DNA of 64,000 nucleotides from Collimonas antrihumi (lineage in GTDB: Bacteria > Pseudomonadota > Gammaproteobacteria > Burkholderiales > Burkholderiaceae_D), in the NCBI RefSeq assembly GCF_018304965.1, contig NZ_JAGQED010000023.1, forward strand, positions 1 to 64,000, read 5' to 3'. Shown piece after piece: positions 1-64,000 of the stretch. Under the pieces are notes generated by a model. That model was given only the letters and a program-made list of their open reading frames with translations, made no database searches and was not told where the DNA came from. Position numbers and translations under genes: made by a program. Numbering within the stretch: position 1 is the stretch's first letter; every line of letters begins with the position of its first letter.

Positions 1-68
1 AGATCAACGGGGATGAGGCTAGGTGCTTTCTGCTTCTTCGGTTTCTTTGTGGTCATTACGTCGGTCAT
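1..68 (-). CDS. Partial hypothetical protein (N-terminus only)
   Basis: This is the first 22 codons of a minus-strand gene that runs off the left edge. The ATG is at 68-66 and the reading begins MTDVMTTKKPKKQKAPSL. On the minus strand an AAAGGG ribosome binding site lies about 6 bases before the ATG, which supports a real start. The visible residues are a lysine-rich, probably disordered tail and give no family. Function unknown. Confidence 0.5.
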   Translation of the reverse strand, partial: MTDVMTTKKPKKQKAPSLIPVD

Positions 69-242
69 GGAATTTCCCTTTCGGTATTATTTCATAACCC
101 CGTTCACACAGAAAATCTGACAGGCTCCTTTGTACCAGTGGATGAGGTAGTAGAAATCAAGCCATAAATACAGGTCCGGTAGCCCTGCTCAAAGGACAAA
201 CTGCTCCACCATCTTCCCTAACTCCCATCGTCCTTGTCACAG

Positions 243-269
243 ACAGCGCGCAAGCGTCATGCGCGCTGT
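243..269 (-). terminator. Hairpin after the DUF3142-like gene, possible terminator
   Basis: A perfect 10-bp inverted repeat, ACAGCGCGCA (243-252) with TGCGCGCTGT (260-269), has a 7-base loop. It lies 15 bases downstream of the minus-strand stop at 285. No U-run follows on that strand, so it may be an RNA-stabilising hairpin or a Rho-dependent end rather than a classic intrinsic terminator. Confidence 0.4.
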
Positions 270-284
270 TGACAGCGGCCGCCT

Positions 285-1280
285 CTAGGGAAAAATCGCC
301 CCCAACCGTACCGACCAGCTCGCCATCGGCGTACCTGACCAGACATTACGGTTAAACAGGTAGAGCCGCTGGCTGCGCAACTTGTTCGGCCACGGTTGTT
401 CATCCAGCGACAAGCCGATGCTAGGCTGGCATTCCGGACGTGGGAAGCGGCCGTCGTGATCGAGGACGTCGCGCATACGTTTGGCCTCGCCATCCATATG
501 GAATGCTGTCGGCACTACTTCATCGACTGGCAAATCGGCAAGCCAGGCATCGCCTACACACCATGACGCTAACGCCGTGATCGACAAAGCCACGTTGGCG
601 GGCAGGGCGTCGCGGCTGCGTTTGACTACATCGGCCAGGAACGGTTTCTGGCTGTGCATGACTTCGAAATCGAGTTGCACTACCTGGCTTGGACTACGCG
701 TCGCGGCGGCGACCACGGCGTTGACGATAGTCCGTTTTTGCCTTTCGTTCAGGGCCGGTCTATGCGCGCCGCGCGCCATCTCGATATGGACGATAGTGAC
801 AACCGGCGCCCTTTTCTGCAAGCCGCTCTGCGCATACCACGCTGGCGGCAGTTTCAACGATTGCTGACGGCGGCGGACACTGGCGCCGCCGTCGCGCAAC
901 AGGACGGTGGTGTCGAGCACAGCGACACCCATCCGCTGATCCTGGATTGAGGGCGCCGGATTGTCGGCGGCGCCTTTGCCTTGCCTGGCGCTGCCGTCGA
1001 TCCAGGTGCGAACGTCGTCGGGCCGTTCTCCTACCCATAGCATCAGCGGCGGCAAAGCGGATAACGCTGCTTGCCGGCTGGTAAACACCGGTGTCGCCTC
1101 GGCCGCGGCTGGTTTGGATAACTCGGTTTTAGCTAGCAGATTGGTGCTGCCTAGCAGCAGCAACGCGCATAGCAAGCAATGCTGTAATCGAAGCGGACGG
1201 CGGGCCGGTTGCGACGGGTAATAAGGTGTACTCAAAATGGCTTCTCGTATTGAGTGCGGCTGCGGTCGATAAAAAGGCAA
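285..1280 (-). CDS. Exported DUF3142-like protein
   Basis: This is a 331-residue protein of unknown role. Residues about 27-50 form a signal-peptide-like segment: arginines, then a hydrophobic LLCALLLLGS stretch ending in LLAK, so periplasmic or membrane-anchored placement is expected. The later blocks VVQLDFEV, LSITALASW and VDEVVPTAFHM resemble the DUF3142 family, whose barrel-like core carries a QLD motif followed by an LSITAL strand. The assignment is by eye and no enzymatic activity is claimed. The true start may lie some codons inside the reading frame, because the first 20 residues precede the signal-like segment. It stands alone, followed by a hairpin at 243-269. Confidence 0.6.
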   Translation of the reverse strand: MPFYRPQPHSIREAILSTPYYPSQPARRPLRLQHCLLCALLLLGSTNLLAKTELSKPAAAEATPVFTSRQAALSALPPLMLWVGERPDDVRTWIDGSARQGKGAADNPAPSIQDQRMGVAVLDTTVLLRDGGASVRRRQQSLKLPPAWYAQSGLQKRAPVVTIVHIEMARGAHRPALNERQKRTIVNAVVAAATRSPSQVVQLDFEVMHSQKPFLADVVKRSRDALPANVALSITALASWCVGDAWLADLPVDEVVPTAFHMDGEAKRMRDVLDHDGRFPRPECQPSIGLSLDEQPWPNKLRSQRLYLFNRNVWSGTPMASWSVRLGAIFP

Positions 1281-1377
1281 GAAGGTTGGTTGTCCTTCTT
1301 GCTTATCGCTGGCAGCCGCAATCTCTTACTGGATGAATTTACTGCACGAACTTATTGTGCGAACTTACTGCATGAAC

Positions 1378-2160
1378 TTACTGCATGAACCAGCCGTGGC
1401 TGACCACGATCGATTGCCCGGTCAGCGCGTTGGATTCGAAACCGCCGAGGAAGATTGCGGTTTGCGCCACATCGTGGGTGGTGGTGAACTCGCCATCCAC
1501 GGTGTCTTTCAACATCACGTTCTTGACTACCTGATCTTCGGTGATGCCGAGTTCCTTGGCTTGTTCCGGAATCTGCTTTTCCACCAGCGGGGTACGCACG
1601 AAACCAGGGCAGATGACGTTGGCGCGAATCTTGTTTTTCGCGCCTTCTTTGGCGACCACCTTGGCCAGGCCGATCAAGCCGTGCTTGGCGGTGACGTACG
1701 GCGCTTTCAGCGGCGAGGCTTCATGCGAGTGCACCGATCCCATGTAGATAATGGAACCGCCGTTGCCCTTCTTGATCATTTCGCGCATCGCTGCACGGGT
1801 AGTCAGGTAAGCGCCGTCGAGATGGATCGCCAGCATTTTTTTCCAGTTGTCCAGGGTCGAGTCGACGATCGGCGCGATGATCTGGATCCCGGCGTTGCTG
1901 ATCAGGACGTCGATGCTGCCATAGGCGGCGACGGTGTCGGCGATGCCTTTGTCGACCTGGGCTTCATCGGTGACGTTCATGGCGACCGCCATCGCGATGC
2001 CACCGGATTGGGTGATCTCGTTGGCGGTGGCAGTGGCGGCATCGAGCGCCAGATCGGCGATCACGACCTTGGCGCCGGCGCGTGCGTATTCGATGGCGAT
2101 TTCCTTGCCGATGCCGCTGGCGGAACCGGTAATCAGTGCAACTTTATCTTTGAGTGACAT
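1378..2160 (-). CDS. bdhA: D-3-hydroxybutyrate dehydrogenase (SDR family)
   Basis: A 260-residue short-chain dehydrogenase that should interconvert D-3-hydroxybutyrate and acetoacetate with NAD(H), in polyhydroxybutyrate or ketone-body use. The cofactor loop TGSASGIG is at 11-18 and the NAG motif at 89-91. The catalytic set is S142 (in GSVHSHEAS), Y155 and K159. The [21 protein letters not shown] block is characteristic of bacterial 3-hydroxybutyrate dehydrogenases rather than FabG. It lies 53 bp downstream of the acetoacetate decarboxylase gene on the same strand, so the two are probably co-transcribed and linked through acetoacetate. The length is typical of the family. Confidence 0.9.
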
Positions 2161-2213
2161 GGTATTCCCTTATTTGCGTGATGATATTTGCGTGATGATT
2201 TGAGCGATGCAGG

Positions 2214-2954
2214 TTACTTGGCCAGATAATCATAGGCGACCGTGCCCAAGGGCAAGGTCAGGTCAGACAAAATGTGTACTGCAGATAATACTTCCAGCAC
2301 CGGCAGATCGGCGACGGGCGCTAACGCATGCGCGTGCAGGTCGAGCGCGCCAGGGCCGCTCCAGGCGCCTTTGACGGTAATGTCGGTCAAACTGTACTGT
2401 ACCAGTTCGCAGATGCGCGGTGTGCCGTCGACATGCGGAATGATTTTCAGCAAGAAGGCTGGCGTTTCCAGCGATTTCTTGATCGCTGCATTATCGAGCA
2501 TCTTGTGCTTGTAGCCCATGGTGCCGGTGGCGACCCGGAAGTCGCTGTAATCCAGCGTACCCATCAGGGTGTCGGTATGCACACGCAACTCCGGGTTGCC
2601 GAGTTTCTTCGGGAAACCCCATAATTCGCGGCCGCCGGCAATCGGTGGATGATCATTCAGATACATGCTGTGGACATAACCGCCGGCTACGCCATCGAGC
2701 GTCACCGGGATCACTTGCCCCGATTCGCAGTAATGGCCAAAGCCGGTGGAATCAGGCATTTTGATAAATTCAAACTTGACGATGGGTTCGACGAATTGCA
2801 GCGGCGCAGGGATGATTTTCTTGAGCGCTTCCGGATCGGTACGGTAGGTAATGATCAAGAATTCGCGATTGATGAAACGATAAGGTCCCGGCGGAAAAGC
2901 GGGGTTATGGATAGGCATCGCAAAGGCGTTGTTGCGGACATCGTTTTCAGTCAT
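2214..2954 (-). CDS. adc: Acetoacetate decarboxylase
   Basis: A 246-residue cytoplasmic enzyme expected to decarboxylate acetoacetate to acetone and CO2. The active-site segment [17 protein letters not shown] contains K116 and K117. By analogy with clostridial Adc, the first is the Schiff-base lysine and its neighbour lowers its pKa. Length and the N-terminal [13 protein letters not shown] block fit the ADC family. It precedes bdhA on the minus strand, so the pair connects 3-hydroxybutyrate, acetoacetate and acetone. ADC-fold relatives with other substrates exist, but the paired lysines and the neighbour favour the true decarboxylase. Confidence 0.9.
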
Positions 2955-3554
2955 GGATCTTCCTTATGAAAAGACTTGCTGGTGGCCTGGCTTGTTTGAG
3001 ACAAACGCAACAGGGGAAAGGTTGCCATCGCTTTTCCATGTTTTGTGTAAAACCGTTGTTTCCACTCTCGTGCAACCTGTGAGCAAGATGCGCAATTACA
3101 AATAAAACAATTTAAAACCATTTAAAACATTCGAAAGTGCAATCCAGCAATCCAGAATACGCAAGCATTGTGACAAGGGCATCTCAAGAAGTCTTGCTGG
3201 ATAAATATCTCATGCAGGAATTTACTTGCGCTCAAATACAGAACAGAATGTATCCGTATGCAAAATTGCCAATTCAAGAGACTGCCGCAAGTGCGCTTTG
3301 ATGATGATTGCATAAAATGCAATTTTATGTCGATGAATGTAAATAACTTGAGTGATGGTAGCGTTATCAGCTAAAGTGGCGCACTTTTTTCAGTTTTTCC
3401 TGTTCCGGTATCCAGGGAGGTTTACCGCATCGATGGGGGGAAGAAGGAAGCGACATAAGCAAGCGGCATAATCTGCGCCGGCCGTTCAATGTCCTGGTGA
3501 CAGGCTGCCTGCAGCGAAATTCTAAAAAAAGCGTAATCTAATCGGAGAGAACAT
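2955..3554. other. 600-bp intergenic region between adc and dctA
   Basis: This AT-rich stretch separates two divergent genes, so both promoters should lie here. It contains a 9-bp direct repeat ATTTAAAAC (around 3110-3127) and no long hairpin. I could not find a convincing sigma-54 (-24/-12) site for dctA. A 66-codon reading frame inside it lacks a ribosome binding site and protein-like composition. GGAGAGAA at 3543-3550 is the dctA ribosome binding site. Confidence 0.5.
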
Positions 3555-4883
3555 ATGGCAAAACCAGCGCTTTACAAATCACTCTATGTACAAGTATTGA
3601 CCGCCATCGTGATCGGCGTCGTACTTGGACATCTTTACCCGGAAACCGGGGCGGCAATGAAGCCGCTCGGCGACGGCTTCATCAAACTGATCAAGATGAT
3701 CATTGCACCGGTGATTTTCTGCACCGTGGTGATCGGCATCGCCGGCATGGAAGACATGAAGAAAGTCGGCAAGACCGGCGGCCTGGCGTTGCTGTATTTT
3801 GAAATCATGAGCACCCTGGCCTTGATCCTCGGCCTGGTGGTGGTCAATGTCTGGCATCCGGGCACCGGCATGCACGTCGACCTGAGCGCGCTCGATACCA
3901 AGAGCATTGCCGCCTATACCGGCCCGGGCAAGATGGAGTCGACTACCGATTTCCTGTTCCACATCATTCCAAGCAGTTTTGTCGATGCTTTTGCCAAGAA
4001 CGAGATCCTGCAAGTATTGCTGATTGCGATACTGTTCGGTTTCGCGCTGCATAAGTTCGGCGGCCGCGGCACGCTGGTGTTTGATTTTGTCGAAAAATTC
4101 TCGCATGTGCTGTTCGGCATGGTCGGAATTATCATGAAGGTCGCACCTATCGGCGCGTTTGGCGCGATGGCTTTCACTATCGGCAAATACGGCGTCGGCT
4201 CCTTGCTGTCGCTGGGCCAGTTGATGGGCGCGTTTTACCTGACCTGCCTGCTGTTCATTTTCGGCGTGCTGGGAATAGTCGCCAGGGTGCATGGTTTCAG
4301 CGTCTGGAAGTTCGTCAAATACATCAAGGAAGAATTGCTGATCGTACTCGGTACTTCGTCGTCGGAATCGGTGTTGCCGCGCCTGATGGGCAAGATGGAA
4401 AACCTGGGCGCCAAGAAATCGGTGGTCGGCCTGGTGATTCCAACCGGTTACTCATTCAACCTGGACGGCACTTCGATCTACCTGACCATGGCGGCAGTAT
4501 TCATCGCCCAAGCTACCGATACCCCGATGACACTGGTGCAGCAACTGACCTTGCTGGCAGTCTTGCTGCTGACTTCCAAGGGCGCCGCCGGCGTTACCGG
4601 CAGCGGCTTCATCGTGCTGGCGGCGACTTTGTCGGCGGTTGGCCATGTGCCGGTTGCCGGGTTGGCGCTGATTCTTGGCATCGACCGTTTCATGTCGGAA
4701 GCGCGCGCCTTGACCAACACCATCGGCAATGGCGTGGCGACTATCGTCGTGGCGAAATGGACCGGCGAGCTGGATGAAGCACAATTGCATCGTCAGCTGG
4801 ACGGTAAAGCGATCGACTCCGAGCAGGAGTTGGCGGCACGCGAAGCTGCGATGGCAGAGGCTGACCAGCGCAGTCATTCCTAA
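3555..4883 (+). CDS. dctA: C4-dicarboxylate:cation symporter DctA
   Basis: A 442-residue inner-membrane transporter of the dicarboxylate/amino acid:cation symporter (DAACS) family, taking up succinate, fumarate and malate. The serine-rich hairpin [20 protein letters not shown] is near 266-285. The [15 protein letters not shown] block (about 300-315) and the later [12 protein letters not shown] block form the substrate and cation site. About eight hydrophobic helices plus two re-entrant loops are visible. The ATG has a GGAGAG site 6-9 bases upstream. It is monocistronic, ending at the hairpin at 4916-4948. Glutamate transporters share the fold, but the sequence agrees best with DctA. Confidence 0.93.
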
Positions 4884-4915
4884 GCTTGCTTGCGGGGGAT
4901 TCCCCCGATCCGAAC

Positions 4916-4948
4916 AAAAACCCCGTTGTTACGCCAACGGGGTTTTTT
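4916..4948 (+). terminator. Intrinsic terminator of dctA, probably bidirectional
   Basis: CCCCGTTG (4921-4928) pairs with CAACGGGG (4935-4942), flanked by five A's on the left and six T's on the right. It can therefore end transcription from dctA on the plus strand and possibly from livF on the minus strand. Confidence 0.88.
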
Positions 4949-4976
4949 ATTACCGGTGTAAATCGCAAATCGGCGC

Positions 4977-5004
4977 AGGGTGGGCAAAAAAGCGTGCCCA
5001 CCCT
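4977..5004. repeat. GTAGGGTGGGC-family palindromic repeat, copy 1
   Basis: AGGGTGGGCA (4977-4986) is inverted as TGCCCACCCT (4995-5004) around an 8-base centre. It sits just beyond the 3' end of livF. Related palindromes lie near 17.94, 27.3-27.5 and 45.07 kb, all between genes. Confidence 0.75.
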
Positions 5005-5008
5005 ACGA

Positions 5009-5740
5009 TTAGATTCCCAAATAAGCCTGCTGAACGGCCGGATCGTTGATCAGGTTTTTTGCAAATCCGCTGTGCACGATGCGGCCGGTTTCCATCACGT
5101 AGGCGCGGTCTGCGCCGGACAATGCCAGTTGCACATCCTGCTCGACCAGCAATACGGTCACGCCATCCCGTTGGATCGCGGCCATTACGTCCATCAGTTC
5201 CTGTGTCACGACCGGTGCCAGTCCCAGGCTCATTTCATCGATCATCATCAGCACCGGCGCCGCCATCAAGGCGCGCGCGATGGCGCACATCTGCTGCTCG
5301 CCACCCGACATGCTGCCGGCCAGCTGGCGCCGCCGTTCCGCCATGCGCGGGAAGATGGCGTACATCTTGTCCAGATCGCGCGCGATGGCGATCTTATCGT
5401 GATGGCGGCGGTAACTGCCCATCAACAGGTTGTCTTGCACGGTCATGCGATCAAACAACTGGCGTCCTTCGGGTACCTGCACCAGACCCAGGCCGAAGAT
5501 CCGATCGGGTGTGACGCCGGCCAGCTCGCGGCCGTTCATGACAATGCTGCCGCTGCAAGACAGCATGCCAGATAAAGCCCGCAGCAAAGTCGTCTTGCCG
5601 GCGCCATTGCTACCGACCAGCGCCACCATTTCGGCTGGATAGATTTCCAGGTCGACGCCATGCAGCACAGGCAATTCGCCGTAGCCGGCACTCAGATTGC
5701 TGACTTTAAGCAAAGGAATCGGATCTGCCGGAGCGTTCAT
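5009..5740 (-). CDS. livF: Branched-chain amino acid ABC transporter ATPase LivF
   Basis: A 243-residue ABC ATPase and last gene of the liv operon; it dimerises with LivG to power import. Walker A GSNGAGKT is at 43-50. The signature MSGGEQQ is at 144-150 and Walker B VLMMIDE at 163-169, followed by SLGLAP, typical of LivF. Its ATG overlaps the livG stop by 4 bases, indicating translational coupling. It is followed by a palindromic repeat and the dctA terminator. The substrate cannot be read from the ATPase: the family also carries urea, amides and aromatic acids. Confidence 0.92.
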   Translation of the reverse strand: MNAPADPIPLLKVSNLSAGYGELPVLHGVDLEIYPAEMVALVGSNGAGKTTLLRALSGMLSCSGSIVMNGRELAGVTPDRIFGLGLVQVPEGRQLFDRMTVQDNLLMGSYRRHHDKIAIARDLDKMYAIFPRMAERRRQLAGSMSGGEQQMCAIARALMAAPVLMMIDEMSLGLAPVVTQELMDVMAAIQRDGVTVLLVEQDVQLALSGADRAYVMETGRIVHSGFAKNLINDPAVQQAYLGI

Positions 5741-6471
5741 GGCCGCTTCTTTCCCAGGTAAGCCTGCACCACGACCGGATCCGACAGCACCGCTTCGGGC
5801 GTGCCATCGGCGATCTTTTCTCCATGGTGCAGCACCAGCAAGCGATCCGACAGGCTTTTGATGGCCTTGATCACGTGCTCGATGACCAGGATGCTGATGC
5901 CCTGATCGCGCACTTTGCGCAGCAGATCGATAACTTCATCGATCTCGACATGGTTCAGGCCGGCCATGATCTCGTCGCACAGTAAAAGCTTGGGCTGCAT
6001 CGCCAGCGCCTTGGCTAGCTCCAGCCGTTTGCGGCCGGGGCCACCCAGCTCATCGGCGCGCTGGTCGATGTGTTTATCCAGACCCACGAATTCAAGGCAG
6101 GCACGGGCCTGGTCGCGCGCTTGTGCCAGGCGCGACTGACCGCCGTCGCGCCCGAACAGAGCACCCACAGCGACGTTATCCAGCACGGTCAACCCTGGAA
6201 ACGGGCGCATGATCTGGAACGTACGGCCAATTCCGAGCCGCGCACGGCGAAATGCCGGCAGGCGATTGATGGATTCGCCCTGGAACAGCAACTCGCCCTC
6301 GCTCGGCGCCAGGGTTCCGCTAATCAGGCTGATCAATGTCGTCTTGCCGGCGCCGTTGGGACCGATCAGGCCCAGGATTTCACCTTGCGCCAGCGTCAGG
6401 CTGACATCGTTAACCGCGACCAGCCCGGCGAAACGCCGGGTGGCGTGACGGACTTCGAGCAGGGCAGTCAT
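5737..6471 (-). CDS. livG: Branched-chain amino acid ABC transporter ATPase LivG
   Basis: A 244-residue partner ATPase of LivF. Walker A GPNGAGKT is at 37-44, the Q-loop lies in IGRTFQIMRPF near 81-91, and Walker B LLLCDE is near 162-167. The C-terminal PVVVQAYLG is the usual LivG ending. The signature region reads ELGGPGRKRLELAKAL, so the canonical LSGGQ serine-glycine pair is changed. This loop is often degenerate in LivG-type ATPases, so activity is still likely. It overlaps livM and livF by 4 bases on either side. Confidence 0.92.
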   Translation of the reverse strand: MTALLEVRHATRRFAGLVAVNDVSLTLAQGEILGLIGPNGAGKTTLISLISGTLAPSEGELLFQGESINRLPAFRRARLGIGRTFQIMRPFPGLTVLDNVAVGALFGRDGGQSRLAQARDQARACLEFVGLDKHIDQRADELGGPGRKRLELAKALAMQPKLLLCDEIMAGLNHVEIDEVIDLLRKVRDQGISILVIEHVIKAIKSLSDRLLVLHHGEKIADGTPEAVLSDPVVVQAYLGKKRP

Positions 6472-7424
6472 AGCCTGTGGGTCCGGATGTTTTCGATGAA
6501 ATAACGCCAGCCGGTTTTGCGGAAGCGCCGCAGCATATCGGCCAGGCCGAGCGGCATCATGACTACCGCAGCGACGATGACGACACCGAAAAACAGGCCG
6601 GCGACGCTGGTCACTTCACTCGACAGGAATTCGGAAACGGCAGACAGCGAGAGCGCGCCGACGATGGGGCCGAGCACCGTGCCCGGCCCGCCGAAGATCG
6701 CCATGATGATCATCTTGACGTTAAGGCTGATATCGAACGCGCTCTCCGGATCGAGGAAGGTGATCCAGTAAGCATGAATGCCGCCGGCCATGGCGCTGAA
6801 TATGCCTGAAAGCGTAAATGCAAGAACCTTGTACAAGGTAGTGTTGACACCCATGACGGCGGCGGCTTCCTCGTTTTCCCGAATCGCAATCAGTCCGAAA
6901 CCGAAGCGGCTGCGCGTCAGCCAGAAGATCGTCAGGGTAGCGATCACCAGCAGGCCCAGCGCCAGTTCATAGAATAACCGGTCGTTATTTAGCGGCGGCA
7001 GCACCAGACCGATATTCTGGCCGGCCAGCCCGACGTTGGAGACGATCGCGGTCATGACTTGCGACAGAGCCAGCGTCGCAATCGCGAAGTAGTGGCCTTT
7101 GAGACGCAGCACCGGCAAGCCCAGCAGAACCGCAAAGACGATCGCCAGCAGCACGCCGAAAACCAGGCCGACGCCGAACGGCAGTTGCCACTGCACCATG
7201 GCGATGGCCACGCCGTAGCCGCCCAGTCCGTAAAATACCGAATTACCGAACGAAGCATAGCCGGTATAGCCGCCGATGATGTTCCAGCCTTGGGCCAACA
7301 CCGCCAGCAGCAACGCGTTGATGCCGAACTGGATCAGCACGTCGGATCCATACCAGGGAACGCCGGCCAGCAGTAGCAGAGCGAACGCTACCAGGCCTGT
7401 GCGCCGCCTTTTCATGTTGCTCAT
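6468..7424 (-). CDS. livM: Branched-chain amino acid ABC transporter permease LivM
   Basis: A 318-residue inner-membrane permease with many hydrophobic helices. It carries the LivM blocks GGYTGYASFGNSVFYGLGGYG near the N-terminus and FGGPGTVLGPIVGA near the C-terminus. The frame is open much further upstream, but that part lies antisense-like inside livH and lacks membrane character. I chose the ATG at 7424 because it forms an ATGA overlap with the livH stop and has a GGAAAG site upstream. The third and second stops of the operon overlap in the same way, pointing to one coupled transcript. Confidence 0.9.
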   Translation of the reverse strand: MSNMKRRRTGLVAFALLLLAGVPWYGSDVLIQFGINALLLAVLAQGWNIIGGYTGYASFGNSVFYGLGGYGVAIAMVQWQLPFGVGLVFGVLLAIVFAVLLGLPVLRLKGHYFAIATLALSQVMTAIVSNVGLAGQNIGLVLPPLNNDRLFYELALGLLVIATLTIFWLTRSRFGFGLIAIRENEEAAAVMGVNTTLYKVLAFTLSGIFSAMAGGIHAYWITFLDPESAFDISLNVKMIIMAIFGGPGTVLGPIVGALSLSAVSEFLSSEVTSVAGLFFGVVIVAAVVMMPLGLADMLRRFRKTGWRYFIENIRTHRL

Positions 7425-8284
7425 GTGGTCTTTCCAAGTAAGCCGCTGGGACGCACGATCAGCACCAGCACCAGGATGCCGAAGCTGGCGACATCGGCGA
7501 AGGTCTGGCCGATATACAAGGCAGTCAGCGATTCGACGATCCCCAGGAACAGGCCGCCGACGATGACGCCCAGCGGATTGTCGAGGCCGCCGATAATCGC
7601 AATGGCGAAGGACTTGGCGGTGAGCGTGGCGCCGATGTACGGATTGATTTGCGACACCGTGCCATACAGCGTGCCGGCTGATCCCGCCAGCGCTATGCCC
7701 AGGGCGAAGGTCATGGCGTACAGGTGGCGTGGCTCGACGCCGTAGAGGCGGGCGGCAATCAGATTCTGGGCGGTGGCGCGAATCGCCCGCCCGAGCCGCG
7801 TGTGCAGCAAAAACAGCCACATGCCGACCGTCAGGACAATGGCTACGCCGAACGCGCCCAGCCGCGCCACCGGAAACACCACCGGTCCCCATGCAAGGCT
7901 GTTGCCGGCGTAGGGTGGATTGATGGTGCGAAAGTCTGCAGAAAATACCAATTGCGCCAGATAAGTCAACACCACTTCCAGTCCGAAAGTGATCAACAGC
8001 GTGTTGAACATCGGCGCCCGGATCACCAGGTTGAGCAAGCCACGCTGCAGCGCGTAGCCCAAGGCGAACATCACGGCGGCGGTGACGGGTAATCCGAGGA
8101 ACGGATCAATATGCGCGTAGGTGTAGAGGTACCACGACGCGTAGGCGCCCAGCATGATGAAGGCACCATGCGCCAGGTTGACAATATTGAGCACGCCCCA
8201 GACCAAAGCCAGGCCAAGCGCCATGACAGCGTACAGGCCGCCGAGCAGAATGCCGTTGACGAGGATCTGTGCGAGCAGCTCCAC
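7421..8284 (-). CDS. livH: Branched-chain amino acid ABC transporter permease LivH
   Basis: A 287-residue membrane permease that pairs with LivM. The N-terminal LLAQILVNGILLGGLYAVMALGLALVWGVLNIVNLAHG block is diagnostic of LivH, and IIGGLDNPLGVIVGG forms the coupling region to the ATPase. It follows the substrate-binding protein gene after 24 bases and overlaps livM. The order SBP-H-M-G-F is the standard one for this transporter class. Confidence 0.92.
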   Translation of the reverse strand: MELLAQILVNGILLGGLYAVMALGLALVWGVLNIVNLAHGAFIMLGAYASWYLYTYAHIDPFLGLPVTAAVMFALGYALQRGLLNLVIRAPMFNTLLITFGLEVVLTYLAQLVFSADFRTINPPYAGNSLAWGPVVFPVARLGAFGVAIVLTVGMWLFLLHTRLGRAIRATAQNLIAARLYGVEPRHLYAMTFALGIALAGSAGTLYGTVSQINPYIGATLTAKSFAIAIIGGLDNPLGVIVGGLFLGIVESLTALYIGQTFADVASFGILVLVLIVRPSGLLGKTT

Positions 8285-8308
8285 CTGAAGTCCCGATCGC
8301 CTGCCGGA

Positions 8309-9544
8309 TTAGCGTGCGGACCAGGCTGGCATCGGGTATTTCGGTTGTTTCACGAAGCCCTTGGCGCCGTAGATTTCCGCCAGTTGATTACCTTGCACCT
8401 GGATCACAACTTGCGGCAGGTCGATTTGTCCCTGTGCATTGAACGCGATTGGGCCGTACAGGCTATCAAACTTGATCTTCGCCAGCGCGTCGCGCACCTT
8501 TTGCGGGTCGATGCTGTCAGCGTCTTCCATGGCCTGCACCAGCGCCTCTACGTCGGCAGCGCCGGAAGCGGCATGATAATCCGGGTCATAGCCGAATTTT
8601 GCCTTGTATTCCTTGGCAAACTGCTGTGCATCGCCAAACCAGCGGTCTTTCAAGGTGGTACTCGGCAACCAGGCTGTCATGCCAAACGCGTAGTCGGCAT
8701 CCTTGCCCAAGGCTTTGCGGAAATCCTCGCTCGGCACGCCCACCGTAAACGAATACAGCTTCGGCGCCACTGCCAGGCTCTTGGCCTGCCGCACGAAATT
8801 CAAGATCTCGGTTTCGTGGCCGGCCACCAGCACCACATCGACGTTCTTGCTCTTGATCTGGGATAGCAGCGAATTGAAATCGGTGGCGTTGGTGCTGTAG
8901 CGCTCATCCATGACGACATTCAAGCCCGCTTGCTTCAATTTAGGCCGCGTGCCTTCCGCCACCGAGACGTCGAAGGCGTCGTCGGCATACAGCAGCGCCA
9001 CGGATTTCGGTTCCGGCTTGAGCGATTTGAGCATTTCGACAGTGCTGCCAAAATAATTGCTGGCAGGCGCCAGCGTGCCGAAAATGTAATTGAATTTACG
9101 CGCGAAAATCTGGTCCGAAGCGCCGCCGCCCTCGACCATCGGGATCTTGTATTTTTCCGATACGGCCGAATCGGCCAACGCAAAATTGCTGGCGAACGGC
9201 CCCAGCAGCAGGTTGACCTTGTCCTCTGTCACCAGGCGCGTGTACTGGCGCACGCTTAGATTGACGTCGGATTGATTGTCGTAGAGCCGGAGTACCAGTT
9301 TATGTGGCTGGCCACCGATTTTCACGCCGCCCGCTGCGTTGATTTTGTCGATCGCGAGTTGATAGGCGTCGCGGTAATAGCGTCCGGTGTTGGCGACCGG
9401 ACCGGTCAGTTGCACGGAGGCGCCCAGCAAGACTTCCTGGGCCAGCGCGGCGCCGGTCGGAACGCAGGTAAGAACGGCGGCGGATAGGGTGGATAACAGG
9501 AAAGCGGACAGGGCGGGGAGCAGACGTGAACGTTGAAGTAGCAT
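8309..9544 (-). CDS. Periplasmic substrate-binding protein, Leu/Ile/Val family
   Basis: A 411-residue precursor with a long signal peptide (hydrophobic core [17 protein letters not shown], likely cleaved after ALA near residue 35). The mature part has the type I periplasmic binding fold of the Peripla_BP_6 family: [37 protein letters not shown] at the N-terminus, then [28 protein letters not shown]. It is the first gene of the liv operon. The ligand is not evident; branched-chain amino acids, other amino acids or amides are all possible in this family. Confidence 0.88.
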
Positions 9545-9675
9545 GATGTACGCTTTCTTATAAGAATTAGAATTGCGAATCGTGGTATTCAGGCTGTGTA
9601 TAGCTTACTCTTGCGATTTCCGAAATGCAAATTGGAAATATTTCGCGGTAGATTTCAAGGTGATCCGTCAAGAAC

Positions 9676-9713
9676 AAAAAAAAAGCCCCGCCGGAGTATG
9701 GGCGGGGCTTTTT
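9676..9713 (-). terminator. Intrinsic terminator of prfC, bidirectional in form
   Basis: AAGCCCCGCC (9683-9692) pairs with GGCGGGGCTT (9701-9710) around an 8-base loop. Nine A's on the left become the U-run on the minus strand, 16 bases past the prfC stop. A short T-run on the right side also exists. Confidence 0.88.
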
Positions 9714-9728
9714 GATAAAAAAATTACT

Positions 9729-11441
9729 TTAGTTCAGCTTGACTGCATGCTCCCGTGTTTCATGGAACACCACCTGCGGCCAACGCTCCTGCGTCAGGCG
9801 CAGGTTCACGCCCGAGGTTGCCAGATAAGCCATGTTGCCGGCGGCATCGTAAGCGACGTTATGGCCGGCCGATGATTTTTCAAAGTCGGCCAGGATTTTC
9901 TTGTCGTCGCAGGTGATCCAGCGTGCGCTGCTGATGCTGGTGCCTTCGAATACGGCGTCGACGCCATACTCGTTGAGCAGGCGGCTGGCGACCACTTCAA
10001 ACTGCAGCACGCCGACCCCGCCCAATACCAGGTCGCTACTGGTGACCGGCTTGAACACCTGGATCGCGCCTTCTTCACCGAGCTGTTGCAAGCCTTTGTG
10101 CAACTGCTTGATCTTGAGCGGATTGCGAATCCGCACCGAACGGAAAAAATCCGGGGCGAAATAGGGAATACCGGTGAACTGCAGCAGCTCGCCTTCAGAG
10201 AAACTGTCGCCGATCTGCATGTTGCCGTGGTTCGGCAAGCCGATGATATCGCCGGCGTAAGCTTCTTCGACCTGTTCGCGGCTGGATGCCATGAAGGTCA
10301 CCACGTTCGATACCTTGATCTCGCGGTTCAGGCGCAGATGCTTGATTTTCATGCCGCGCTGGAAATGGCCGGAGCAGACGCGCAGGAAAGCAATCCGGTC
10401 GCGGTGCGCCGGGTCCATATTGGCCTGAATCTTGAACACGAAGCCGGAGAAGCTAGCTTCCTTCGGCTCGACAGTGCGCACGGTAGCATCGCGCGAGCCT
10501 GGCGGTTGCGCCCAGTCGATCAGTGCATTCAGGATTTCGCGAATACCGAAATTGTTGATGGCGGAGCCGAAGAATACCGGGGTTTGCACACCGGCCAGGA
10601 ACGCTTCCTGATCGAACGGGTGCGAAGCGCCGTGCACCAGTTCGACTTCCATCCGCAATTGCTCGATTTCACGCGGGAACATTTCGTCCAGGCGCGGGTT
10701 GTCGATGCCCTTGATGACTTCAAAGGTCTGGTCGGCCTTGTCGCTACCGGCAGCAAACAGCAGGATTTCGTCACGCAGCAAGTGATATACGCCGCGGAAA
10801 GTCTTGCCCATGCCGATCGGCCAGGTCACCGGCGCGCACTGGATCTTCAACACCGATTCCAGTTCATCCAGCAATTCCAGCGGATCGCGGGTTTCGCGGT
10901 CCATCTTGTTCATCAACGTGATGATCGGCGTATTGCGCATGCGGCAAACGTTGAGCAGCTTGATGGTCTGGGTTTCAACGCCTTTGGCGGCATCGATCAC
11001 CATCAGGGCCGAGTCGACCGCTGTCAGTACCCGATAGGTATCTTCCGAGAAATCCTGGTGGCCCGGGGTATCGAGCAGGTTGACTACGTGGTCGCGGTAT
11101 TCGAACTGCATGACCGAGCTGGCGACGGAGATGCCGCGCTGCTTTTCGATATCCATCCAGTCCGACGTTGCATGGCGGCCGCTTTTGCGCCCCTTGACCG
11201 TGCCGGCCAGCTGAATCGCGCCCGAAAACAGCAGCAATTTTTCAGTCAGCGTGGTTTTACCGGCATCCGGATGGGAAATGATGCCGAAGGTGCGGCGGCG
11301 CGCCACTTCGCTGGCGATTTGTTCGACGGAAACATTGTTGGCGACGACTTCGGCAGCATCGGCTGCGTTGGCTACGTTGGCGGCGTCGGTCGTGTCAGTC
11401 GTGTCATTCAGGTCCGGTTGCTCGGAGATCGGTTCTTGCAT
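9729..11441 (-). CDS. prfC: Peptide chain release factor 3 (RF3)
   Basis: A translational GTPase that recycles RF1/RF2 from the ribosome after termination. With the ATG at 11441 the product has 570 residues. The G1 loop SHPDAGKT is at 56-63, followed by the [26 protein letters not shown] switch region, DTPGHQDF and NKMD motifs. Domain III contains the [17 protein letters not shown] block. RF3 is usually about 530 residues and starts just before [17 protein letters not shown]. Here an N-terminal tail of about 40 residues is Asp/Thr/Ala/Asn/Val-rich and repetitive. No good ribosome binding site precedes 11441, so the start is uncertain. The frame is open to 11657, but that part looks non-coding. 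Confidence 0.92.
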
Positions 11442-11745
11442 GATGCGTGGTTCAGGCGATCTCGGCCGCCTGCCTTGAGAATAATGAATGCGGGAAAAAG
11501 GGAAACCTGCCAGCCAGTCGTTGTTGTGGTTGACCCTATGCTGGTATTGGCAGTTTCGATAACCCTCGATTATAACGTATGTCGTGTGATGGACCAGCGT
11601 TGGCAAAACAACCATGGCTTTAGTTCGCCCGAGGGCATAATTCGTCGCAATTGCCATTGTGATAAATGTTCTGGTTTAGCGGCGGACAAAACAGTTAGCG
11701 ATATGCAGCGGCTTCCGCTATGGCGGTCTGTATAATTCCATCCTC
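11442..11745. other. Divergent region between prfC and hrpA
   Basis: About 300 bases lie between the two divergent starts. The only clear element is TATAAT at 11731-11736, ten bases before the hrpA ATG, with no convincing -35 box. No hairpin or small reading frame with a ribosome binding site was found. Confidence 0.45.
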
Positions 11746-14700
11746 ATGTCAGTATCAGAATCCAACAAACCACCGCGGTCAACAGATCGCCCAAGTCCCC
11801 AGCGTGCCGCTGGCCGTCCATCCCAGCCGCGTTCTGAATCGTCGCGTCCAGTGTCATCGCGTCCAGAGTCTGCGCGGCCGGTGCCTGAGCGCAATCCGCT
11901 GCCGCCTATCGCATTTCCCGAGGAGTTGCCGGTTTCCGGCAAGCGCGCTGAAATTTCGGCGGCGCTGGCGGCCAACCAGGTCGTCATCGTTTGCGGTGAA
12001 ACCGGCTCAGGTAAAACCACCCAGCTGCCGAAGATCTGCCTGGAACTGGGGCGCGGCCAAACCGGCCTGATCGGCCACACCCAGCCGCGCCGGATTGCAG
12101 CTTCCTCGACTGCCAAGCGCATCGCCCAGGAACTCAACTCGCCGCTGGGCGAGCATGTCGGTTACAAGGTGCGTTTCAACGACACCCTGACCAAGGGCGC
12201 CTGGATCAAGCTGATGACCGACGGTATCCTGCTGGCCGAGACCCAGACCGATCCCTTGCTGCGCCAGTACGACACCATCATCATCGATGAGGCGCATGAA
12301 CGCAGCTTGAACATCGATTTCCTGCTCGGCTATCTGAAGCAGTTGTTGCCGAAGCGCCCGGATCTGAAAATCATCATCACCTCGGCGACGATCGATGCCG
12401 ATCGTTTCGCTCGCCATTTCGGCACCAACGAGAAGCCGGCGCCGGTGATCGAGGTTTCCGGCCGGCTGTATGCGGTTGAAGTGCGCTACCGGCCGGTCGA
12501 CAATGCCGATCGCAGTGGCGTCAATCCCGCCGCCGCGGCAGCCAAACCGAATGCGCCGCAAAGCGCCGCCCAGCGCGACCGTGAGCAACGCGACCTGATG
12601 GATGCAGTGGTAGATGCGGTCGACGAGCTGGCCCGTATCGGCTCTGGCGATGTGCTGGTGTTCTTGCCGGGCGAGCGCGAAATCCGCGATACCGCCGAGG
12701 CACTGCGCAAGCACCATCCGCCTCATGTTGAAATCCTGCCTTTGTTCGCCCGTTTGTCGGCGCAGGAGCAGGAGCGCGTGTTCAAGTCGTCCAATGCGCG
12801 GCGCATCGTGCTGGCGACCAACGTTGCTGAGACTTCGCTGACCGTGCCGGGTATCCGCTATGTGGTGGATGCCGGCCTGGCCCGGGTAAAACGCTACAGT
12901 TATCGCAACAAGGTCGAGCAGCTGCAGATCGAGCCGATTGCGCAGTCGGCCGCCAATCAACGCGCCGGCCGTTGCGGCCGGGTCGCTGCCGGTGTTTGTA
13001 TCCGGTTGTATGAAGAGCAGGATTATCTGCAGCGCCCGAAATTCACCGAGCCGGAAATCTTGCGCTCGTCGCTCGCTTCCGTCATCTTGCGGATGAAGTC
13101 GCTGCATCTGACCGATGTCGAAACTTTTCCGTTCATCGAACCGCCGCCGGGCCGCGCCATCGCCGACGGCTATCAGCTGCTGCAGGAACTGGGTGCGGTT
13201 GACGACAATAACGCACTCACCAAAACCGGCCGCCAGCTGGCCAAGCTGCCGCTCGATCCACGCGTCGGTCGCATGATCCTGGCAGCGCTGGATAATGTCT
13301 GCCTGACGGAAATGCTGATCATCGCCGCCGCCTTGTCAGTGCAGGATCCGCGCGACCGGCCGTTGGAAGCGCAGGGTGCTGCGGATCAGGCGCACAAGAA
13401 ATTCGCCGATGAAAAATCGGAATTTCAGAGTTACCTGAAAATCTGGAAATGGTTTGAAGAAGCGATTGAGCACAAGAAAACCAATCGCCAGCTGATGGAT
13501 AACTGCCGCGCCAATTTCCTGTCGCAATTGCGCCTGCGCGAATGGCGCGATGTGCATTCGCAGTTGCTGACGATTGTGCGCGAACAAGGCTGGCGTTTGA
13601 ACGAAGCGCCGGCGACTTATGAGCAATTGCATTGCGCCTTGCTGACGGGTTTGCTTGGCAACGTCGGTTTCAAGGCCGATGAAGACTCGCATTATCTTGG
13701 CGCGCGGGCCATCAAATTCCATCTGTGGCCGGGTTCGCATTTGTCGAAGAAGGCTGGCAAGTGGGTGATGGCGGCCGAGCTGGTCGATACCAGCCGCCTG
13801 TACGCGCGTTGCATCGCGCAGATCCAGCCGGAGTGGCTGGAGCGGGTCGGCGCCCATCTGTTGAAGAAATCGTATGGCGAGCCGCGTTGGGAAAAACGCA
13901 CGGCGCAGGTATCTGCATCGGAGCGCGCCACCTTGTACGGATTGGTGGTGTATAGCCAGCGACGCATCAATTTCGGCTTGATCAACCCGCAGGAAGCGCG
14001 CGAGATATTCATTCGCGATGCACTGGTAGGCGGTGAGTTCGATACCCGTGCGCCATTCTTTGCGCACAACCAGAAGCTGATCCGCGAAATCGAGAACCTG
14101 GAACACAAGTCACGCCGGCTCGACGTGCTGGTCGACGATGAATTGATCGCTGCGTTTTACGATAAGCTGATTCCAGCCGATATCTGTAATGGCATCACGT
14201 TTGAAAAATGGCATAAGGATGTCAGCGTCCAGACGCCCAAGCTGCTGTTCCTGAATCGTGACGATTTGATGCGGCATGAGGCTGCCGGCATCACGACAGA
14301 ACTGTTCCCCAAGGTGATGCGGGTGGCCGGCATCGAAATGGCTTTGTCTTATCATTTCGAACCCGGCACGCCGCGCGACGGCGTCACGCTGACGGTGCCG
14401 CTGTATGCGTTGAACCAAGTGTACGCCGACCGCTGCGACTGGCTGGTGGCCGGCATGCTGAAGGAAAAAGTCCATCTGCTGCTGAAATCCCTGCCGCAAA
14501 AAATACGCCGCAATTGCGTGCCGTTGCCGGACTATGCCGCCGGCTTTTGCGAGCGGATACAGGCGCGCCATGTGTTCGGCCACGGCAATCTGCTGGATGC
14601 CTTGATGGCCGATATTCGTACCGAAACCAGCGTCGCCACGCGCAGCACCGATTTCAAGCAGGAAACCTTGCCGGCCCATCATTCAATGAATTTCAAGGTG

Positions 14701-15777
14701 GTGGATGAGCATGGCCGGCAACTCGATATGGGGCGCAACCTGGCAGCCCTGCAAGCCGAGTTTGGCGGACAGGCGCGGGAAAGTTTCCAGAAGTTGGCAA
14801 GTGTTACGGCCACCGATGACAATGCGACCGCAGCGGCGCAGCCGCAAACGGGAAAGCCGGCAACGCCGACGGCAACCCGGGTTGCCGCTCAGCCGGCTGC
14901 AAAGCCCGGCGACAGCACAAATGCACAGTTCAGCAACCTCACCAGCTGGACCTTTGGCGAATTGCCCGAACTGCTGGAGATCCAGCAGGGCAAGCAAATC
15001 TTGATCGGTTTTCCGGCGCTGGTGGACCGGGCCACGCATTGCGACCTCGAAGTATTCGACGATCCGAACGAAGCCGCGCGGGTCCATCATCTGGGCTTGC
15101 GCCGGTTGTTTGCCTTGCAACTCAAGGAGCAATTGAAATTCCTTGAGAAAAATATCCCTGGCTTGCAGCAAATGGGCATGCAATTCCTGGCGTTGGGTTC
15201 GCAGGAAGAACTGCGCGACCAGATTATTTATGCGGGGCTTGAACGCGCCTGCCTGCAACTGCCGCTCCCGCGGACTGCCGCAGAATTCACGCAACGCAAG
15301 GATGAAGGCAAGTCGCGGCTGGGTTTGCTGTGCAATGAAATCGCCCGGCTGGCAGCACTGATCCTGGGCGAATATCACGGTTTGCCGAAGCGCCTGCAAG
15401 CCGCCAAAGGGCATCCGCAAGCCGTTGCCGATATCCAGGCGCAAATGCAGTCCCTGGTCGGCAAGCGATTCATTGCCGATAACGACTACGCCAATTTGAC
15501 GCATTTCCCGCGCTATCTCAAGGCGGTGAACGTACGGCTGGAGAAATTACGCGCCGATCCGAGCCGCGACGCCAAACTGATGGCGGAATGGGCGCAAGTG
15601 GCGACGCCGTGGCAACGTGCGCAAAAAGACCGGGGCGGCAAGACGGATCCGAAGCAGACCGAATTCCGCTGGTTGCTGGAAGAGCTGCGGGTGTCGCTGT
15701 TCGCGCAAGAATTGCGCACGCCGATGCCGGTTTCGGTGAAGCGCTTGCAGAAAGTATGGGAAACCATGCAACGTTAG
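11746..15777 (+). CDS. hrpA: ATP-dependent RNA helicase HrpA
   Basis: A 1343-residue DEAH-box RNA helicase, close to the usual 1300 residues of HrpA, which in E. coli acts on mRNA processing and stalled ribosomes. A Ser/Arg/Pro-rich, probably disordered tail (1-50) precedes the core. Walker A GETGSGKT is at 84-91, DEAH at 181-184, the SAT motif follows in [12 protein letters not shown], and QRAGRCGR is motif VI. Then come the winged-helix/ratchet domain, an OB-like domain, and the long HrpA-type C-terminal region (DUF3418) ending near KVWETMQR. No ribosome binding site precedes the ATG, and a TATAAT lies so close that the mRNA may be nearly leaderless. Confidence 0.94.
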
Positions 15778-15908
15778 AGTCAGTAAGCGTCAGTAAGCAA
15801 GCTGTAGAGCGTGAAATCACTGCTTTAAAAGGGTTTTCGCGTAAAATTGCGCCAAAAGTACGTCACAAATTCATCACACACTATTGCAGGCAAAAGAGGA
15901 AATACGCT

Positions 15909-16475
15909 ATGAGCATCAAATCCGACAAATGGATCCGCCGCATGGCGCAGGAAACCGGCATGATCGAGCCGTTCGAGCCTGGTCAGGTGCGCGAGGCTAA
16001 CGGCCACAAGATCGTGTCTTACGGCACCTCGTCGTATGGCTACGATATCCGCTGCGCCAATGAATTCAAGATTTTCACGAATATCAATTCCACCATCGTC
16101 GATCCCAAGAATTTCGATGAGAAATCGTTCGTCGATTTCAGCGGCGATGTCTGTATCATCCCGCCTAACTCTTTTGCGTTGGCGCGCACCATGGAATATT
16201 TCCGTATCCCGCGTAGCGTACTGACCATCTGCCTCGGCAAATCGACCTATGCGCGTTGCGGCATCATCGTCAACGTCACCCCGTTCGAGCCGGAATGGGA
16301 AGGCTATGTGACGCTGGAGTTTTCCAACACTACGCCGTTGCCAGCCAAGATTTACGCCGGCGAGGGCTGCGCCCAGGTGCTGTTCTTCGAAAGCGATGAA
16401 ATCTGCGAGACCTCCTACAAGGACCGCGGCGGCAAGTATCAGGGACAGCACGGCGTGACCCTGCCAAAAACCTAA
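15909..16475 (+). CDS. dcd: dCTP deaminase
   Basis: A 188-residue trimeric enzyme converting dCTP to dUTP for thymidylate synthesis. GKSTYARCG at 110-118 holds the serine/arginine pair, and the [28 protein letters not shown] block contains catalytic E137. The frame is open from 15588 inside hrpA, but the ATG at 15909 gives the family length and the conserved [13 protein letters not shown] start. AGAGGAAA lies 8-15 bases upstream. It follows hrpA on the same strand after about 130 bases. thyA and folA, also in this window, act in the same dTMP pathway. Confidence 0.94.
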
Positions 16476-16492
16476 AGACCTGAAGACCAGAC

Positions 16493-17713
16493 ATGCCAAA
16501 GAACAAGCGCCCGGCGCCACGGAAATCCAGCCTTTCCCCCGAAGACAAAGACGAAGCCGTCACCCAGCAGCTGTGCGACCTGGCGATCGACCTCGCTGAG
16601 CAAGATGGGGACGAAGCCGAAGGCGTTGCTGCCGGCGCCGTCTTGCAGCAAGCTTCTATTGATTTTCACAGGATCATCAAGAAGAGCCTGCAGCAGAAAA
16701 AGGATGACATCCTGTATGACGCGATTGAGCGCACCAAGTATGCCGATCTCGACGCCTGGAAATTCCTGAAAGAGCAGGTCGAAGAAGCCTCGGAGATTTT
16801 GCTGGTGCGGCGCGATGAAGGCAAGGTGCTGGAGCTGAATGCGTTCGTGGTGCCGTTCTTCGCGCACATCCGCGGCGGCCTCAAGCGCGAGCAAAGCTTC
16901 CAGGATCAAGAGGCATTCGATGCGCTGTCCGCGAGCTTTAAGCAGGCTCAGCTGGAAGGGCCGGATGCGACAGTAGTGCTGGTCAGCCACGCCTACCACC
17001 TCGATGAAATCGACAGCATCCGTTACAGCCATCTGTTTGAAATGAACCGCGATGCATTCGGCTCCATGGCAGACAAGAAGCTGGCGGCGACGACTGCCAT
17101 CGAACGCAGTATCAGCGGCTGGCCGGAAAATCTGTTCGGGGCGGACGACGATGCGGTCGAGTTGCGCTTCCTGCTGGGCTTTTCCCTCAAGGCGACCGAC
17201 GACCCGTTTTATAAAGTGCCGGATGATGAAGCCGGCGCCGACGTTTACTTCGGTGCGCGGGAAGAGCGTTTTCATGGCTGGACTGAGCAGGTCGCGCCTT
17301 TACTCAAACGTTGCCTTGCCACCGATGGCAGCGAGATCGATCTGCATTTCCTCTACCAGGACCTGTTCCACGGCGGTAAGGAGCGCGGCATTGCCGAATA
17401 CTTCACGTTGCAGATGATGTCTGAGCTGAACCACGGCCTCGATCAGCACGGCGTTGCATCTTTCGACGCCAACGCTGTCGTCGGTCCGGCCGATGTGCGT
17501 GGCGACATAGTCTTGCGGGTGAATTTGTACGGCAAGGACGGCGCCTTGCTGGCCTCCTCTGAAAAGCCGTTGCCTGCCGGCGCCGACTTGCAGGTGGAAG
17601 TCGACGATACCTACGATGCGCTGCGCACTATCGGCGTCACGTCGCTGGCGGTCGCGATGCGATTTGAAGCAGACGGACAGCCGTCCGAAGTGCAGCCGTA
17701 CGCGGCGCCCTGA
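16493..17713 (+). CDS. DUF2863 family protein
   Basis: A 406-residue soluble protein without signal peptide or membrane segments. It matches by eye the DUF2863 family, a betaproteobacterial protein of unknown function often found next to dcd. The N-terminus is basic and proline-rich (KKRPAPRKSS-like), followed by an acidic helical region with KSLQQKKDDILYDAIERTKYAD near 55-80. No catalytic motif is recognisable. It begins 17 bases after the dcd stop and is followed 17 bases later by the DUF1653 gene, so the three genes probably form an operon. Confidence 0.72.
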   Translation: MPKNKRPAPRKSSLSPEDKDEAVTQQLCDLAIDLAEQDGDEAEGVAAGAVLQQASIDFHRIIKKSLQQKKDDILYDAIERTKYADLDAWKFLKEQVEEASEILLVRRDEGKVLELNAFVVPFFAHIRGGLKREQSFQDQEAFDALSASFKQAQLEGPDATVVLVSHAYHLDEIDSIRYSHLFEMNRDAFGSMADKKLAATTAIERSISGWPENLFGADDDAVELRFLLGFSLKATDDPFYKVPDDEAGADVYFGAREERFHGWTEQVAPLLKRCLATDGSEIDLHFLYQDLFHGGKERGIAEYFTLQMMSELNHGLDQHGVASFDANAVVGPADVRGDIVLRVNLYGKDGALLASSEKPLPAGADLQVEVDDTYDALRTIGVTSLAVAMRFEADGQPSEVQPYAAP

Positions 17714-17730
17714 CTATTTTGGAGAACTGA

Positions 17731-17943
17731 GTGACTGAAGAAGACGCACGGAAAATTGCCACCCATCGGCATTACAAAGGCGGCCTGTACCGCTATATCG
17801 GTGTCGCCAGGCACTCGGAAACCGAAGAGGCGATGGTAGTCTATGAACACCTGTGGCCGCATGCGCCGGGCCTGTGGGTGCGGCCTGCGGAGCTGTTCAA
17901 CGGTTTGCTTGAGAATGGCGCAAGGCGTTTCGCACCGTTGTAA
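17731..17943 (+). CDS. DUF1653 family small protein
   Basis: A 70-residue protein covering one DUF1653 domain: HYKGGLYRYIGVARHSETEEAMVVYEHLWP, then GLWVRPAELFNGLL. The domain is a small beta-rich fold of unknown function. The start is GTG, supported by TTGGAGAA 6-13 bases upstream. It is the last gene of the dcd/DUF2863 group and is followed by a palindromic repeat and a terminator. Confidence 0.82.
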   Translation: MTEEDARKIATHRHYKGGLYRYIGVARHSETEEAMVVYEHLWPHAPGLWVRPAELFNGLLENGARRFAPL

Positions 17944-17970
17944 GTAGGGTGGGTAACGTGCCCACCCTAC
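17944..17970. repeat. GTAGGGTGGGC-family palindromic repeat, copy 2
   Basis: GTAGGGTGGG (17944-17953) is perfectly inverted as CCCACCCTAC (17961-17970) around TAACGTG. It begins on the base after the DUF1653 stop. Confidence 0.8.
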
Positions 17971-17973
17971 GCG

Positions 17974-18013
17974 AAAAAAAACGGGAGGCTCTATATCGGG
18001 CCTCCCGTTTTTT
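17974..18013. terminator. Bidirectional intrinsic terminator between DUF1653 and decarboxylase genes
   Basis: ACGGGAGGC (17981-17989) pairs with GCCTCCCGT (18000-18008) around a 10-base loop. A run of A's lies on the left and of T's on the right. It can serve both convergent transcription units. Confidence 0.88.
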
Positions 18014-18020
18014 GTCACAC

Positions 18021-20285
18021 TTACTGCCGCACGCAATCTACGAAATAATCCCGCTTGCCATTCACCTCGCGCTTCACCAGACCATGTACATCGGTCTCGA
18101 AGCCAGGGAATTTCTCGTTGAAATCCCGCGCAAATTTCAGGTAATCGACGATGGTCTTGTTGAAGCGTTCGCCCGGAATCAGCAGCGGAATACCCGGCGG
18201 GTAAGGCGTCAGCAAGATCGAAGTGACACGGCCTTCGAGCTGGTCGATCGGCACGCGGTCGATTTCACGATGGGCCATTTTTGCAAATGCATCAGATGGC
18301 TTCATGGCAGGCTGCATGTCGGACAGATACATCTCAGTGGTCAGGCGCGCCACGTCGTAGGACTTGTAGGTCTCATGGATCTGCTGGCACAGGTCGCGCA
18401 AGCCGAGCCGCTCGTAGCGCGCATTCTTGCCGCTGTTGCCGGCTGCGAATTCGGGCAGGATGCGCCAGATCGGCTGGTTCTTGTCGTAGTCGTCCTTGAA
18501 CTGTTGCAGCGCGGTCAGCAGCGTGTTCCAGCGGCCCTTGGTGATGCCGATGGTGAACATGATGAAGAACGAATACAGGCCGCATTTCTCGACGATAACG
18601 CCGTGCTCGGCCAGGTATTTGGTTACGATGGAGGCCGGAATGCCGCTCTCGCCGAACTTGCCTTCCAGCGACAGGCCCGGTGTGACAATGGTGGCTTTGA
18701 TCGGATCGAGCATGTTGAAGTTCGGCGCCAGGTTGCCGAAACCGTGCCAGTCGTCTTCAGCGCGGATCACCCAGTCTTCACGACTGCCGATGCCGTCTTC
18801 CGAAAAGCTGTTCGGTCCCCATACCTGGAACCACCAGTCCTTGCCCCATTCTTCGTCGATCTTCTTCATGGCGCGGCGGAAATCCAGCGCTTCCAGAATG
18901 CTTTCTTCAACCAGCGCCGTGCCGCCAGGTGCTTCCATCATGGCCGCTGCAACATCGCATGAGGCGATGATCGAGTATTGCGGCGAAGTCGACGTGTGCA
19001 TCAGGTAGGCTTCGTTGAAAGCATCCTGATCCAGTTGCACGCTTTCCGATTCGCGCACCAGGATTTGCGAGGCCTGCGACAGGCCGGCCAGCAACTTGTG
19101 GGTCGACTGGGTCGAGAAGATCATCGATTTCTTGGCGCGCGGGCGGTCCTTGCCGATCGCGTGCATGTCTTTGTAGAAATCATGGAACGTCGCATGCGGC
19201 AGCCACGCTTCGTCGAAATGCAAGGTGTCGATCTCGCCGTCGAGCATGTTCTTCAGGGTTTCGACGTTGTAGATCACGCCATCGTAAGTCGACTGCGTAA
19301 TGGTCAGGATGCGCGGCTTCTTGTTGACAGCTTCGCGCGCGAACGGATTGGCTTCGATTTTCTTACGGATGCTTTCCAGCGTGAACTCTTCCAGCGGAAT
19401 CGGGCCGATGATGCCGAGGTGGTTCCGGGTCGGCATCAGGAACACCGGAATGGCGCCGGTCATGATGATCGAATGCAGGATCGATTTGTGGCAGTTGCGG
19501 TCAACCACCACGATATCGCCCGGCGCTACGGTCGAGTGCCACACCATCTTGTTGCTGGTGCTGGTGCCGTTGGTGACGAAATAGCAATGGTCGGCGTTGA
19601 AGATGCGCGCTGCATTGCGCTCTGAAGCGGCTACCGGGCCGGTATGGTCGAGCAGTTGACCGAGCTCTTCAACCGCGTTGCAGACGTCGGCGCGCAGCAT
19701 GTTTTCACCGAAGAACTGGTGGAACATCTGGCCGATAGGCGACTTCAGGAAGGCGACGCCGCCCGAATGTCCCGGGCAATGCCAGGAGTAGGAACCGTCT
19801 TGCGCATAATGCACCAGCGCGCGGAAGAATGGCGGCGACAGGCCGTCCAGGTACGATTTGGCTTCGCGGATGATGTGGCGCGCAACGAATTCCGGCGTGT
19901 CTTCAAACATGTGGATGAAGCCGTGCAGTTCGCGCAGGATGTCGTTGGGGATGTGGCGCGAAGTGCGGGTTTCGCCGTACAGGTAGATCGGGATGTCGGC
20001 GTTCTTGTGGCGGATTTCTTCGACGAATGCGCGCAGCGATTTCAGCGCATGGTCGGTTTCTTCAAACGAACCGGCGCCGAATTCTTCGTCGTCGATCGAC
20101 AGGATAAAGGCCGACGCCCGCGATTGCTGCTGCGCGAACTGCGACAGGTCGCCGTAACTGGTCACGCCCAATACCTCCATGCCTTCTGTCTCCATGGCAT
20201 CGGCGAGTGCGCGAATGCCGAGACCGGAAGTGTTTTCGGAACGGAAGTCTTCGTCAATAATGACGATGGGGAAGCGGAATTTCAT
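18021..20285 (-). CDS. Orn/Lys/Arg decarboxylase, fold I PLP enzyme
   Basis: A 754-residue PLP-dependent amino acid decarboxylase making a polyamine or diamine from ornithine, lysine or arginine. It has the N-terminal receiver-like wing domain (1-130), the PLP domain with HFDEAW at 356-361 and PLP lysine K397 in STQSTHKLLAG, and the C-terminal domain. Length and the STHKLL motif are nearest biodegradative arginine and lysine decarboxylases (AdiA/LdcC), but the substrate cannot be decided by eye. I place the start at ATG 20285, with GGAG 8 bases upstream. The frame continues to a TTG at 20297 that overlaps this ribosome binding site. Confidence 0.88.
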   Translation of the reverse strand: MKFRFPIVIIDEDFRSENTSGLGIRALADAMETEGMEVLGVTSYGDLSQFAQQQSRASAFILSIDDEEFGAGSFEETDHALKSLRAFVEEIRHKNADIPIYLYGETRTSRHIPNDILRELHGFIHMFEDTPEFVARHIIREAKSYLDGLSPPFFRALVHYAQDGSYSWHCPGHSGGVAFLKSPIGQMFHQFFGENMLRADVCNAVEELGQLLDHTGPVAASERNAARIFNADHCYFVTNGTSTSNKMVWHSTVAPGDIVVVDRNCHKSILHSIIMTGAIPVFLMPTRNHLGIIGPIPLEEFTLESIRKKIEANPFAREAVNKKPRILTITQSTYDGVIYNVETLKNMLDGEIDTLHFDEAWLPHATFHDFYKDMHAIGKDRPRAKKSMIFSTQSTHKLLAGLSQASQILVRESESVQLDQDAFNEAYLMHTSTSPQYSIIASCDVAAAMMEAPGGTALVEESILEALDFRRAMKKIDEEWGKDWWFQVWGPNSFSEDGIGSREDWVIRAEDDWHGFGNLAPNFNMLDPIKATIVTPGLSLEGKFGESGIPASIVTKYLAEHGVIVEKCGLYSFFIMFTIGITKGRWNTLLTALQQFKDDYDKNQPIWRILPEFAAGNSGKNARYERLGLRDLCQQIHETYKSYDVARLTTEMYLSDMQPAMKPSDAFAKMAHREIDRVPIDQLEGRVTSILLTPYPPGIPLLIPGERFNKTIVDYLKFARDFNEKFPGFETDVHGLVKREVNGKRDYFVDCVRQ

Positions 20286-20554
20286 CAAGGTCTCCAAGAG
20301 ACGGTGGTTGATAACAAGGCTGCCAATCGAAGTGGCCGAAGTGGCGTTTAAAAATCGTCGTTCCGGCTGGGGCCAAGTAGCGCTCCGGAGTGTTGCCTGG
20401 GTAGGGCATGCAGCCTGCTGCTTTTAGCATTGCCAAAGATGGAGGCAACACTAAAAAAAGAAAGTCGAATTTTCGCAGATATGTGCGAATTAGGGGGTAA
20501 AGATGACGGAATTCCTGCAGAAAACAACAGATGTCATTCCGTCATCACGTCGGG

Positions 20555-21067
20555 TTAGCTGTTGGACTCGTCAAGGCCAGGCGCGCGGCGCTCGTACACC
20601 ACAAAAGCATAGTCGAAACCGTTAGTGGCGGAATGATGGGTTTCACGCGAAATTTCCTGCCATTGCTGCTGGTCGCGCGCCGGGAAAAAGGCGTCGCAAT
20701 CGAAGCTGTGCCTGATTTCGGTAACGATCAGGCGTTGCGTTAATTTCTGTGCCGCGGCATAGATTTCGGCGCCGCCGATGATGAAGGCTTCGGCGTCGCC
20801 AACCATGGCCGCAGCGGCTGCCAGCGACGGCGCGCTTTCGACGCCGTCGTGACGCCACTCGGGATTGCGGGTGATGACGATATTGCGTCGTTGCGGCAAG
20901 GGCCGGCCTATCGATTCAAAGGTTTTACGGCCCATGATGATCGGGTGGCCCGAGGTAGTGCGTTTGAAGTGCGCCAGATCCTCCGGCAAATGCCAGGGCA
21001 GGGTGTTGCGGATGCCGATGCCGTTGTGAGCGTCGGTCGCGACAATAATGGTAAGGCGAGAAGTCAT
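20555..21067 (-). CDS. folA: Dihydrofolate reductase
   Basis: A 170-residue NADPH-dependent enzyme reducing dihydrofolate to tetrahydrofolate. GIGIRNTLPWHLPEDLAHFKRTT (16-38) carries the substrate-binding acid at D30. GRKTFESIGRPLPQRRNIV forms the cofactor site, and FIIGGAEIYAAA is the second nucleotide-binding block. It stands alone between the decarboxylase and opgG. It functionally complements thyA (32.3 kb), which makes dihydrofolate. Confidence 0.94.
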   Translation of the reverse strand: MTSRLTIIVATDAHNGIGIRNTLPWHLPEDLAHFKRTTSGHPIIMGRKTFESIGRPLPQRRNIVITRNPEWRHDGVESAPSLAAAAAMVGDAEAFIIGGAEIYAAAQKLTQRLIVTEIRHSFDCDAFFPARDQQQWQEISRETHHSATNGFDYAFVVYERRAPGLDESNS

Positions 21068-21469
21068 GGGCGCTGGTGCGTGGGCCTGCTCATTCGCAGG
21101 CTGGGGTAAAAAAGGGTGATATTACTATAAAGTCTTAAAAGGAACTTTGTGCACCTGTCATTGCTCTTAAATGCCAGGGACTTAAGATTAGCTAAATTAA
21201 GATCGGCTAAGGTTAGCCAGGTCAGGGATTTTCTTCTTTTTTACTTTGTGCTGCCGTTCTGCTGCAAATTTGCCTGTTTGGCAATTTCCGGTATGCAATG
21301 GCATGAGCCTTGCATGGTTCCGGTGCCGGCTCGAATAAAATGTGGCGCCAACTAGTTTCTCGATGGACATAAAAAATTATAGAACACTGATAAACTACCG
21401 CCTACTCTCGATGTTGCCGACACAGGTACGCACGAGCAGGTCAATTCAGCAGTGTCAGATGGGAATCCA
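21068..21469. other. Divergent region between folA and opgG
   Basis: About 400 bases hold the promoters of both genes. A 15-bp imperfect tandem repeat, TTAAGATTAGCTAAA (21182-21196) then TTAAGATCGGCTAAG (21197-21211), is the only repeated element. No terminator-like hairpin or convincing small gene was seen. Confidence 0.45.
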
Positions 21470-23038
21470 ATGCATTTAAATTTGTTTCAGCGGAAGCGAT
21501 TGCGCACATCCGTATCCGTCCAGGCGCGGCTACGCATGGTCGCTTTGCCGGTTGCCTTGCTGCTGCCGTGGGTTGGCGGCAACGCATTCGCTTTCGATTT
21601 CAATACGGTTGCCAGACAGGCAAAGACTCTTGCGGCGACGTCATACGGCAAGCCCGAGAGCAATCTACCAAAAGAAATCAGCAATCTCGATTATGAGCAA
21701 TATAAGGACATTCGCTTTCGACCGGAAAAGTTTACCTGGCGCAACCAGAAACTACCGTTTGAACTGGCGTTCTTTCACGAGGGATATTCTTTCGACCAGC
21801 CGGTGAAGATCAACGAGATCAACGGGCAGAGCGTGCGCGAAATCCGTTTCGATCCGAATGATTTCGATTATGGCGGCAACAAAATCGATACGAACAAGCT
21901 GCGTTCGCTGGGTTTTGCCGGATTCCGGGTGCATTACCCGTTGAATACGGCTAAATATAAAGATGAGGCGCTGTCGTTTCTTGGCGCCAGTTATTTCCGC
22001 GCCTTGGGCAAGGATCAGGGCTACGGACTGTCGGCCAGAGGCCTGGCAATCGATACCGGATTGAGTTCGGGCGAGGAATTTCCACGCTTCACGGAGTTCT
22101 GGATCGAGCGGCCGAAAGCCAGCGACAAGGAACTCACCATTTACGCCTTGCTCAACTCGCGTCGCGTCACCGGGGCATATCGGTTTGTGCTCAAGCCGGG
22201 TGCGGATACCGTGGTCGATGTCAAAGCCCAGTTGTATCTGCGCGAAAATGTCAGCAAGCTAGGACTGGCGCCGTTGACCAGCATGTATCTGCACGGCGAT
22301 AACCAACGTCCGCAAGGCGAGGATTACCGGCCCGAAGTGCATGACTCCGACGGTTTGTCGGTTGCGTCCGGCACGGGCGAATGGATCTGGCGGCCGCTGG
22401 TCAATCCGAAGCGGCTTTTGGTGACCTCTTATGCGCTTAGCAATCCGGCCGGCTTCGGTCTGATGCAACGCGATCGCGACTTTGCCAGTTACCAGGATCT
22501 GGATGCCAGATATGAAAAGCGGCCTAGCGCCTGGGTCCAGCCCAAGGGTAACTGGGGCAGCGGCAGGGTAGAGCTGGTGCAGCTCCCGACGCCGGATGAA
22601 ACCAACGACAATGTAGTGGCGTTCTGGGTGCCGGAAACGCAGCCTAAAGTCGGCCAGCCTTTCAATCTGGAATACACTTTGTCATGGCAGAAGGATGCCG
22701 AAAAACGGCCGCCTTTGTCATGGGTGACGCAGACCCGGCGTGGTTATGGTTATCAAAAGAAGAGCGACGACAACAGCATCGGCCTGGTGGTCGATTTTGA
22801 AGGCCCGGTATTCAAGAAATTGTCTGACAAGGTCCAGCCTGAAGGTGTGGTCAGCGCCGACGACAATGGCAAGGTACTGGAGACCAAGGTGTTCCGCAAC
22901 GCTGTTACCGGCGGCTGGCGCATGACGGTGCGCGTGCGCCGCAATGAAGACAACAAGCCGGTCGAACTGCGGGGATTCCTGCGTGGTGGCAGCACAACCT
23001 TATCTGAAACCTGGAGTTACATATTACCGCCCAACTAG
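21470..23038 (+). CDS. opgG: Periplasmic glucan biosynthesis protein OpgG
   Basis: A 522-residue periplasmic protein that helps build or release osmoregulated periplasmic glucans. A basic N-region and hydrophobic core [15 protein letters not shown] end in AFA near residue 41, a Sec signal. The mature protein has the OpgG/D fold: [50 protein letters not shown] and [12 protein letters not shown] prefer the ATG at 21470 over the GTG at 21452, because GGGA lies just upstream of the ATG. It heads opgG-opgH-opgD, with opgH starting 18 bases after its stop. Confidence 0.92.
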
Positions 23039-23055
23039 ACCGCAAGCAGCCGCCC

Positions 23056-25662
23056 GTGACGGGCCTGCCGGATATCTACGATCGCTATCTCGATCGCTTG
23101 CCGTTATCGGCTGAGCGGCGGGCAAATTTGTCTGAACAGCTGACGGCGAATGGCAATACGTCGATGGCGGCTTTGCATCAGGTTTTGACCAGCGATGCAA
23201 ATCGCGATGCAACTCATGATGTAAAGATCCGACCTGAACTGGCTAGCGTCAATCCAGCTTACGGGTCGGTGGCAGCGCGGCTGCAACTGGCTTTTGCGCA
23301 AACCGCAAGGCAAACCGGTGCGGCTCAACCGCATCAGATGCCGGAGATCAGTTCCGATGCCGACGGCCGTGCCCGCATCGCCATCGCACCGCCGTTGCAG
23401 CGGACGCCGATTGTCGCTCATCCATGGGGAACCTTGAATCCATTGGTGCGCTGGATTGAAACCGCGAATAAGAAATTCGACTTGCGTCCGCGCACCTCAC
23501 AGCGGCGTCATAAAAAAATGGTGCGTTCGACTGAGTTGCCAAAACCGGAACCGTTGCCGGTAGCCGAAGCCGACAGCCAGGATCAGCATCGGAGCAAGTC
23601 GCGCGGCAATCTGCGGCGGATCGTGCTGTTGCTGCTGATGCTGGCGCAAACTGCATTGGCGACGTATTTCATGAGCGCGGTGTTGCCGTATCACGGCGAC
23701 AAACCGCTGGAGCTGGTGACGCTGGGTTTGTTTGCACTGTTGTTTTGCTGGGTCTCGGCAGGATTCTGGACCGCCATGGCAGGCTTTCTGGTATTGATGC
23801 GCGGCACCGATCGTTACGTGATTTCACGCGAAGATGCCGCTCCGGGACCGATTCCGGCCAGCGCCAGGACCGCGATCGTGATGCCGATCTGTAATGAGGA
23901 TGTGACCAGGGTTTTCGCCGGCCTGCGCGCGACCTACGAGTCGGTTGCCGCCAGCGGCGAACTGGACCGTTTCGATTTTTTCGTGTTGAGCGATAGCGGC
24001 GATAGCGATATCTGCACTGCCGAACTGGACGCCTGGGCCAGCTTGTGCCAGACATCAGGCGGCTTTGGCCGGATCTTTTACCGGCATCGGCGGCGCCGTG
24101 TCAAACGCAAGAGCGGCAATATCGACGATTTTTGCCGGCGCTGGGGCGCCAACTACAGCTACATGATCGTGCTTGATGCGGACAGTGTCATGAGCGGCAG
24201 CTGCCTGACTACCCTGGTGCGTTTGATGGAAGCCAATCCCACCGCCGGCATCGTCCAGACCGCGCCGCGCGCCGCCGGCCGCGATACCTTGTACGCGCGG
24301 ATTCAGCAATTTTCGACGCGCGTATACGGCCCCTTGTTTACCGCCGGCTTGCATTACTGGCAGCTGGGCGAATCGCATTACTGGGGACACAACGCGATCA
24401 TTCGCCTGCAGCCGTTCATGGAACATTGCGCGCTGGCGCCGCTGCCCGGCGAGGGCGCGTTGGCGGGTGAAATCCTGTCGCATGATTTCGTCGAAGCGGC
24501 ATTGATGCGCCGTGCCGGCTGGGGTGTCTGGATCGCCTACGACCTGGCCGGCAGTTACGAGGAAATGCCGCCCAACCTGCTCGACGAACTGAAGCGCGAC
24601 CGCCGCTGGTGCCAAGGCAACCTGATGAATTTCCGGCTGTTCCTGGCACGCGGCATGCACGCCGTGCATCGGGCGGTGTTCGTGACCGGTGTCATGGCCT
24701 ATCTGTCGGCGCCGCTGTGGTTCTTGTCGCTGATGTTGTCGACGGTATTGCTGGCAGTGCATACGCTGGTGGCGCCGGCATATTTTGTGACTCCCGGACA
24801 GCTGTTCCCGGTTTGGCCCGAGTGGCATCCGGAACGCGCCTTGGCCTTGTTCACGGCTACCGCCACCTTGCTGTTCCTGCCGAAGGTGTTGAGCGTGGTG
24901 CTGATCTGGGTCAAGGGCGCGCGCGAATTTGGCGGTGCCTTGCGCCTGACTGCCAGCATGATCATGGAACTGTTGTTCTCGATGTTGCTGGCGCCGGTGC
25001 GCATGCTGTTTCACACGCGCTTTGTGATTGCTGCATTCCTTGGCTGGGCAATCAGCTGGAAGTCGCCGCCGCGCGAAGATGCTGAAACCAGCTGGGGCGA
25101 AGCGGTGCGTCGCCATGGCGGCCATACGCTGCTGGGACTGGCGTGGGGCGGCGGCGTGTATTGGCTGGAGCCCGGATTCCTGTGGTGGTTACTGCCTATC
25201 GTCGGCTCGCTGATGCTATCGATTCCGCTCTCGGTATTCTCCAGCCGTGTCACGCTTGGCCGCAGCTTCCGCCATGCGCGCTTGTTCGTGATTCCGGAAG
25301 AGGTCGATTTGCCGGCCGAACTGGCGGCCACCACGGTCTACAACGACAACGGTAAGGTATTGGCAAAGTTCAATGACGCAGTGATCGATCCGGTCATGAA
25401 TGCCTTGGTATGTGCGGCGGTGAGCGCGCGCCCGGCAGTGCCGGCAGCCACCTTGGCGGCGCGCGCAGCGTTGCTTCAGGCAGCATTGAAGGACGGCCCG
25501 GATAGCCTGTCGCCGCGCCAAAAAAATGCCTTGCTGGATGACCCTTTGACACTGTCCCAGTTGCATTTCGATATCTGGAATTCGGAGCAGGCCAACCGGC
25601 GCTGGCAATCGCTGTCGGGTGCTGCGGCTGTTACAGCGCCTACAGCGGCCACGGCGCCTTGA
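23056..25662 (+). CDS. opgH: Glucan beta-1,2-glucosyltransferase OpgH
   Basis: An 868-residue inner-membrane glycosyltransferase of family GT2 that polymerises the glucan backbone from UDP-glucose. A long cytoplasmic N-terminus (1-185) precedes two membrane helices (about 188-250). The catalytic domain has SDSGD near 312-316, LDADS with D374 and D376, D477 in SHDFVE, and the RDRRWCQGN acceptor motif at 514-522. Several further helices follow. The start is GTG and the frame is also open upstream into opgG, so the exact start is uncertain. It is flanked by the paralogous opgG and opgD. Confidence 0.93.
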
Positions 25663-25695
25663 GCATGCGATCGTTTTAATCAATCAAGGAGCACC

Positions 25696-27291
25696 ATGTT
25701 ACGACGTGATTTTCTAAAAACGTCGGCGGCACTTGCTGCCGCCGGCTTCCCGGCAAGTTCGCTACTGGCGGCTGCAACCGCGCCAGCGCAATTGAAATTC
25801 CTGGGGCAGCCGCAAGCCTTCGATTACGCCTGGCTGAAAGGCCATGCAAGACAACTCGCCAGCCAGCCTTATAAAGCACCGGAAAGCCATATCCCGCCAG
25901 AGGTCAAGGCGCTCGACTGGGATCAATACCAATCGATCAGCTATCGCGACGGCCATGCCTTGTGGGGTGACGAGAAACTGCGATTTCAGGCCAAGTTTTT
26001 CCATCTGGGCCTGTTCTTCAAGAGCCCGGTACAGATCTACGAATTGAAGAATGGCCAGGCGCAGGAACTGGCTTACGATCCGGCGATGTTTAATTATGGC
26101 AAGAGCGGCCTGAAAGCCGATCACATGCCGAAGGATCTTGGCTTTGCCGGTTTTCGGGTGAATTTTCATACCGATCTGGAACGCGATATCACGGCGTTCC
26201 TGGGTGCCAGCTATTTCCGTGCGGTCGGCGCCGAATGGCAGTATGGCCTGTCGGCACGTGGCCTTGCCATCGATTGCGGCATGGACAAGCCGGAAGAATT
26301 TCCAATATTCACCAGCTTCTGGCTGGAGCGTCCGGCCAAGGATTCCAGTAAGCTGGTGGTCTACGCGCTACTCGATTCGCCTAGCGTATCGGGCGCCTAT
26401 CGCTTCGAAATCCAGCCATCGGCGACCATGGTGATGGATGTGGACGTGGCGCTATATCCGCGCAAGACAATCGAACGCATGGGCGTGGCGCCGCTGACCA
26501 GCATGTTCCAGTACGGTGAGAATGACCGCCGCATCGGCGCCAGCGACGACTGGCGTCCGGAAATCCACGACTCCGATGGTTTGTCCATGCAGCGTGGCAA
26601 TGGCGAATGGATCTGGCGGCCGCTGACCAATCCCGAGCATCTGCGTTTCAACGCCTATCAGGATGAGAATCCGCGCGGTTTCGGCTTGTTGCAGCGGGAT
26701 CGCAATTTCGATCATTATCAGGATGACGGCGTGTTCTACGATCGGCGCCCAAGTTTGTGGGTGGAACCGAAATCGGGCTGGGGCAAGGGCGCTATACAAT
26801 TGGTGGAAATCCCTACCGCGGATGAAACCTTCGACAACATCGTCGCGTTCTGGAACCCCGCCGACAAGCCGCAAGCCGGGCAAGAACGTTTGTTCGCGTA
26901 TCGTCTGCACTGGGGCAGCAAGATGCCGTTTTCACCGCAGCTGGCACAAGTTGTGGCAACCCGTACCGGCATGGGCGGCGTGATCGGCCAGAAGCGCGCT
27001 TACTACTCACGGCGCTTTGCCATCGATTTTGCCGGCGGCGACCTGGCTTTACTGGGCAAGGATGCCAAGGTGACGGCGATGATCAGCGCCTCGCGCGGCA
27101 AGGTGGAAATCAGCTCGGCGCGTCCGCTGGACGCGATCCACGGTTATCGCGCGATGTTTGATTTGAAACCGACCGATGACAGCGTCGAACCGATTGATGT
27201 GCGGGTCTACCTGGCTGCAGGCGGCCAGCCGCTGAGCGAAACCTGGTTGTATCAATGGACACCGCCGGCGCCCGCCAAGCGCACGTACTAA
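25696..27291 (+). CDS. opgD: Periplasmic glucan biosynthesis protein OpgD (Tat-exported)
   Basis: A 531-residue paralogue of OpgG. The N-terminus MLRRDFLKTSAALAAAGFPASSLLAA is a twin-arginine signal, typical of OpgD and unlike the Sec signal of OpgG. Shared blocks include [26 protein letters not shown] and [14 protein letters not shown]. OpgD acts on the linear glucan backbone, controlling its final structure. AAGGAG lies about 8 bases before the ATG and the gene follows opgH after 33 bases, so one operon is likely. Confidence 0.92.
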   Translation: MLRRDFLKTSAALAAAGFPASSLLAAATAPAQLKFLGQPQAFDYAWLKGHARQLASQPYKAPESHIPPEVKALDWDQYQSISYRDGHALWGDEKLRFQAKFFHLGLFFKSPVQIYELKNGQAQELAYDPAMFNYGKSGLKADHMPKDLGFAGFRVNFHTDLERDITAFLGASYFRAVGAEWQYGLSARGLAIDCGMDKPEEFPIFTSFWLERPAKDSSKLVVYALLDSPSVSGAYRFEIQPSATMVMDVDVALYPRKTIERMGVAPLTSMFQYGENDRRIGASDDWRPEIHDSDGLSMQRGNGEWIWRPLTNPEHLRFNAYQDENPRGFGLLQRDRNFDHYQDDGVFYDRRPSLWVEPKSGWGKGAIQLVEIPTADETFDNIVAFWNPADKPQAGQERLFAYRLHWGSKMPFSPQLAQVVATRTGMGGVIGQKRAYYSRRFAIDFAGGDLALLGKDAKVTAMISASRGKVEISSARPLDAIHGYRAMFDLKPTDDSVEPIDVRVYLAAGGQPLSETWLYQWTPPAPAKRTY

Positions 27292-27306
27292 GTAGGCAAG
27301 TTTCGC

Positions 27307-27532
27307 GTAGGGTGGGCATGTATGCCCACGCGTGACCGCGATAACCGGAGTACCGGCCCTCGCGGCACGGAAACAGGCGCATGTGCGTGGAGTGAATTCC
27401 GCGTGGGCACAAAAGCGTGCCCACCCTACAACGTCAGCGACCGCGACAACCGGAGTAAGGTCTACGCGACGCGGAAATAGGTATGTGCGTATTGTGAATT
27501 CACGCTCGGGCACAAAGACGCACCCACCCTGC
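27307..27532. repeat. Compound GTAGGGTGGGC repeat with tandem unit of about 95 bp
   Basis: A palindrome GTAGGGTGGGCA (27307-27318) starts the region. Then a unit beginning GACCGCGATAACCGGAGTA (27334) and ending GCCCACCCTAC (27429) is repeated imperfectly from 27439 to 27532. Each unit contains a GTGAATTC core and ends in the GGGCAC...CCCACCCT motif of the dispersed palindrome. The block fills most of the 315-bp gap between opgD and the ABC exporter gene. Confidence 0.72.
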
Positions 27533-27606
27533 GAGCCCCTGACAGATTTACAATATACTGTTGGGCTTGGGCATGTTTTTAGCCCCGCCTATTTTGGAGT
27601 ATTTCC

Positions 27607-29478
27607 ATGTTTGGATGGTTCGAAAGACTGTTGCATCCATATCCGGATGCCGTCATGACGCCGCCGCCGCGCGGCTTTTTTGCGTTTGTCTGGGCCTGCA
27701 CCAAGGGTTTGCGCCCTTACATTATTGCCATGACCTTGCTGACCGCCGTCACCGGTGCGTTTGAAGCCTTGTTGTTCGCCATGATGGGACGGATTGTCGA
27801 CTGGCTGGGTCACGTCGAGCCGTCGACTTTGTGGACCCATGAAAGCGGTAACCTGTTATTGCTGGCGGGAATATTGCTGGCAAGTCCGATCGTTGTCGCC
27901 TTGCAAAGCATGTTCAAGCAGCAAGCGCTGGCGGGCAATTTCCCGATGTTGTTGCGCTGGAAATTCCATCGCCTGATGCTGAATCAAAGCATGAATTTTT
28001 ATCAGGACGAGTTCGCCGGCCGGGTTGCAACCAAAGTCATGCAAACCTCGCTGGCGGTGCGCGATGTCTGCATGATCCTGTGCGATATCCTGGTATTCGT
28101 GGTGATTTACTTTTTCACCATGGTGGCGGTGGTAGGCAGCTTTAACGGCTGGATGCTGGTGCCGTTCCTGAGCTGGCTGGTATTGTATAGCGTGGCCTTG
28201 CGTCACTTCGTGCCACGCCTGAGCAAGGTCGCCAAGGCCCAGGCTGATGCGCGCTCCCTGATGACCGGCCGCATTACCGATGCCTACACCAACATCGCTA
28301 CCGTCAAGCTGTTCTCGCATGCAGGCCGCGAGGCCGGTTACGCGCGCTCGGCGATGCAAGAGTTCTTGCTGACCGTGCATGGCCAGATGCGGCTGGTGAC
28401 CGGTTTTGAAATCGTCAACCACGTCTTGAGCATGTTGCTGATCCTGAGCACCGCCGGCGCTGCGCTCTGGTTGTGGACCCAGGGCCAGGTCGGCATCGGC
28501 GCGGTAGCTGCGGCGACGGCGATGGCTTTGCGCCTGAACGGCATTTCGCACTGGGTCATGTGGGAGTTTGCCTCGCTGTTTGAGCAGGTCGGCACGGTGC
28601 AGGACGGTATCAATACTTTGTCGCGCCCGCATGCGGTGCAGGATCAAGCTGACGCTAAGCCATTGCAAGTGAAGCAAGGTGCGCTGGATTTCGAGCGCGT
28701 GAGTTTTGCCTATGGCGGCCAGCGGCCGGTGATCGATCAGTTGTCCCTGCATATCCGTCCTGGCGAAAAAATTGGCCTGGTCGGCCGGTCCGGCGCCGGC
28801 AAATCGACTATCGTCAACTTGCTGCTGCGTTTCTACGACGTTGAACAAGGCCGCATCCTGATCGATGGCCAGGACATTGCGCACGTCACACAAGACACCT
28901 TGCGGGCGCAGGTCGGCATGGTGACGCAGGATACTTCGCTGCTGCACCGTTCGGTGCGCGACAACCTGCTATACGGCCGCCCTGACGCCACCGACGCTGA
29001 CATGCTGGTGGCGGCGCAACGGGCGGAGGCGCATGAATTTATCCTGACCCTGACCGATCCCAAAGGCCGCACCGGTTACGACGCCCATGTCGGCGAGCGC
29101 GGCGTCAAGCTGTCCGGCGGCCAGCGGCAGCGGATTGCGATCGCTCGCGTGATGTTGAAAGATGCACCTATCCTGCTGCTGGATGAAGCTACCAGTGCAC
29201 TCGATTCGGAAGTCGAAGCGGCGATTCAGGCCAGCCTGTACCGGCTGATGGAAGGCAAGACTGTGGTGGCGATTGCGCATCGGCTGTCGACCATTGCCGC
29301 CATGGATCGCCTGGTCGTACTCGACAAGGGCCGCATCGTCGAAGAGGGCGATCACCGCAGTCTGCTGGAACGCGGTGGCCTGTACGCGCGCTTGTGGGCG
29401 CATCAGAGCGGCGGCTTCCTCGGCGAAGAGATAGATGAAGATGAATTGCCGGGCGAGACTCAGGCTGTGTTAGCTTAA
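27607..29478 (+). CDS. ABC exporter half-transporter (MsbA/LmrA-like)
   Basis: A 623-residue fused membrane plus ATPase subunit, expected to work as a homodimer exporting a lipid, drug or peptide. About six hydrophobic helices occupy residues 25-320. The nucleotide domain has GRSGAGKST near 394-402, LSGGQRQR near 502-509 and ILLLDEATS near 521-529, followed by the SALD D-loop and a switch histidine in AIAHRLS. TTGGAG precedes the ATG. The next genes encode a membrane fusion protein (70 bases away) and an outer membrane factor, suggesting one export operon. The substrate is unknown. Confidence 0.85.
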   Translation: MFGWFERLLHPYPDAVMTPPPRGFFAFVWACTKGLRPYIIAMTLLTAVTGAFEALLFAMMGRIVDWLGHVEPSTLWTHESGNLLLLAGILLASPIVVALQSMFKQQALAGNFPMLLRWKFHRLMLNQSMNFYQDEFAGRVATKVMQTSLAVRDVCMILCDILVFVVIYFFTMVAVVGSFNGWMLVPFLSWLVLYSVALRHFVPRLSKVAKAQADARSLMTGRITDAYTNIATVKLFSHAGREAGYARSAMQEFLLTVHGQMRLVTGFEIVNHVLSMLLILSTAGAALWLWTQGQVGIGAVAAATAMALRLNGISHWVMWEFASLFEQVGTVQDGINTLSRPHAVQDQADAKPLQVKQGALDFERVSFAYGGQRPVIDQLSLHIRPGEKIGLVGRSGAGKSTIVNLLLRFYDVEQGRILIDGQDIAHVTQDTLRAQVGMVTQDTSLLHRSVRDNLLYGRPDATDADMLVAAQRAEAHEFILTLTDPKGRTGYDAHVGERGVKLSGGQRQRIAIARVMLKDAPILLLDEATSALDSEVEAAIQASLYRLMEGKTVVAIAHRLSTIAAMDRLVVLDKGRIVEEGDHRSLLERGGLYARLWAHQSGGFLGEEIDEDELPGETQAVLA

Positions 29479-29548
29479 GGCGAACGAGAAACTGCACGTT
29501 GCCACTGAAATTTGATGAATCCTGAGTTTGTACCTTGAGTTTGCACCA

Positions 29549-30868
29549 ATGACTGTTGAACCGACCGATAAATCTGCTTTGCCCACCGCTCTCGGCCACG
29601 CTGGCCGGCGCTGGCTGACCGCAATCCTGGCGCTCCTGATTGCACTGGGAGCGGGATTCCTGATATGGAAAGCGTTCTGGTACAAGCCGCCGCCGCCGCC
29701 GGCGCCTAAGCCGGCGCCGGTGCCGTTGCAGACCGAGGTGGTGCGGCGCGGTGATATCGAGCAAGCGGTATTTGCCAACGGTAAATTGCAACTACATAAA
29801 TACAGCGATGTCGTGGCGCAGGTGTCGGGCCAGATCAAGGACGTGCTGGTGATGGTGGGAGATGAAGTCAAATCCGGCAAGATGGTGGTCGAAATCACGC
29901 CGACCTTGCCCTCGGCACGGCTGGAAAGCAATCGCGCCCAGCTAGCCAAGCTGCAGGCGGAGTTGGCGGACCAGCGGGCGCAGCTGGATTTTGCCGAATT
30001 GCAGTTCAAACGCCAGACGCAGTTGAAAGCGGAGAACGCCACGCGCGAGGAATCCTATGAATCCAGCCGCATGAGCATGTATTCCGCATCGGCCCGGGTG
30101 GAGGCGATCAATGCCCAGATTCGCCAGATCGAGGCAACCTTGAAAGACGACGAATTGACCCGCAGCCATACCCAGGTATTGGCGCCGATCAGCGGCACCG
30201 TGGTGTCGGTAGCGGCGCGTACCGGCCAGATGATCAATCCGGGCCAGACAACTGTGCCGCTGATGCGGATTGCCGACTTGAGCCGGCTGACGGTGCAGGC
30301 CCGGGTGGCGGAAATCGACGTGCCGCTGTTACGCAAAGGGATGACGGCGTATTTCACTACTCCCGGCTATCCCGGCAAACGCTGGTCAGGCAAGCTGCGG
30401 CAGGTGATTCCGGTGCCCGCCGATGGCTCGGGCGAACAAGGCAAGCAGACTTTTTACAATGTCTTGTTTGAAGTCGACAATCCGCAAGAAGAACTGATGA
30501 GCGGCATGAGCACGCAAGTCCGCTTTGTGCTGGCGCAGGCGCACGATGTGGTGATATTGCCGGTGAAGCTGTTAGGCAAGCCGGAAGCCGATGGCAGCTA
30601 CGTGGTGAAGGTGGCCGACGCCAATCCGAAAGCGAATCAACAGGCGAATCAACAAGCCATTCTGCGCAAGATAAAAATCGGCATCCACAATGATCAGATG
30701 GCGCAGGTTTTGTCGGGGCTGGAGCCAGGTGAGCGGGTGGTGGTCCCCGCGGTTACCACGGTGACAGCAGCGACGCCGGCGCCGGCGCCGACTCCGGCAT
30801 CGACTCCCATACCGGCGGCAAAAAATGCCACATCGTCGCCGGCTGCATCGGTACCTAAAGCGCATTGA
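29549..30868 (+). CDS. Membrane fusion protein of an efflux system (MacA/HlyD-like)
   Basis: A 439-residue periplasmic adaptor. One N-terminal membrane segment (about 22-44) is followed by proline-rich PPPPPAPKPAP, a lipoyl-like half (VVAQVSGQIKDVLVMVGDEVKSGK), a coiled-coil hairpin (about 105-200), the second lipoyl half (VLAPISGTVVSVAARTGQMINPGQT) and a beta-barrel. The C-terminal tail is Ala/Pro/Thr-rich. Layout and motifs resemble MacA. The frame opens at a TTG at 29528, but the ATG at 29549 gives a better start. No macB follows; the outer membrane factor comes next. Confidence 0.85.
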   Translation: MTVEPTDKSALPTALGHAGRRWLTAILALLIALGAGFLIWKAFWYKPPPPPAPKPAPVPLQTEVVRRGDIEQAVFANGKLQLHKYSDVVAQVSGQIKDVLVMVGDEVKSGKMVVEITPTLPSARLESNRAQLAKLQAELADQRAQLDFAELQFKRQTQLKAENATREESYESSRMSMYSASARVEAINAQIRQIEATLKDDELTRSHTQVLAPISGTVVSVAARTGQMINPGQTTVPLMRIADLSRLTVQARVAEIDVPLLRKGMTAYFTTPGYPGKRWSGKLRQVIPVPADGSGEQGKQTFYNVLFEVDNPQEELMSGMSTQVRFVLAQAHDVVILPVKLLGKPEADGSYVVKVADANPKANQQANQQAILRKIKIGIHNDQMAQVLSGLEPGERVVVPAVTTVTAATPAPAPTPASTPIPAAKNATSSPAASVPKAH

Positions 30869-30879
30869 GGAAACGGTAC

Positions 30880-32322
30880 ATGAATTATTTTTTTCGCCGC
30901 CGTTGGCCTGCCACTGCCGCTTGTGCAAGCGTCTTGTTGCTGGTGACCGCGTGTGCAAACCAGGTTCAGATCCGGGAAGCGACTCCCAGCGTCGAAATTC
31001 CCCAAAGCTGGGATCTGTCCGCCAACAATGGTGAGCAGGACTGGCCTGACAGCGGTTGGTGGAAGTTGTTTGGCAGCGATGAGTTGAGCCTGCTGGTGAC
31101 GCAAGGGCAGGCCAGCAATCTGGAAATTGCCGCGGCGATATCGCGTGTGCGGCAAGCCGAGGCGCAAGCGCGGATTGCCGGCGCGCCGTTGCTGCCGAAC
31201 GCGGACTTTTCAACCAGTGTTAATCGTGCACTGCCACTGGCCTCCAGCGGCAGCGCCGTTACTTCTACCAGCGGCTTGGTTGAAATCGGCTATGAAGTTG
31301 ATTTCTGGGGTAAAAACAAAGCCGGACTGGCCGCCGCCGAAGCCTCTTTGCAAGCAAATCGTTATGACCGGGAAACGGTAGCGTTGACCGTCACCAGCGG
31401 TATCGTATCGACTTACCTGCAGGTACTGTCGCTGCGCGACCGGATCGAAATCGCCCAGAAAAACGTCGACAATGCAGAGCGCGTGCTGAAACTGGTTGCG
31501 GCGCAAAGTCGCGCCGGCTCGGCGTCGCCGCTGGATTTGGCGCGGCAACGGTCGGCGGTGGCGGGACAAAAAGCCGTGATTCCCGATCTGAAGCAGCAGG
31601 AGCGTGAAGCGCAGACTGCGCTGGCGATTTTGCTAGGGCGCCCGCCTCAGACGTTTACTGTCAACGAACCGGGGCTCGCCAAGATTCTGCTGCCGCAGGT
31701 AACCCCGGGTTTGCCGTCAGAACTGTTGTCGCGTCGTCCGGATATCCGTCATGCCGAAGCTGAGCTGGCAGCCGCTAACGCCAACGTCGCTGCTGCGCGC
31801 GCCGCTTTGTTTCCCAGCATCCGTCTGACCGGCTCGGCCGGCGGCCAAAGCAACGCGTTACTGTCGCTGTTTAACGGCCCTAACATGCTGGTCAATCTGG
31901 GCGCCGGACTGGTCGCGCCGATTTTCGACGCCGGCCGCCTCAACAGCCAGCGCGACCTGGCGATTGCGCAGAAGCAGGAACTGGTGCAGATCTATCGTTC
32001 GACCGTGATTGCCGCGCTGTCCGAAGTCGACACGGCGTTGGGACAGATCCGCAGCCTGGATGAACAACGCCAGTTGAAAATCACGGAAATGGAGCAGGCG
32101 CGTTTTGCTTTCGACCTATCCGAAATTCGCTATCGCGTCGGCGCCGAGGATTTGATGACGGTGCTGGATACCCAGCGTTCGTTGTCGGAAGTGCAGAACG
32201 AGCTGGGCCAGATCAAACTGAAGCGACTGAAAGCCACGGTGTCGCTCTACAAAGCCCTGGGGGGAGGCTGGCAGGATGCACCTGCTGCCAAACCCGCTGT
32301 CGAGCCGATGCGCGGCAGTTAG
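30880..32322 (+). CDS. Outer membrane efflux lipoprotein, NodT family
   Basis: A 480-residue outer membrane channel of the TolC superfamily. The signal ends in the lipobox VTAC with C25 as the lipidated residue, giving an OprM/NodT-type lipoprotein. Two repeated OEP domains follow, with the block ELLSRRPDIRHAEAELAAANANVAAARAALFPSIRLTGSAG typical of RND/NodT channels. GAGGAAA lies 6-13 bases before the ATG at 30880, overlapping the stop of the adaptor gene. A TTG at 30865 in the same frame lies within that site and is not preferred. It should complete a tripartite exporter. Confidence 0.9.
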   Translation: MNYFFRRRWPATAACASVLLLVTACANQVQIREATPSVEIPQSWDLSANNGEQDWPDSGWWKLFGSDELSLLVTQGQASNLEIAAAISRVRQAEAQARIAGAPLLPNADFSTSVNRALPLASSGSAVTSTSGLVEIGYEVDFWGKNKAGLAAAEASLQANRYDRETVALTVTSGIVSTYLQVLSLRDRIEIAQKNVDNAERVLKLVAAQSRAGSASPLDLARQRSAVAGQKAVIPDLKQQEREAQTALAILLGRPPQTFTVNEPGLAKILLPQVTPGLPSELLSRRPDIRHAEAELAAANANVAAARAALFPSIRLTGSAGGQSNALLSLFNGPNMLVNLGAGLVAPIFDAGRLNSQRDLAIAQKQELVQIYRSTVIAALSEVDTALGQIRSLDEQRQLKITEMEQARFAFDLSEIRYRVGAEDLMTVLDTQRSLSEVQNELGQIKLKRLKATVSLYKALGGGWQDAPAAKPAVEPMRGS

Positions 32323-32334
32323 TAGGGTGTGCGC

Positions 32335-33129
32335 CTACACAGCCACCGGCGCCTTGATGTGCGCCTGCGGGTGATAGTCGACGATGTCGAAATCTTCAAA
32401 GCGGTAATCGAAAATCGAATCGGGACGGCGCTTGATTTCCAAACGCGGCAGCGGGCCAGGCGTGCGTGACAACTGCTCTTCGACTTGCGCCGTGTGGTTG
32501 GAATACAGATGGCAATCGCCGCCGGTCCAGATAAAATCCCCCACCTCGAGCCCGCATTGCTGCGCCATCATATGCGTCAGCAGGGCATAGGATGCAATGT
32601 TGAACGGCACGCCAAGGAAAATATCGGCGCTGCGCTGGTACAACTGGCAAGACAGTTTGCCGTCGGCGACATAAAACTGGAAGAAGGCGTGGCAGGGCGG
32701 CAGTTTCATCTGCGGGATATCAGCGACATTCCAGGCCGAGACGATCAGCCGCCGCGAATCCGGATTGTTCTTGATTTGTTCAACCACTTGCTTTATCTGG
32801 TCGATATGTTCGCGGCCCGGGGTTGGCCAGGAGCGCCATTGATAGCCGTAGATCGGTCCCAGGTTGCCGTCGGCATCGGCCCATTCGTCCCAGATTTTTA
32901 CGTCATTGTCTTTTAGATACTGGATATTGGTGGAGCCGGCCAGAAACCAGATCAGTTCATGGATGATCGATCGCAGATGCAGTTTTTTTGTGGTCAGCAA
33001 GGGAAAGCCGTCTTGCAGATTGAAACGCATCTGGTAGCCGAATACCGAGCGGGTGCCAGTGCCGGTGCGGTCGGTCTTGACGGTGCCATGTTGTTGCACA
33101 TGACGCATGAGATCTAGGTATTGGCGCAT
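32335..33129 (-). CDS. thyA: Thymidylate synthase
   Basis: A 264-residue enzyme, exactly the E. coli length, that methylates dUMP to dTMP using methylenetetrahydrofolate. The nucleophile is C146 in [15 protein letters not shown]21 in KTDRTGTGT and the RRLIVSAWN block (126-134) bind phosphate, and the [14 protein letters not shown] block binds the nucleotide. The frame stays open to 33282, but the ATG at 33129 matches the family start [11 protein letters not shown]. It converges with the NodT gene with only 12 bases between stops. Confidence 0.95.
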
Positions 33130-33240
33130 TTTTTTCTTGATAACGGAAACGGATTCCAAGATTGTAACGCATTGCCGCCGCAGGTTTGCCGGTGAAACGC
33201 ATGCCGGCATTGTCATAGAAATATCAAGCGCAGGCTTATG

Positions 33241-33272
33241 ATCATTTATCGTACGCGAAGAAGATAAATGAT
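33241..33272. promoter_or_regulatory. Perfect 10-bp inverted repeat upstream of the bactofilin gene
   Basis: ATCATTTATC (33241-33250) is perfectly inverted as GATAAATGAT (33263-33272) around a 12-base centre. It lies between the divergent thyA and bactofilin genes. Being AT-rich and without a U-run, it looks more like a protein-binding site than a terminator. The regulator is unknown. Confidence 0.4.
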
Positions 33273-33481
33273 TGATAATCAAAAGCTGATGGAATCGATT
33301 TTTCCGGTTGCCGCGTCTGAATGACGGTTACAAATTAATGATTTTAGGCATGAACTTTTTGCGGACGATCTTCTCGAAAGCTGGAGACCTTCGTCTCATA
33401 TGGTCATTTGCTTATTTTATTTTCATTTTTTATGTGGCAGCGCTGGCCCATTAGTGCACGCAACACCTTCCAGGAGATCCC

Positions 33482-34012
33482 ATGCTTAAATCAGATACAT
33501 TTTTCGGCGGCAAGCGCGAAACACCAACACCTAATTCACCATTCAGTGCCAGCAGCAACCTGACTTCCGGCAGCACCTCCAACATTCCAAAGGCTAGCAA
33601 TCCCGTGAGCACTCCAGTCAGTCACTCCTCGTCGAGCACCAATGAAGTCGGCAGCAAACTGATCGTCGGTCCGAACATAAAGCTCAAGGGCGTTGAAATT
33701 ACCGATTGCGACACCTTGGTGGTAGAAGGCCGGGTTGAAGCAACAATGAATTCGCGCGTTATTCATATCGCAGAAAAAGGCGCATTCAAGGGTTCGGCTG
33801 AAATCGACCTGGCCGAAATCTATGGCGAATTCGATGGCGACCTGATTGTTCGCGAAAAGCTGGTGATTTATTCGACCGGCAAGGTTTCCGGCAAAATCCG
33901 CTATGGCAAGGTTGTCATCGAAGAAGGCGGCCAACTGACTGGTGAAGTGCAAGTCGGTACCGGCAGCAGCTCAGTCGGCACCAAGCCGGCTGCGGTTACC
34001 GCAGTAGCATAA
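33482..34012 (+). CDS. Bactofilin (polymer-forming cytoskeletal protein)
   Basis: A 176-residue member of the bactofilin family (formerly DUF583), which forms nucleotide-free filaments that scaffold envelope processes. A Ser/Thr/Pro/Asn-rich disordered head (1-55) precedes the right-handed beta-helix core (about 57-160), with regular short repeats such as DTLVVEGRVEATM, RVIHIAEKGAFKGSAEID and YGEFDGDLIV. The Ala/Val tail is short. AGGAGA lies 5-10 bases before the ATG. The gene is monocistronic, ending at the terminator at 34175. Confidence 0.88.
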   Translation: MLKSDTFFGGKRETPTPNSPFSASSNLTSGSTSNIPKASNPVSTPVSHSSSSTNEVGSKLIVGPNIKLKGVEITDCDTLVVEGRVEATMNSRVIHIAEKGAFKGSAEIDLAEIYGEFDGDLIVREKLVIYSTGKVSGKIRYGKVVIEEGGQLTGEVQVGTGSSSVGTKPAAVTAVA

Positions 34013-34046
34013 AGTTAACTTCGAGTTAACTTCGAGTCAACTTCCG
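34013..34046. repeat. Short 11-bp tandem repeat after the bactofilin gene
   Basis: Three near-identical units of AGTTAACTTCG (the third AGTCAACTTCC) follow the stop codon directly, and a related GTTAACTCC comes slightly later. The origin is probably slippage and no function is evident. Confidence 0.5.
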
Positions 34047-34174
34047 GTTGGCTTTACGTTAACTCCAGGTCAGCGTCCAGGCTGACCGGCCTTGGCCATA
34101 CAGCGCAAGGCCAGCAACTTGTCCCGCCGTGGGTAGCGGCCGGGACTATCTAGTCGTTCCTGTTTGTACCAATT

Positions 34175-34209
34175 AACCAGAGTGGAGACAAAGCCACCCT
34201 GGTTTTTTT
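34175..34209 (+). terminator. Intrinsic terminator downstream of the bactofilin gene
   Basis: AACCAG-AGTGG pairs with CCACC-CTGGTT, with loop AGACAAAG, followed by seven T's. It lies about 160 bases after the bactofilin stop and 75 bases before purU. Confidence 0.8.
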
Positions 34210-34283
34210 GTCATGTGCAGGCAGGCATGCGACAATAGCGCTTTTGGCTCAACGCTAAAGCGCTTCCCGCCTCACACAAAATC

Positions 34284-35153
34284 ATGAGCTATCCAGAATA
34301 CATTCTCACCTTGTCCTGCCTCGATCAGCGCGGAATCGTCCATCGCGTCTCCGGTTTCCTGGCGGATCACGGTTGCAATATCATCGATTCGGCCCAGTTT
34401 GGGGATGCCCAGTCCGCACTGTTTTTCATGCGTGTGCATTTCTCCTCCGAGGATGCAACGGTTACCGATGAGCGCCTGAGGGCAGAATTTTCTGCCTTGG
34501 GCGATACCATGCAAATGCATTGGCAATTGCATGATGCGCACAAGAAGCCGCGCATGATGCTGATGGTGTCGAAAATCGGCCATTGCCTGAATGATTTGCT
34601 GTTCCGCTACAAGAGCGGCTTGCTGCCGGTAGAAATTTCGGCAATCGTTTCGAATCACACTGATTTTTATCAGCTGGCCGCCAGCTATAACATTCCCTTC
34701 CACCATCTGCCATTGGCCACGGGCGCTTCAGCTGCAGCCAAACAGGCGCAGGAAGCGCGGGTGATGGAAATCGTCGAGGCCAATAATATCGATCTGGTGG
34801 TGTTGGCCCGCTATATGCAAATCCTGTCGCCTGCCATGTGCACTGCGCTGACAGGACGGGCAATCAACATCCATCATTCCTTCCTGCCTAGTTTCAAAGG
34901 CGCCAAACCCTACTACCAGGCGCATGATCGCGGCGTGAAGCTGATCGGCGCCACTGCCCATTTCGTCACCGGCGATCTGGATGAAGGTCCGATCATCGAG
35001 CAGGACGTGGCACGGGTTGATCACGCGATGGAGCCTGAGACTTTGACCGCCATCGGGCGCGACGTTGAGTGCGTGGTGTTGGCGCGGGCAGTGAAGTGGT
35101 TTATCGAGCACAGGATTTTGCTCAACGGGCACAAGACGGTGGTGTTCAAGTAA
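34284..35153 (+). CDS. purU: Formyltetrahydrofolate deformylase
   Basis: A 289-residue enzyme hydrolysing 10-formyltetrahydrofolate to formate and tetrahydrofolate, balancing the one-carbon pool. An N-terminal ACT domain (about 6-85) begins ILTLSCLDQRGIVHRVSGFLADHGCNI. The formyltransferase domain has N195 and H197 in INIHHSFLPSFKGAKPYYQA and D233 in TGDLDEGPII, the catalytic set shared with glycinamide ribonucleotide transformylase. The N-terminal ACT domain separates it from PurN. The upstream region shows no strong ribosome binding site. Confidence 0.94.
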   Translation: MSYPEYILTLSCLDQRGIVHRVSGFLADHGCNIIDSAQFGDAQSALFFMRVHFSSEDATVTDERLRAEFSALGDTMQMHWQLHDAHKKPRMMLMVSKIGHCLNDLLFRYKSGLLPVEISAIVSNHTDFYQLAASYNIPFHHLPLATGASAAAKQAQEARVMEIVEANNIDLVVLARYMQILSPAMCTALTGRAINIHHSFLPSFKGAKPYYQAHDRGVKLIGATAHFVTGDLDEGPIIEQDVARVDHAMEPETLTAIGRDVECVVLARAVKWFIEHRILLNGHKTVVFK

Positions 35154-35170
35154 ATAAGTAAGCAAGCAGC

Positions 35171-35208
35171 AAAAAAATGGCCTCAATTCACATTGAGGCC
35201 ATTTTTTT
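35171..35208. terminator. Bidirectional terminator between purU and tal
   Basis: ATGGCCTCAAT pairs with ATTGAGGCCAT (about 35177-35201) around a short loop, with seven A's to the left and seven T's to the right. It serves the convergent purU (plus) and tal (minus) genes. Confidence 0.9.
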
Positions 35209-35247
35209 ATAACATCGCAGCAATGTGCCGGCTGGCGCCGGCGATCA

Positions 35248-36183
35248 TCAACGCAAAGCGTCTACCATTTTTTCCAGCTTGACCGCATCGGCGCTGAACT
35301 GGCGTATGCCTTCCGCCAGTTTTTCGGTCGCCATTGCATCGTCGTTCAACATGGTGCGGAAAGTGGTTTCGTCGAGGTCGATTTTTTCCAAAGTACTCTG
35401 TTGCGCAGCTTCCGGGCTCAGCTTGCGGCTGACCGGGGCATCGCTTTCCGCCAGTTTCTGCAGCAGGTCGGGACTGATGGTAAGCAGGTCGCAACCGGCC
35501 AGCTCGACGATTTGCGAGGTATTGCGGAAGCTGGCACCCATGACTTCGGTGGCATAGCCGTATTTGCGGAAATAGCTGTAGATCTGTTTGACCGACTGCA
35601 CGCCAGGATCGTCGGCGCCGGTGTAATCCTGGCCGCTGGATTTCTTGTACCAGTCGTAAATACGGCCGACGAATGGCGAGATCAGCTGCACGTTGGCTTC
35701 GGCGCAGGCAATCGCCTGCGGTAACGAAAACAGCAAGGTCAGGTTGCAATGGATGCCGGCCTTTTGCAGCACTTCGGCAGCGCGAATGCCTTCCCAGGTA
35801 GAGGCGATCTTGATCAGCACGCGTTCACGGTCTATGCCTGCGGCTTCATACAGCTTGATCAGGGCGTGCCCTTTGTCGATGGTGCCTTGGGTATTGAACG
35901 ACAGGCGCGCATCGGTTTCGGTTGAAACCCGGCCCGGAATGATTTTCAGGATCTCCTTGCCGAATGTGATCAGCAGATGATCGATGATGTCGGTAGTCGA
36001 TTGCTGGCTGTGCGCCTTCACCGTCTGGCTCAGCAGCGGCTGGTATTCCGGCTTCTGCACCGCTTGCAGGATCAGCGACGGATTGGTGGTGGCGTCGCGT
36101 GGCGCAAACGCCTGGATGGACTGAAAGTCGCCGGTGTCGGCAACGATGGTGGTGAATTGCTTGAGTTGTTCGAGTTGGTTCAT
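35248..36183 (-). CDS. tal: Transaldolase
   Basis: A 311-residue pentose phosphate enzyme moving a dihydroxyacetone unit between sugar phosphates. The Schiff-base lysine is K125 in [26 protein letters not shown] (30-38) and the [18 protein letters not shown] block are family hallmarks, and length fits the TalB class. It forms the left end of the carbohydrate region and connects fructose 6-phosphate and glyceraldehyde 3-phosphate with the zwf-derived pentose branch. Confidence 0.95.
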
Positions 36184-36354
36184 GGCAGCGTAGAAAAACA
36201 GAACTGTTGGTCGGGATTACAGCGCGGAACGACAGCGAAACACGTTCCTGCCATTCTACGCAATTTATGCTTGCCCAACACAGATGGACCGATGAACAGA
36301 TGGCCAGATCAGCAATACCTTATATTCTGATCTTGTGGCGCGCTCTAAAAACTC

Positions 36355-36436
36355 CGTCATCTCCGCGAACGCGGACACCAAGGCGGGGAATCCAAGTTAC
36401 TGATTAAAATGGATTCCCGCGTTCGCGGGAATGACG
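36355..36436. repeat. GTCATTCCCGCG-family palindromic element, copy 1
   Basis: An 82-bp element begins CGTCATCTCCGCGAACGCGG and ends CGTTCGCGGGAATGACG. Its ends are inverted copies of each other, and the centre carries GGGGAATCCAAG...AAAATGGATTCCCG. A second, closely similar copy lies at 51502-51582. The form is that of a small dispersed palindromic or MITE-like repeat; no transposase is present. Confidence 0.75.
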
Positions 36437-36516
36437 GGGTCGCCGAGACGGGGTCGCCGAGACGGGGTCGCCGAGACGGGGTCGCCTAGACGGGGTCGCC
36501 GAGACGGGGTCGCCGA
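36433..36516. repeat. 14-bp tandem repeat array, six units
   Basis: Six units of GACGGGGTCGCCGA follow each other, the fourth with a single change (CCTA). The first unit starts inside the last bases of the palindromic element, so the array seems to have grown from its edge. It lies between tal and the glucose ABC transporter ATPase gene. Confidence 0.9.
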
Positions 36517-36567
36517 GACGCATGAAGATTTATTCGAAGTGGCCTTGTAGGTGTGCACCTCACATCG

Positions 36568-37713
36568 TCAGCCGATCCGATCCTCGCTCTTCGCATCAAA
36601 CAGCACCGCCTTCGACAGGTCGAACGCCAATTGCATCTGATCCTGAGGCTTGGCGGCAGCACGCGGATGCGTACGGCAAGTTACGCGGGCGTTATTGAAG
36701 CTGGTAAACACCAGCGTATCCGGGCCGGTAGGTTCAGTCAGCTCCACTGTGCAGCCGACTTCGGTCGGATGATAATTGCCGTTGCTGTCATGGGATTCCG
36801 AACCGCGTGCGCTTTGCGCGTCGGTGACGTGTTCCGGACGGATGCCGAGGATGATTTCGCGGCCGATCCAGGAAGCGATTTTCGGATCTTGTGCTTGCGC
36901 CGGCGCCAGTGGCAGCAGGGTTTTTTGCCCCGCATGCTCAAGTTCGAACGCCGGACCATGGCCATTCGCCACCAGGTTGCCGCGCATGAAATTCATCGAC
37001 GGCGAGCCGATGAAGCCGGCCACGAACAGGTTGCTAGGGTTGTCATAGATCTCTTGCGGACTGCCGAACTGCTGCACCACGCCGTCTTTCATCACGGCGA
37101 TGCGGTCGCCCAGGGTCATCGCTTCAATCTGGTCATGCGTGACATACACGATGGTGCTGCCGAGGCGCTGATGCATCAGCTTGATTTCCGCCCGCATCTC
37201 GACCCGCAGCTTGGCATCCAGGTTGGAGAGCGGTTCGTCGAACAGGAACAGCGATGGATCGCGTGCGATCGCGCGGCCCATGGCAACGCGTTGCCGTTGG
37301 CCGCCGGACAGCAGCGCCGGTTTGCGATCCAGCAGGTGCGTGATTTGCAGCGTAGTGGCGACGCGTTCGACGATCTGCTTTTGTTCCGCTTTCGGTACCT
37401 TGCGGATACCCAGGCCAAATGAAATGTTCTCACGCACCGTCATGGTCGGATACAAAGCGTAGGACTGGAACACCATGGCGATGTCGCGCTCTTTGGGCGG
37501 CACATCGTTGACGCAGCGATCACCGATCATGATCTGTCCCTCGGACACCGTTTCGAGTCCGGCGATCATGTTCAGCAGGGTTGATTTGCCGCAGCCGGAG
37601 CCGCCGACCAGGATCAGAAACTGGCCGTCTTCGATTTCCAGGTCGATGCCCTTGAGGACTTCATTGCCGTTCGGGTAAACCTTGCGCACATTGCGAATTG
37701 ATAAGCTTGCCAT
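36568..37713 (-). CDS. gtsD: Sugar ABC transporter ATPase (GtsD/UgpC/MalK type)
   Basis: A 381-residue CUT1-family ATPase energising sugar import. Walker A GGSGCGKST is at 37-45, then the signature LLSGGQRQRVAMGRAIARDP, Walker B LFLFDEPLSNLDAKLR and the switch histidine in VTHDQIEAM. The C-terminal third (about 240-381) is the MalK-like regulatory (TOBE) domain. It is the last gene of the operon. Location beside zwf and glucokinase genes suggests glucose or mannose, as for Pseudomonas Gts; the ATPase itself is generic. Confidence 0.85.
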   Translation of the reverse strand: MASLSIRNVRKVYPNGNEVLKGIDLEIEDGQFLILVGGSGCGKSTLLNMIAGLETVSEGQIMIGDRCVNDVPPKERDIAMVFQSYALYPTMTVRENISFGLGIRKVPKAEQKQIVERVATTLQITHLLDRKPALLSGGQRQRVAMGRAIARDPSLFLFDEPLSNLDAKLRVEMRAEIKLMHQRLGSTIVYVTHDQIEAMTLGDRIAVMKDGVVQQFGSPQEIYDNPSNLFVAGFIGSPSMNFMRGNLVANGHGPAFELEHAGQKTLLPLAPAQAQDPKIASWIGREIILGIRPEHVTDAQSARGSESHDSNGNYHPTEVGCTVELTEPTGPDTLVFTSFNNARVTCRTHPRAAAKPQDQMQLAFDLSKAVLFDAKSEDRIG

Positions 37714-37740
37714 TATTAAATCATTCCTTAAATTTTATTC

Positions 37741-38634
37741 TCAACCCTTGACCGCACCAGCAGTCAGGCCGCGCACAAAGTATTTACCAGCCAGCAGATA
37801 CACCACCAAGGTTGGCAATGCCGCAATGATCGCCGCTGCCATGTTGACGTTGTATTCGGTGACGCCGGTCGAAGTGTTCACCAGGTTGTTCAACGCCACC
37901 GTGACCGGCTTGGCATCGGAGCCGCCGAACACCACGCCGAACAGGAAGTCGTTCCAGATTTGCGTGAATTGCCAGATGAAGCAGACCATGAAAATCGGCA
38001 GCGACAACGGGAAAATGATTTTGCGATAGGTCATGAAGAAGCCCGCGCCATCGATTCTTGCCGCCTTGACCAGCTCTTCCGGCACCGTCACGTAGTAATT
38101 GCGGAAGAACAGCGTGGTAAAGGCGATACCGTAGACGATATGGACAAATACCAGGCCGGTTGTGGTGTTTGCCAGGTTGACGGTGCCCAGCAGGCGCGCC
38201 ATCGGCAGGATCACTACCTGGAATGGAATGAAGCAGCCGACCATCAAGGCCGTGAACAGGATTTCCGATCCGCGGAAGCGCCAGTGCGCCAGCACGTAGC
38301 CGTTAAGCGAGCCGACCAGGGTCGAAATCAAGACGGCCGGCACCGATATCTTGATCGAGTTCCAGAAGAACGGTTCCAGGCCGTTGCAGTCGACACCGGT
38401 GCATGCGGTGCTCCACGCTTTGCCCCAGGCAGCGGCGGTCGGCGCCATCGGCAACGACAGCAAATTGCCGGAACGGATTTCGTCCAGGGTTTTCACCGAA
38501 GTGCTCAACATCACATACAGAGGCGCCAGATAGTACAGTGCAACCAAAACCAGCAGGCCGTAAATCACTACGCGGCCGACGCTGAGCTTGCTGTTTTCGT
38601 TATAGATGGTGTTGCTGGTGCTGTTAGCGGCCAT
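37741..38634 (-). CDS. gtsC: Sugar ABC transporter permease (GtsC-like)
   Basis: A 297-residue inner-membrane permease of the MalG type with six predicted helices. The cytoplasmic coupling loop is EELVKAARIDGAGFFMTYRKIIFPLSLP. Its start overlaps the gtsB stop by 11 bases, and gtsD follows after 27 bases. The C-terminal ending KYFVRGLTAGAVKG is typical of CUT1 permeases. Confidence 0.86.
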   Translation of the reverse strand: MAANSTSNTIYNENSKLSVGRVVIYGLLVLVALYYLAPLYVMLSTSVKTLDEIRSGNLLSLPMAPTAAAWGKAWSTACTGVDCNGLEPFFWNSIKISVPAVLISTLVGSLNGYVLAHWRFRGSEILFTALMVGCFIPFQVVILPMARLLGTVNLANTTTGLVFVHIVYGIAFTTLFFRNYYVTVPEELVKAARIDGAGFFMTYRKIIFPLSLPIFMVCFIWQFTQIWNDFLFGVVFGGSDAKPVTVALNNLVNTSTGVTEYNVNMAAAIIAALPTLVVYLLAGKYFVRGLTAGAVKG

Positions 38635-39577
38635 TGCGCGCTCCTTTGGTTTCCAGGTACATCATGGGCACCAGCACTGCCAGTACGGTTGCCAGCATCA
38701 TCATGGCCGAGGCGGCGCCTAGTCCAAGCTGACCGCGCGAGAAGGAAAATTGATACATGAAAATTGCCGGCAGGTCGGAAGAGTTTCCGGGACCGCCTGC
38801 GGTCAGCGCCATGACCAAGTCGAAGCTCTTGATGGCGATATGGGCCAGCACCAGCAACACGCTGAAGAACACCGGCCGCAGCGCAGGAATCACGATGCGT
38901 CGATAGATGGTCGGCAAGCTTGCGCCGTCGACCATGGCAGCTTTGATGATGCTGTCGTCGATGCCGCGCAGGCCGGCCAGGAACAAGGCCATCACGAATC
39001 CGGAGGATTGCCAGACGCCGGCGATCACTACCGTATAGATCGAAAAATCGGAATTCACCAGCCAGTCGAAATGGAAGTTGGCGAAGCCCCAGTCGTGCAT
39101 CATTTTTTCCAGGCCCAGGCCCGGATTCAAAATCCACTTCCAGGCGGCGCCGGTAACGATGAACGAGAGCGCCATCGGATACAGGTAGATCGCGCGCAGT
39201 GCACCTTCGCCGCGGATTTGCTGGTCCAGGAAGATCGCCATGATGAGGCCGATGGCCAGGCAAAACAGAATGAACAAGCCGCCGAAAATGCCCAGGTTGG
39301 CGGCGGCAACCCACCAGCGGTCCAGGCCGAACAGCGTGACATATTGATTGAAGCCGGAAATTTCGTAGTTCGGCAGCATCCGTGAATTGGTCAGCGACAG
39401 CCACGCGGTGACGGCAATGAAGCCGTACACAAAGACCAGTGACAGGATGATGGTAGGCGACAGTACGATGCGTGGTAGCCAGGCATCGGCGATTGCCGCA
39501 ATGCGCCCTTGCTGCTTGGGCGTGTTGCTTGAACTCCCGACAGCGGCAGCCGGATAGGGGAGGGTGTGATCGGACAT
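38624..39577 (-). CDS. gtsB: Sugar ABC transporter permease (GtsB-like)
   Basis: A 317-residue inner-membrane permease of the MalF type. Hydrophobic helices start near residue 37, and the coupling loop reads DDSIIKAAMVDGASLPTIYRRIVIPALRP. Partner of the downstream permease. AGGAGACTT lies upstream of the ATG. A 270-bp gap with repeats and a stem-loop separates it from the binding-protein gene, a common way to give the binding protein more transcript than the membrane parts. Confidence 0.86.
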   Translation of the reverse strand: MSDHTLPYPAAAVGSSSNTPKQQGRIAAIADAWLPRIVLSPTIILSLVFVYGFIAVTAWLSLTNSRMLPNYEISGFNQYVTLFGLDRWWVAAANLGIFGGLFILFCLAIGLIMAIFLDQQIRGEGALRAIYLYPMALSFIVTGAAWKWILNPGLGLEKMMHDWGFANFHFDWLVNSDFSIYTVVIAGVWQSSGFVMALFLAGLRGIDDSIIKAAMVDGASLPTIYRRIVIPALRPVFFSVLLVLAHIAIKSFDLVMALTAGGPGNSSDLPAIFMYQFSFSRGQLGLGAASAMMMLATVLAVLVPMMYLETKGARNGR

Positions 39578-39616
39578 GCAAGTCTCCTGAAGCAGGATCG
39601 GAGCCGGCGCAAGAAT

Positions 39617-39644
39617 AAAGCTTAAGAAGCAAAGCTTAAGAAGC
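39617..39644. repeat. 14-bp direct repeat upstream of gtsB
   Basis: AAAGCTTAAGAAGC occurs twice in tandem (39617-39630 and 39631-39644), with a degenerate third copy after it. It lies in the leader between the binding-protein and permease genes. Confidence 0.6.
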
Positions 39645-39700
39645 GCAGCTTGACAGCAGTGGTGCTGCTATTTCTCGCTGCTATTTCTTCCTGTGCGGCG

Positions 39701-39733
39701 GGCGCCGAAGACGATGTTACTCGCTTCGGCCCC
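39701..39733 (-). other. Stem-loop in the gtsA-gtsB intergenic region
   Basis: GCCGAAG (39704-39710) pairs with CTTCGGC (39724-39730), extended by GGGC/CCC at the base. No U-run follows on the minus strand. Hairpins at this place in sugar ABC operons often protect the 3' end of the binding-protein mRNA; that role here is an inference. Confidence 0.45.
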
Positions 39734-39765
39734 TGCTCTTATTACGCTATTGAACAAATGATGTG

Positions 39766-39809
39766 TAAATGATATTTAAGTAATATTTAAATGATATTTA
39801 AATAATATT
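39766..39809. repeat. AT-rich tandem repeat with 11-bp period
   Basis: Four units: TAAATGATATT, TAAGTAATATT, TAAATGATATT and TAAATAATATT. The 11-bp period is close to one helical turn, so the AT tracts are in phase. It lies 37 bases downstream of the binding-protein gene stop (39847, minus strand). Confidence 0.8.
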
Positions 39810-39846
39810 TCAATAAAATACATCAACAACTATCAAGCAATTGCAC

Positions 39847-41100
39847 TTATTGCGTCTTTGCCGCTTTTGCCAGGGCCTGTACCGCAGCTTGCGAGGTCAT
39901 GTTTGAATTCATGAACTTGGAAACCACGTCAAGAATAGCACCTTGCACCGCAGAATTGACTGCCATGCCATGCGCCATGCTTGGCTCCAGAGTGCCGGCT
40001 TTGCTGGAGGCAGCCATGTCGTCCATCGACTTGACGGCGCAGCTGTCGAATTTTGTGCGTGGGACATCAGGACGCACAGGGATCGAACCCTTGTTCAAAT
40101 TGAAGACTTCCTGGAACTCAGGGCTCATGATGGCGGTTGCCAGGGTCAACTGAGCTTTTTGCGAATCAGGATTCTTGACCTTGAACATGGCGATCGAATC
40201 GATGTTGTAGGTGTACGACTTGTCGGTGCCAGGTGCTGCTACGCACAGGAAGTCTTTGCCCGGTACCTTGCCGGCAGCGGTGAATTCGCCTTTAGCCCAG
40301 TCACCCATGAATTGCATGCCGGCCTTGCCATTGATGACCATCGCGGTCGCCAGGTTCCAGTCGCGGCCTGCGGCGTTCTTGTCGATATAACCCTTGATCT
40401 TGCCCAGGGTGTCGAAGGTCTTGATCATGGTTGGACCGGTCAGGGTTGCCGGATCGAGCTTGACCAGAGCCTTGTTGTAGAAATCGGCGCCGCCTACGCC
40501 CAGCGCAACGGTTTCAAATACTGTCGCGTCTTGCCAAGGCTGGCCGCCGTGGGCGATAGCGACAAAACCGGCTTTCTGGATCTTGTCTGCGGCGTCGAAG
40601 AATTCAGGCCAGGTAGTTGGCGTTTTGGCGCCAGCTTTTTTCAGGACTTCAGGATTGATCCAGAGCCAGTTGACGCGGTGCACGTTGACCGGCGCTGCCA
40701 CGTAGTGACCTTGATACTTCATGGTGTTGGAGACGACCTTCGGCAACAGCGAATCCCATTTGCCTGCGGTTGCTGCAGCATCGATATTGGCCAGCACGCC
40801 TTCTTGACCCCATTCCTGGATCGACGGGCCTTTGATCTGTGCCGCTGTCGGAGGGCTGCCGGCGATGACGCGGGCTTTCAGTGCGGTGGTTGCGTTTTCC
40901 CCAGCGCCGCCGGCAACCGCGAAATCCTTCCAGGTCACGCCCTTGGCTTCCATGATTTTTTTCAACTCGGCGACCGATTTGGCTTCGCCGCCCGAGGTCC
41001 AGTAATGGAGTACTTCTACTTCAGCTGCGTGAACTGCGGCGGCGCCGGACAGCAGCGCTGTAGTTGCGAATACCGATTTTATTATTTGACTCAGCTTCAT
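39847..41100 (-). CDS. gtsA: Sugar-binding periplasmic protein (GtsA-like, glucose/mannose)
   Basis: A 417-residue precursor. The signal peptide is cleaved probably after VHA (residue 25). The mature start [29 protein letters not shown], and the later block [16 protein letters not shown], closely fit the glucose-binding proteins of Pseudomonas (GtsA) and related CUT1 systems. The C-terminal [19 protein letters not shown] is also typical. It is the first gene of the transporter operon and diverges from zwf, sharing a 330-bp control region that holds two HexR-like sites. AGGAGACAAG precedes the ATG. Glucose is the most likely substrate. Confidence 0.88.
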
Positions 41101-41300
41101 TCTTGTCTCCTGGTTCAGTTGTGGTTCAGTTGTGTTTGCGATGAATACTTAATTACCTGACTGGTACTAAAGGCACTACTTCCTTACTCTCACTTCAAAC
41201 TTGCTACATACACACATTGGCAATTTATTGCCACAGGGCACCGTCTTTACACAGCACTGGAATCCAGCACAATTCACTGCCCATGTGTATCATGTTGAAA

Positions 41301-41315
41301 ACTAGTAAAACTACA
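41301..41315. promoter_or_regulatory. HexR-like operator, gtsA-proximal candidate
   Basis: ACTAGTAAAACTACA agrees with the proteobacterial HexR consensus TGTARTWWWAYTACA at 13 of 15 positions (first two differ). It lies about 200 bp upstream of gtsA and 115 bp upstream of zwf. Confidence 0.5.
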
Positions 41316-41365
41316 CGCGATCTTGAATTTTCCTGCAAATATACCTGAATTACTCTTTTCGCTGC

Positions 41366-41394
41366 TTGTAATTGTAGTAATGCTACATTAATAT
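41366..41394 (+). promoter_or_regulatory. Putative zwf promoter
   Basis: TTGTAA (41366-41371), a 17-bp spacer and TAATAT (41389-41394) form a plausible sigma-70 promoter about 36 bp before the zwf ATG. The HexR-like palindrome at 41373-41387 fills the spacer, which would fit repression. The -10 box is imperfect. Confidence 0.4.
41373..41387. promoter_or_regulatory. HexR-like operator upstream of zwf
   Basis: TGTAGTAATGCTACA has perfect inverted arms TGTAG/CTACA and matches the HexR consensus at 14 of 15 positions. It lies 43 bp before the zwf ATG. Confidence 0.65.
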
Positions 41395-41430
41395 TGCAAT
41401 ATAAGTTTTTTATTTATTACAAAAATTTTG

Positions 41431-42906
41431 ATGCAACCACATATTCCTTTTACTTTCACGCTTTTCGGAGCGACCGGCGATTTATCGATGCGGAAGATTC
41501 TTCCTGCGTTATTTGTTGCCCATAGGGAAGGGAAGTTGCATCAGGACGGCCGCATCATCTGCGTCGCCAAGCAGGATTTCAGTCAGGAAGATTACCTGGC
41601 CTGGGTCAGCAAGAGCGCCATCCCTTATGTGAAAAGCGGGCTGGCAGGCACGCAGGACGAGGCACACTGGCAAAGTTTTCTGGCGCGCATCACTTATCTG
41701 CCACTGGATCTGCTGGACCGCGCCGGTTATCGGTTGCTGGCAAAGACGCTGGCAGCCGGCAAAGCGGTGTCGGTTTTTTATCTGGCGACTTCGCCATCGT
41801 TGTTCGAGCCGATCTGCGCCAATCTTGCCGCCAGCGATATCGATCTGTCGCAGGCGCGGCTGGTGCTGGAGAAGCCGTTGGGCCATGATTTGCTGTCTTC
41901 GCGGGCGATCAACGATGCGGTAGCTCGCGTCTTCGCCGAAGACCAGATTTATCGCATCGATCATTACCTGGGCAAGGAGGCGGTGCAAAACCTGTTGGCT
42001 TTGCGTTTTGCCAACTCTCTGTTTGAACCGCTGTGGCGGCGCGAGTCAGTGGCACATGTCCAGCTGACGATTGCCGAGCAACTAGGTGTTGAGGGTCGCG
42101 GCGAGTTCTATGACGCTACCGGCGCCATGCGCGACATGGTGCAAAACCATTTGCTGCAATTGCTGTGCATGGTGGCGATGGAACCGCCGACGTCGCTGGA
42201 TGCGGATGCTGTGCGGGACGAGAAATTGCGTGTGTTGCGTGCATTGAAGCCGTTTTCGCCCGAAGACATGGAGCTGAAGGCGGTGCGCGGCCAGTATGTG
42301 TCGGGCGCAGTCGACGGCCAATCAGTTGCGGCTTATCAGCAAGAGCCGGGAGTGGCCGCCCAATCGCAGACGGAAACTTTCGTCGCGCTGCATGCCGAGA
42401 TCAATAACTGGCGTTGGGCCGGGGTACCGTTCTTCTTGCGCACTGGCAAACGTCTGGCGCAGCGCACGGCGGAAATCGTGATTACCTTCCGGCCTATCCC
42501 GCACGCCATTTTACCGATGCCAGGCGGGCAAGCCGGGGGCAGCAGCAACCGCCTGGTGATCCGCCTGCAGCCGGACGAATCGATTCAACTGCATTGCCTG
42601 GCAAAACAGCCTGGCGATGGCATGACGGTACAGCCGGTAGCGCTTGACCTGGCGTTCGACCAGGCTTTCAAGCAGCGCCGGGCAGAAGCGTATGAGCGCT
42701 TGTTGCTGGATGCAATTCGCGGAAATTTGTCTTTATTCGTGCGGCGTGATGAACAAGAAGCAGCGTGGCGCTGGGTCGAGCCGCTGTTGCACCATTGGCA
42801 AAGCAGTTCGTCTCAGCCTAAACCTTATATGGCAGGCAGCTGGGGGCCGACAGCGTCGTTTGCGATGATGGCGCGTGCGGGAGCCCAATGGCCGGAAGAT
42901 CGTTGA
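41431..42906 (+). CDS. zwf: Glucose-6-phosphate 1-dehydrogenase (first copy)
   Basis: A 491-residue enzyme oxidising glucose 6-phosphate to 6-phosphogluconolactone with NAD(P)+. The nucleotide loop GATGDLS is at 13-19. The substrate motif YRIDHYLGKEAVQNLLALRFAN carries the catalytic histidine. I use the ATG at 41431; a TTG directly before it is in frame. No clear ribosome binding site is seen, only an A/T-rich leader. It diverges from gtsA and is followed after 158 bp by the glk-hexR fusion gene, with no pgl gene between. A second zwf lies at 49985. Confidence 0.92.
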   Translation: MQPHIPFTFTLFGATGDLSMRKILPALFVAHREGKLHQDGRIICVAKQDFSQEDYLAWVSKSAIPYVKSGLAGTQDEAHWQSFLARITYLPLDLLDRAGYRLLAKTLAAGKAVSVFYLATSPSLFEPICANLAASDIDLSQARLVLEKPLGHDLLSSRAINDAVARVFAEDQIYRIDHYLGKEAVQNLLALRFANSLFEPLWRRESVAHVQLTIAEQLGVEGRGEFYDATGAMRDMVQNHLLQLLCMVAMEPPTSLDADAVRDEKLRVLRALKPFSPEDMELKAVRGQYVSGAVDGQSVAAYQQEPGVAAQSQTETFVALHAEINNWRWAGVPFFLRTGKRLAQRTAEIVITFRPIPHAILPMPGGQAGGSSNRLVIRLQPDESIQLHCLAKQPGDGMTVQPVALDLAFDQAFKQRRAEAYERLLLDAIRGNLSLFVRRDEQEAAWRWVEPLLHHWQSSSSQPKPYMAGSWGPTASFAMMARAGAQWPEDR

Positions 42907-43064
42907 GTTGCCTGAATGAAAAATTTGAAGAGTGTGGAAAACGCGTAGAAAAAAACGTGCCACGCGCGTGACAAAAGCGCAGCAAAAAGCACGGCAAGTA
43001 ATGTAAGAAATCGCTACCGCACATCCTACTAACAGTATTAGCATTTAAGTGAAAGTTTTACACC

Positions 43065-45050
43065 ATGTCTTCATCCACGATCATGAGCGCTAGCGAGAAC
43101 TCGGCAACTAGCTATCTGGATGGCCCCCGTCTGCTGGCAGATGTCGGCGGTACCAATGCGCGCTTCGGGTTAGAGCGCGCGCCGGGCCAGATCGACACGA
43201 TACAGACCTTGCGCTGTGCCGATTATGCCGAATTCGCGCTGGCGGTCGAGGCGTACCTGGCTTCCAACGTGCCTGTCAGCGCGCGTTCGCAAGTGCGGCA
43301 TGCGGCAATCGCGATCGCCAATCCGGTGCAGGGCGACGACATCAAGATGACCAATCATCATTGGGAATTTTCGATTGAAAATATGCGCCGCCGCCTGAAT
43401 CTGGACACGCTGCTGGTGGTCAATGATTTCACCGCATTGTCGATGTCTTTGCCGCATCTGGAGCAATCGCATTGCATCCAGGTCGGCGCTGGCCGTGCGT
43501 TGAGCGGCGGCGTGATCGGCCTGGTTGGCGCCGGTACCGGGCTCGGCGTCGGCGGTTTGATTCCTACGGAAGGTCGCTGGATTGCACTGGGCAGCGAAGG
43601 CGGCCATGTCACCTTCGCCCCCGGCGATGCGCGCGAGGCTGCGGTGCTGGCCTATTGCTGGCGCACTTATTCGCACGTTTCGGCCGAGCGCCTGGTTTCC
43701 GGGCCTGGCATCGAAATGATTTACCAGGCATTGGCCGATCTGCAGGGAATCGCCAAGCCTGAGCCTTTGCATACCGCGCAAATCGTCGAGCGCGCATTGC
43801 AAGGCCAAGATGGCTTGTGCATGGAAGTAGTGGAATGTTTTTGTGCGATGCTGGGCACGGTAGCGGCCGACGTCGCAGTGACCTTGGGTACGTTGGGCGG
43901 CTTGTATATCGGCGGCGGCGTGGTGCCGCGCCTGGGCGATTATTTCGCCCGTTCGCCGTTTCGCGCACGCTTCGAAAGCAAAGGGCGTTTCAGCAGCTAT
44001 CTGGCCAAAGTCCCGACCTTCGTCATTACCGCGCCTTATCCGGCCTTCGTTGGGGTTGCTGCCATTCTTTCCGAGCATCTCGGCGGTGGCAACGCCGTGC
44101 CTATCCTGGAAAAAATCCGTAAGGCGCGCGATCAGTTTTCACCTGCCGAGCAAAAGGTTGCGAGCCTGATCCTGGCCCATCCGCGCGCCGTGATGAGCGA
44201 GCCGATTTCAGAAATCGCCAGACGTGCCGATGTCAGCCAGCCGACGGTGATCCGGTTTTGTCGCACCATGGGTTGCCAGGGTTTGGCCGATTTCAAGTTG
44301 AAGCTGGCTTCAGGCGTCACTGGCACGGTGCCGGTTGCGCACAGCCAGGTTCACGTCGGCGATTCTTCGCTGGATGTCGGCGTCAAGGTGGTCGACAACA
44401 CCATTTCAGCGATGATGGAAGTACGCGATAACCTCAATGCCGACACCCTGTCGCGGGTGATCGAAGCATTAAGCCAGGCCAGCCGTATCGAATTCTACGG
44501 CTTCGGCAGCTGTGGCCTGGTGGCTGAAGATGCGCAGCAAAAATTCTTCCGGCTGGGGATTCCATCTTCGGCCTATACCGATCCGCAGCTGCAGGAAGTT
44601 TCTGCCGCCATGCTGAAAAGCAGCGACGTCGTAGTGGTGATCTCCAATTCCGGACGTTTGCGCCATCTGGCGCCGGCAGTCGAGGTTGCGGTGCATTCCG
44701 GCGCCACCATCATCGCGCTGGCTCCAAGCAATTCGCAATTGGCCAAGCGTGCGAACTACACGCTGGCAGTCGAGCACGACGAAAGCAGCATGATGCATAT
44801 TCCAATGGTTTCGCGGATCTTGCTGTTGCTATTGATCGACGTGCTGGCCGTGGGCGTATCGCTCAACCGTTCCAGCCCGTTTGCCGAATTGCAGCGCCAG
44901 GCCAAACGCGGCATCCTGACCCACATCGCTTCGTTGGGCGAGTCGGCCAGCGACAAGATCACCGCTGAGGGTGATGGCAAACCGGTGCAATCGGCACGTA
45001 CCGATCAAGAGGTGACTTTGTCGCCGAATGTGATTTCACATATCAAATAA
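43065..45050 (+). CDS. glk: Fused glucokinase and HexR/RpiR-type regulator
   Basis: A 661-residue two-part protein. Residues about 20-340 are a glucokinase of the E. coli Glk type: LLADVGGTNARFGL near 23-36, VNDFTALSMSLPHLE with the catalytic aspartate, GAGTGLGVGGLIP and GGHVTFAP. From about 345, an RpiR family unit follows: a helix-turn-helix (EIARRADVSQPTVIRFCRTMG) and a SIS sugar-phosphate domain (about 465-600, RIEFYGFGSCGLVAEDAQQKFFRLG). Such glk-regulator fusions are known in Burkholderia. It could phosphorylate glucose and sense the downstream sugar acids, regulating ED genes. The frame is continuous, so this is not a sequencing join. Confidence 0.92.
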   Translation: MSSSTIMSASENSATSYLDGPRLLADVGGTNARFGLERAPGQIDTIQTLRCADYAEFALAVEAYLASNVPVSARSQVRHAAIAIANPVQGDDIKMTNHHWEFSIENMRRRLNLDTLLVVNDFTALSMSLPHLEQSHCIQVGAGRALSGGVIGLVGAGTGLGVGGLIPTEGRWIALGSEGGHVTFAPGDAREAAVLAYCWRTYSHVSAERLVSGPGIEMIYQALADLQGIAKPEPLHTAQIVERALQGQDGLCMEVVECFCAMLGTVAADVAVTLGTLGGLYIGGGVVPRLGDYFARSPFRARFESKGRFSSYLAKVPTFVITAPYPAFVGVAAILSEHLGGGNAVPILEKIRKARDQFSPAEQKVASLILAHPRAVMSEPISEIARRADVSQPTVIRFCRTMGCQGLADFKLKLASGVTGTVPVAHSQVHVGDSSLDVGVKVVDNTISAMMEVRDNLNADTLSRVIEALSQASRIEFYGFGSCGLVAEDAQQKFFRLGIPSSAYTDPQLQEVSAAMLKSSDVVVVISNSGRLRHLAPAVEVAVHSGATIIALAPSNSQLAKRANYTLAVEHDESSMMHIPMVSRILLLLLIDVLAVGVSLNRSSPFAELQRQAKRGILTHIASLGESASDKITAEGDGKPVQSARTDQEVTLSPNVISHIK

Positions 45051-45063
45051 TGCCTGGGATGCG

Positions 45064-45097
45064 GGTAGGGGGGGGGCACGTAGTGCCCACACCCTAC
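45064..45097. repeat. GTAGGGTGGGC-family palindromic repeat, copy 4
   Basis: GTAGGG plus a G-run and GGGCAC pair with GTGCCCAC-ACCCTAC. It lies 14 bases after the glk-hexR stop. The arms are less regular than in the copy at 17944. Confidence 0.65.
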
Positions 45098-45123
45098 AAC
45101 GCCATAACAAAACTCGTCGCCCA

Positions 45124-45154
45124 TAAAAAATGCCCATTCGCACGCGAATGGGCA
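45124..45154 (-). terminator. Intrinsic terminator of the porin gene
   Basis: TGCCCATTCG (45131-45140) pairs with CGAATGGGCA (45145-45154) around CACG. The A-run 45124-45130 becomes the U-run on the minus strand, so it ends porin transcription about 125 bases after its stop. Confidence 0.8.
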
Positions 45155-45278
45155 AAATCTGGGAGTTACCCAGGGACGTCTTTCACTAATGCCGCGCACG
45201 CGGCAAGCACCACGGTGGTACTAGCAAGGTCAATCGACGCGCCGAGCTCAAGCGGCGCGTCCATCGATACTTGCTGTC

Positions 45279-46391
45279 TTAGAACGAGTGGCTGATACCA
45301 GTGTAGAACGTGTTTTGGTTCTGTCCAGTCAAGCCGGTGCTGTCGCCGGTTTGAACTTGGAAATCGGTGTTCGAACCATTGCGGATAGTACCGATGCTCG
45401 CGTACAGCAGAGTCCGCTTGGACAGGCTGTAGTTGGTACCCAGCATGAACAGGTTTGCGCTGCCTACGTCGTGGTTAAGCTTGACGTGATAAGCCGCGCC
45501 GATCAGCGTCAGGGCAGGGGTCAGCTGGTAGTTGGCGCCGAGCCAGAACTGATTGGCCTTGTTAGCTGCACCGATGCCGCTGGTCGTCAGAGGCTGAGCC
45601 GGAGCCGACAGGTTTTGCCAGCCGGCGTACAGTTTTGCGGCGCCGAACGTCACGTTGCCGCCGACAGTGATTTCCTTGGAGCGGGAGAACAAGTTGTCGT
45701 AAGTGCCGTTTTCGTCATGTGCCGTATCGTACATCGCCAGCAATTCATAGGTAGGCTGTACGAAACCAATTGCGATACCGGTGCTGTTACCGATTCCTGA
45801 ACCAGTTGGTCCGCGTGTAGTCGATCCTGCAGCTTCGCCGGCGCCGTACATGAGGTGCACGTAGAGGCCGCCCATATCTGGCGTGATGTACTGAATCTGG
45901 TTGCTGGTTTGTGGCCAGTTACGACCTTTGAACAAGGTCGAAGTACTCATGTTCTGTTGGCCGGTAGGATCGATGCTCCATACCTTGTCGCTTGGCAGCG
46001 CAAGATCGCGGCCGATTTTCACAGTACCGAAGCCACCGTTCAAACCAACGGTCGAACGACGATTAAAAAGGCCGGAGCCATTGAAGCGGCCGGTGTCGGC
46101 TTGGAAGCCGCTTTCCAATGTGAACATCGCTTTCAGGCCGCCACCCAGATCTTCGGTGCCCTTGAAACCGATCATGCTGGTACCCCATTCGTTACCACCG
46201 ACGCCCCATTGGCCGCCACGGATGGTATTGCCATTTGCATCTTTGCCGACTTGATTGCTTTGGTAGTTGATGCCCGCATCGACGCGACCATAGATGATCA
46301 CATTGGTTTGCGCTTGCGCCTGGCCAGCGAATGCGCAAGCCAGAACTGCGGCAATCGCGAGTGGCTTGGCTTTCAGAACGGATTTTCTCAT
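45279..46391 (-). CDS. Outer membrane porin (Gram-negative porin family)
   Basis: A 370-residue precursor of a trimeric beta-barrel porin of the betaproteobacterial type. The signal peptide ends AQA at residue 27, and the mature N-terminus reads QTNVIIYGRVDAGINYQSN. Alternating amphipathic strands, the TVGLNGGFGTVKIGRD block and a C-terminal phenylalanine in TFYTGISHSF are diagnostic. AGGAGATGAA precedes the ATG. Its position within sugar genes and the HexR-like site 180 bp upstream suggest a role in sugar uptake, but porins of this family are often nonspecific. Confidence 0.92.
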   Translation of the reverse strand: MRKSVLKAKPLAIAAVLACAFAGQAQAQTNVIIYGRVDAGINYQSNQVGKDANGNTIRGGQWGVGGNEWGTSMIGFKGTEDLGGGLKAMFTLESGFQADTGRFNGSGLFNRRSTVGLNGGFGTVKIGRDLALPSDKVWSIDPTGQQNMSTSTLFKGRNWPQTSNQIQYITPDMGGLYVHLMYGAGEAAGSTTRGPTGSGIGNSTGIAIGFVQPTYELLAMYDTAHDENGTYDNLFSRSKEITVGGNVTFGAAKLYAGWQNLSAPAQPLTTSGIGAANKANQFWLGANYQLTPALTLIGAAYHVKLNHDVGSANLFMLGTNYSLSKRTLLYASIGTIRNGSNTDFQVQTGDSTGLTGQNQNTFYTGISHSF

Positions 46392-46561
46392 TTCATCTCC
46401 TAAGTAAAAATGTGGCGTTGACCACTGCTTTCCGAGTCTTCTGTAGCTCGAAATTCTTGAATCGGACTTTGGTTCTTGCGGAGTACTTGTGTTCCGTACT
46501 TTGCGTTCAATTAATGCCGGCTTCTTTGTTGTTAAGAATGGTAAACCGGTTTATGAAATTT

Positions 46562-46590
46562 TTGTTTTATTTGTGTAGTTTTACTATATT
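46562..46590 (+). promoter_or_regulatory. Putative plus-strand promoter in the porin upstream region
   Basis: TTGTTT (46562-46567), 17-bp spacer and TATATT (46585-46590) form a sigma-70-like promoter pointing away from the porin gene. Only a terminator follows it, at 46654-46690. The region is AT-rich, so a chance match is possible. Confidence 0.35.
46574..46588. promoter_or_regulatory. HexR-like operator upstream of the porin gene
   Basis: TGTAGTTTTACTATA matches the HexR consensus at 14 of 15 positions. It covers the spacer and -10 of the putative plus-strand promoter and lies about 185 bp upstream of the porin start. Confidence 0.5.
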
Positions 46591-46596
46591 TCTGTT

Positions 46597-46690
46597 GCTA
46601 ATTTACAGCACTGACCAATTTCTCATGCGCTTAACGCATAGTTGTGGCAACTGAAAGACCTATTAAGAATGAACTTAATAGGTCTTTTTT
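46597..46690 (+). ncRNA. Candidate small regulatory RNA, about 94 nt
   Basis: Between the putative promoter at 46562-46590 and a strong plus-strand terminator there is room for a transcript of about 94 nt. It contains no reading frame with a ribosome binding site, a small hairpin ATGCG-CTTAA-CGCAT (about 46625-46639), a GTTG/CAAC hairpin, and a 3' terminator with a six-U end, the usual layout of an Hfq-binding small RNA. No plus-strand gene upstream explains the terminator. The 5' end is estimated from the -10 box. Inference only. Confidence 0.35.
46654..46690 (+). terminator. Strong intrinsic terminator on the plus strand
   Basis: A 14-bp perfect stem, AAAGACCTATTAAG (46654-46667) with CTTAATAGGTCTTT (46674-46687), is followed by a T-run to 46690. 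The U-run is on the plus strand. On the minus strand only three U's follow, so it is a weaker end for the fructokinase transcript. Confidence 0.85.
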
Positions 46691-46721
46691 GTATTTATTT
46701 GTATTTGGGGATTTTTTTATC

Positions 46722-46736
46722 TGTATTTTTACTACA
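46722..46736. promoter_or_regulatory. HexR-like site between the porin and fructokinase genes
   Basis: TGTATTTTTACTACA matches the HexR consensus at 14 of 15 positions. It lies beyond the fructokinase stop and about 330 bp upstream of the porin start. Its distance from any gene start makes its role unclear. Confidence 0.4.
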
Positions 46737-46795
46737 AGTAATTTTGATACATTTACGGGTAGTCTAAATTGCCGCACTGAAACATGGCGGCAATT

Positions 46796-47773
46796 TTAGT
46801 TTTTTTCCAGCAATGCACGCACTTGTGCCAGTTGCGGTGGCTTGGCGCCGGCATTCAAGCAGGCGGCCGAGCCGCAGGCGACGGAAAATCGCAGATGTCG
46901 CAGCCAATCCGGTGATGGAGATTGGCTGGATGAGGTTGATGGTGCGTGTGTAGCGGTTTCTTGGATCAGCGAGAAGATCAGGCCGGCAATGCCGGCATCG
47001 CCGGCGCCTACCGTGTCGACCACAGTGATCGGCGGCGGCGCCACTTGCCAATACTGATCGCCGGCATGGATCGCCGCGCCTTGCGAGCCTAAGGTCAGCA
47101 ACACGGTAGCGTTCGGATTGAAACCGCGTAAGGTCGCCAGGGCGGCCTCGGCATCGTCGGTGCGGAACAGGCCGGCCAGGTCTTCATCCGAAACTTTGAT
47201 AACGTCCGCCAGCTGCGCCATTTTTTTCAGCACGGGATCGTAGCGCTGATCCATCACGTTGCGGAAATTCGGATCGTAGCTGATTTTGACGCCGCGGCCA
47301 TGCAAATCTTCAGCCAGTTCGATCAAGCGCTCGGCCAGCGGCGAACGGGTCAGGCTGATGCCGCCGAAGTGCACCCATGATGCGGCTTGCTGCCAGCCGC
47401 CGGGCAGCATAGCGGGATCGAAGGAGAGGTCGGCACTGTTGTCGCCGATGAAATTGTATTGTGGCGGCGTGGTTTCATACACTACCGCCAACAAGGGCGA
47501 GCGCGCGGCGCGCTGCAGGAAGCGCAGGTCGAGGTCGGCGGCCTGGCTGGCTGCGTACAATTCATCGCCGAACCAGTCCTGGCTGATAGCGCCGGCGAAA
47601 GCCGAGGAAACGCCCAGGCTGGCGGCGGCGCGAGCCACATTCCAGGTCGAGCCGCCGGTCTTGCTGAGCCATTGGTCGGCGCCGACCCGTATCAAATCGG
47701 TGAGTGCTTCGCCGGCGCTGATGAATTGCGGGAAAGGGGGGGCGGGTTGGGCGGATTGGGTTGTTTCAGACAT
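46796..47773 (-). CDS. PfkB-family sugar kinase, probably fructokinase
   Basis: A 325-residue ribokinase-like kinase. The N-terminal FISAGEALTDLIRVG and KTGGSTWNVARAAASLG blocks bind the sugar. The C-terminal signature DTVGAGDAGIAGLIF contains the catalytic aspartate of GAGD. It follows the isomerase gene by 35 bp on the minus strand, so the two are likely one operon: the isomerase would make fructose and the kinase fructose 6-phosphate. Other PfkB substrates such as ketodeoxygluconate are possible, but the neighbour favours fructose. Confidence 0.8.
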   Translation of the reverse strand: MSETTQSAQPAPPFPQFISAGEALTDLIRVGADQWLSKTGGSTWNVARAAASLGVSSAFAGAISQDWFGDELYAASQAADLDLRFLQRAARSPLLAVVYETTPPQYNFIGDNSADLSFDPAMLPGGWQQAASWVHFGGISLTRSPLAERLIELAEDLHGRGVKISYDPNFRNVMDQRYDPVLKKMAQLADVIKVSDEDLAGLFRTDDAEAALATLRGFNPNATVLLTLGSQGAAIHAGDQYWQVAPPPITVVDTVGAGDAGIAGLIFSLIQETATHAPSTSSSQSPSPDWLRHLRFSVACGSAACLNAGAKPPQLAQVRALLEKN

Positions 47774-47808
47774 GACAGCATCCAGGCAATGTTTGATATA
47801 TAAAAAGT

Positions 47809-49038
47809 TTATTCAAGCGGACTACCGATAGCCGCCAGCGATTCCAGGTACGCGCCCATCGGGTGGTAGAAATCGGTTTTGCCATGCGGCGGCTTTTCGG
47901 GGCCGTAGCGTTGGTTGTCTTGCCGCAGGATGCGATACCAGCCGCCGCGCTCCTGGTCTATCAAATGCGCACTGCTGTATTCCCACAATTTGTTGTAGCT
48001 GTCCCAATAACCCTGGTCGCCGCTACGTGCCGCCAGCAGCGCTGCGGTGGCCAGCGATTCTGCCTGCACCCAGAAATACTTGTCGCCGTCACAGACCTTG
48101 CCGTCAGGCGCCAGCCCATACACCAGGCCACCGGATTCCTGATCCCAGGCGGCCGGCATGGTGACATCGAACAGCGCTCTGGCGCGCGGCAGCAGCCAAT
48201 CGGCGTCGCCCTGCAAATGCGCGCGATGGCGTTCCAGCAGCAACAGCAACTTCGACCACTCGGTCATGTGGCCGGGCTGGAAGCCCCACGGGCGGAACAT
48301 ATTGCTGCTGTCGTGGCGGTTGTATTCCCAGTCCACGCGCCAGTCGGCATGATAGTGTTCCCAGATCCAGCCGTCGGCCAGCGCCGCCTGGCGCTCGGTG
48401 ATGTTGTGCGCCAGCAGCTCGGCGCGGTGCAAATAGCGTTGCTCGCCAGTGGCTTCAAATGCGGCGATCAGTGCTTCGCAGCTGTGCATATTGGCGTTCT
48501 GGCCACGATAAGACGACACTACGCCATCGGGCGTGGCTTCGTCGGCGTACAAGCCGTCGACTTCCGACCAGAACAGTTTTTCCATCAAATCGAAGGTGGC
48601 GCCGATACCTGCGGCTGCGTCGTCGATGCCGATGCGCAGCGCGTGGGCATGCGCCAGCAGTACGAATGCCAGGCCATAGCAATGCTGGGTGCGATCGATG
48701 GCGGCATGGTTTTCCAATACCCAGGCATAGCCGCCGTAAGATGGCTGCCAATGCCGTTCCTGTAAAAAGCGCAAGCCATGCCGTGCCGCTGCGCGATATT
48801 CTTCCTTGCCGTCGAGGCGCCAAGCCAGGGCGTAGCAAAACACCATCCGGCTGCTGTTGACCAGATGCCGGCTGGCGCTATCGTAGACGCTGCCGTCGTC
48901 GTTCAGGTAATGGAAAAATCCGCCGGCGGGATCAATCGCGCGCGGATGAAAGAAGGCGATGTCGCGCCGCATCCTGTCGCGCAGGAATTCAGGGTCACGA
49001 TAATCGAGATGCTTGGGCAAGGCAGAAGTTGGTCTCAT
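47809..49038 (-). CDS. AGE/YihS-like aldose-ketose isomerase (probable mannose isomerase)
   Basis: A 409-residue (alpha/alpha)6-barrel enzyme of the N-acylglucosamine 2-epimerase superfamily. Four residues match the YihS/mannose isomerase active site with a constant offset of nine: R64, H185 (NANMHSCEAL), H257 (FQPGHMTEWSK) and H392 (DFYHPMGAYLES), corresponding to YihS R55, H176, H248 and H383. That pattern points to D-mannose/D-fructose interconversion rather than GlcNAc epimerisation. The adjacent fructokinase and nearby pgi support this. Sulfoquinovose isomerase has similar residues but no sulfoglycolysis genes are here. Confidence 0.82.
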   Translation of the reverse strand: MRPTSALPKHLDYRDPEFLRDRMRRDIAFFHPRAIDPAGGFFHYLNDDGSVYDSASRHLVNSSRMVFCYALAWRLDGKEEYRAAARHGLRFLQERHWQPSYGGYAWVLENHAAIDRTQHCYGLAFVLLAHAHALRIGIDDAAAGIGATFDLMEKLFWSEVDGLYADEATPDGVVSSYRGQNANMHSCEALIAAFEATGEQRYLHRAELLAHNITERQAALADGWIWEHYHADWRVDWEYNRHDSSNMFRPWGFQPGHMTEWSKLLLLLERHRAHLQGDADWLLPRARALFDVTMPAAWDQESGGLVYGLAPDGKVCDGDKYFWVQAESLATAALLAARSGDQGYWDSYNKLWEYSSAHLIDQERGGWYRILRQDNQRYGPEKPPHGKTDFYHPMGAYLESLAAIGSPLE

Positions 49039-49106
49039 GTCGGTATTTTTTTATAGGTATGCGGTTGCCGGCAGGGAGCCGCTAACAACAAAAAAAACAA
49101 AAAAAA

Positions 49107-49967
49107 TCAGCGGAAAAATGAATCGAACTGCATGTCGAACTGCTGCAAGGCTTTCTGCGCGTTCTGCATTTTCTTGCGGAATTCAGGGCCGCGCTTGAGC
49201 GCCAGCCCGACTGCCAGAATATCGATCACCACCAGATGCGCCAGGCGCGCCGAGATCGGCGTGTAGGGATCGGTATTGAAACTCAGGTCGATCGGCACCA
49301 GCACCGTGGCCAGTTCTGCCAACGGCGTGCCGCTGGGGCCAAGCACAATGATATCCGCGCCGCCTTTTCTTGCCAGCTGGACGCTGCGCAACAGGGCCGC
49401 ATTGCCGCCGCGTTGCGAGATGGCGACCACCGCGTCGCCCGGTTGCAACAGCGAGGCCGCGATGCTGTGGATATGCGGATCGGAGTAGGCGACAGTGGGA
49501 ACGCCGGAGCGGAAAAATTTATGCTGTGCGTCCGCGGCGACGATACCCGAAGTGCCCTGGCCGTAGAACTCGATCTTGTTCGCCTTGAGCAAAACGTCCA
49601 GCGCTTTCTGGATCGCATCGGCGCTTAAATGGTTGCGCAGGTCGAGCAGGGTGTTAATCGAGCGGCTGCAAATCTTGTTGACCAGATCGGCGGCGATATC
49701 GTCTTGCGCCAGCATTTCGTTGGCGCCCGGCAGGGCCACGGCCAGGCTTTGCGCCAGCTTCAGCTTGAAATCATGCCAGCCCTCGTAACCGATGGCGCGG
49801 CAAAACCGCACCACCGTCGGTTCCGATACTTGTGCGTTCTTGGCCAGGGCAGTGATGTTTTCTGCCAGCGCCAGCTGCGGATTATCAAGAATGGTCAGTG
49901 CGACCTTTTTCTCAGACTTCGACAGCAAGTCGATCTGAGTCTTGATCGCATCCAGTAGCATTGTCAT
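49107..49967 (-). CDS. hexR: HexR-like transcriptional regulator (RpiR family)
   Basis: A 286-residue regulator with an N-terminal helix-turn-helix domain (1-77; ENITALAKNAQVSEPTVVRFCRAIGYEGWHDFKLKLAQ) and a C-terminal SIS domain (about 120-255; IEFYGQGTSGIVAADAQHKFFRSGVP) that binds a phosphosugar, in HexR 2-keto-3-deoxy-6-phosphogluconate. The ATG at 49967 has AGGA upstream; the frame is open further but that part lies in zwf. It starts 18 bp after the zwf stop, a hexR-zwf pairing also seen in Pseudomonas though in other order. It is a paralogue of the C-terminal half of the glk fusion. Confidence 0.88.
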   Translation of the reverse strand: MTMLLDAIKTQIDLLSKSEKKVALTILDNPQLALAENITALAKNAQVSEPTVVRFCRAIGYEGWHDFKLKLAQSLAVALPGANEMLAQDDIAADLVNKICSRSINTLLDLRNHLSADAIQKALDVLLKANKIEFYGQGTSGIVAADAQHKFFRSGVPTVAYSDPHIHSIAASLLQPGDAVVAISQRGGNAALLRSVQLARKGGADIIVLGPSGTPLAELATVLVPIDLSFNTDPYTPISARLAHLVVIDILAVGLALKRGPEFRKKMQNAQKALQQFDMQFDSFFR

Positions 49968-49984
49968 TCTGTGTCCTGGCCCGG

Positions 49985-51457
49985 TTACAATTCTGGCAGC
50001 GATTCTTCGCGCCACTGCAAGCCGTCGCGTGCAATCAGGGCGCTGGCTGCCGCCGGGCCCCAGGTGCCGGCGGTGTAAGGAATCGGATCGTCTTCTTCCT
50101 GGTCCCAGAACTCCAGAATCGGCTCTACCCATTCCCATGCCGCTTCCAGTTCGTCGCTGCGCATGAATAATGTCAACTGGCCGCGCAAGACGTCCAGCAG
50201 CAGCCGTTCGTAAGCTTCCATGCGCGGAGATTTGAAGCTTTCGCGGAAATTCAGTTCCAGCTCAACCGGTTTCAAGCGCATGCCGTCGCCCGGGGTCTTG
50301 GCCATCAGGTTCAGGGTCAGGCCTTCGTCCGGCTGCAAGCGGATGACCAGGCAGTTCGGCTCGAAGCTGCTGTTCGGCTGGGCAAAAATCGAATGCGGGA
50401 TGGTCTTGAAGCGAATCACGATTTCCGCCAGCGAATCGGCCATGCGTTTGCCGGTGCGCAGGTAAAACGGCACGCCAGCCCAGCGCCAGGTATCGACCTC
50501 GGCCTTCAGTGCGACAAAGGTTTCCGTGCGCGACTGCGGATTGGCGTCGGCTTCCTTGCGATAACCAGGCACCGCAACGCCTTCGACATGGCCGGAACGA
50601 TACTGTCCACGCACCACATTGTGCGCCAGCGTAGTCGGCGTGAAGCGCTTTAGCGAACGCAGCACTTTTAGCTTTTCATCGCGGACGGCATCCGGAGTAA
50701 TCGATACCGGCGGCTCCATGGCGACGATACATAACAGTTGCAGCAAGTGATTTTGCAGCATGTCGCGCAGAGCGCCCGAAGTTTCGTAGTAACCCATCCG
50801 GTTGCCGACGCCGAGTTGTTCGGCGATGGTGATCTGCACGTCGGAAATCCATTCGCGGCGCCACAGCGGCTCGAACAATACATTGCCGAAGCGCAACGCC
50901 AGCAGGTTTTGCACAGTCTCTTTGCCGAGGTAGTGATCGATACGGAAAATTTGCGATTCGGCAAACACCAGGCCGACTTCGACATTGATCTGCTTGGCGC
51001 TGGCGAGGTCGCGGCCCAACGGTTTTTCCAGCACCACGCGCGAGTTGGAAGTGGCGAGGCCGCTGGCAGCCAGGTTTTTGCAGATTTTCGAGAACAGGCT
51101 AGGCGGCGTCGCCAGGTAAAACACATTGGTGATCGCGTGATCAGGCCGCATGGCTTCGACCAGGGCTTTGTAGGAAGCGGCATCGGTGGCGTCCATGCCG
51201 ACGTACTTGATGCGCTTGCAAAAACGCTGCCAGACGGTGGCGTCGAAGCTTTCCTTGCTGACGTGCGGCTTGGCGTCCCGCTCTACGTGCTTGATGAAAT
51301 CTTCGTCGCTGCTGTCATGCCGTCCGATGCACAGGATGCGCGCATCCGGCGGCAAGTCGTTAGCGCGGTCGCGCGCATACATTGCCGGCAGCAGCTTGCG
51401 CATTGCCAGGTCGCCGGTGCCGCCAAAGATTGCCAAATCAAATTCTGCAAGAGCCAT
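49985..51457 (-). CDS. zwf: Glucose-6-phosphate 1-dehydrogenase (second copy)
   Basis: A 490-residue paralogue of the protein at 41431. GGTGDLA is at 12-18, and the FRIDHYLGKETVQNLLALRFGN motif is intact, as are the LEKPLGRDL and VPFYLRTGKRMA blocks. It is co-oriented with hexR, 18 bp upstream of it. The two Zwf copies differ clearly in sequence, so this is an old duplication or two separate acquisitions. A palindromic element lies upstream at 51502. No HexR-like site was found near its start. Confidence 0.93.
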   Translation of the reverse strand: MALAEFDLAIFGGTGDLAMRKLLPAMYARDRANDLPPDARILCIGRHDSSDEDFIKHVERDAKPHVSKESFDATVWQRFCKRIKYVGMDATDAASYKALVEAMRPDHAITNVFYLATPPSLFSKICKNLAASGLATSNSRVVLEKPLGRDLASAKQINVEVGLVFAESQIFRIDHYLGKETVQNLLALRFGNVLFEPLWRREWISDVQITIAEQLGVGNRMGYYETSGALRDMLQNHLLQLLCIVAMEPPVSITPDAVRDEKLKVLRSLKRFTPTTLAHNVVRGQYRSGHVEGVAVPGYRKEADANPQSRTETFVALKAEVDTWRWAGVPFYLRTGKRMADSLAEIVIRFKTIPHSIFAQPNSSFEPNCLVIRLQPDEGLTLNLMAKTPGDGMRLKPVELELNFRESFKSPRMEAYERLLLDVLRGQLTLFMRSDELEAAWEWVEPILEFWDQEEDDPIPYTAGTWGPAAASALIARDGLQWREESLPEL

Positions 51458-51501
51458 GATAAATGAGACCTATAAATTACTACCGCTTTTTTTAAAACCC
51501 T

Positions 51502-51582
51502 CGTCATTCCCGCGAACGCGGGCGCCAAGGCGGAGAATCCATGTTGACCATTAAAATGGATCTCCGCGTTCGCGGGAATGAC
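51502..51582. repeat. GTCATTCCCGCG-family palindromic element, copy 2
   Basis: An 81-bp element begins CGTCATTCCCGCGAACGCGG and ends GCGTTCGCGGGAATGAC. Near-identical in length and ends to the copy at 36355-36436, with centre GGAGAATCCATG...AAAATGGATCTCCG. It fills the gap between pgi and the second zwf and carries no tandem array. Confidence 0.78.
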
Positions 51583-51610
51583 AAGGATGTATGAATAATA
51601 TGTAACTCCG

Positions 51611-53281
51611 TTATGACAACGCCGTGCGCGCCATCGCAATCAAGCCATTGGTCGAACTGTCGTGGCCTTGCGGGGCAGCGGCGGTGGTCAGCTCGTTCAA
51701 GATATTGCTTGCCAAAACCTTGCCCAGTTCGACACCCCATTGATCGAAACTGTTGACGTCCCAGATAACGCCCTGGACAAATACCTTATGTTCGTACAAA
51801 GCGATCAGCGCGCCAAGGTTGGCGGGAGTCAGTGCTTCCATCAAGATTGTGTTGCTGGGGCGATTGCCGGGGAAGGTGCGATGCGGCAGCAGTGCGGCGA
51901 TCTGCTCGGCTGGCATGCCTTTGGCTTGCATTTCCGCCTGTACTTCGTCGGCATGCTTGCCGCGCATCAGCGCTTCCGACTGAGCGAAGCAGTTGGCCAG
52001 CAGCGCGGCTTGGTGGCCGGGCAAGTGATGGCTGGCGTTCAATGTCGCAATAAAATCGACCGGCGTAATGTCGGTGCCTTGATGCAGCAATTGAAAATAG
52101 GCATGCTGGCCGTTGGTGCCGACATTGCCCCAGATAATCGGGCAAGTGGCAGCTACAAGCGTACGGCCGTCGAGGCTGACGCGCTTGCCGTTGCTTTCCA
52201 TTTCCAGTTGCTGCAGATAGGAAGGGAAGTTTCCCAGGTCCTGGTGGTAAGGTGCAATCGAGACAGAGCGGTAATCGAAGAAATTGCGGTACCAGACGCC
52301 CAGCAACGCCAGGATCACCGGCATGTTCTGTTCCAGCGGCGCGTTTTGGAAGTGCTGGTCCATGGCGTGGGCGCCGGCCAGGAATTCGCTGAACCGCTCG
52401 AAGCCGACCGCCAGCGCTACCGACAGGCCAATCGATGACCACACCGAGTAACGGCCGCCGACCCAATCCCAGAACGGGAACATATTGGCGGCATCGATGC
52501 CGAACGCCGTGACACCTTCAACATTGGTGGATACGGCGACAAAATGTTTGCGCAGGTCGGACTCTTTGGCGCCAGCAGCATTCTGCAAAAACCAGTTGCG
52601 CGCCGAGTGCGCGTTCATCATGGTTTCCGCGGTGGTGAAGGTTTTCGAGGCGATCACGAAAAGCGTGGTTTGCGGATCGACCTGCTGCAGCACGGCATCA
52701 AGATCGTCGCCATCCACATTGGAGACGAAGTGCAGGTGCAGGTCGGCCCGCTGATAGGGACGCAGCGCCTGGCATACCATCTTGGGGCCGAGATCGGAGC
52801 CGCCGATGCCGATATTGACGATATCCGTGATCGGCTTGCCGCTGTATCCCAGCCACGCTCCGGAACGTAGCGCGGTGGTGAATGTCTGAATTCTCTGCAG
52901 GACCGCATGGACGTCGGCGCTGATATGCTGACCATCAAGCTCCAGCGCTGGCAGGCGCGGCGCCCGCAAGGCTGTGTGCAACACGGCGCGATGTTCGGTG
53001 GTATTGATTTTGGCGCCGGCAAACATCGCCTGGCGCTGTGTTTCGACCTGGCGTTCGCGGGCCAGGGCAAACAAATGCGCCATGGTCTCCGCGGTCACAT
53101 TGTTTTTTGCATAATCCAGGAACAGGCCAGCCGCCTTGAGCGAGAACTGTTCAAAGCGCGACGAGGTGGGTGGCGCGGATGGAGCAGCAAACAGCTCACG
53201 CAACGATAAATCTTTGACTGCTGCGTAATGTGCATGCAAGGCTTGGAAGCTGGCGGTAGTATTAAGCGCTGGTTGTGGCAT
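51611..53281 (-). CDS. pgi: Glucose-6-phosphate isomerase
   Basis: A 556-residue cytoplasmic enzyme interconverting glucose 6-phosphate and fructose 6-phosphate. Active-site residues E362 (in QQLEMESNGK) and H393 (in GTNGQHAYFQLLHQGTD) match E. coli E355 and H386 with an offset of seven; the late lysine lies in QWGVELGKVLA. NIGIGGSDLGPKMV is the phosphate loop. It links fructose from the mannose/fructose branch to zwf. It diverges from edd, sharing 333 bp with two HexR-like sites on its side. Confidence 0.95.
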   Translation of the reverse strand: MPQPALNTTASFQALHAHYAAVKDLSLRELFAAPSAPPTSSRFEQFSLKAAGLFLDYAKNNVTAETMAHLFALARERQVETQRQAMFAGAKINTTEHRAVLHTALRAPRLPALELDGQHISADVHAVLQRIQTFTTALRSGAWLGYSGKPITDIVNIGIGGSDLGPKMVCQALRPYQRADLHLHFVSNVDGDDLDAVLQQVDPQTTLFVIASKTFTTAETMMNAHSARNWFLQNAAGAKESDLRKHFVAVSTNVEGVTAFGIDAANMFPFWDWVGGRYSVWSSIGLSVALAVGFERFSEFLAGAHAMDQHFQNAPLEQNMPVILALLGVWYRNFFDYRSVSIAPYHQDLGNFPSYLQQLEMESNGKRVSLDGRTLVAATCPIIWGNVGTNGQHAYFQLLHQGTDITPVDFIATLNASHHLPGHQAALLANCFAQSEALMRGKHADEVQAEMQAKGMPAEQIAALLPHRTFPGNRPSNTILMEALTPANLGALIALYEHKVFVQGVIWDVNSFDQWGVELGKVLASNILNELTTAAAPQGHDSSTNGLIAMARTALS

Positions 53282-53333
53282 ATCCGGAGTCTTTATTGTC
53301 GGTCAGGAATTTATACGACTATACAACGTTGGC

Positions 53334-53348
53334 GGTAATTTCACTACA
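53334..53348. promoter_or_regulatory. HexR-like operator upstream of pgi
   Basis: GGTAATTTCACTACA matches the HexR consensus at 13 of 15 positions and lies 53 bp before the pgi start. A weaker match, TGTAATATACCTGCC (12 of 15), follows at 53357-53371. Confidence 0.5.
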
Positions 53349-53572
53349 AATTATTTTGTAATATACCTGCCTGGAGTTGGTTTGGCGTTGTTCGGCGCTT
53401 TCCGGTAATCACGTGGTTTGCCATTTCTTCAGGGTAATTGTTATGGCAGATCATATGTTTTTGTGTGGCTAGTGGTGCAGTTGCTTGAGTGGAGCGAGCC
53501 TGTTTCAAAAATGCAAATGCGGGCAGGCAATGATGATAAAAAGGGTGATGAGTTAGCGTTGCTTTGTTATTT

Positions 53573-53587
53573 TGTAGTAAAATTTCA
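53573..53587. promoter_or_regulatory. HexR-like operator upstream of edd
   Basis: TGTAGTAAAATTTCA matches the HexR consensus at 14 of 15 positions. It lies 28 bp before the edd ATG at 53615, within the likely promoter or early transcribed region. Confidence 0.6.
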
Positions 53588-53614
53588 AATCTATACTGTT
53601 TCAAGGATCAAATC

Positions 53615-55495
53615 ATGTCTGTTCAAGCCAGCGTCGCCAAAGTCACCGAACGTATCGTTGCCCGCAGCCAGCCTTATCGCAGCGCCTATCTGGCGCGCCT
53701 GGAGCATGCCCGCCGTCAGGATGTGCAGCGTGGGGCGCTGTCATGTACTAATCTTGCACATGGCTTTGCCGCGTTTCCAACCAATGACAAGTTGAGACTG
53801 AAACAGGATAAAAGTTCATCGATCGCGATCGTGTCTTCCTATAATGACATGTTGTCGGCGCATCAACCGTTCGAACGCTTTCCGCAAATTATCAAGGATG
53901 CAGTCCACGCCGCCGGCGGCGTCGCCCAGTTCGCCGGTGGTACGCCAGCGATGTGCGACGGTGTGACGCAAGGCCAGCCGGGGATGGAGTTGTCCTTGTT
54001 CTCGCGCGACGCGATTGCGATGGCGACGGCGATTGCGCTGTCGCACAACATGTTCGACGCCGCGGTGTATCTCGGCATCTGCGACAAGATCGTGCCGGGA
54101 CTGTTGATCGGCGCCCTGCATTTCGGCCATTTGCCGGCGGTGTTCATCCCCGGCGGACCAATGACCAGCGGCATGAGCAATAAAGAGAAGGTGAAGATTC
54201 GCCAACTCTACGCTGAAGGAAAAATCGGCCGCGCCGAATTGCTGGAAGCTGAGTCCCAGTCCTATCACAGCGCCGGCACCTGCACTTTCTACGGCACCGC
54301 CAACAGCAACCAGATGCTGATGGAAGCACTCGGCTTGCATCTGCCAGGCTCGGCGTTCATCACCCCGAATACGCCGCTGCGGGACGCACTGACCGCCGAG
54401 GCGGCACGCCAGGCGTTGAAGATCACCGACCGTGGCAATCAGTACCTGCCGGTTGGCCACGTGGTCAGCGAGAAAAGTATCGTCAACGCCATCGTCACTT
54501 TGCTGGCGACCGGTGGTTCTACCAACCACACCCTGCATCTGGTGGCGATTGCCAAAGCCGCCGGGATTGTCATCGACTGGAACGATTTCGACGCGCTGTC
54601 TGCAGTCGTACCGCTGGTCACCCGGATTTATCCGAATGGCGATGCCGACGTCAATCATTTCCATGCCGCCGGCGGCACCGGATTTGTGATTCGCGAATTG
54701 CTGGATGCCGGCCTGATGCATGAAGATGTCAAAACCATCCTCGGCGACAGCCTGCGCGCGCATTGCGCCGAGCCATTCCTTGATGGCAATTCGGTGGTGT
54801 TCAAGCCGGCGCCGGCACTAAGCGGCGACGACTCGGTATTGCGGACTGCGACCGCGCCATTTTCTGCCGATGGCGGCTTGCGCCTGCTGACCGGCAACCT
54901 GGGCCGTTCGGTCATCAAGATTTCCGCCGTGAAGAAAGAACATTGGGTAGTGCAGGCGCCAGCGGTTGTGTTCCATTCGCAAGAAGCGTTCATGAAGGCT
55001 TTCCGCGCCGGCGAACTGGATCGCGATTTTGTTGCGGTACTGAGTCATCAGGGGCCGCGTGCCAACGGCATGCCGGAATTGCACGCCCTGACGCCAGCTC
55101 TGGGAATTTTGCAGGATGCCGGCCGCCATGTGGCCCTGGTCACGGATGGCCGCATGTCGGGCGCCTCCGGCAAGGTGCCGGCAGCAATCCACGTGACGCC
55201 GGAAGTGCTGGCCGGCGGCCCGCTGGGCCTGGTGCGGACCGGCGACATGATCCGCATGGACGCCGAGCAGGGTATACTGGAAGCCTTGGTACCTGCGGAA
55301 GAATGGGCGCAGCGCCAGCCACTGGCGACCGACTTGTCAGCCAATCATGTTGGCATGGGCCGCGAGCTGTTTGCGATGTTCCGCAACACGGTCAGCGCGG
55401 CTGAAGAGGGCGCCACCAGCTTTGGCTTGCCACCTGTTTTGCATAGTCCCGAATCCGCCGATCATTCCGCACAACCACAGAAAGCAACGATATGA
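53615..55495 (+). CDS. edd: 6-phosphogluconate dehydratase
   Basis: A 626-residue iron-sulfur enzyme of the IlvD/Edd family, making 2-keto-3-deoxy-6-phosphogluconate in the Entner-Doudoroff pathway. Candidate cluster residues C156 (GICDKIVPG) and C223 ([13 protein letters not shown]) match E. coli C154 and C221; C114 lies in [19 protein letters not shown]. The frame is open from 53564, but AAGGA 7 bases before the ATG at 53615 fixes the start. Its stop overlaps the eda start by four bases (ATGA), so the pathway's two key enzymes are translationally coupled. Confidence 0.95.
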
Positions 55496-56148
55496 CATCC
55501 ACAAATCTCCTCTATGGCAACGAACTGTTAGACATCATGCGTGCATCGCCGGTGATTCCGGTGATTGCGATCGACGATATCGAACATGCGGTACCTTTGG
55601 CCAAAGCCCTGGTCGCGGGAGGGATTCGCGTACTTGAAGTGACTTTGCGCACGGTGCATGGTTTGCCCGCAATCCGGGCCATTGCCGAACAAGTGCCGGG
55701 TGCGATTGTCGGCGTCGGCACGTTGACTCAGGCTGCCGAGTTCGTTGCTGCCCGCGACGCTGGTGCGGTGTTCGGCGTTTCTCCAGGTTTGACCCCGGCA
55801 TTGATCGCTGCCGCCAAATCTAGCGGCCTGCCTTTGCTGCCCGGCGTGATGACGCCATCCGAAGTAATGGCTGCGCGCGAAGCCGGTTTCCGTCAGTTGA
55901 AGCTGTTCCCGGCAGTGCCGGCGGGCGGCGTCGGCATGTTGAATGCGATTGCCGGTCCGTTGGGCGACGTAACGTTTTGCCCGACTGGCGGCATTTCGCT
56001 GGATAGCGCGCCGGAATTCCTGGCCTGCAAAAACGTTGCCTGCGTCGGCGGTTCCTGGCTGACGCCGAAAGAGCTGTTGAAATCCGGCGACTGGACGCGC
56101 ATTACCGCCCTGGCTGCGGCCGCCAGCAAGCTGCGCAAGGCGCTCTAA
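55492..56148 (+). CDS. eda: KDPG aldolase
   Basis: A 218-residue class I aldolase splitting 2-keto-3-deoxy-6-phosphogluconate into pyruvate and glyceraldehyde 3-phosphate. E49 and R53 in LEVTLRT and Schiff-base K137 in QLKLFPA correspond to E. coli E45, R49 and K133. PVIAIDD near the start and CPTGGI near the end complete the barrel. It is coupled to edd and followed by a hairpin. Confidence 0.95.
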
Positions 56149-56171
56149 GCTATATCTCCCTCCCCGAGGGT

Positions 56172-56204
56172 GCTGCCATGGTCGGTTAGCCGTGGCAGCG
56201 TCTT
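56172..56204 (+). terminator. Probable terminator of edd-eda
   Basis: GCTGCCATGG (56172-56181) pairs with CCGTGGCAGC (56190-56199) with one G-U pair and an 8-base loop. Only a short T-run follows (GTCTTTG), so efficiency may be moderate. Confidence 0.55.
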
Positions 56205-56218
56205 TGACTGGCTGTTCT

Positions 56219-56290
56219 CCCTTCCTGTATTTTCCGCCTTGTATTTCCCTCCTTGTATTTCCTTCCCGTATTCCCTTCTTATTTCCTGGA
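56219..56290. repeat. Degenerate pyrimidine-rich tandem repeat
   Basis: CCTTGTATTTCC-like units with a period near 14 bp occur about five times, with sequence drift. Located between the eda terminator and the osmoprotectant operon promoter. No function seen. Confidence 0.55.
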
Positions 56291-56395
56291 TTTTTTTGTT
56301 GTTACAAAAATCACGTTTTCCGATATTCATCGGATAAATCCTGTGCTATCGTGGGCTTAAGACATTCCGGTAATAGCTTTCATTAATCCCATTAC

Positions 56396-56424
56396 TGGAC
56401 GTCATCAAGGAAATTGGCTATAAT
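56396..56424 (+). promoter_or_regulatory. Putative sigma-70 promoter of the osmoprotectant operon
   Basis: TGGACG (56396-56401), exactly 17 bp, then a perfect TATAAT (56419-56424). Transcription would begin near 56431, leaving a leader of about 358 nt before the first ATG. Confidence 0.6.
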
Positions 56425-56430
56425 GACAAA

Positions 56431-56788
56431 CTCTCAACAACATAGTGCTGCCTCAACGGCACATTTTTGGGTTTCGTGACTCGCGTCAGCGGGTTGTCTC
56501 ACACTTCGGCAACGCCGGAGTTTCATCAAAGTCGAGAAGTTTCTCGCATTCTTTGCCGCCCCATGCGGTAGTCGGCTTGTTCAATGTCATCCCCGCGGGA
56601 AGACCGGACGAGATCATAAAAAAATTGAAGTTGTATGTCGCGCTGACAGGTTCCGGCTTTGCCTATGCGGTTCCGTGCCCGCCGGTCATTCAATACGCAG
56701 CGAAAAAAATCCGGTTGCGCGCTCGCAGGCAAACGCCTGGGCGCCGCGGCCTGCGTTTTGCCGCCGCTGCATATGCAAGGGAGTAAGC
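56431..56788 (+). promoter_or_regulatory. Long structured leader, possible attenuator or riboswitch
   Basis: The leader contains several hairpins: CTTCGGC/GCCGGAG, CGAGAA/TTCTCG, and CGCAGGC (56724-56730) with GCCTGCG (56749-56755). The last is followed by TTTT 30 nt before the ATG, like a terminator. An alternative hairpin AGGC-AAAC-GCCT uses the same left arm, so the two structures exclude each other. A 113-codon frame within it starts with GTG and has no ribosome binding site. I do not recognise a known riboswitch class. Confidence 0.4.
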
Positions 56789-57505
56789 ATGACGAATCGC
56801 TATCGCAACGCCATGGTTGGCGCCGCCATCACCATGCTGGTCGTGGCCGCCATTGGCTGGTCGATCGGCCCTGCGGTTATCCATCAATACCAGGGCGACT
56901 TGATTTATTACACCGGCCGTCACCTGGTCCTGGTCTGCTGGTCGATGTCTCTGTCGCTGTTGTGCGGCATTCCTGCCGGCATCTTGCTGAGCCGGCCATA
57001 CTTCGCGCGGCATGCCGAGAAGTGGATGCAAATCTTCAATATCGGCAACACCATTCCTTCCATGGCAGTCTTGGCGCTGGCGCTGGCCTTGTTCGGCATC
57101 GGCGACAAGCCGGCCATCATCGCCTTGTGGCTGGCAGCGTTGCTGCCCATCGTGCGCAATACCTATGAAGGCTTGAAGCAGGTTTCGCCGTCCATGAAGG
57201 AGGCGGCCAAAGGCATCGGCATGAAGCCGCTGCAGGTGTTGTTCCGGGTCGAACTGCCGAATGCCTTGCCGATCATCGTCGGCGGTGTGCGTACCGCATT
57301 GGCGATCATTGTCGGGACCGCGCCATTGTCGATTCTGATTGGCGGCGAAAGCCTGGGCGGCCTGATCTTTCCAGGCATCTACCTGAACAACCATGGGCAA
57401 TTGCTGCTGGGCGCTACCGCCACCGCGGTGCTGGCGTTGATGCTGGATGCGATCGTCTCGCTAGGCAGCAATGCCTACCTGAGCAAACGCGGCCTGTTGC
57501 GCTGA
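56789..57505 (+). CDS. Osmoprotectant ABC transporter permease (OpuBB/YehW-like), first copy
   Basis: A 238-residue inner-membrane permease of the glycine betaine/choline/carnitine type. GNTIPSMAVLALALALFGIG and the coupling loop SPSMKEAAKGIGMKPLQVLFRVELPNALPIIVGGVRTA are typical of OpuBB/OpuCB. The frame opens at 56675, but AAGGGAG 7-13 bases before the ATG at 56789 fixes the start. The operon order is permease, binding protein, permease, ATPase, as in yehZYXW (osmF) systems. Glycine betaine or a related compatible solute is the likely substrate. Confidence 0.86.
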   Translation: MTNRYRNAMVGAAITMLVVAAIGWSIGPAVIHQYQGDLIYYTGRHLVLVCWSMSLSLLCGIPAGILLSRPYFARHAEKWMQIFNIGNTIPSMAVLALALALFGIGDKPAIIALWLAALLPIVRNTYEGLKQVSPSMKEAAKGIGMKPLQVLFRVELPNALPIIVGGVRTALAIIVGTAPLSILIGGESLGGLIFPGIYLNNHGQLLLGATATAVLALMLDAIVSLGSNAYLSKRGLLR

Positions 57506-57532
57506 TGCCTGCCCATTCTGAAAAGGGAACAC

Positions 57533-58462
57533 ATGAATAATTCACCTATAACTGCATCTCGTCTGTCACGTATTACAGCGTTGCTGGTCTTCACGCTCGG
57601 CCTGTTCGGCATGGCGCAAGCGAGCGCGGCCAATCTGGTAGTCGGCGGCAAGAACTTTACCGAGCAATTGATTCTGTCGTCCATGACGCAGCAATATCTG
57701 AACGCCAAGGGATACACGGCCGATCTGAAGAGCGGCCTCGGCACCACCATCATGCGGCAAGCGCTGGAAAGCGGGCAGATCGATATCGTCTGGGACTACA
57801 CCGGCACCGCCCTGATTGTGTACAACAAGATCGATGAGAAGCTGGATCAGGACCAATCTTATCAACGGGTTAAAGCACTGGATGCGCCTAGAAACCTGGT
57901 CTGGCTCAATCCGTCTGCATTGAACAATACCTATGCGCTGGCAGTGCCGCAAAAGCGCGCCGATGAAGAGGGTTTGAATACCATCGAAGACCTGGCGAAC
58001 AAAATCAATCAGGCGCAGCAGCAAGATCCCGACAAAAAATATCTGATGGGAGTCGATTTCGAGTTTGCTTCGCGCCCCGACGGCCTGGTGCCGCTGCAAG
58101 CGCTGTATAGCTTCAATCTGGACCGAAGCGAGGTCAAGCAGATGGACGCGGGGCTGGTGTATACCGCCTTGAATAACGACCAGTTGAATGTCGGGCTGAC
58201 CTATTCGTCCGACGGCCGGGTTCAGGGCTTCAATCTGAAGCTGCTGCAAGATAACAAGGGTTTCTTTCCCTTTTACAGTGCAGTACCGATAGTGCGCAAG
58301 GCAATCCTGGACGCCAACCCCCAGCTGGCCGAACAGCTGAATGCGCTGTCGGCCAAGATCGATACCGCCAAGATGACCGAGATGAATAAAAAGGTCGATA
58401 TCGATCAGTTGCCGATAGCCCAGGTCGCCGCAGATTTCCTGCGCACCGAAGGCTTGTTATAA
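57533..58462 (+). CDS. Osmoprotectant-binding protein (OpuBC/OsmF-like)
   Basis: A 309-residue periplasmic precursor. The signal peptide ends about ASA at residue 32. The mature part starts ANLVVGGKNFTEQLILSSMTQQYL, the OpuAC/OsmF hallmark, and contains DIVWDYTGTALIVY, which forms part of the aromatic ligand cage in quaternary-amine binders. AAAAGGGAA precedes the ATG. Located between the two permease genes, and the gap to the next gene is nine bases. Confidence 0.88.
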   Translation: MNNSPITASRLSRITALLVFTLGLFGMAQASAANLVVGGKNFTEQLILSSMTQQYLNAKGYTADLKSGLGTTIMRQALESGQIDIVWDYTGTALIVYNKIDEKLDQDQSYQRVKALDAPRNLVWLNPSALNNTYALAVPQKRADEEGLNTIEDLANKINQAQQQDPDKKYLMGVDFEFASRPDGLVPLQALYSFNLDRSEVKQMDAGLVYTALNNDQLNVGLTYSSDGRVQGFNLKLLQDNKGFFPFYSAVPIVRKAILDANPQLAEQLNALSAKIDTAKMTEMNKKVDIDQLPIAQVAADFLRTEGLL

Positions 58463-58471
58463 GGACGCCGC

Positions 58472-59125
58472 ATGACATTCTTTAATTATCTGCTAAGCGC
58501 CTGGCCAGAAATCTTGCATCTCACCATCCAGCATCTGATGTTGGTGGGGATTGCCGTCGGCCTGGCGATTTTGATCGGCGTGCCGCTGGGGATTGTGATG
58601 ATCCGCCATCGCTGGCTGGCCAGCCCGATGATGGGCCTGGCTACCGTGATTCTGACGCTGCCGTCGATCGCCTTGTTCGGGTTGATGATCCCGTTGTTTT
58701 CCCGCTTCGGCCAGGGACTCGGACCGTTGCCTGCGATTACGGCGGTATTCCTGTACTCCCTGCTGCCGATCATGCGCAACACCTATCTGGCGCTGGATGG
58801 CATCGACCACAACATCAAGGAAGCCGGCATCGGCATCGGCATGACTTTCTGGCAGCGGCTGCGGCTGGTCGATTTGCCGTTGTCGGTGCCGGTCATCCTG
58901 GGCGGCGTCCGCACCGCCGTGGTGATGAATATCGGCGTGATGGCAGTGGCAGCGATTATCGGCGCAGGCGGTTTGGGCGTCTTGATCCTGCATGCCATCA
59001 GCCAAAGCAACATGCAAAAACTGGTAGTCGGCGCGGTATTGATCAGCTTGCTGGCGATTGTCGCCGACCTGCTGCTGCAAGCCCTGCAGCGGCTGCTTAC
59101 ACCGAAAGGAATGCAAAAATCATGA
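58472..59125 (+). CDS. Osmoprotectant ABC transporter permease, second copy
   Basis: A 217-residue permease paralogous to the first. It carries LPSIALFGLMIPLFSRFGQGLGPLPAITAVFLYSLLPIMRNTYLALDGI and the loop KEAGIGIGMTFWQRLRLVDLPLSVPVILGGVRTA. Together the two permeases would form the heterodimeric channel. Its stop overlaps the ATPase start by four bases. Confidence 0.88.
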   Translation: MTFFNYLLSAWPEILHLTIQHLMLVGIAVGLAILIGVPLGIVMIRHRWLASPMMGLATVILTLPSIALFGLMIPLFSRFGQGLGPLPAITAVFLYSLLPIMRNTYLALDGIDHNIKEAGIGIGMTFWQRLRLVDLPLSVPVILGGVRTAVVMNIGVMAVAAIIGAGGLGVLILHAISQSNMQKLVVGAVLISLLAIVADLLLQALQRLLTPKGMQKS

Positions 59126-60252
59126 TTCAACTCGACCAGCTCAGTAAAGTATTCACCCAAAAAGACGGTAGCAAAGTCAAAGCGGTGGACGAGGTTAACC
59201 TGACGGTTGCCGAAGGCGAAATCTGCGTATTCCTGGGGCCATCCGGCTGCGGTAAAACCACCACGCTGAAAATGATCAACCGCTTGATCGCGCCGACTTC
59301 CGGCCGCGTGCTGTTGAACGGCGAAGATACTACCGGCCTCGATGAAGTCAGCTTGCGCCGGAAAATCGGCTATGTGATCCAGCAAGTGGGTTTGTTTCCC
59401 AACATGACCATTGAAGAAAATATTACCGTGGTGCCGCGCCTGCTCGGTTGGGACAAGAAGCGTTGCCATGAACGCGCTACCGAATTGATGGCGATGGTGG
59501 CGCTCGATCCCAAGCGCTTCCTGACACGCTATCCGCGTGAAATGTCGGGCGGCCAGCAGCAGCGCATCGGCGTGATCCGGGCGCTGGCGGCAGATCCACC
59601 GGTGTTGTTGATGGATGAACCGTTCGGCGCCGTCGATCCGATCAATCGCGAATCGATCCAGAATGAGTTTTTCCAGATGCAACGCCAGCTTAACAAGACC
59701 GTCATCATGGTCAGCCACGATATCGACGAGGCGATCAAGCTGGGCGACAAGATCGCGATTTTCCGCGCCGGAAAACTGGTGCAGGTGGACCATCCGGATA
59801 CTTTGCTGGCACGTCCCAAGGATGAATTCGTCGGCTCTTTCGTCGGCCAGGACGCTACCTTGAAGCGTCTGTTGCTGGTACGCGCCGGCGATGCCGCAGC
59901 CAACTCTGCGACGGTGCGGGAAGACGCCAGCATGGCGACCGCATATGGCGTGATGGATGAACACGATTACCGTTATGTGACAGTCACCAATGCCGATAAT
60001 CATGCACTGGGTTATGTGGCAAGGCGCGATGCGCGTGGCGCGCAGGGTGTCTGCATCGACAAAATGAAGCCGTTTACCGTCAGTGCTGCGCCGGATGAAA
60101 ACCTGCGCGTGGTGTTATCTAAAATGTACAAGCACAGCACCAGCTGGATGCCGGTGATCGACCAGGACAACAGTTATCTGGGCGAAGTTACCCAGGATTC
60201 GATCGCCGACTATCTCAGTTCCGGCCGCACGCGGAACAGGGCGGGGATGTAG
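59122..60252 (+). CDS. Osmoprotectant ABC transporter ATPase with CBS domains (OpuBA/ProV-like)
   Basis: A 376-residue ATPase. Walker A GPSGCGKTT is at 39-47, the signature is REMSGGQQQRIGVIRAL, and Walker B is VLLMDEPFGAVDP. The C-terminal third (about 265-376) has a paired CBS region ending VLSKMYKHSTSWMPVIDQDNSYLGEVTQDSIADYL; in OpuA such domains sense ionic strength. It is the last gene of the operon. No clear terminator was seen in the 146 bp before the next gene. Confidence 0.9.
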   Translation: MIQLDQLSKVFTQKDGSKVKAVDEVNLTVAEGEICVFLGPSGCGKTTTLKMINRLIAPTSGRVLLNGEDTTGLDEVSLRRKIGYVIQQVGLFPNMTIEENITVVPRLLGWDKKRCHERATELMAMVALDPKRFLTRYPREMSGGQQQRIGVIRALAADPPVLLMDEPFGAVDPINRESIQNEFFQMQRQLNKTVIMVSHDIDEAIKLGDKIAIFRAGKLVQVDHPDTLLARPKDEFVGSFVGQDATLKRLLLVRAGDAAANSATVREDASMATAYGVMDEHDYRYVTVTNADNHALGYVARRDARGAQGVCIDKMKPFTVSAAPDENLRVVLSKMYKHSTSWMPVIDQDNSYLGEVTQDSIADYLSSGRTRNRAGM

Positions 60253-60398
60253 TACTTATGCGCGGTCACTGATATGCTGCAGGCGGAGAGCTGACATACC
60301 ATTTACAATGTACGGCTTTGCCACTTGGCATCATCATTCTGGCGCCGTCATTCAAAATCTATGATCAGGTACTCAAGGTGTTCCCTCGGAGCTAACGC

Positions 60399-61259
60399 AT
60401 GACGGCTGGCGTGATTGCTTTGGTATTGTGCGCAGCCTTGCTGCATGCTTCCTGGAATGCCATGCTGAAAAGCAGCGGCGATCGTTTATGGGCCATCACT
60501 CTGATGACCATCGGCTCAGCCGTAGCCGCTGTTCCCATTGTCCTTTGGGCGCCAATGCCGGCGCCTGCCAGCTGGCCATACATTCTGATGTCGGTGGCCC
60601 TGCATGCCGGCTACAACCTTTTTTTAGTCCGCGCTTACCGGGCTGGCGATTTCGGCCAGTCCTATCCGATCGCGCGCGGCTCTTCGCCGTTGCTGGTGTC
60701 GCTTGGTGCGGCTTTTTTTGCCGGCGAACAGCTGGGAACCTTGACGCTGATTGGCGTGGCCTTGATTTCAGTCGGTATCGTCAGCCTGGCGCAAATCAAA
60801 TTCAAGCGGGGGAACGGCGTGGCTGGCAGCCGGCAGTGGGACGCGCCGTTGTCGGCGTTTACCACCGGTCTTTTCATTGCAGGTTATACCATCGTCGACG
60901 GACTCGGTTCGCGTCTGGCCGGTAGTGCCGCATCCTATGCCGGCTGGATGTTCTTGCTGGATGGTTTGCCGTTGCTGGTGATTTATTTGTCGATGCATGG
61001 CAGCATCCGGATCGGATTGCGTGAGCGCGTAACCTGGAATGCTCTGGGCGGCGGCGCGATGTCGCTGCTGGCGTACGGCATTGTGATTTGGGCGATTACG
61101 TTGGCGCCGATGGGGCCGGTCTCGGCTTTGCGTGAGACATCGGTATTGTTTGCAGCATTGATTGCCCGAATGTTTTTGGGAGAAGCGCTGACTGTACGCA
61201 GATTATTGTCGTGCGTGGTGATCGCCTTGGGTGCGGTGATGTTGGGATGGTCGGCGTGA
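60399..61259 (+). CDS. DMT-superfamily (EamA) permease
   Basis: A 286-residue inner-membrane protein with about ten hydrophobic helices in two EamA halves. MTAGVIALVLCAALLHASWNAMLKSSG and LGAAFFAGEQLGTLTLIGVALISVGIV mark the first half, and MGPVSALRETSVLFAALIARMFLGEALTVRRLL the second. Family members export amino acids or other metabolites; the substrate is unknown. GGAG lies 8-11 bases before the ATG. It is likely its own unit or the weak tail of the osmoprotectant operon. Confidence 0.85.
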   Translation: MTAGVIALVLCAALLHASWNAMLKSSGDRLWAITLMTIGSAVAAVPIVLWAPMPAPASWPYILMSVALHAGYNLFLVRAYRAGDFGQSYPIARGSSPLLVSLGAAFFAGEQLGTLTLIGVALISVGIVSLAQIKFKRGNGVAGSRQWDAPLSAFTTGLFIAGYTIVDGLGSRLAGSAASYAGWMFLLDGLPLLVIYLSMHGSIRIGLRERVTWNALGGGAMSLLAYGIVIWAITLAPMGPVSALRETSVLFAALIARMFLGEALTVRRLLSCVVIALGAVMLGWSA

Positions 61260-61346
61260 AGTATTGTTTAGGCGTGTTGCTTACGACGCGACCAATAAAA
61301 AGGTTCTTGTGTGTCCCAAAAGAGGCACTTTTGAACATCATTCCGC

Positions 61347-61537
61347 CTAGTGCCGTTGTGCGGTCATTTCGGCTGCCTTGTACGCGAGGGCGTTGATCTT
61401 CGCCTCCGCGGTCTTGATATCGTTGCTCACCTCCCAGGGGGATGGGTGACCGCATGCATGCCCGTTCGAGGCTTGCCTACAGTTTCCCACGCCGACTCTT
61501 CTTCACTTACTTGAGTGTTATCGGTGATGTTAGTCAT
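61347..61537 (-). pseudogene. Small frameshifted gene downstream of the DUF2235 gene
   Basis: On the minus strand, an ATG at 61537 with a strong GGGGAGGT site opens a 36-codon frame (MTNITDNTQVSEEESAWETVG...) ending at TGA 61427. In the next frame, protein-like sequence continues at once (SPWEVSNDIKTAEAKINALA...) to TAG 61347. Reading across one shift in the G/C-rich 61431-61470 stretch gives a single protein of about 63 residues. It may be a recent frameshift, a sequencing error, programmed shifting, or two overlapping small genes (the second with GTG at 61430). No family recognised. It lies 36 bases after the DUF2235 stop. Confidence 0.45.
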
Positions 61538-61573
61538 AAACGACCTCCCCGTGAGCAGGCGGGGACAGATTAA

Positions 61574-63643
61574 TCAATCGAACACCGCACGCTGATGCAA
61601 ATAACCACTGCCTTCGCGTCGTGTTTCTGTTTGCGTACGGATGGCGGCTAGGCGCAGTTCTTGCGCGTGGGTATCGGTTTGCGGTGGGAAACAGTCTGCC
61701 AGCTTTGCTTGATCGACCTCGCCAAATGGCGTCTGCTGATCAGTCATTTCCTTCGCCTTGATTTGATCCAGGCGATTGTTAGCCTTGGCGCCGGATTGCT
61801 TATAAGCGTCAACCCGATTTTGTACCGCATCGGCCAGGCCAGGATCTGCTTTGATCATGTTCTGATAGTTATCCCACACTTGTTTTTTATAAGCTGTGGT
61901 CGGCGTTTTTCCTGTGGCATCGTATTCGCGCGCCATCATCAGCACCGCTTCGGATTTTTCTTCCGCGGTGACATAACCCGCCAGATAAAATGTTGCCAAT
62001 GAATCGTGAATCTGGTTTTGCAACAGCCACAGGTATGGTGGATCGGATGATGGCGGTGTTTTGTTAAACTGTTCCAATACCCATAACTCTTCTTTGTTCG
62101 GAGGAACCCCACTGTTTGCCAGTATGACTTGCCATCGGTTGGCGCTTTGCTCCTCTTCAAATTCGAGAGTAACGCGATGACCATTAATGCCTCCGACGTT
62201 ACGCGTGGCGAAATCACGTCGTTTGCGCAGTATCGCCAGATCGCCTTTCAATAAATTGTTGTAACTATTCAGATCTTCCTGGTCCTGCGCGTTGGCACGG
62301 TCATACGATGGTAAATCCCTGAACTCGTTTAGCCATCTGCGCCGGAAGCCGTAGTACAACTGCATGTGCTTCTGTATCATTTCTTTATAGTTGCCGATTA
62401 CGATGTCGTTTGTATCTGGCTTAAATTCCAGAGCAGCCATGTATGCGTTCCAGGCTGCGGTCAGATCGCTGTCGATGTCGTAGTCCTCTTTTAAGTCAGA
62501 CGCCATATCGCAATAAGACAGTAATGGCACACCGGCCCGACACGCCTCTCTATGCATATGCAATAGCGGTATCTGGGATAGCATCTTGTCCATTGTTGTT
62601 CCGCGGCCATGATCGCCTGGGCTATAACCACCGCCGACATCGGAATGCACGCCGGGATACAGGCATTCCGTGACATTGTTGCCGGTGACGCGGGTGAGTG
62701 GGAAATTGCGGCGCTGCTCATGGGCACCGATGAAATGTACGGTTCTTTTAACGCAAGGAGGAAGCGGTTTGCGTGTTTCGCTGGCCCAGCTAAGGTGGCC
62801 ATTGGCAAAGAAAAGCGGCGTGGTTTCGGATGCAGAATTCGCCAGCCCTATTGACGCCACGCTATCGAACAAGCCAAGAAAAGTAATCTCGGCGGGCATG
62901 TCGGCAAAGGTGCCGTCTTTTGCAAGGAGGTCGTCAAACCAGTAACAGAAAGCCCGTGCTTCTACCGCTCCGCGTGAAAAGCCGAACACGTTTAACGTGA
63001 TTTTTGGAATATTCGGCAGAGGCCTATGTTTGCGTGCCTTGCGTAGTTGGGTGTCTAAATCTTTGGTGAGACCGTCGAACCAGCTACGCCGGTCGGGACG
63101 TGGTTCACGTGCATCGCGTAGTGGGTCGTTAGTTTCAACATCTTTGGCGTATTGCTGGATTTTGGCGGCAACGGCGTCCTTGTCGAACATATCATCATCA
63201 TTGCTGAAGGCTTTATGTACCGCATTATAGACCTCAAATAGCCCGAATAAAATTCGCGCTTGACCGCCTTTTCCGAATGCCTTGCCGTCGGCACTTTCAC
63301 GCCACTCCCGGTTCTCCGGGAAGCGGGTACCCAAGCCGGGAACGTAAATTCTATAGTGTCCCGATGCCTGTAAAGTGCCGACGCCATCGACATCTCTATG
63401 CGCTTTGTACAATTTTACGATATTGGTATGGCATTGTGACGGCTCGTCACGCACCATGTTGTTATTAGTGCCATCGAAGAACAGTCCAATATTGACGTAT
63501 TTCTGGCAAGGAGGGGCATGAGCGGTCGGCCGTCTCTCTTTTAGAATACGGCTGACTGTGTCGGCAACGCTTGGCGTCATTTCGCCTTCAGCGTGACCTG
63601 AAATTCGCAGCGGGGCAGATTGGATAGGAGGCGAAGCATTCAT
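61574..63643 (-). CDS. DUF2235 alpha/beta hydrolase, probable T6SS lipase effector (Tle1-like)
   Basis: A 689-residue protein with the DUF2235 hydrolase domain found in Tle1 phospholipase effectors of type VI secretion. NIGLFFDGTNNNM is near 51-63, the nucleophile elbow GFSRG at 221-225 gives S223, and D260 (GLFDSVAS) and H333 (YPGVHSDVGGGY) can complete the triad. The C-terminal half (about 400-689) has no recognised domain. No signal peptide is present, which fits delivery by a secretion apparatus. A DUF3304 gene lies directly upstream with no gap. No T6SS structural gene is in the window. Confidence 0.82.
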   Translation of the reverse strand: MNASPPIQSAPLRISGHAEGEMTPSVADTVSRILKERRPTAHAPPCQKYVNIGLFFDGTNNNMVRDEPSQCHTNIVKLYKAHRDVDGVGTLQASGHYRIYVPGLGTRFPENREWRESADGKAFGKGGQARILFGLFEVYNAVHKAFSNDDDMFDKDAVAAKIQQYAKDVETNDPLRDAREPRPDRRSWFDGLTKDLDTQLRKARKHRPLPNIPKITLNVFGFSRGAVEARAFCYWFDDLLAKDGTFADMPAEITFLGLFDSVASIGLANSASETTPLFFANGHLSWASETRKPLPPCVKRTVHFIGAHEQRRNFPLTRVTGNNVTECLYPGVHSDVGGGYSPGDHGRGTTMDKMLSQIPLLHMHREACRAGVPLLSYCDMASDLKEDYDIDSDLTAAWNAYMAALEFKPDTNDIVIGNYKEMIQKHMQLYYGFRRRWLNEFRDLPSYDRANAQDQEDLNSYNNLLKGDLAILRKRRDFATRNVGGINGHRVTLEFEEEQSANRWQVILANSGVPPNKEELWVLEQFNKTPPSSDPPYLWLLQNQIHDSLATFYLAGYVTAEEKSEAVLMMAREYDATGKTPTTAYKKQVWDNYQNMIKADPGLADAVQNRVDAYKQSGAKANNRLDQIKAKEMTDQQTPFGEVDQAKLADCFPPQTDTHAQELRLAAIRTQTETRREGSGYLHQRAVFD

Positions 63644-64000
63644 TTATTCTTCCTCCGGTGGGGCGATGATGACGCTTTTCGGAATGGGGTGATTGGGATT
63701 GCTAGGACCATGGATGGGAGTGGATACAACCCGCACTTCGTCGTTTTCAAAAAAATGAACATAGAGCGTTCCGGCTTTTTCATATCGACGGATCGTGGTG
63801 GTTTTTTCTATCCAATCGCGTGCATTGGGCTTCCAGCGCACCTTGACTTTCATACCTGGCTGCCACTGCCTAGGGAGCATGTAACCGGCTGCGACAGTAC
63901 CGCCACAATTCAGCCCGCCTGCCATTCTTTCGCTAAAAGGCTCCTTTACATAAAAATCGTGGATATAAGTAACACCCGGATGGCCGACGCATCTGATAGA
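63644..64000 (-). CDS. DUF3304 family protein, partial, possible immunity protein
   Basis: The frame continues without a stop through the right edge, so at least 119 codons are visible and the start is outside the window; the internal ATG at 63925 is not the true start. The sequence VGHPGVTYIHDFYVKEPF...GGLNCGGTVAAGYMLPRQWQPGMKVKVRWKPN, then TLYVHFFENDEVRVV, fits the DUF3304 family by eye. DUF3304 genes often sit next to DUF2235 lipase genes, so this is a candidate immunity protein protecting the producer. Its stop abuts the lipase ATG, consistent with coupled expression. Confidence 0.7.
   Translation of the reverse strand, partial: SIRCVGHPGVTYIHDFYVKEPFSERMAGGLNCGGTVAAGYMLPRQWQPGMKVKVRWKPNARDWIEKTTTIRRYEKAGTLYVHFFENDEVRVVSTPIHGPSNPNHPIPKSVIIAPPEEE

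Follow-up and report, generated by a model that had tools for sequence, protein, structure and literature searches.

Two HexR-like palindromes at a nearly constant spacing and a probable repressed porin promoter in Collimonas, beside a hairpin seen in a single species

Introduction

In Pseudomonas, the genes edd, gap-1 and zwf are under the repression of the regulator HexR, which acts at sites near their starts and is released by KDPG, an intermediate of the Entner-Doudoroff pathway (PMC5902321, PMC5489143). The accessible portion of a review of this genus assigns only these three genes to HexR, and it places the porin gene oprB under GltR/GtrS (PMC5902321). As excerpted, a regulon survey gives zwf as the target in Enterobacteriales and, for the rest of the gammaproteobacteria, larger groups of genes (PMC5343134), while a partial text on Pseudomonas syringae adds levansucrase genes to the targets (PMC4357207).

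Here we analyse a gap between a porin gene and a sugar kinase gene of Collimonas antrihumi. It belongs to a 64-kb stretch of DNA, which we call the window. A first-pass annotation had placed there a candidate small RNA under HexR control. We argue that the interval is probably something else: the minus-strand promoter of the porin gene, where a HexR-type regulator would act as a repressor through a phased pair of operators, perhaps with looping of the DNA. In those parts of the literature on HexR, porins and Collimonas small RNAs that were available to us, no published description of this region was found; a prediction associating HexR with the porin might have been printed.

Results

Genes around the gap

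The gap is bordered by a porin gene of the minus strand (45279-46391; Porin_4, Pfam PF13609, E 3.6e-54), the proposed target of both operators, and by a sugar kinase gene of the same strand (46796-47773), for which the best NCBIfam match is fructokinase (137.4 bits for a cut-off of 450). Around it are found zwf, a glk-hexR fusion, a mannose-isomerase-like gene, a stand-alone gene of the HexR family, a second zwf, pgi, edd and eda. The names zwf, pgi, edd and eda are presumed from a reading of the protein sequences, rather than from a family search.

Two products of this cluster are candidate binders of the operators. The stand-alone regulator (49107-50138, minus strand) matches PRK11302 HexR with 263.7 bits (cut-off 296), and has the RpiR helix-turn-helix domain HTH_6 and a SIS domain above the Pfam cut-offs. 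The glucokinase-HexR fusion (43065-45050, plus strand) matches PRK14101 with 843.6 bits (cut-off 920), with Glucokinase, HTH_6 and SIS domains above the Pfam cut-offs. For both proteins the HexR model is the best NCBIfam match, at scores below the NCBIfam cut-offs. Finding in one cluster two HexR-family regulators, one of them fused to glucokinase, together with two zwf-like genes (41428-42906, plus strand; 49985-51457, minus strand) raises the question of divided roles.

A cluster of HexR-like sites

All site counts given here use the pattern TGTARTNNNAYTACA, modelled on HexR motifs. Allowing at most one mismatch, it occurs at 15 sites in the 4.72-Mb genome. A reversed-pattern control occurs at 32, so that there is no genome-wide excess. 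Five of these 15 sites fall within 12.2 kb (41373-53587), for 0.04 expected if they were evenly spread. They adjoin zwf (41373-41387, upstream of this gene, glk-hexR being the next one downstream), the porin gene (two sites, the operators A and B described below), pgi (53334-53348, upstream) and edd (53573-53587, upstream of a start that we took as ATG 53615), and each has one mismatch. With up to two mismatches the window holds 9 sites for 2.4 expected, a number reached in one of 100 shuffles. Comparing the complete site lists of five genomes, its own included, the same five sequences appear in the same order, on either strand, in four other Collimonas genomes among the matches listed. Some sites outside the cluster recur too – TGTAGTTGAACGACA, for example, is seen in four of the genomes among the matches listed – and recurrence by itself is therefore insufficient. 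As the site count shows no excess, it is clustering together with recurrence that carries the argument for a regulon. Thus the HexR-like palindrome of the first-pass annotation (46574-46588) holds as a sequence prediction, being one of five related sites that cluster; its role in the control of a small RNA does not. A perfect TGTARTNNNAYTACA palindrome is present at C8:85015, inside an apparent transporter coding sequence. We set it aside as an operator, as it is probably there by chance.

The sites might be bound, instead of by HexR, by an RccR-like protein or some other member of the RpiR family, with a different sugar response. Pseudomonas RccR binds the same half-sites, TGTAGT/ACTACA, at 15- and 28-bp spacing and also senses KDPG (PMC5489143), and the presence of two HexR-family genes in the cluster goes in the same direction. 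However, the clustered sites adjoin zwf, pgi and edd, and zwf and edd are targets of Pseudomonas HexR (PMC5902321), whereas the targets of RccR named in the available part of its description are aceE, aceA, pckA, glcB, gap, pntAA and rccR (PMC5489143). This attribution appears doubtful to us, and a regulator of the HexR type is kept as the preferred candidate in what follows.

Conservation of the gap

The orthologous gap was compared in 19 loci, from 14 Collimonas and five Glaciimonas genomes. Used against 100 relatives, the query 46540-46760 matched 15: the genome of C. antrihumi itself, 13 of the 14 other Collimonas and one member of the sister genus. The sole Collimonas without a match is a 1.7-Mb genome. 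With a query limited to block A, described hereafter, matches were obtained in 14 Collimonas and five sister-genus genomes, 19 in all among 294 of the family, and 46556-46615 is matched in these five. Exact copies of the conserved block are found in seven Collimonas records and in one record of Glaciimonas soli; we extend the name Glaciimonas to the four remaining genomes of the sister genus by the genus label that they have in common with G. soli.

Identities, computed as pairwise means over the 14 Collimonas loci only, vary widely along the gap. The best-kept parts are block A (46558-46611, assigned by its predicted function to the minus strand; 0.985, with 49 of 54 columns invariant), block B (46721-46753; 0.981), which contains a second HexR-like palindrome, and a segment of the porin leader (46385-46465; 0.975, with 74 of 81 columns invariant). 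Identity is 0.881 at 46521-46557 and 0.744 at 46689-46720. It falls to 0.643 in the body of the claimed RNA (46612-46690), where the hairpin has 0.625. This body is poorly kept, yet two other stretches of the gap are kept worse (0.569 at 46466-46520, 0.345 at 46754-46795), and it comprises one better-kept piece, around AGTTGTGGCA.

Two predicted operators at a nearly constant distance

Operator A is the palindrome TGTAGTTTTACTATA (46574-46588). Operator B, TGTATTTTTACTACA (46722-46736), lies 148 bp away. Both differ from TGTARTNNNAYTACA by one mismatch. The presence of operator A in all 19 loci is by construction, since the queries used to retrieve these loci contained it. All 19 loci of the two genera have operator B, with the variant TGTACTTTTACTACA in L015, and four of the five sister-genus loci were retrieved with a query that leaves it out. 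From start to start, the operators are separated by 145-149 bp in 18 loci and by 138 bp in one, that is, by 10 bp less than in C. antrihumi, a difference of nearly one helical turn. Operator A lies at a more variable distance from the porin ATG (150-193). Between the operators the sequence hardly aligns from one genus to the other, while its length is kept. This favours an interaction between the two sites, in lineages which are not independent: constant spacing may come in part from shared ancestry.

Other motifs are found in the vicinity. Weak palindromes beside A (46593-46607) and directly adjoining B (46737-46751), with three mismatches each to the operator pattern, are present in all 14 Collimonas, and could possibly be tandem sites. 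Between A and B, 73-75 bp from the start of operator A, a direct repeat GTKATCG-N14-GTTATC with a 21-bp period is seen in four of the five Glaciimonas loci (L030, L031, L032, L033) and in none of the 14 Collimonas. It is perhaps an activator site.

A proposed promoter with two faces

Within operator A, the hexamer TATAGT (46583-46588, minus strand) is a plausible -10 of the porin gene. Read from 46588 to 46583, it would put the start of the porin transcript near 46576, an A, and with +1 at this place block A would cover about -36 to +18 on the minus strand. No recognisable -35 accompanies it in the sequence, which makes the involvement of an activator likely.

A promoter of the plus strand would suit block A no less well, because a -35/-10-like pair (TTGTTT or TTGGTT, N16 or N17, TATATT or TATATC) is present in 19 of 19 loci. 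Conservation alone consequently does not tell the direction, and we hold the porin promoter as probable with slightly less confidence than we would otherwise have had. In C. antrihumi the pair is TTGTTT-N17-TATATT (46562-46590, plus strand, with TTGTTT at 46562-46567 and TATATT at 46585-46590). By our own count it matches eight of the 12 consensus letters, a weak match that falls below the nine-letter threshold of the sigma-70 scanner and is thus unlisted; the scan yielded one sigma-70-like site in 45000-48500, for 1.4 in shuffles. Nor does its conservation prove that a plus-strand RNA is made, as the promoter and operator of the porin gene would equally require block A to be preserved. We read this plus-strand motif as the likely reverse side of a -10 that is nearly symmetric.

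Such symmetry might have a further consequence. The promoter of block A might be bidirectional, making, besides the minus-strand mRNA of the porin gene, a short divergent RNA of the plus strand that would end in C. antrihumi at a hairpin and be a by-product devoid of target. Besides the plus-strand match seen in 19 of 19 loci, geometry agrees with this idea: starts set by minus-strand TATAGT and plus-strand TACTAT would be 18 bp apart, those set by TATAGT and plus-strand TATATT 21 bp apart, while the commonest spacing in the accessible parts of the reports on such promoters is 18 bp, with 7-25 bp as the range counted (PMC12825309, PMC10268837). Against it, TACTAT has only four of six letters, and both predicted plus-strand starts are a G, where promoters of this kind, as described there, usually start with an A (PMC12825309, PMC10268837). 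Bidirectionality seems to us an improbable complement to the porin promoter.

A strong hairpin in one locus of nineteen

The elements that had suggested a small RNA – promoter-like sequence, palindrome and hairpin with its T-run – are all present in the gap. The hairpin (46653-46688, plus strand) has 15 pairs and is not conserved. As a pattern it is not rare by itself, with four terminator-like sites in 45000-48500 for 4.0 in shuffles; across the window a script found seven strong ones (three on the plus strand, four on the minus strand, one place being counted on both), this hairpin among them. The 98-nt stretch 46595-46692 that contains it folds with -30.2 kcal/mol (z -5.2), and none of 200 shuffles was equally stable.

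It had been said that no plus-strand gene precedes the hairpin and, indeed, no convincing gene of the same strand was found before it. A plus-strand open reading frame that ends at the hairpin (46331-46654, 107 amino acids) was rejected as a gene: the frame stops after 60-81 codons at the 13 other Collimonas loci. We also discarded the idea that one arm of the hairpin had been rewritten from the other, as private bases are too few to argue from (two of 15 in the 3′ arm, two of six in the loop).

The orthologous gaps were scanned for terminators with a stem of at least six pairs, an energy of at most -6 and a T-rich tail, up to +260 from operator A on the plus strand. A plus-strand terminator-like hairpin was seen in one of 19 loci, that of C. 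antrihumi, and no minus-strand terminator in any of the 19 gaps at the same threshold. Of promoter and hairpin, whose lack of conservation in close relatives was to refute the small RNA, the promoter-like sequence is kept and the hairpin is not. The latter might be an orphan terminator which halts antisense read-through across the porin gene. It is properly oriented, on the plus strand, has a T-run and follows a stretch that is antisense to the start of the porin gene, but a hairpin present in one locus of 19 argues that there is no general need for such a stop, and we consider this role quite unlikely. The hairpin is best read as a feature seen only in C. antrihumi among the species compared.

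Covariation gives a concordant result. In the alignment of the 14 Collimonas, no measure for the claimed RNA exceeds shuffles: 72.1% of cells are paired (72.2% in shuffles), changes on both sides of a pair number 13 (12.8 in shuffles) and further pair types are fewer (25 for 31.2). The structure does beat slid versions of itself (34.9-55.2% paired), as expected when a structure is derived from a single row. In the consensus fold of the alignment there are 10 pairs, and two-sided changes occur in none of them. With a terminator in one locus of 19 and covariation no better than in shuffles, the RNA part is not a conserved structured RNA.

Nor was any Rfam family found at its gathering score in the window. 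Within 46380-46800, the best match below threshold is to RsaJ (minus strand; E 0.0015; 23.4 bits for a cut-off of 100), over the last 49 only of 287 model positions. We dismissed it, with the other sub-threshold matches, as due to chance, in this case to a chance resemblance with a hairpin.

What, then, of a functional HexR-controlled small RNA (46597-46690) that would base-pair with the mRNAs of outer-membrane or sugar genes? The strength of the hairpin (z -5.2) and its T-run, the promoter-like sequence of all 19 loci, the invariance, in the 14 Collimonas, of the 16 columns with which the claimed RNA begins, and a body better kept than the two worst stretches of the gap speak for it. Against it stand the terminator restricted to one orthologous locus, pairing that does not differ from shuffles with fewer pair types, a consensus fold lacking two-sided changes and the lack of any Rfam family that reaches its gathering score. 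It is unlikely that a conserved regulatory small RNA is encoded there, and one acting on such targets is very improbable indeed. A conserved HexR-controlled small RNA is thus not supported, its terminator being private, its body variable and its fold without covariation beyond shuffles.

The porin leader

The porin gene has a conserved 5′ leader (46389-46459, minus strand), where two short stems might form ahead of the ribosome-binding site. In an alignment of 18 of the 19 rows, L007 being left out, 98.6% of the cells of these stems are paired, against 99.0% in shuffles, and changes in pairs are one-sided only, with zero two-sided. The leader is strongly kept in Collimonas and recognisable in Glaciimonas. 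Its covariance model matches 12 of 145 family genomes (seven Collimonas, five of the sister genus); one of the Glaciimonas genomes has a second copy. A DNA search gives 17 matching genomes out of 195, two of which, from two other genera, have short and weak matches (E 0.003-0.008). The genome of C. antrihumi has one copy. We did not retain the leader as a wider RNA family.

Discussion

The sites, their conservation, their spacing and their clustering are observed, and a regulatory scenario may be built on them. At low sugar flux, a HexR-type regulator of the RpiR family encoded nearby would bind operator A, which overlaps the porin -10 (TATAGT) and start site, as well as operator B, 148 bp upstream, and block transcription. 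Perhaps A and B, which stay near one helical phase, would be held together in one DNA loop. A rise in KDPG would then release the regulator, so that the porin gene, zwf, glk, pgi and edd might respond together. We infer the sign of this control, repression, by analogy with Pseudomonas HexR, which represses without its ligand and is released by KDPG. A bolder version can be formulated. Phased HexR-type operators about 14 helical turns apart would loop the porin promoter off until an intracellular metabolite opens the loop, thus setting the permeability of the outer membrane with the Entner-Doudoroff flux, while a bidirectional promoter would yield, in C. antrihumi, a short terminated RNA. This bolder version as a whole, derived from sequence, is speculative and rather unlikely.

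What is conserved in the gap is a pair of putative repressor-binding sites, through which the gene of a pore in the outer membrane is probably linked with the metabolism of sugars. Were repression at the two operators true, a general porin of Collimonas and Glaciimonas would join a HexR-type regulon, described in Pseudomonas for cytoplasmic sugar enzymes. The locus would also offer a simple test case for DNA looping by RpiR-family repressors. There is a lesson here for annotation: when a single genome is read, a species-specific hairpin beside a conserved operator can mimic a small RNA.

With reference to known systems, the cluster resembles the Pseudomonas HexR regulon by its RpiR-family regulator with a SIS domain, its palindromes near the starts of zwf and edd, and the presence of the regulator among sugar genes. 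It differs by the inclusion of a porin gene with two operators 148 bp apart. The pattern TGTARTNNNAYTACA used here also differs from the consensus that the accessible part of the Pseudomonas review gives for HexR, TTGT-N7/8-ACAA (PMC5902321). The sites are similar as well to those of Pseudomonas fluorescens RccR, with the same half-sites TGTAGT/ACTACA in a 15-bp palindrome, for a regulator the ligand of which is KDPG; unlike here, where zwf, pgi, edd and the porin gene are concerned, the RccR targets named in the portion available are genes of pyruvate metabolism, the glyoxylate route and gluconeogenesis (PMC5489143). Finally, block A recalls the bidirectional bacterial promoters, as partially accessible to us, by its nearly symmetric -10 and possible opposite-strand starts 18 or 21 bp apart. 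Unlike the promoters described, it is embedded in a predicted repressor operator, with starts that are themselves predictions.
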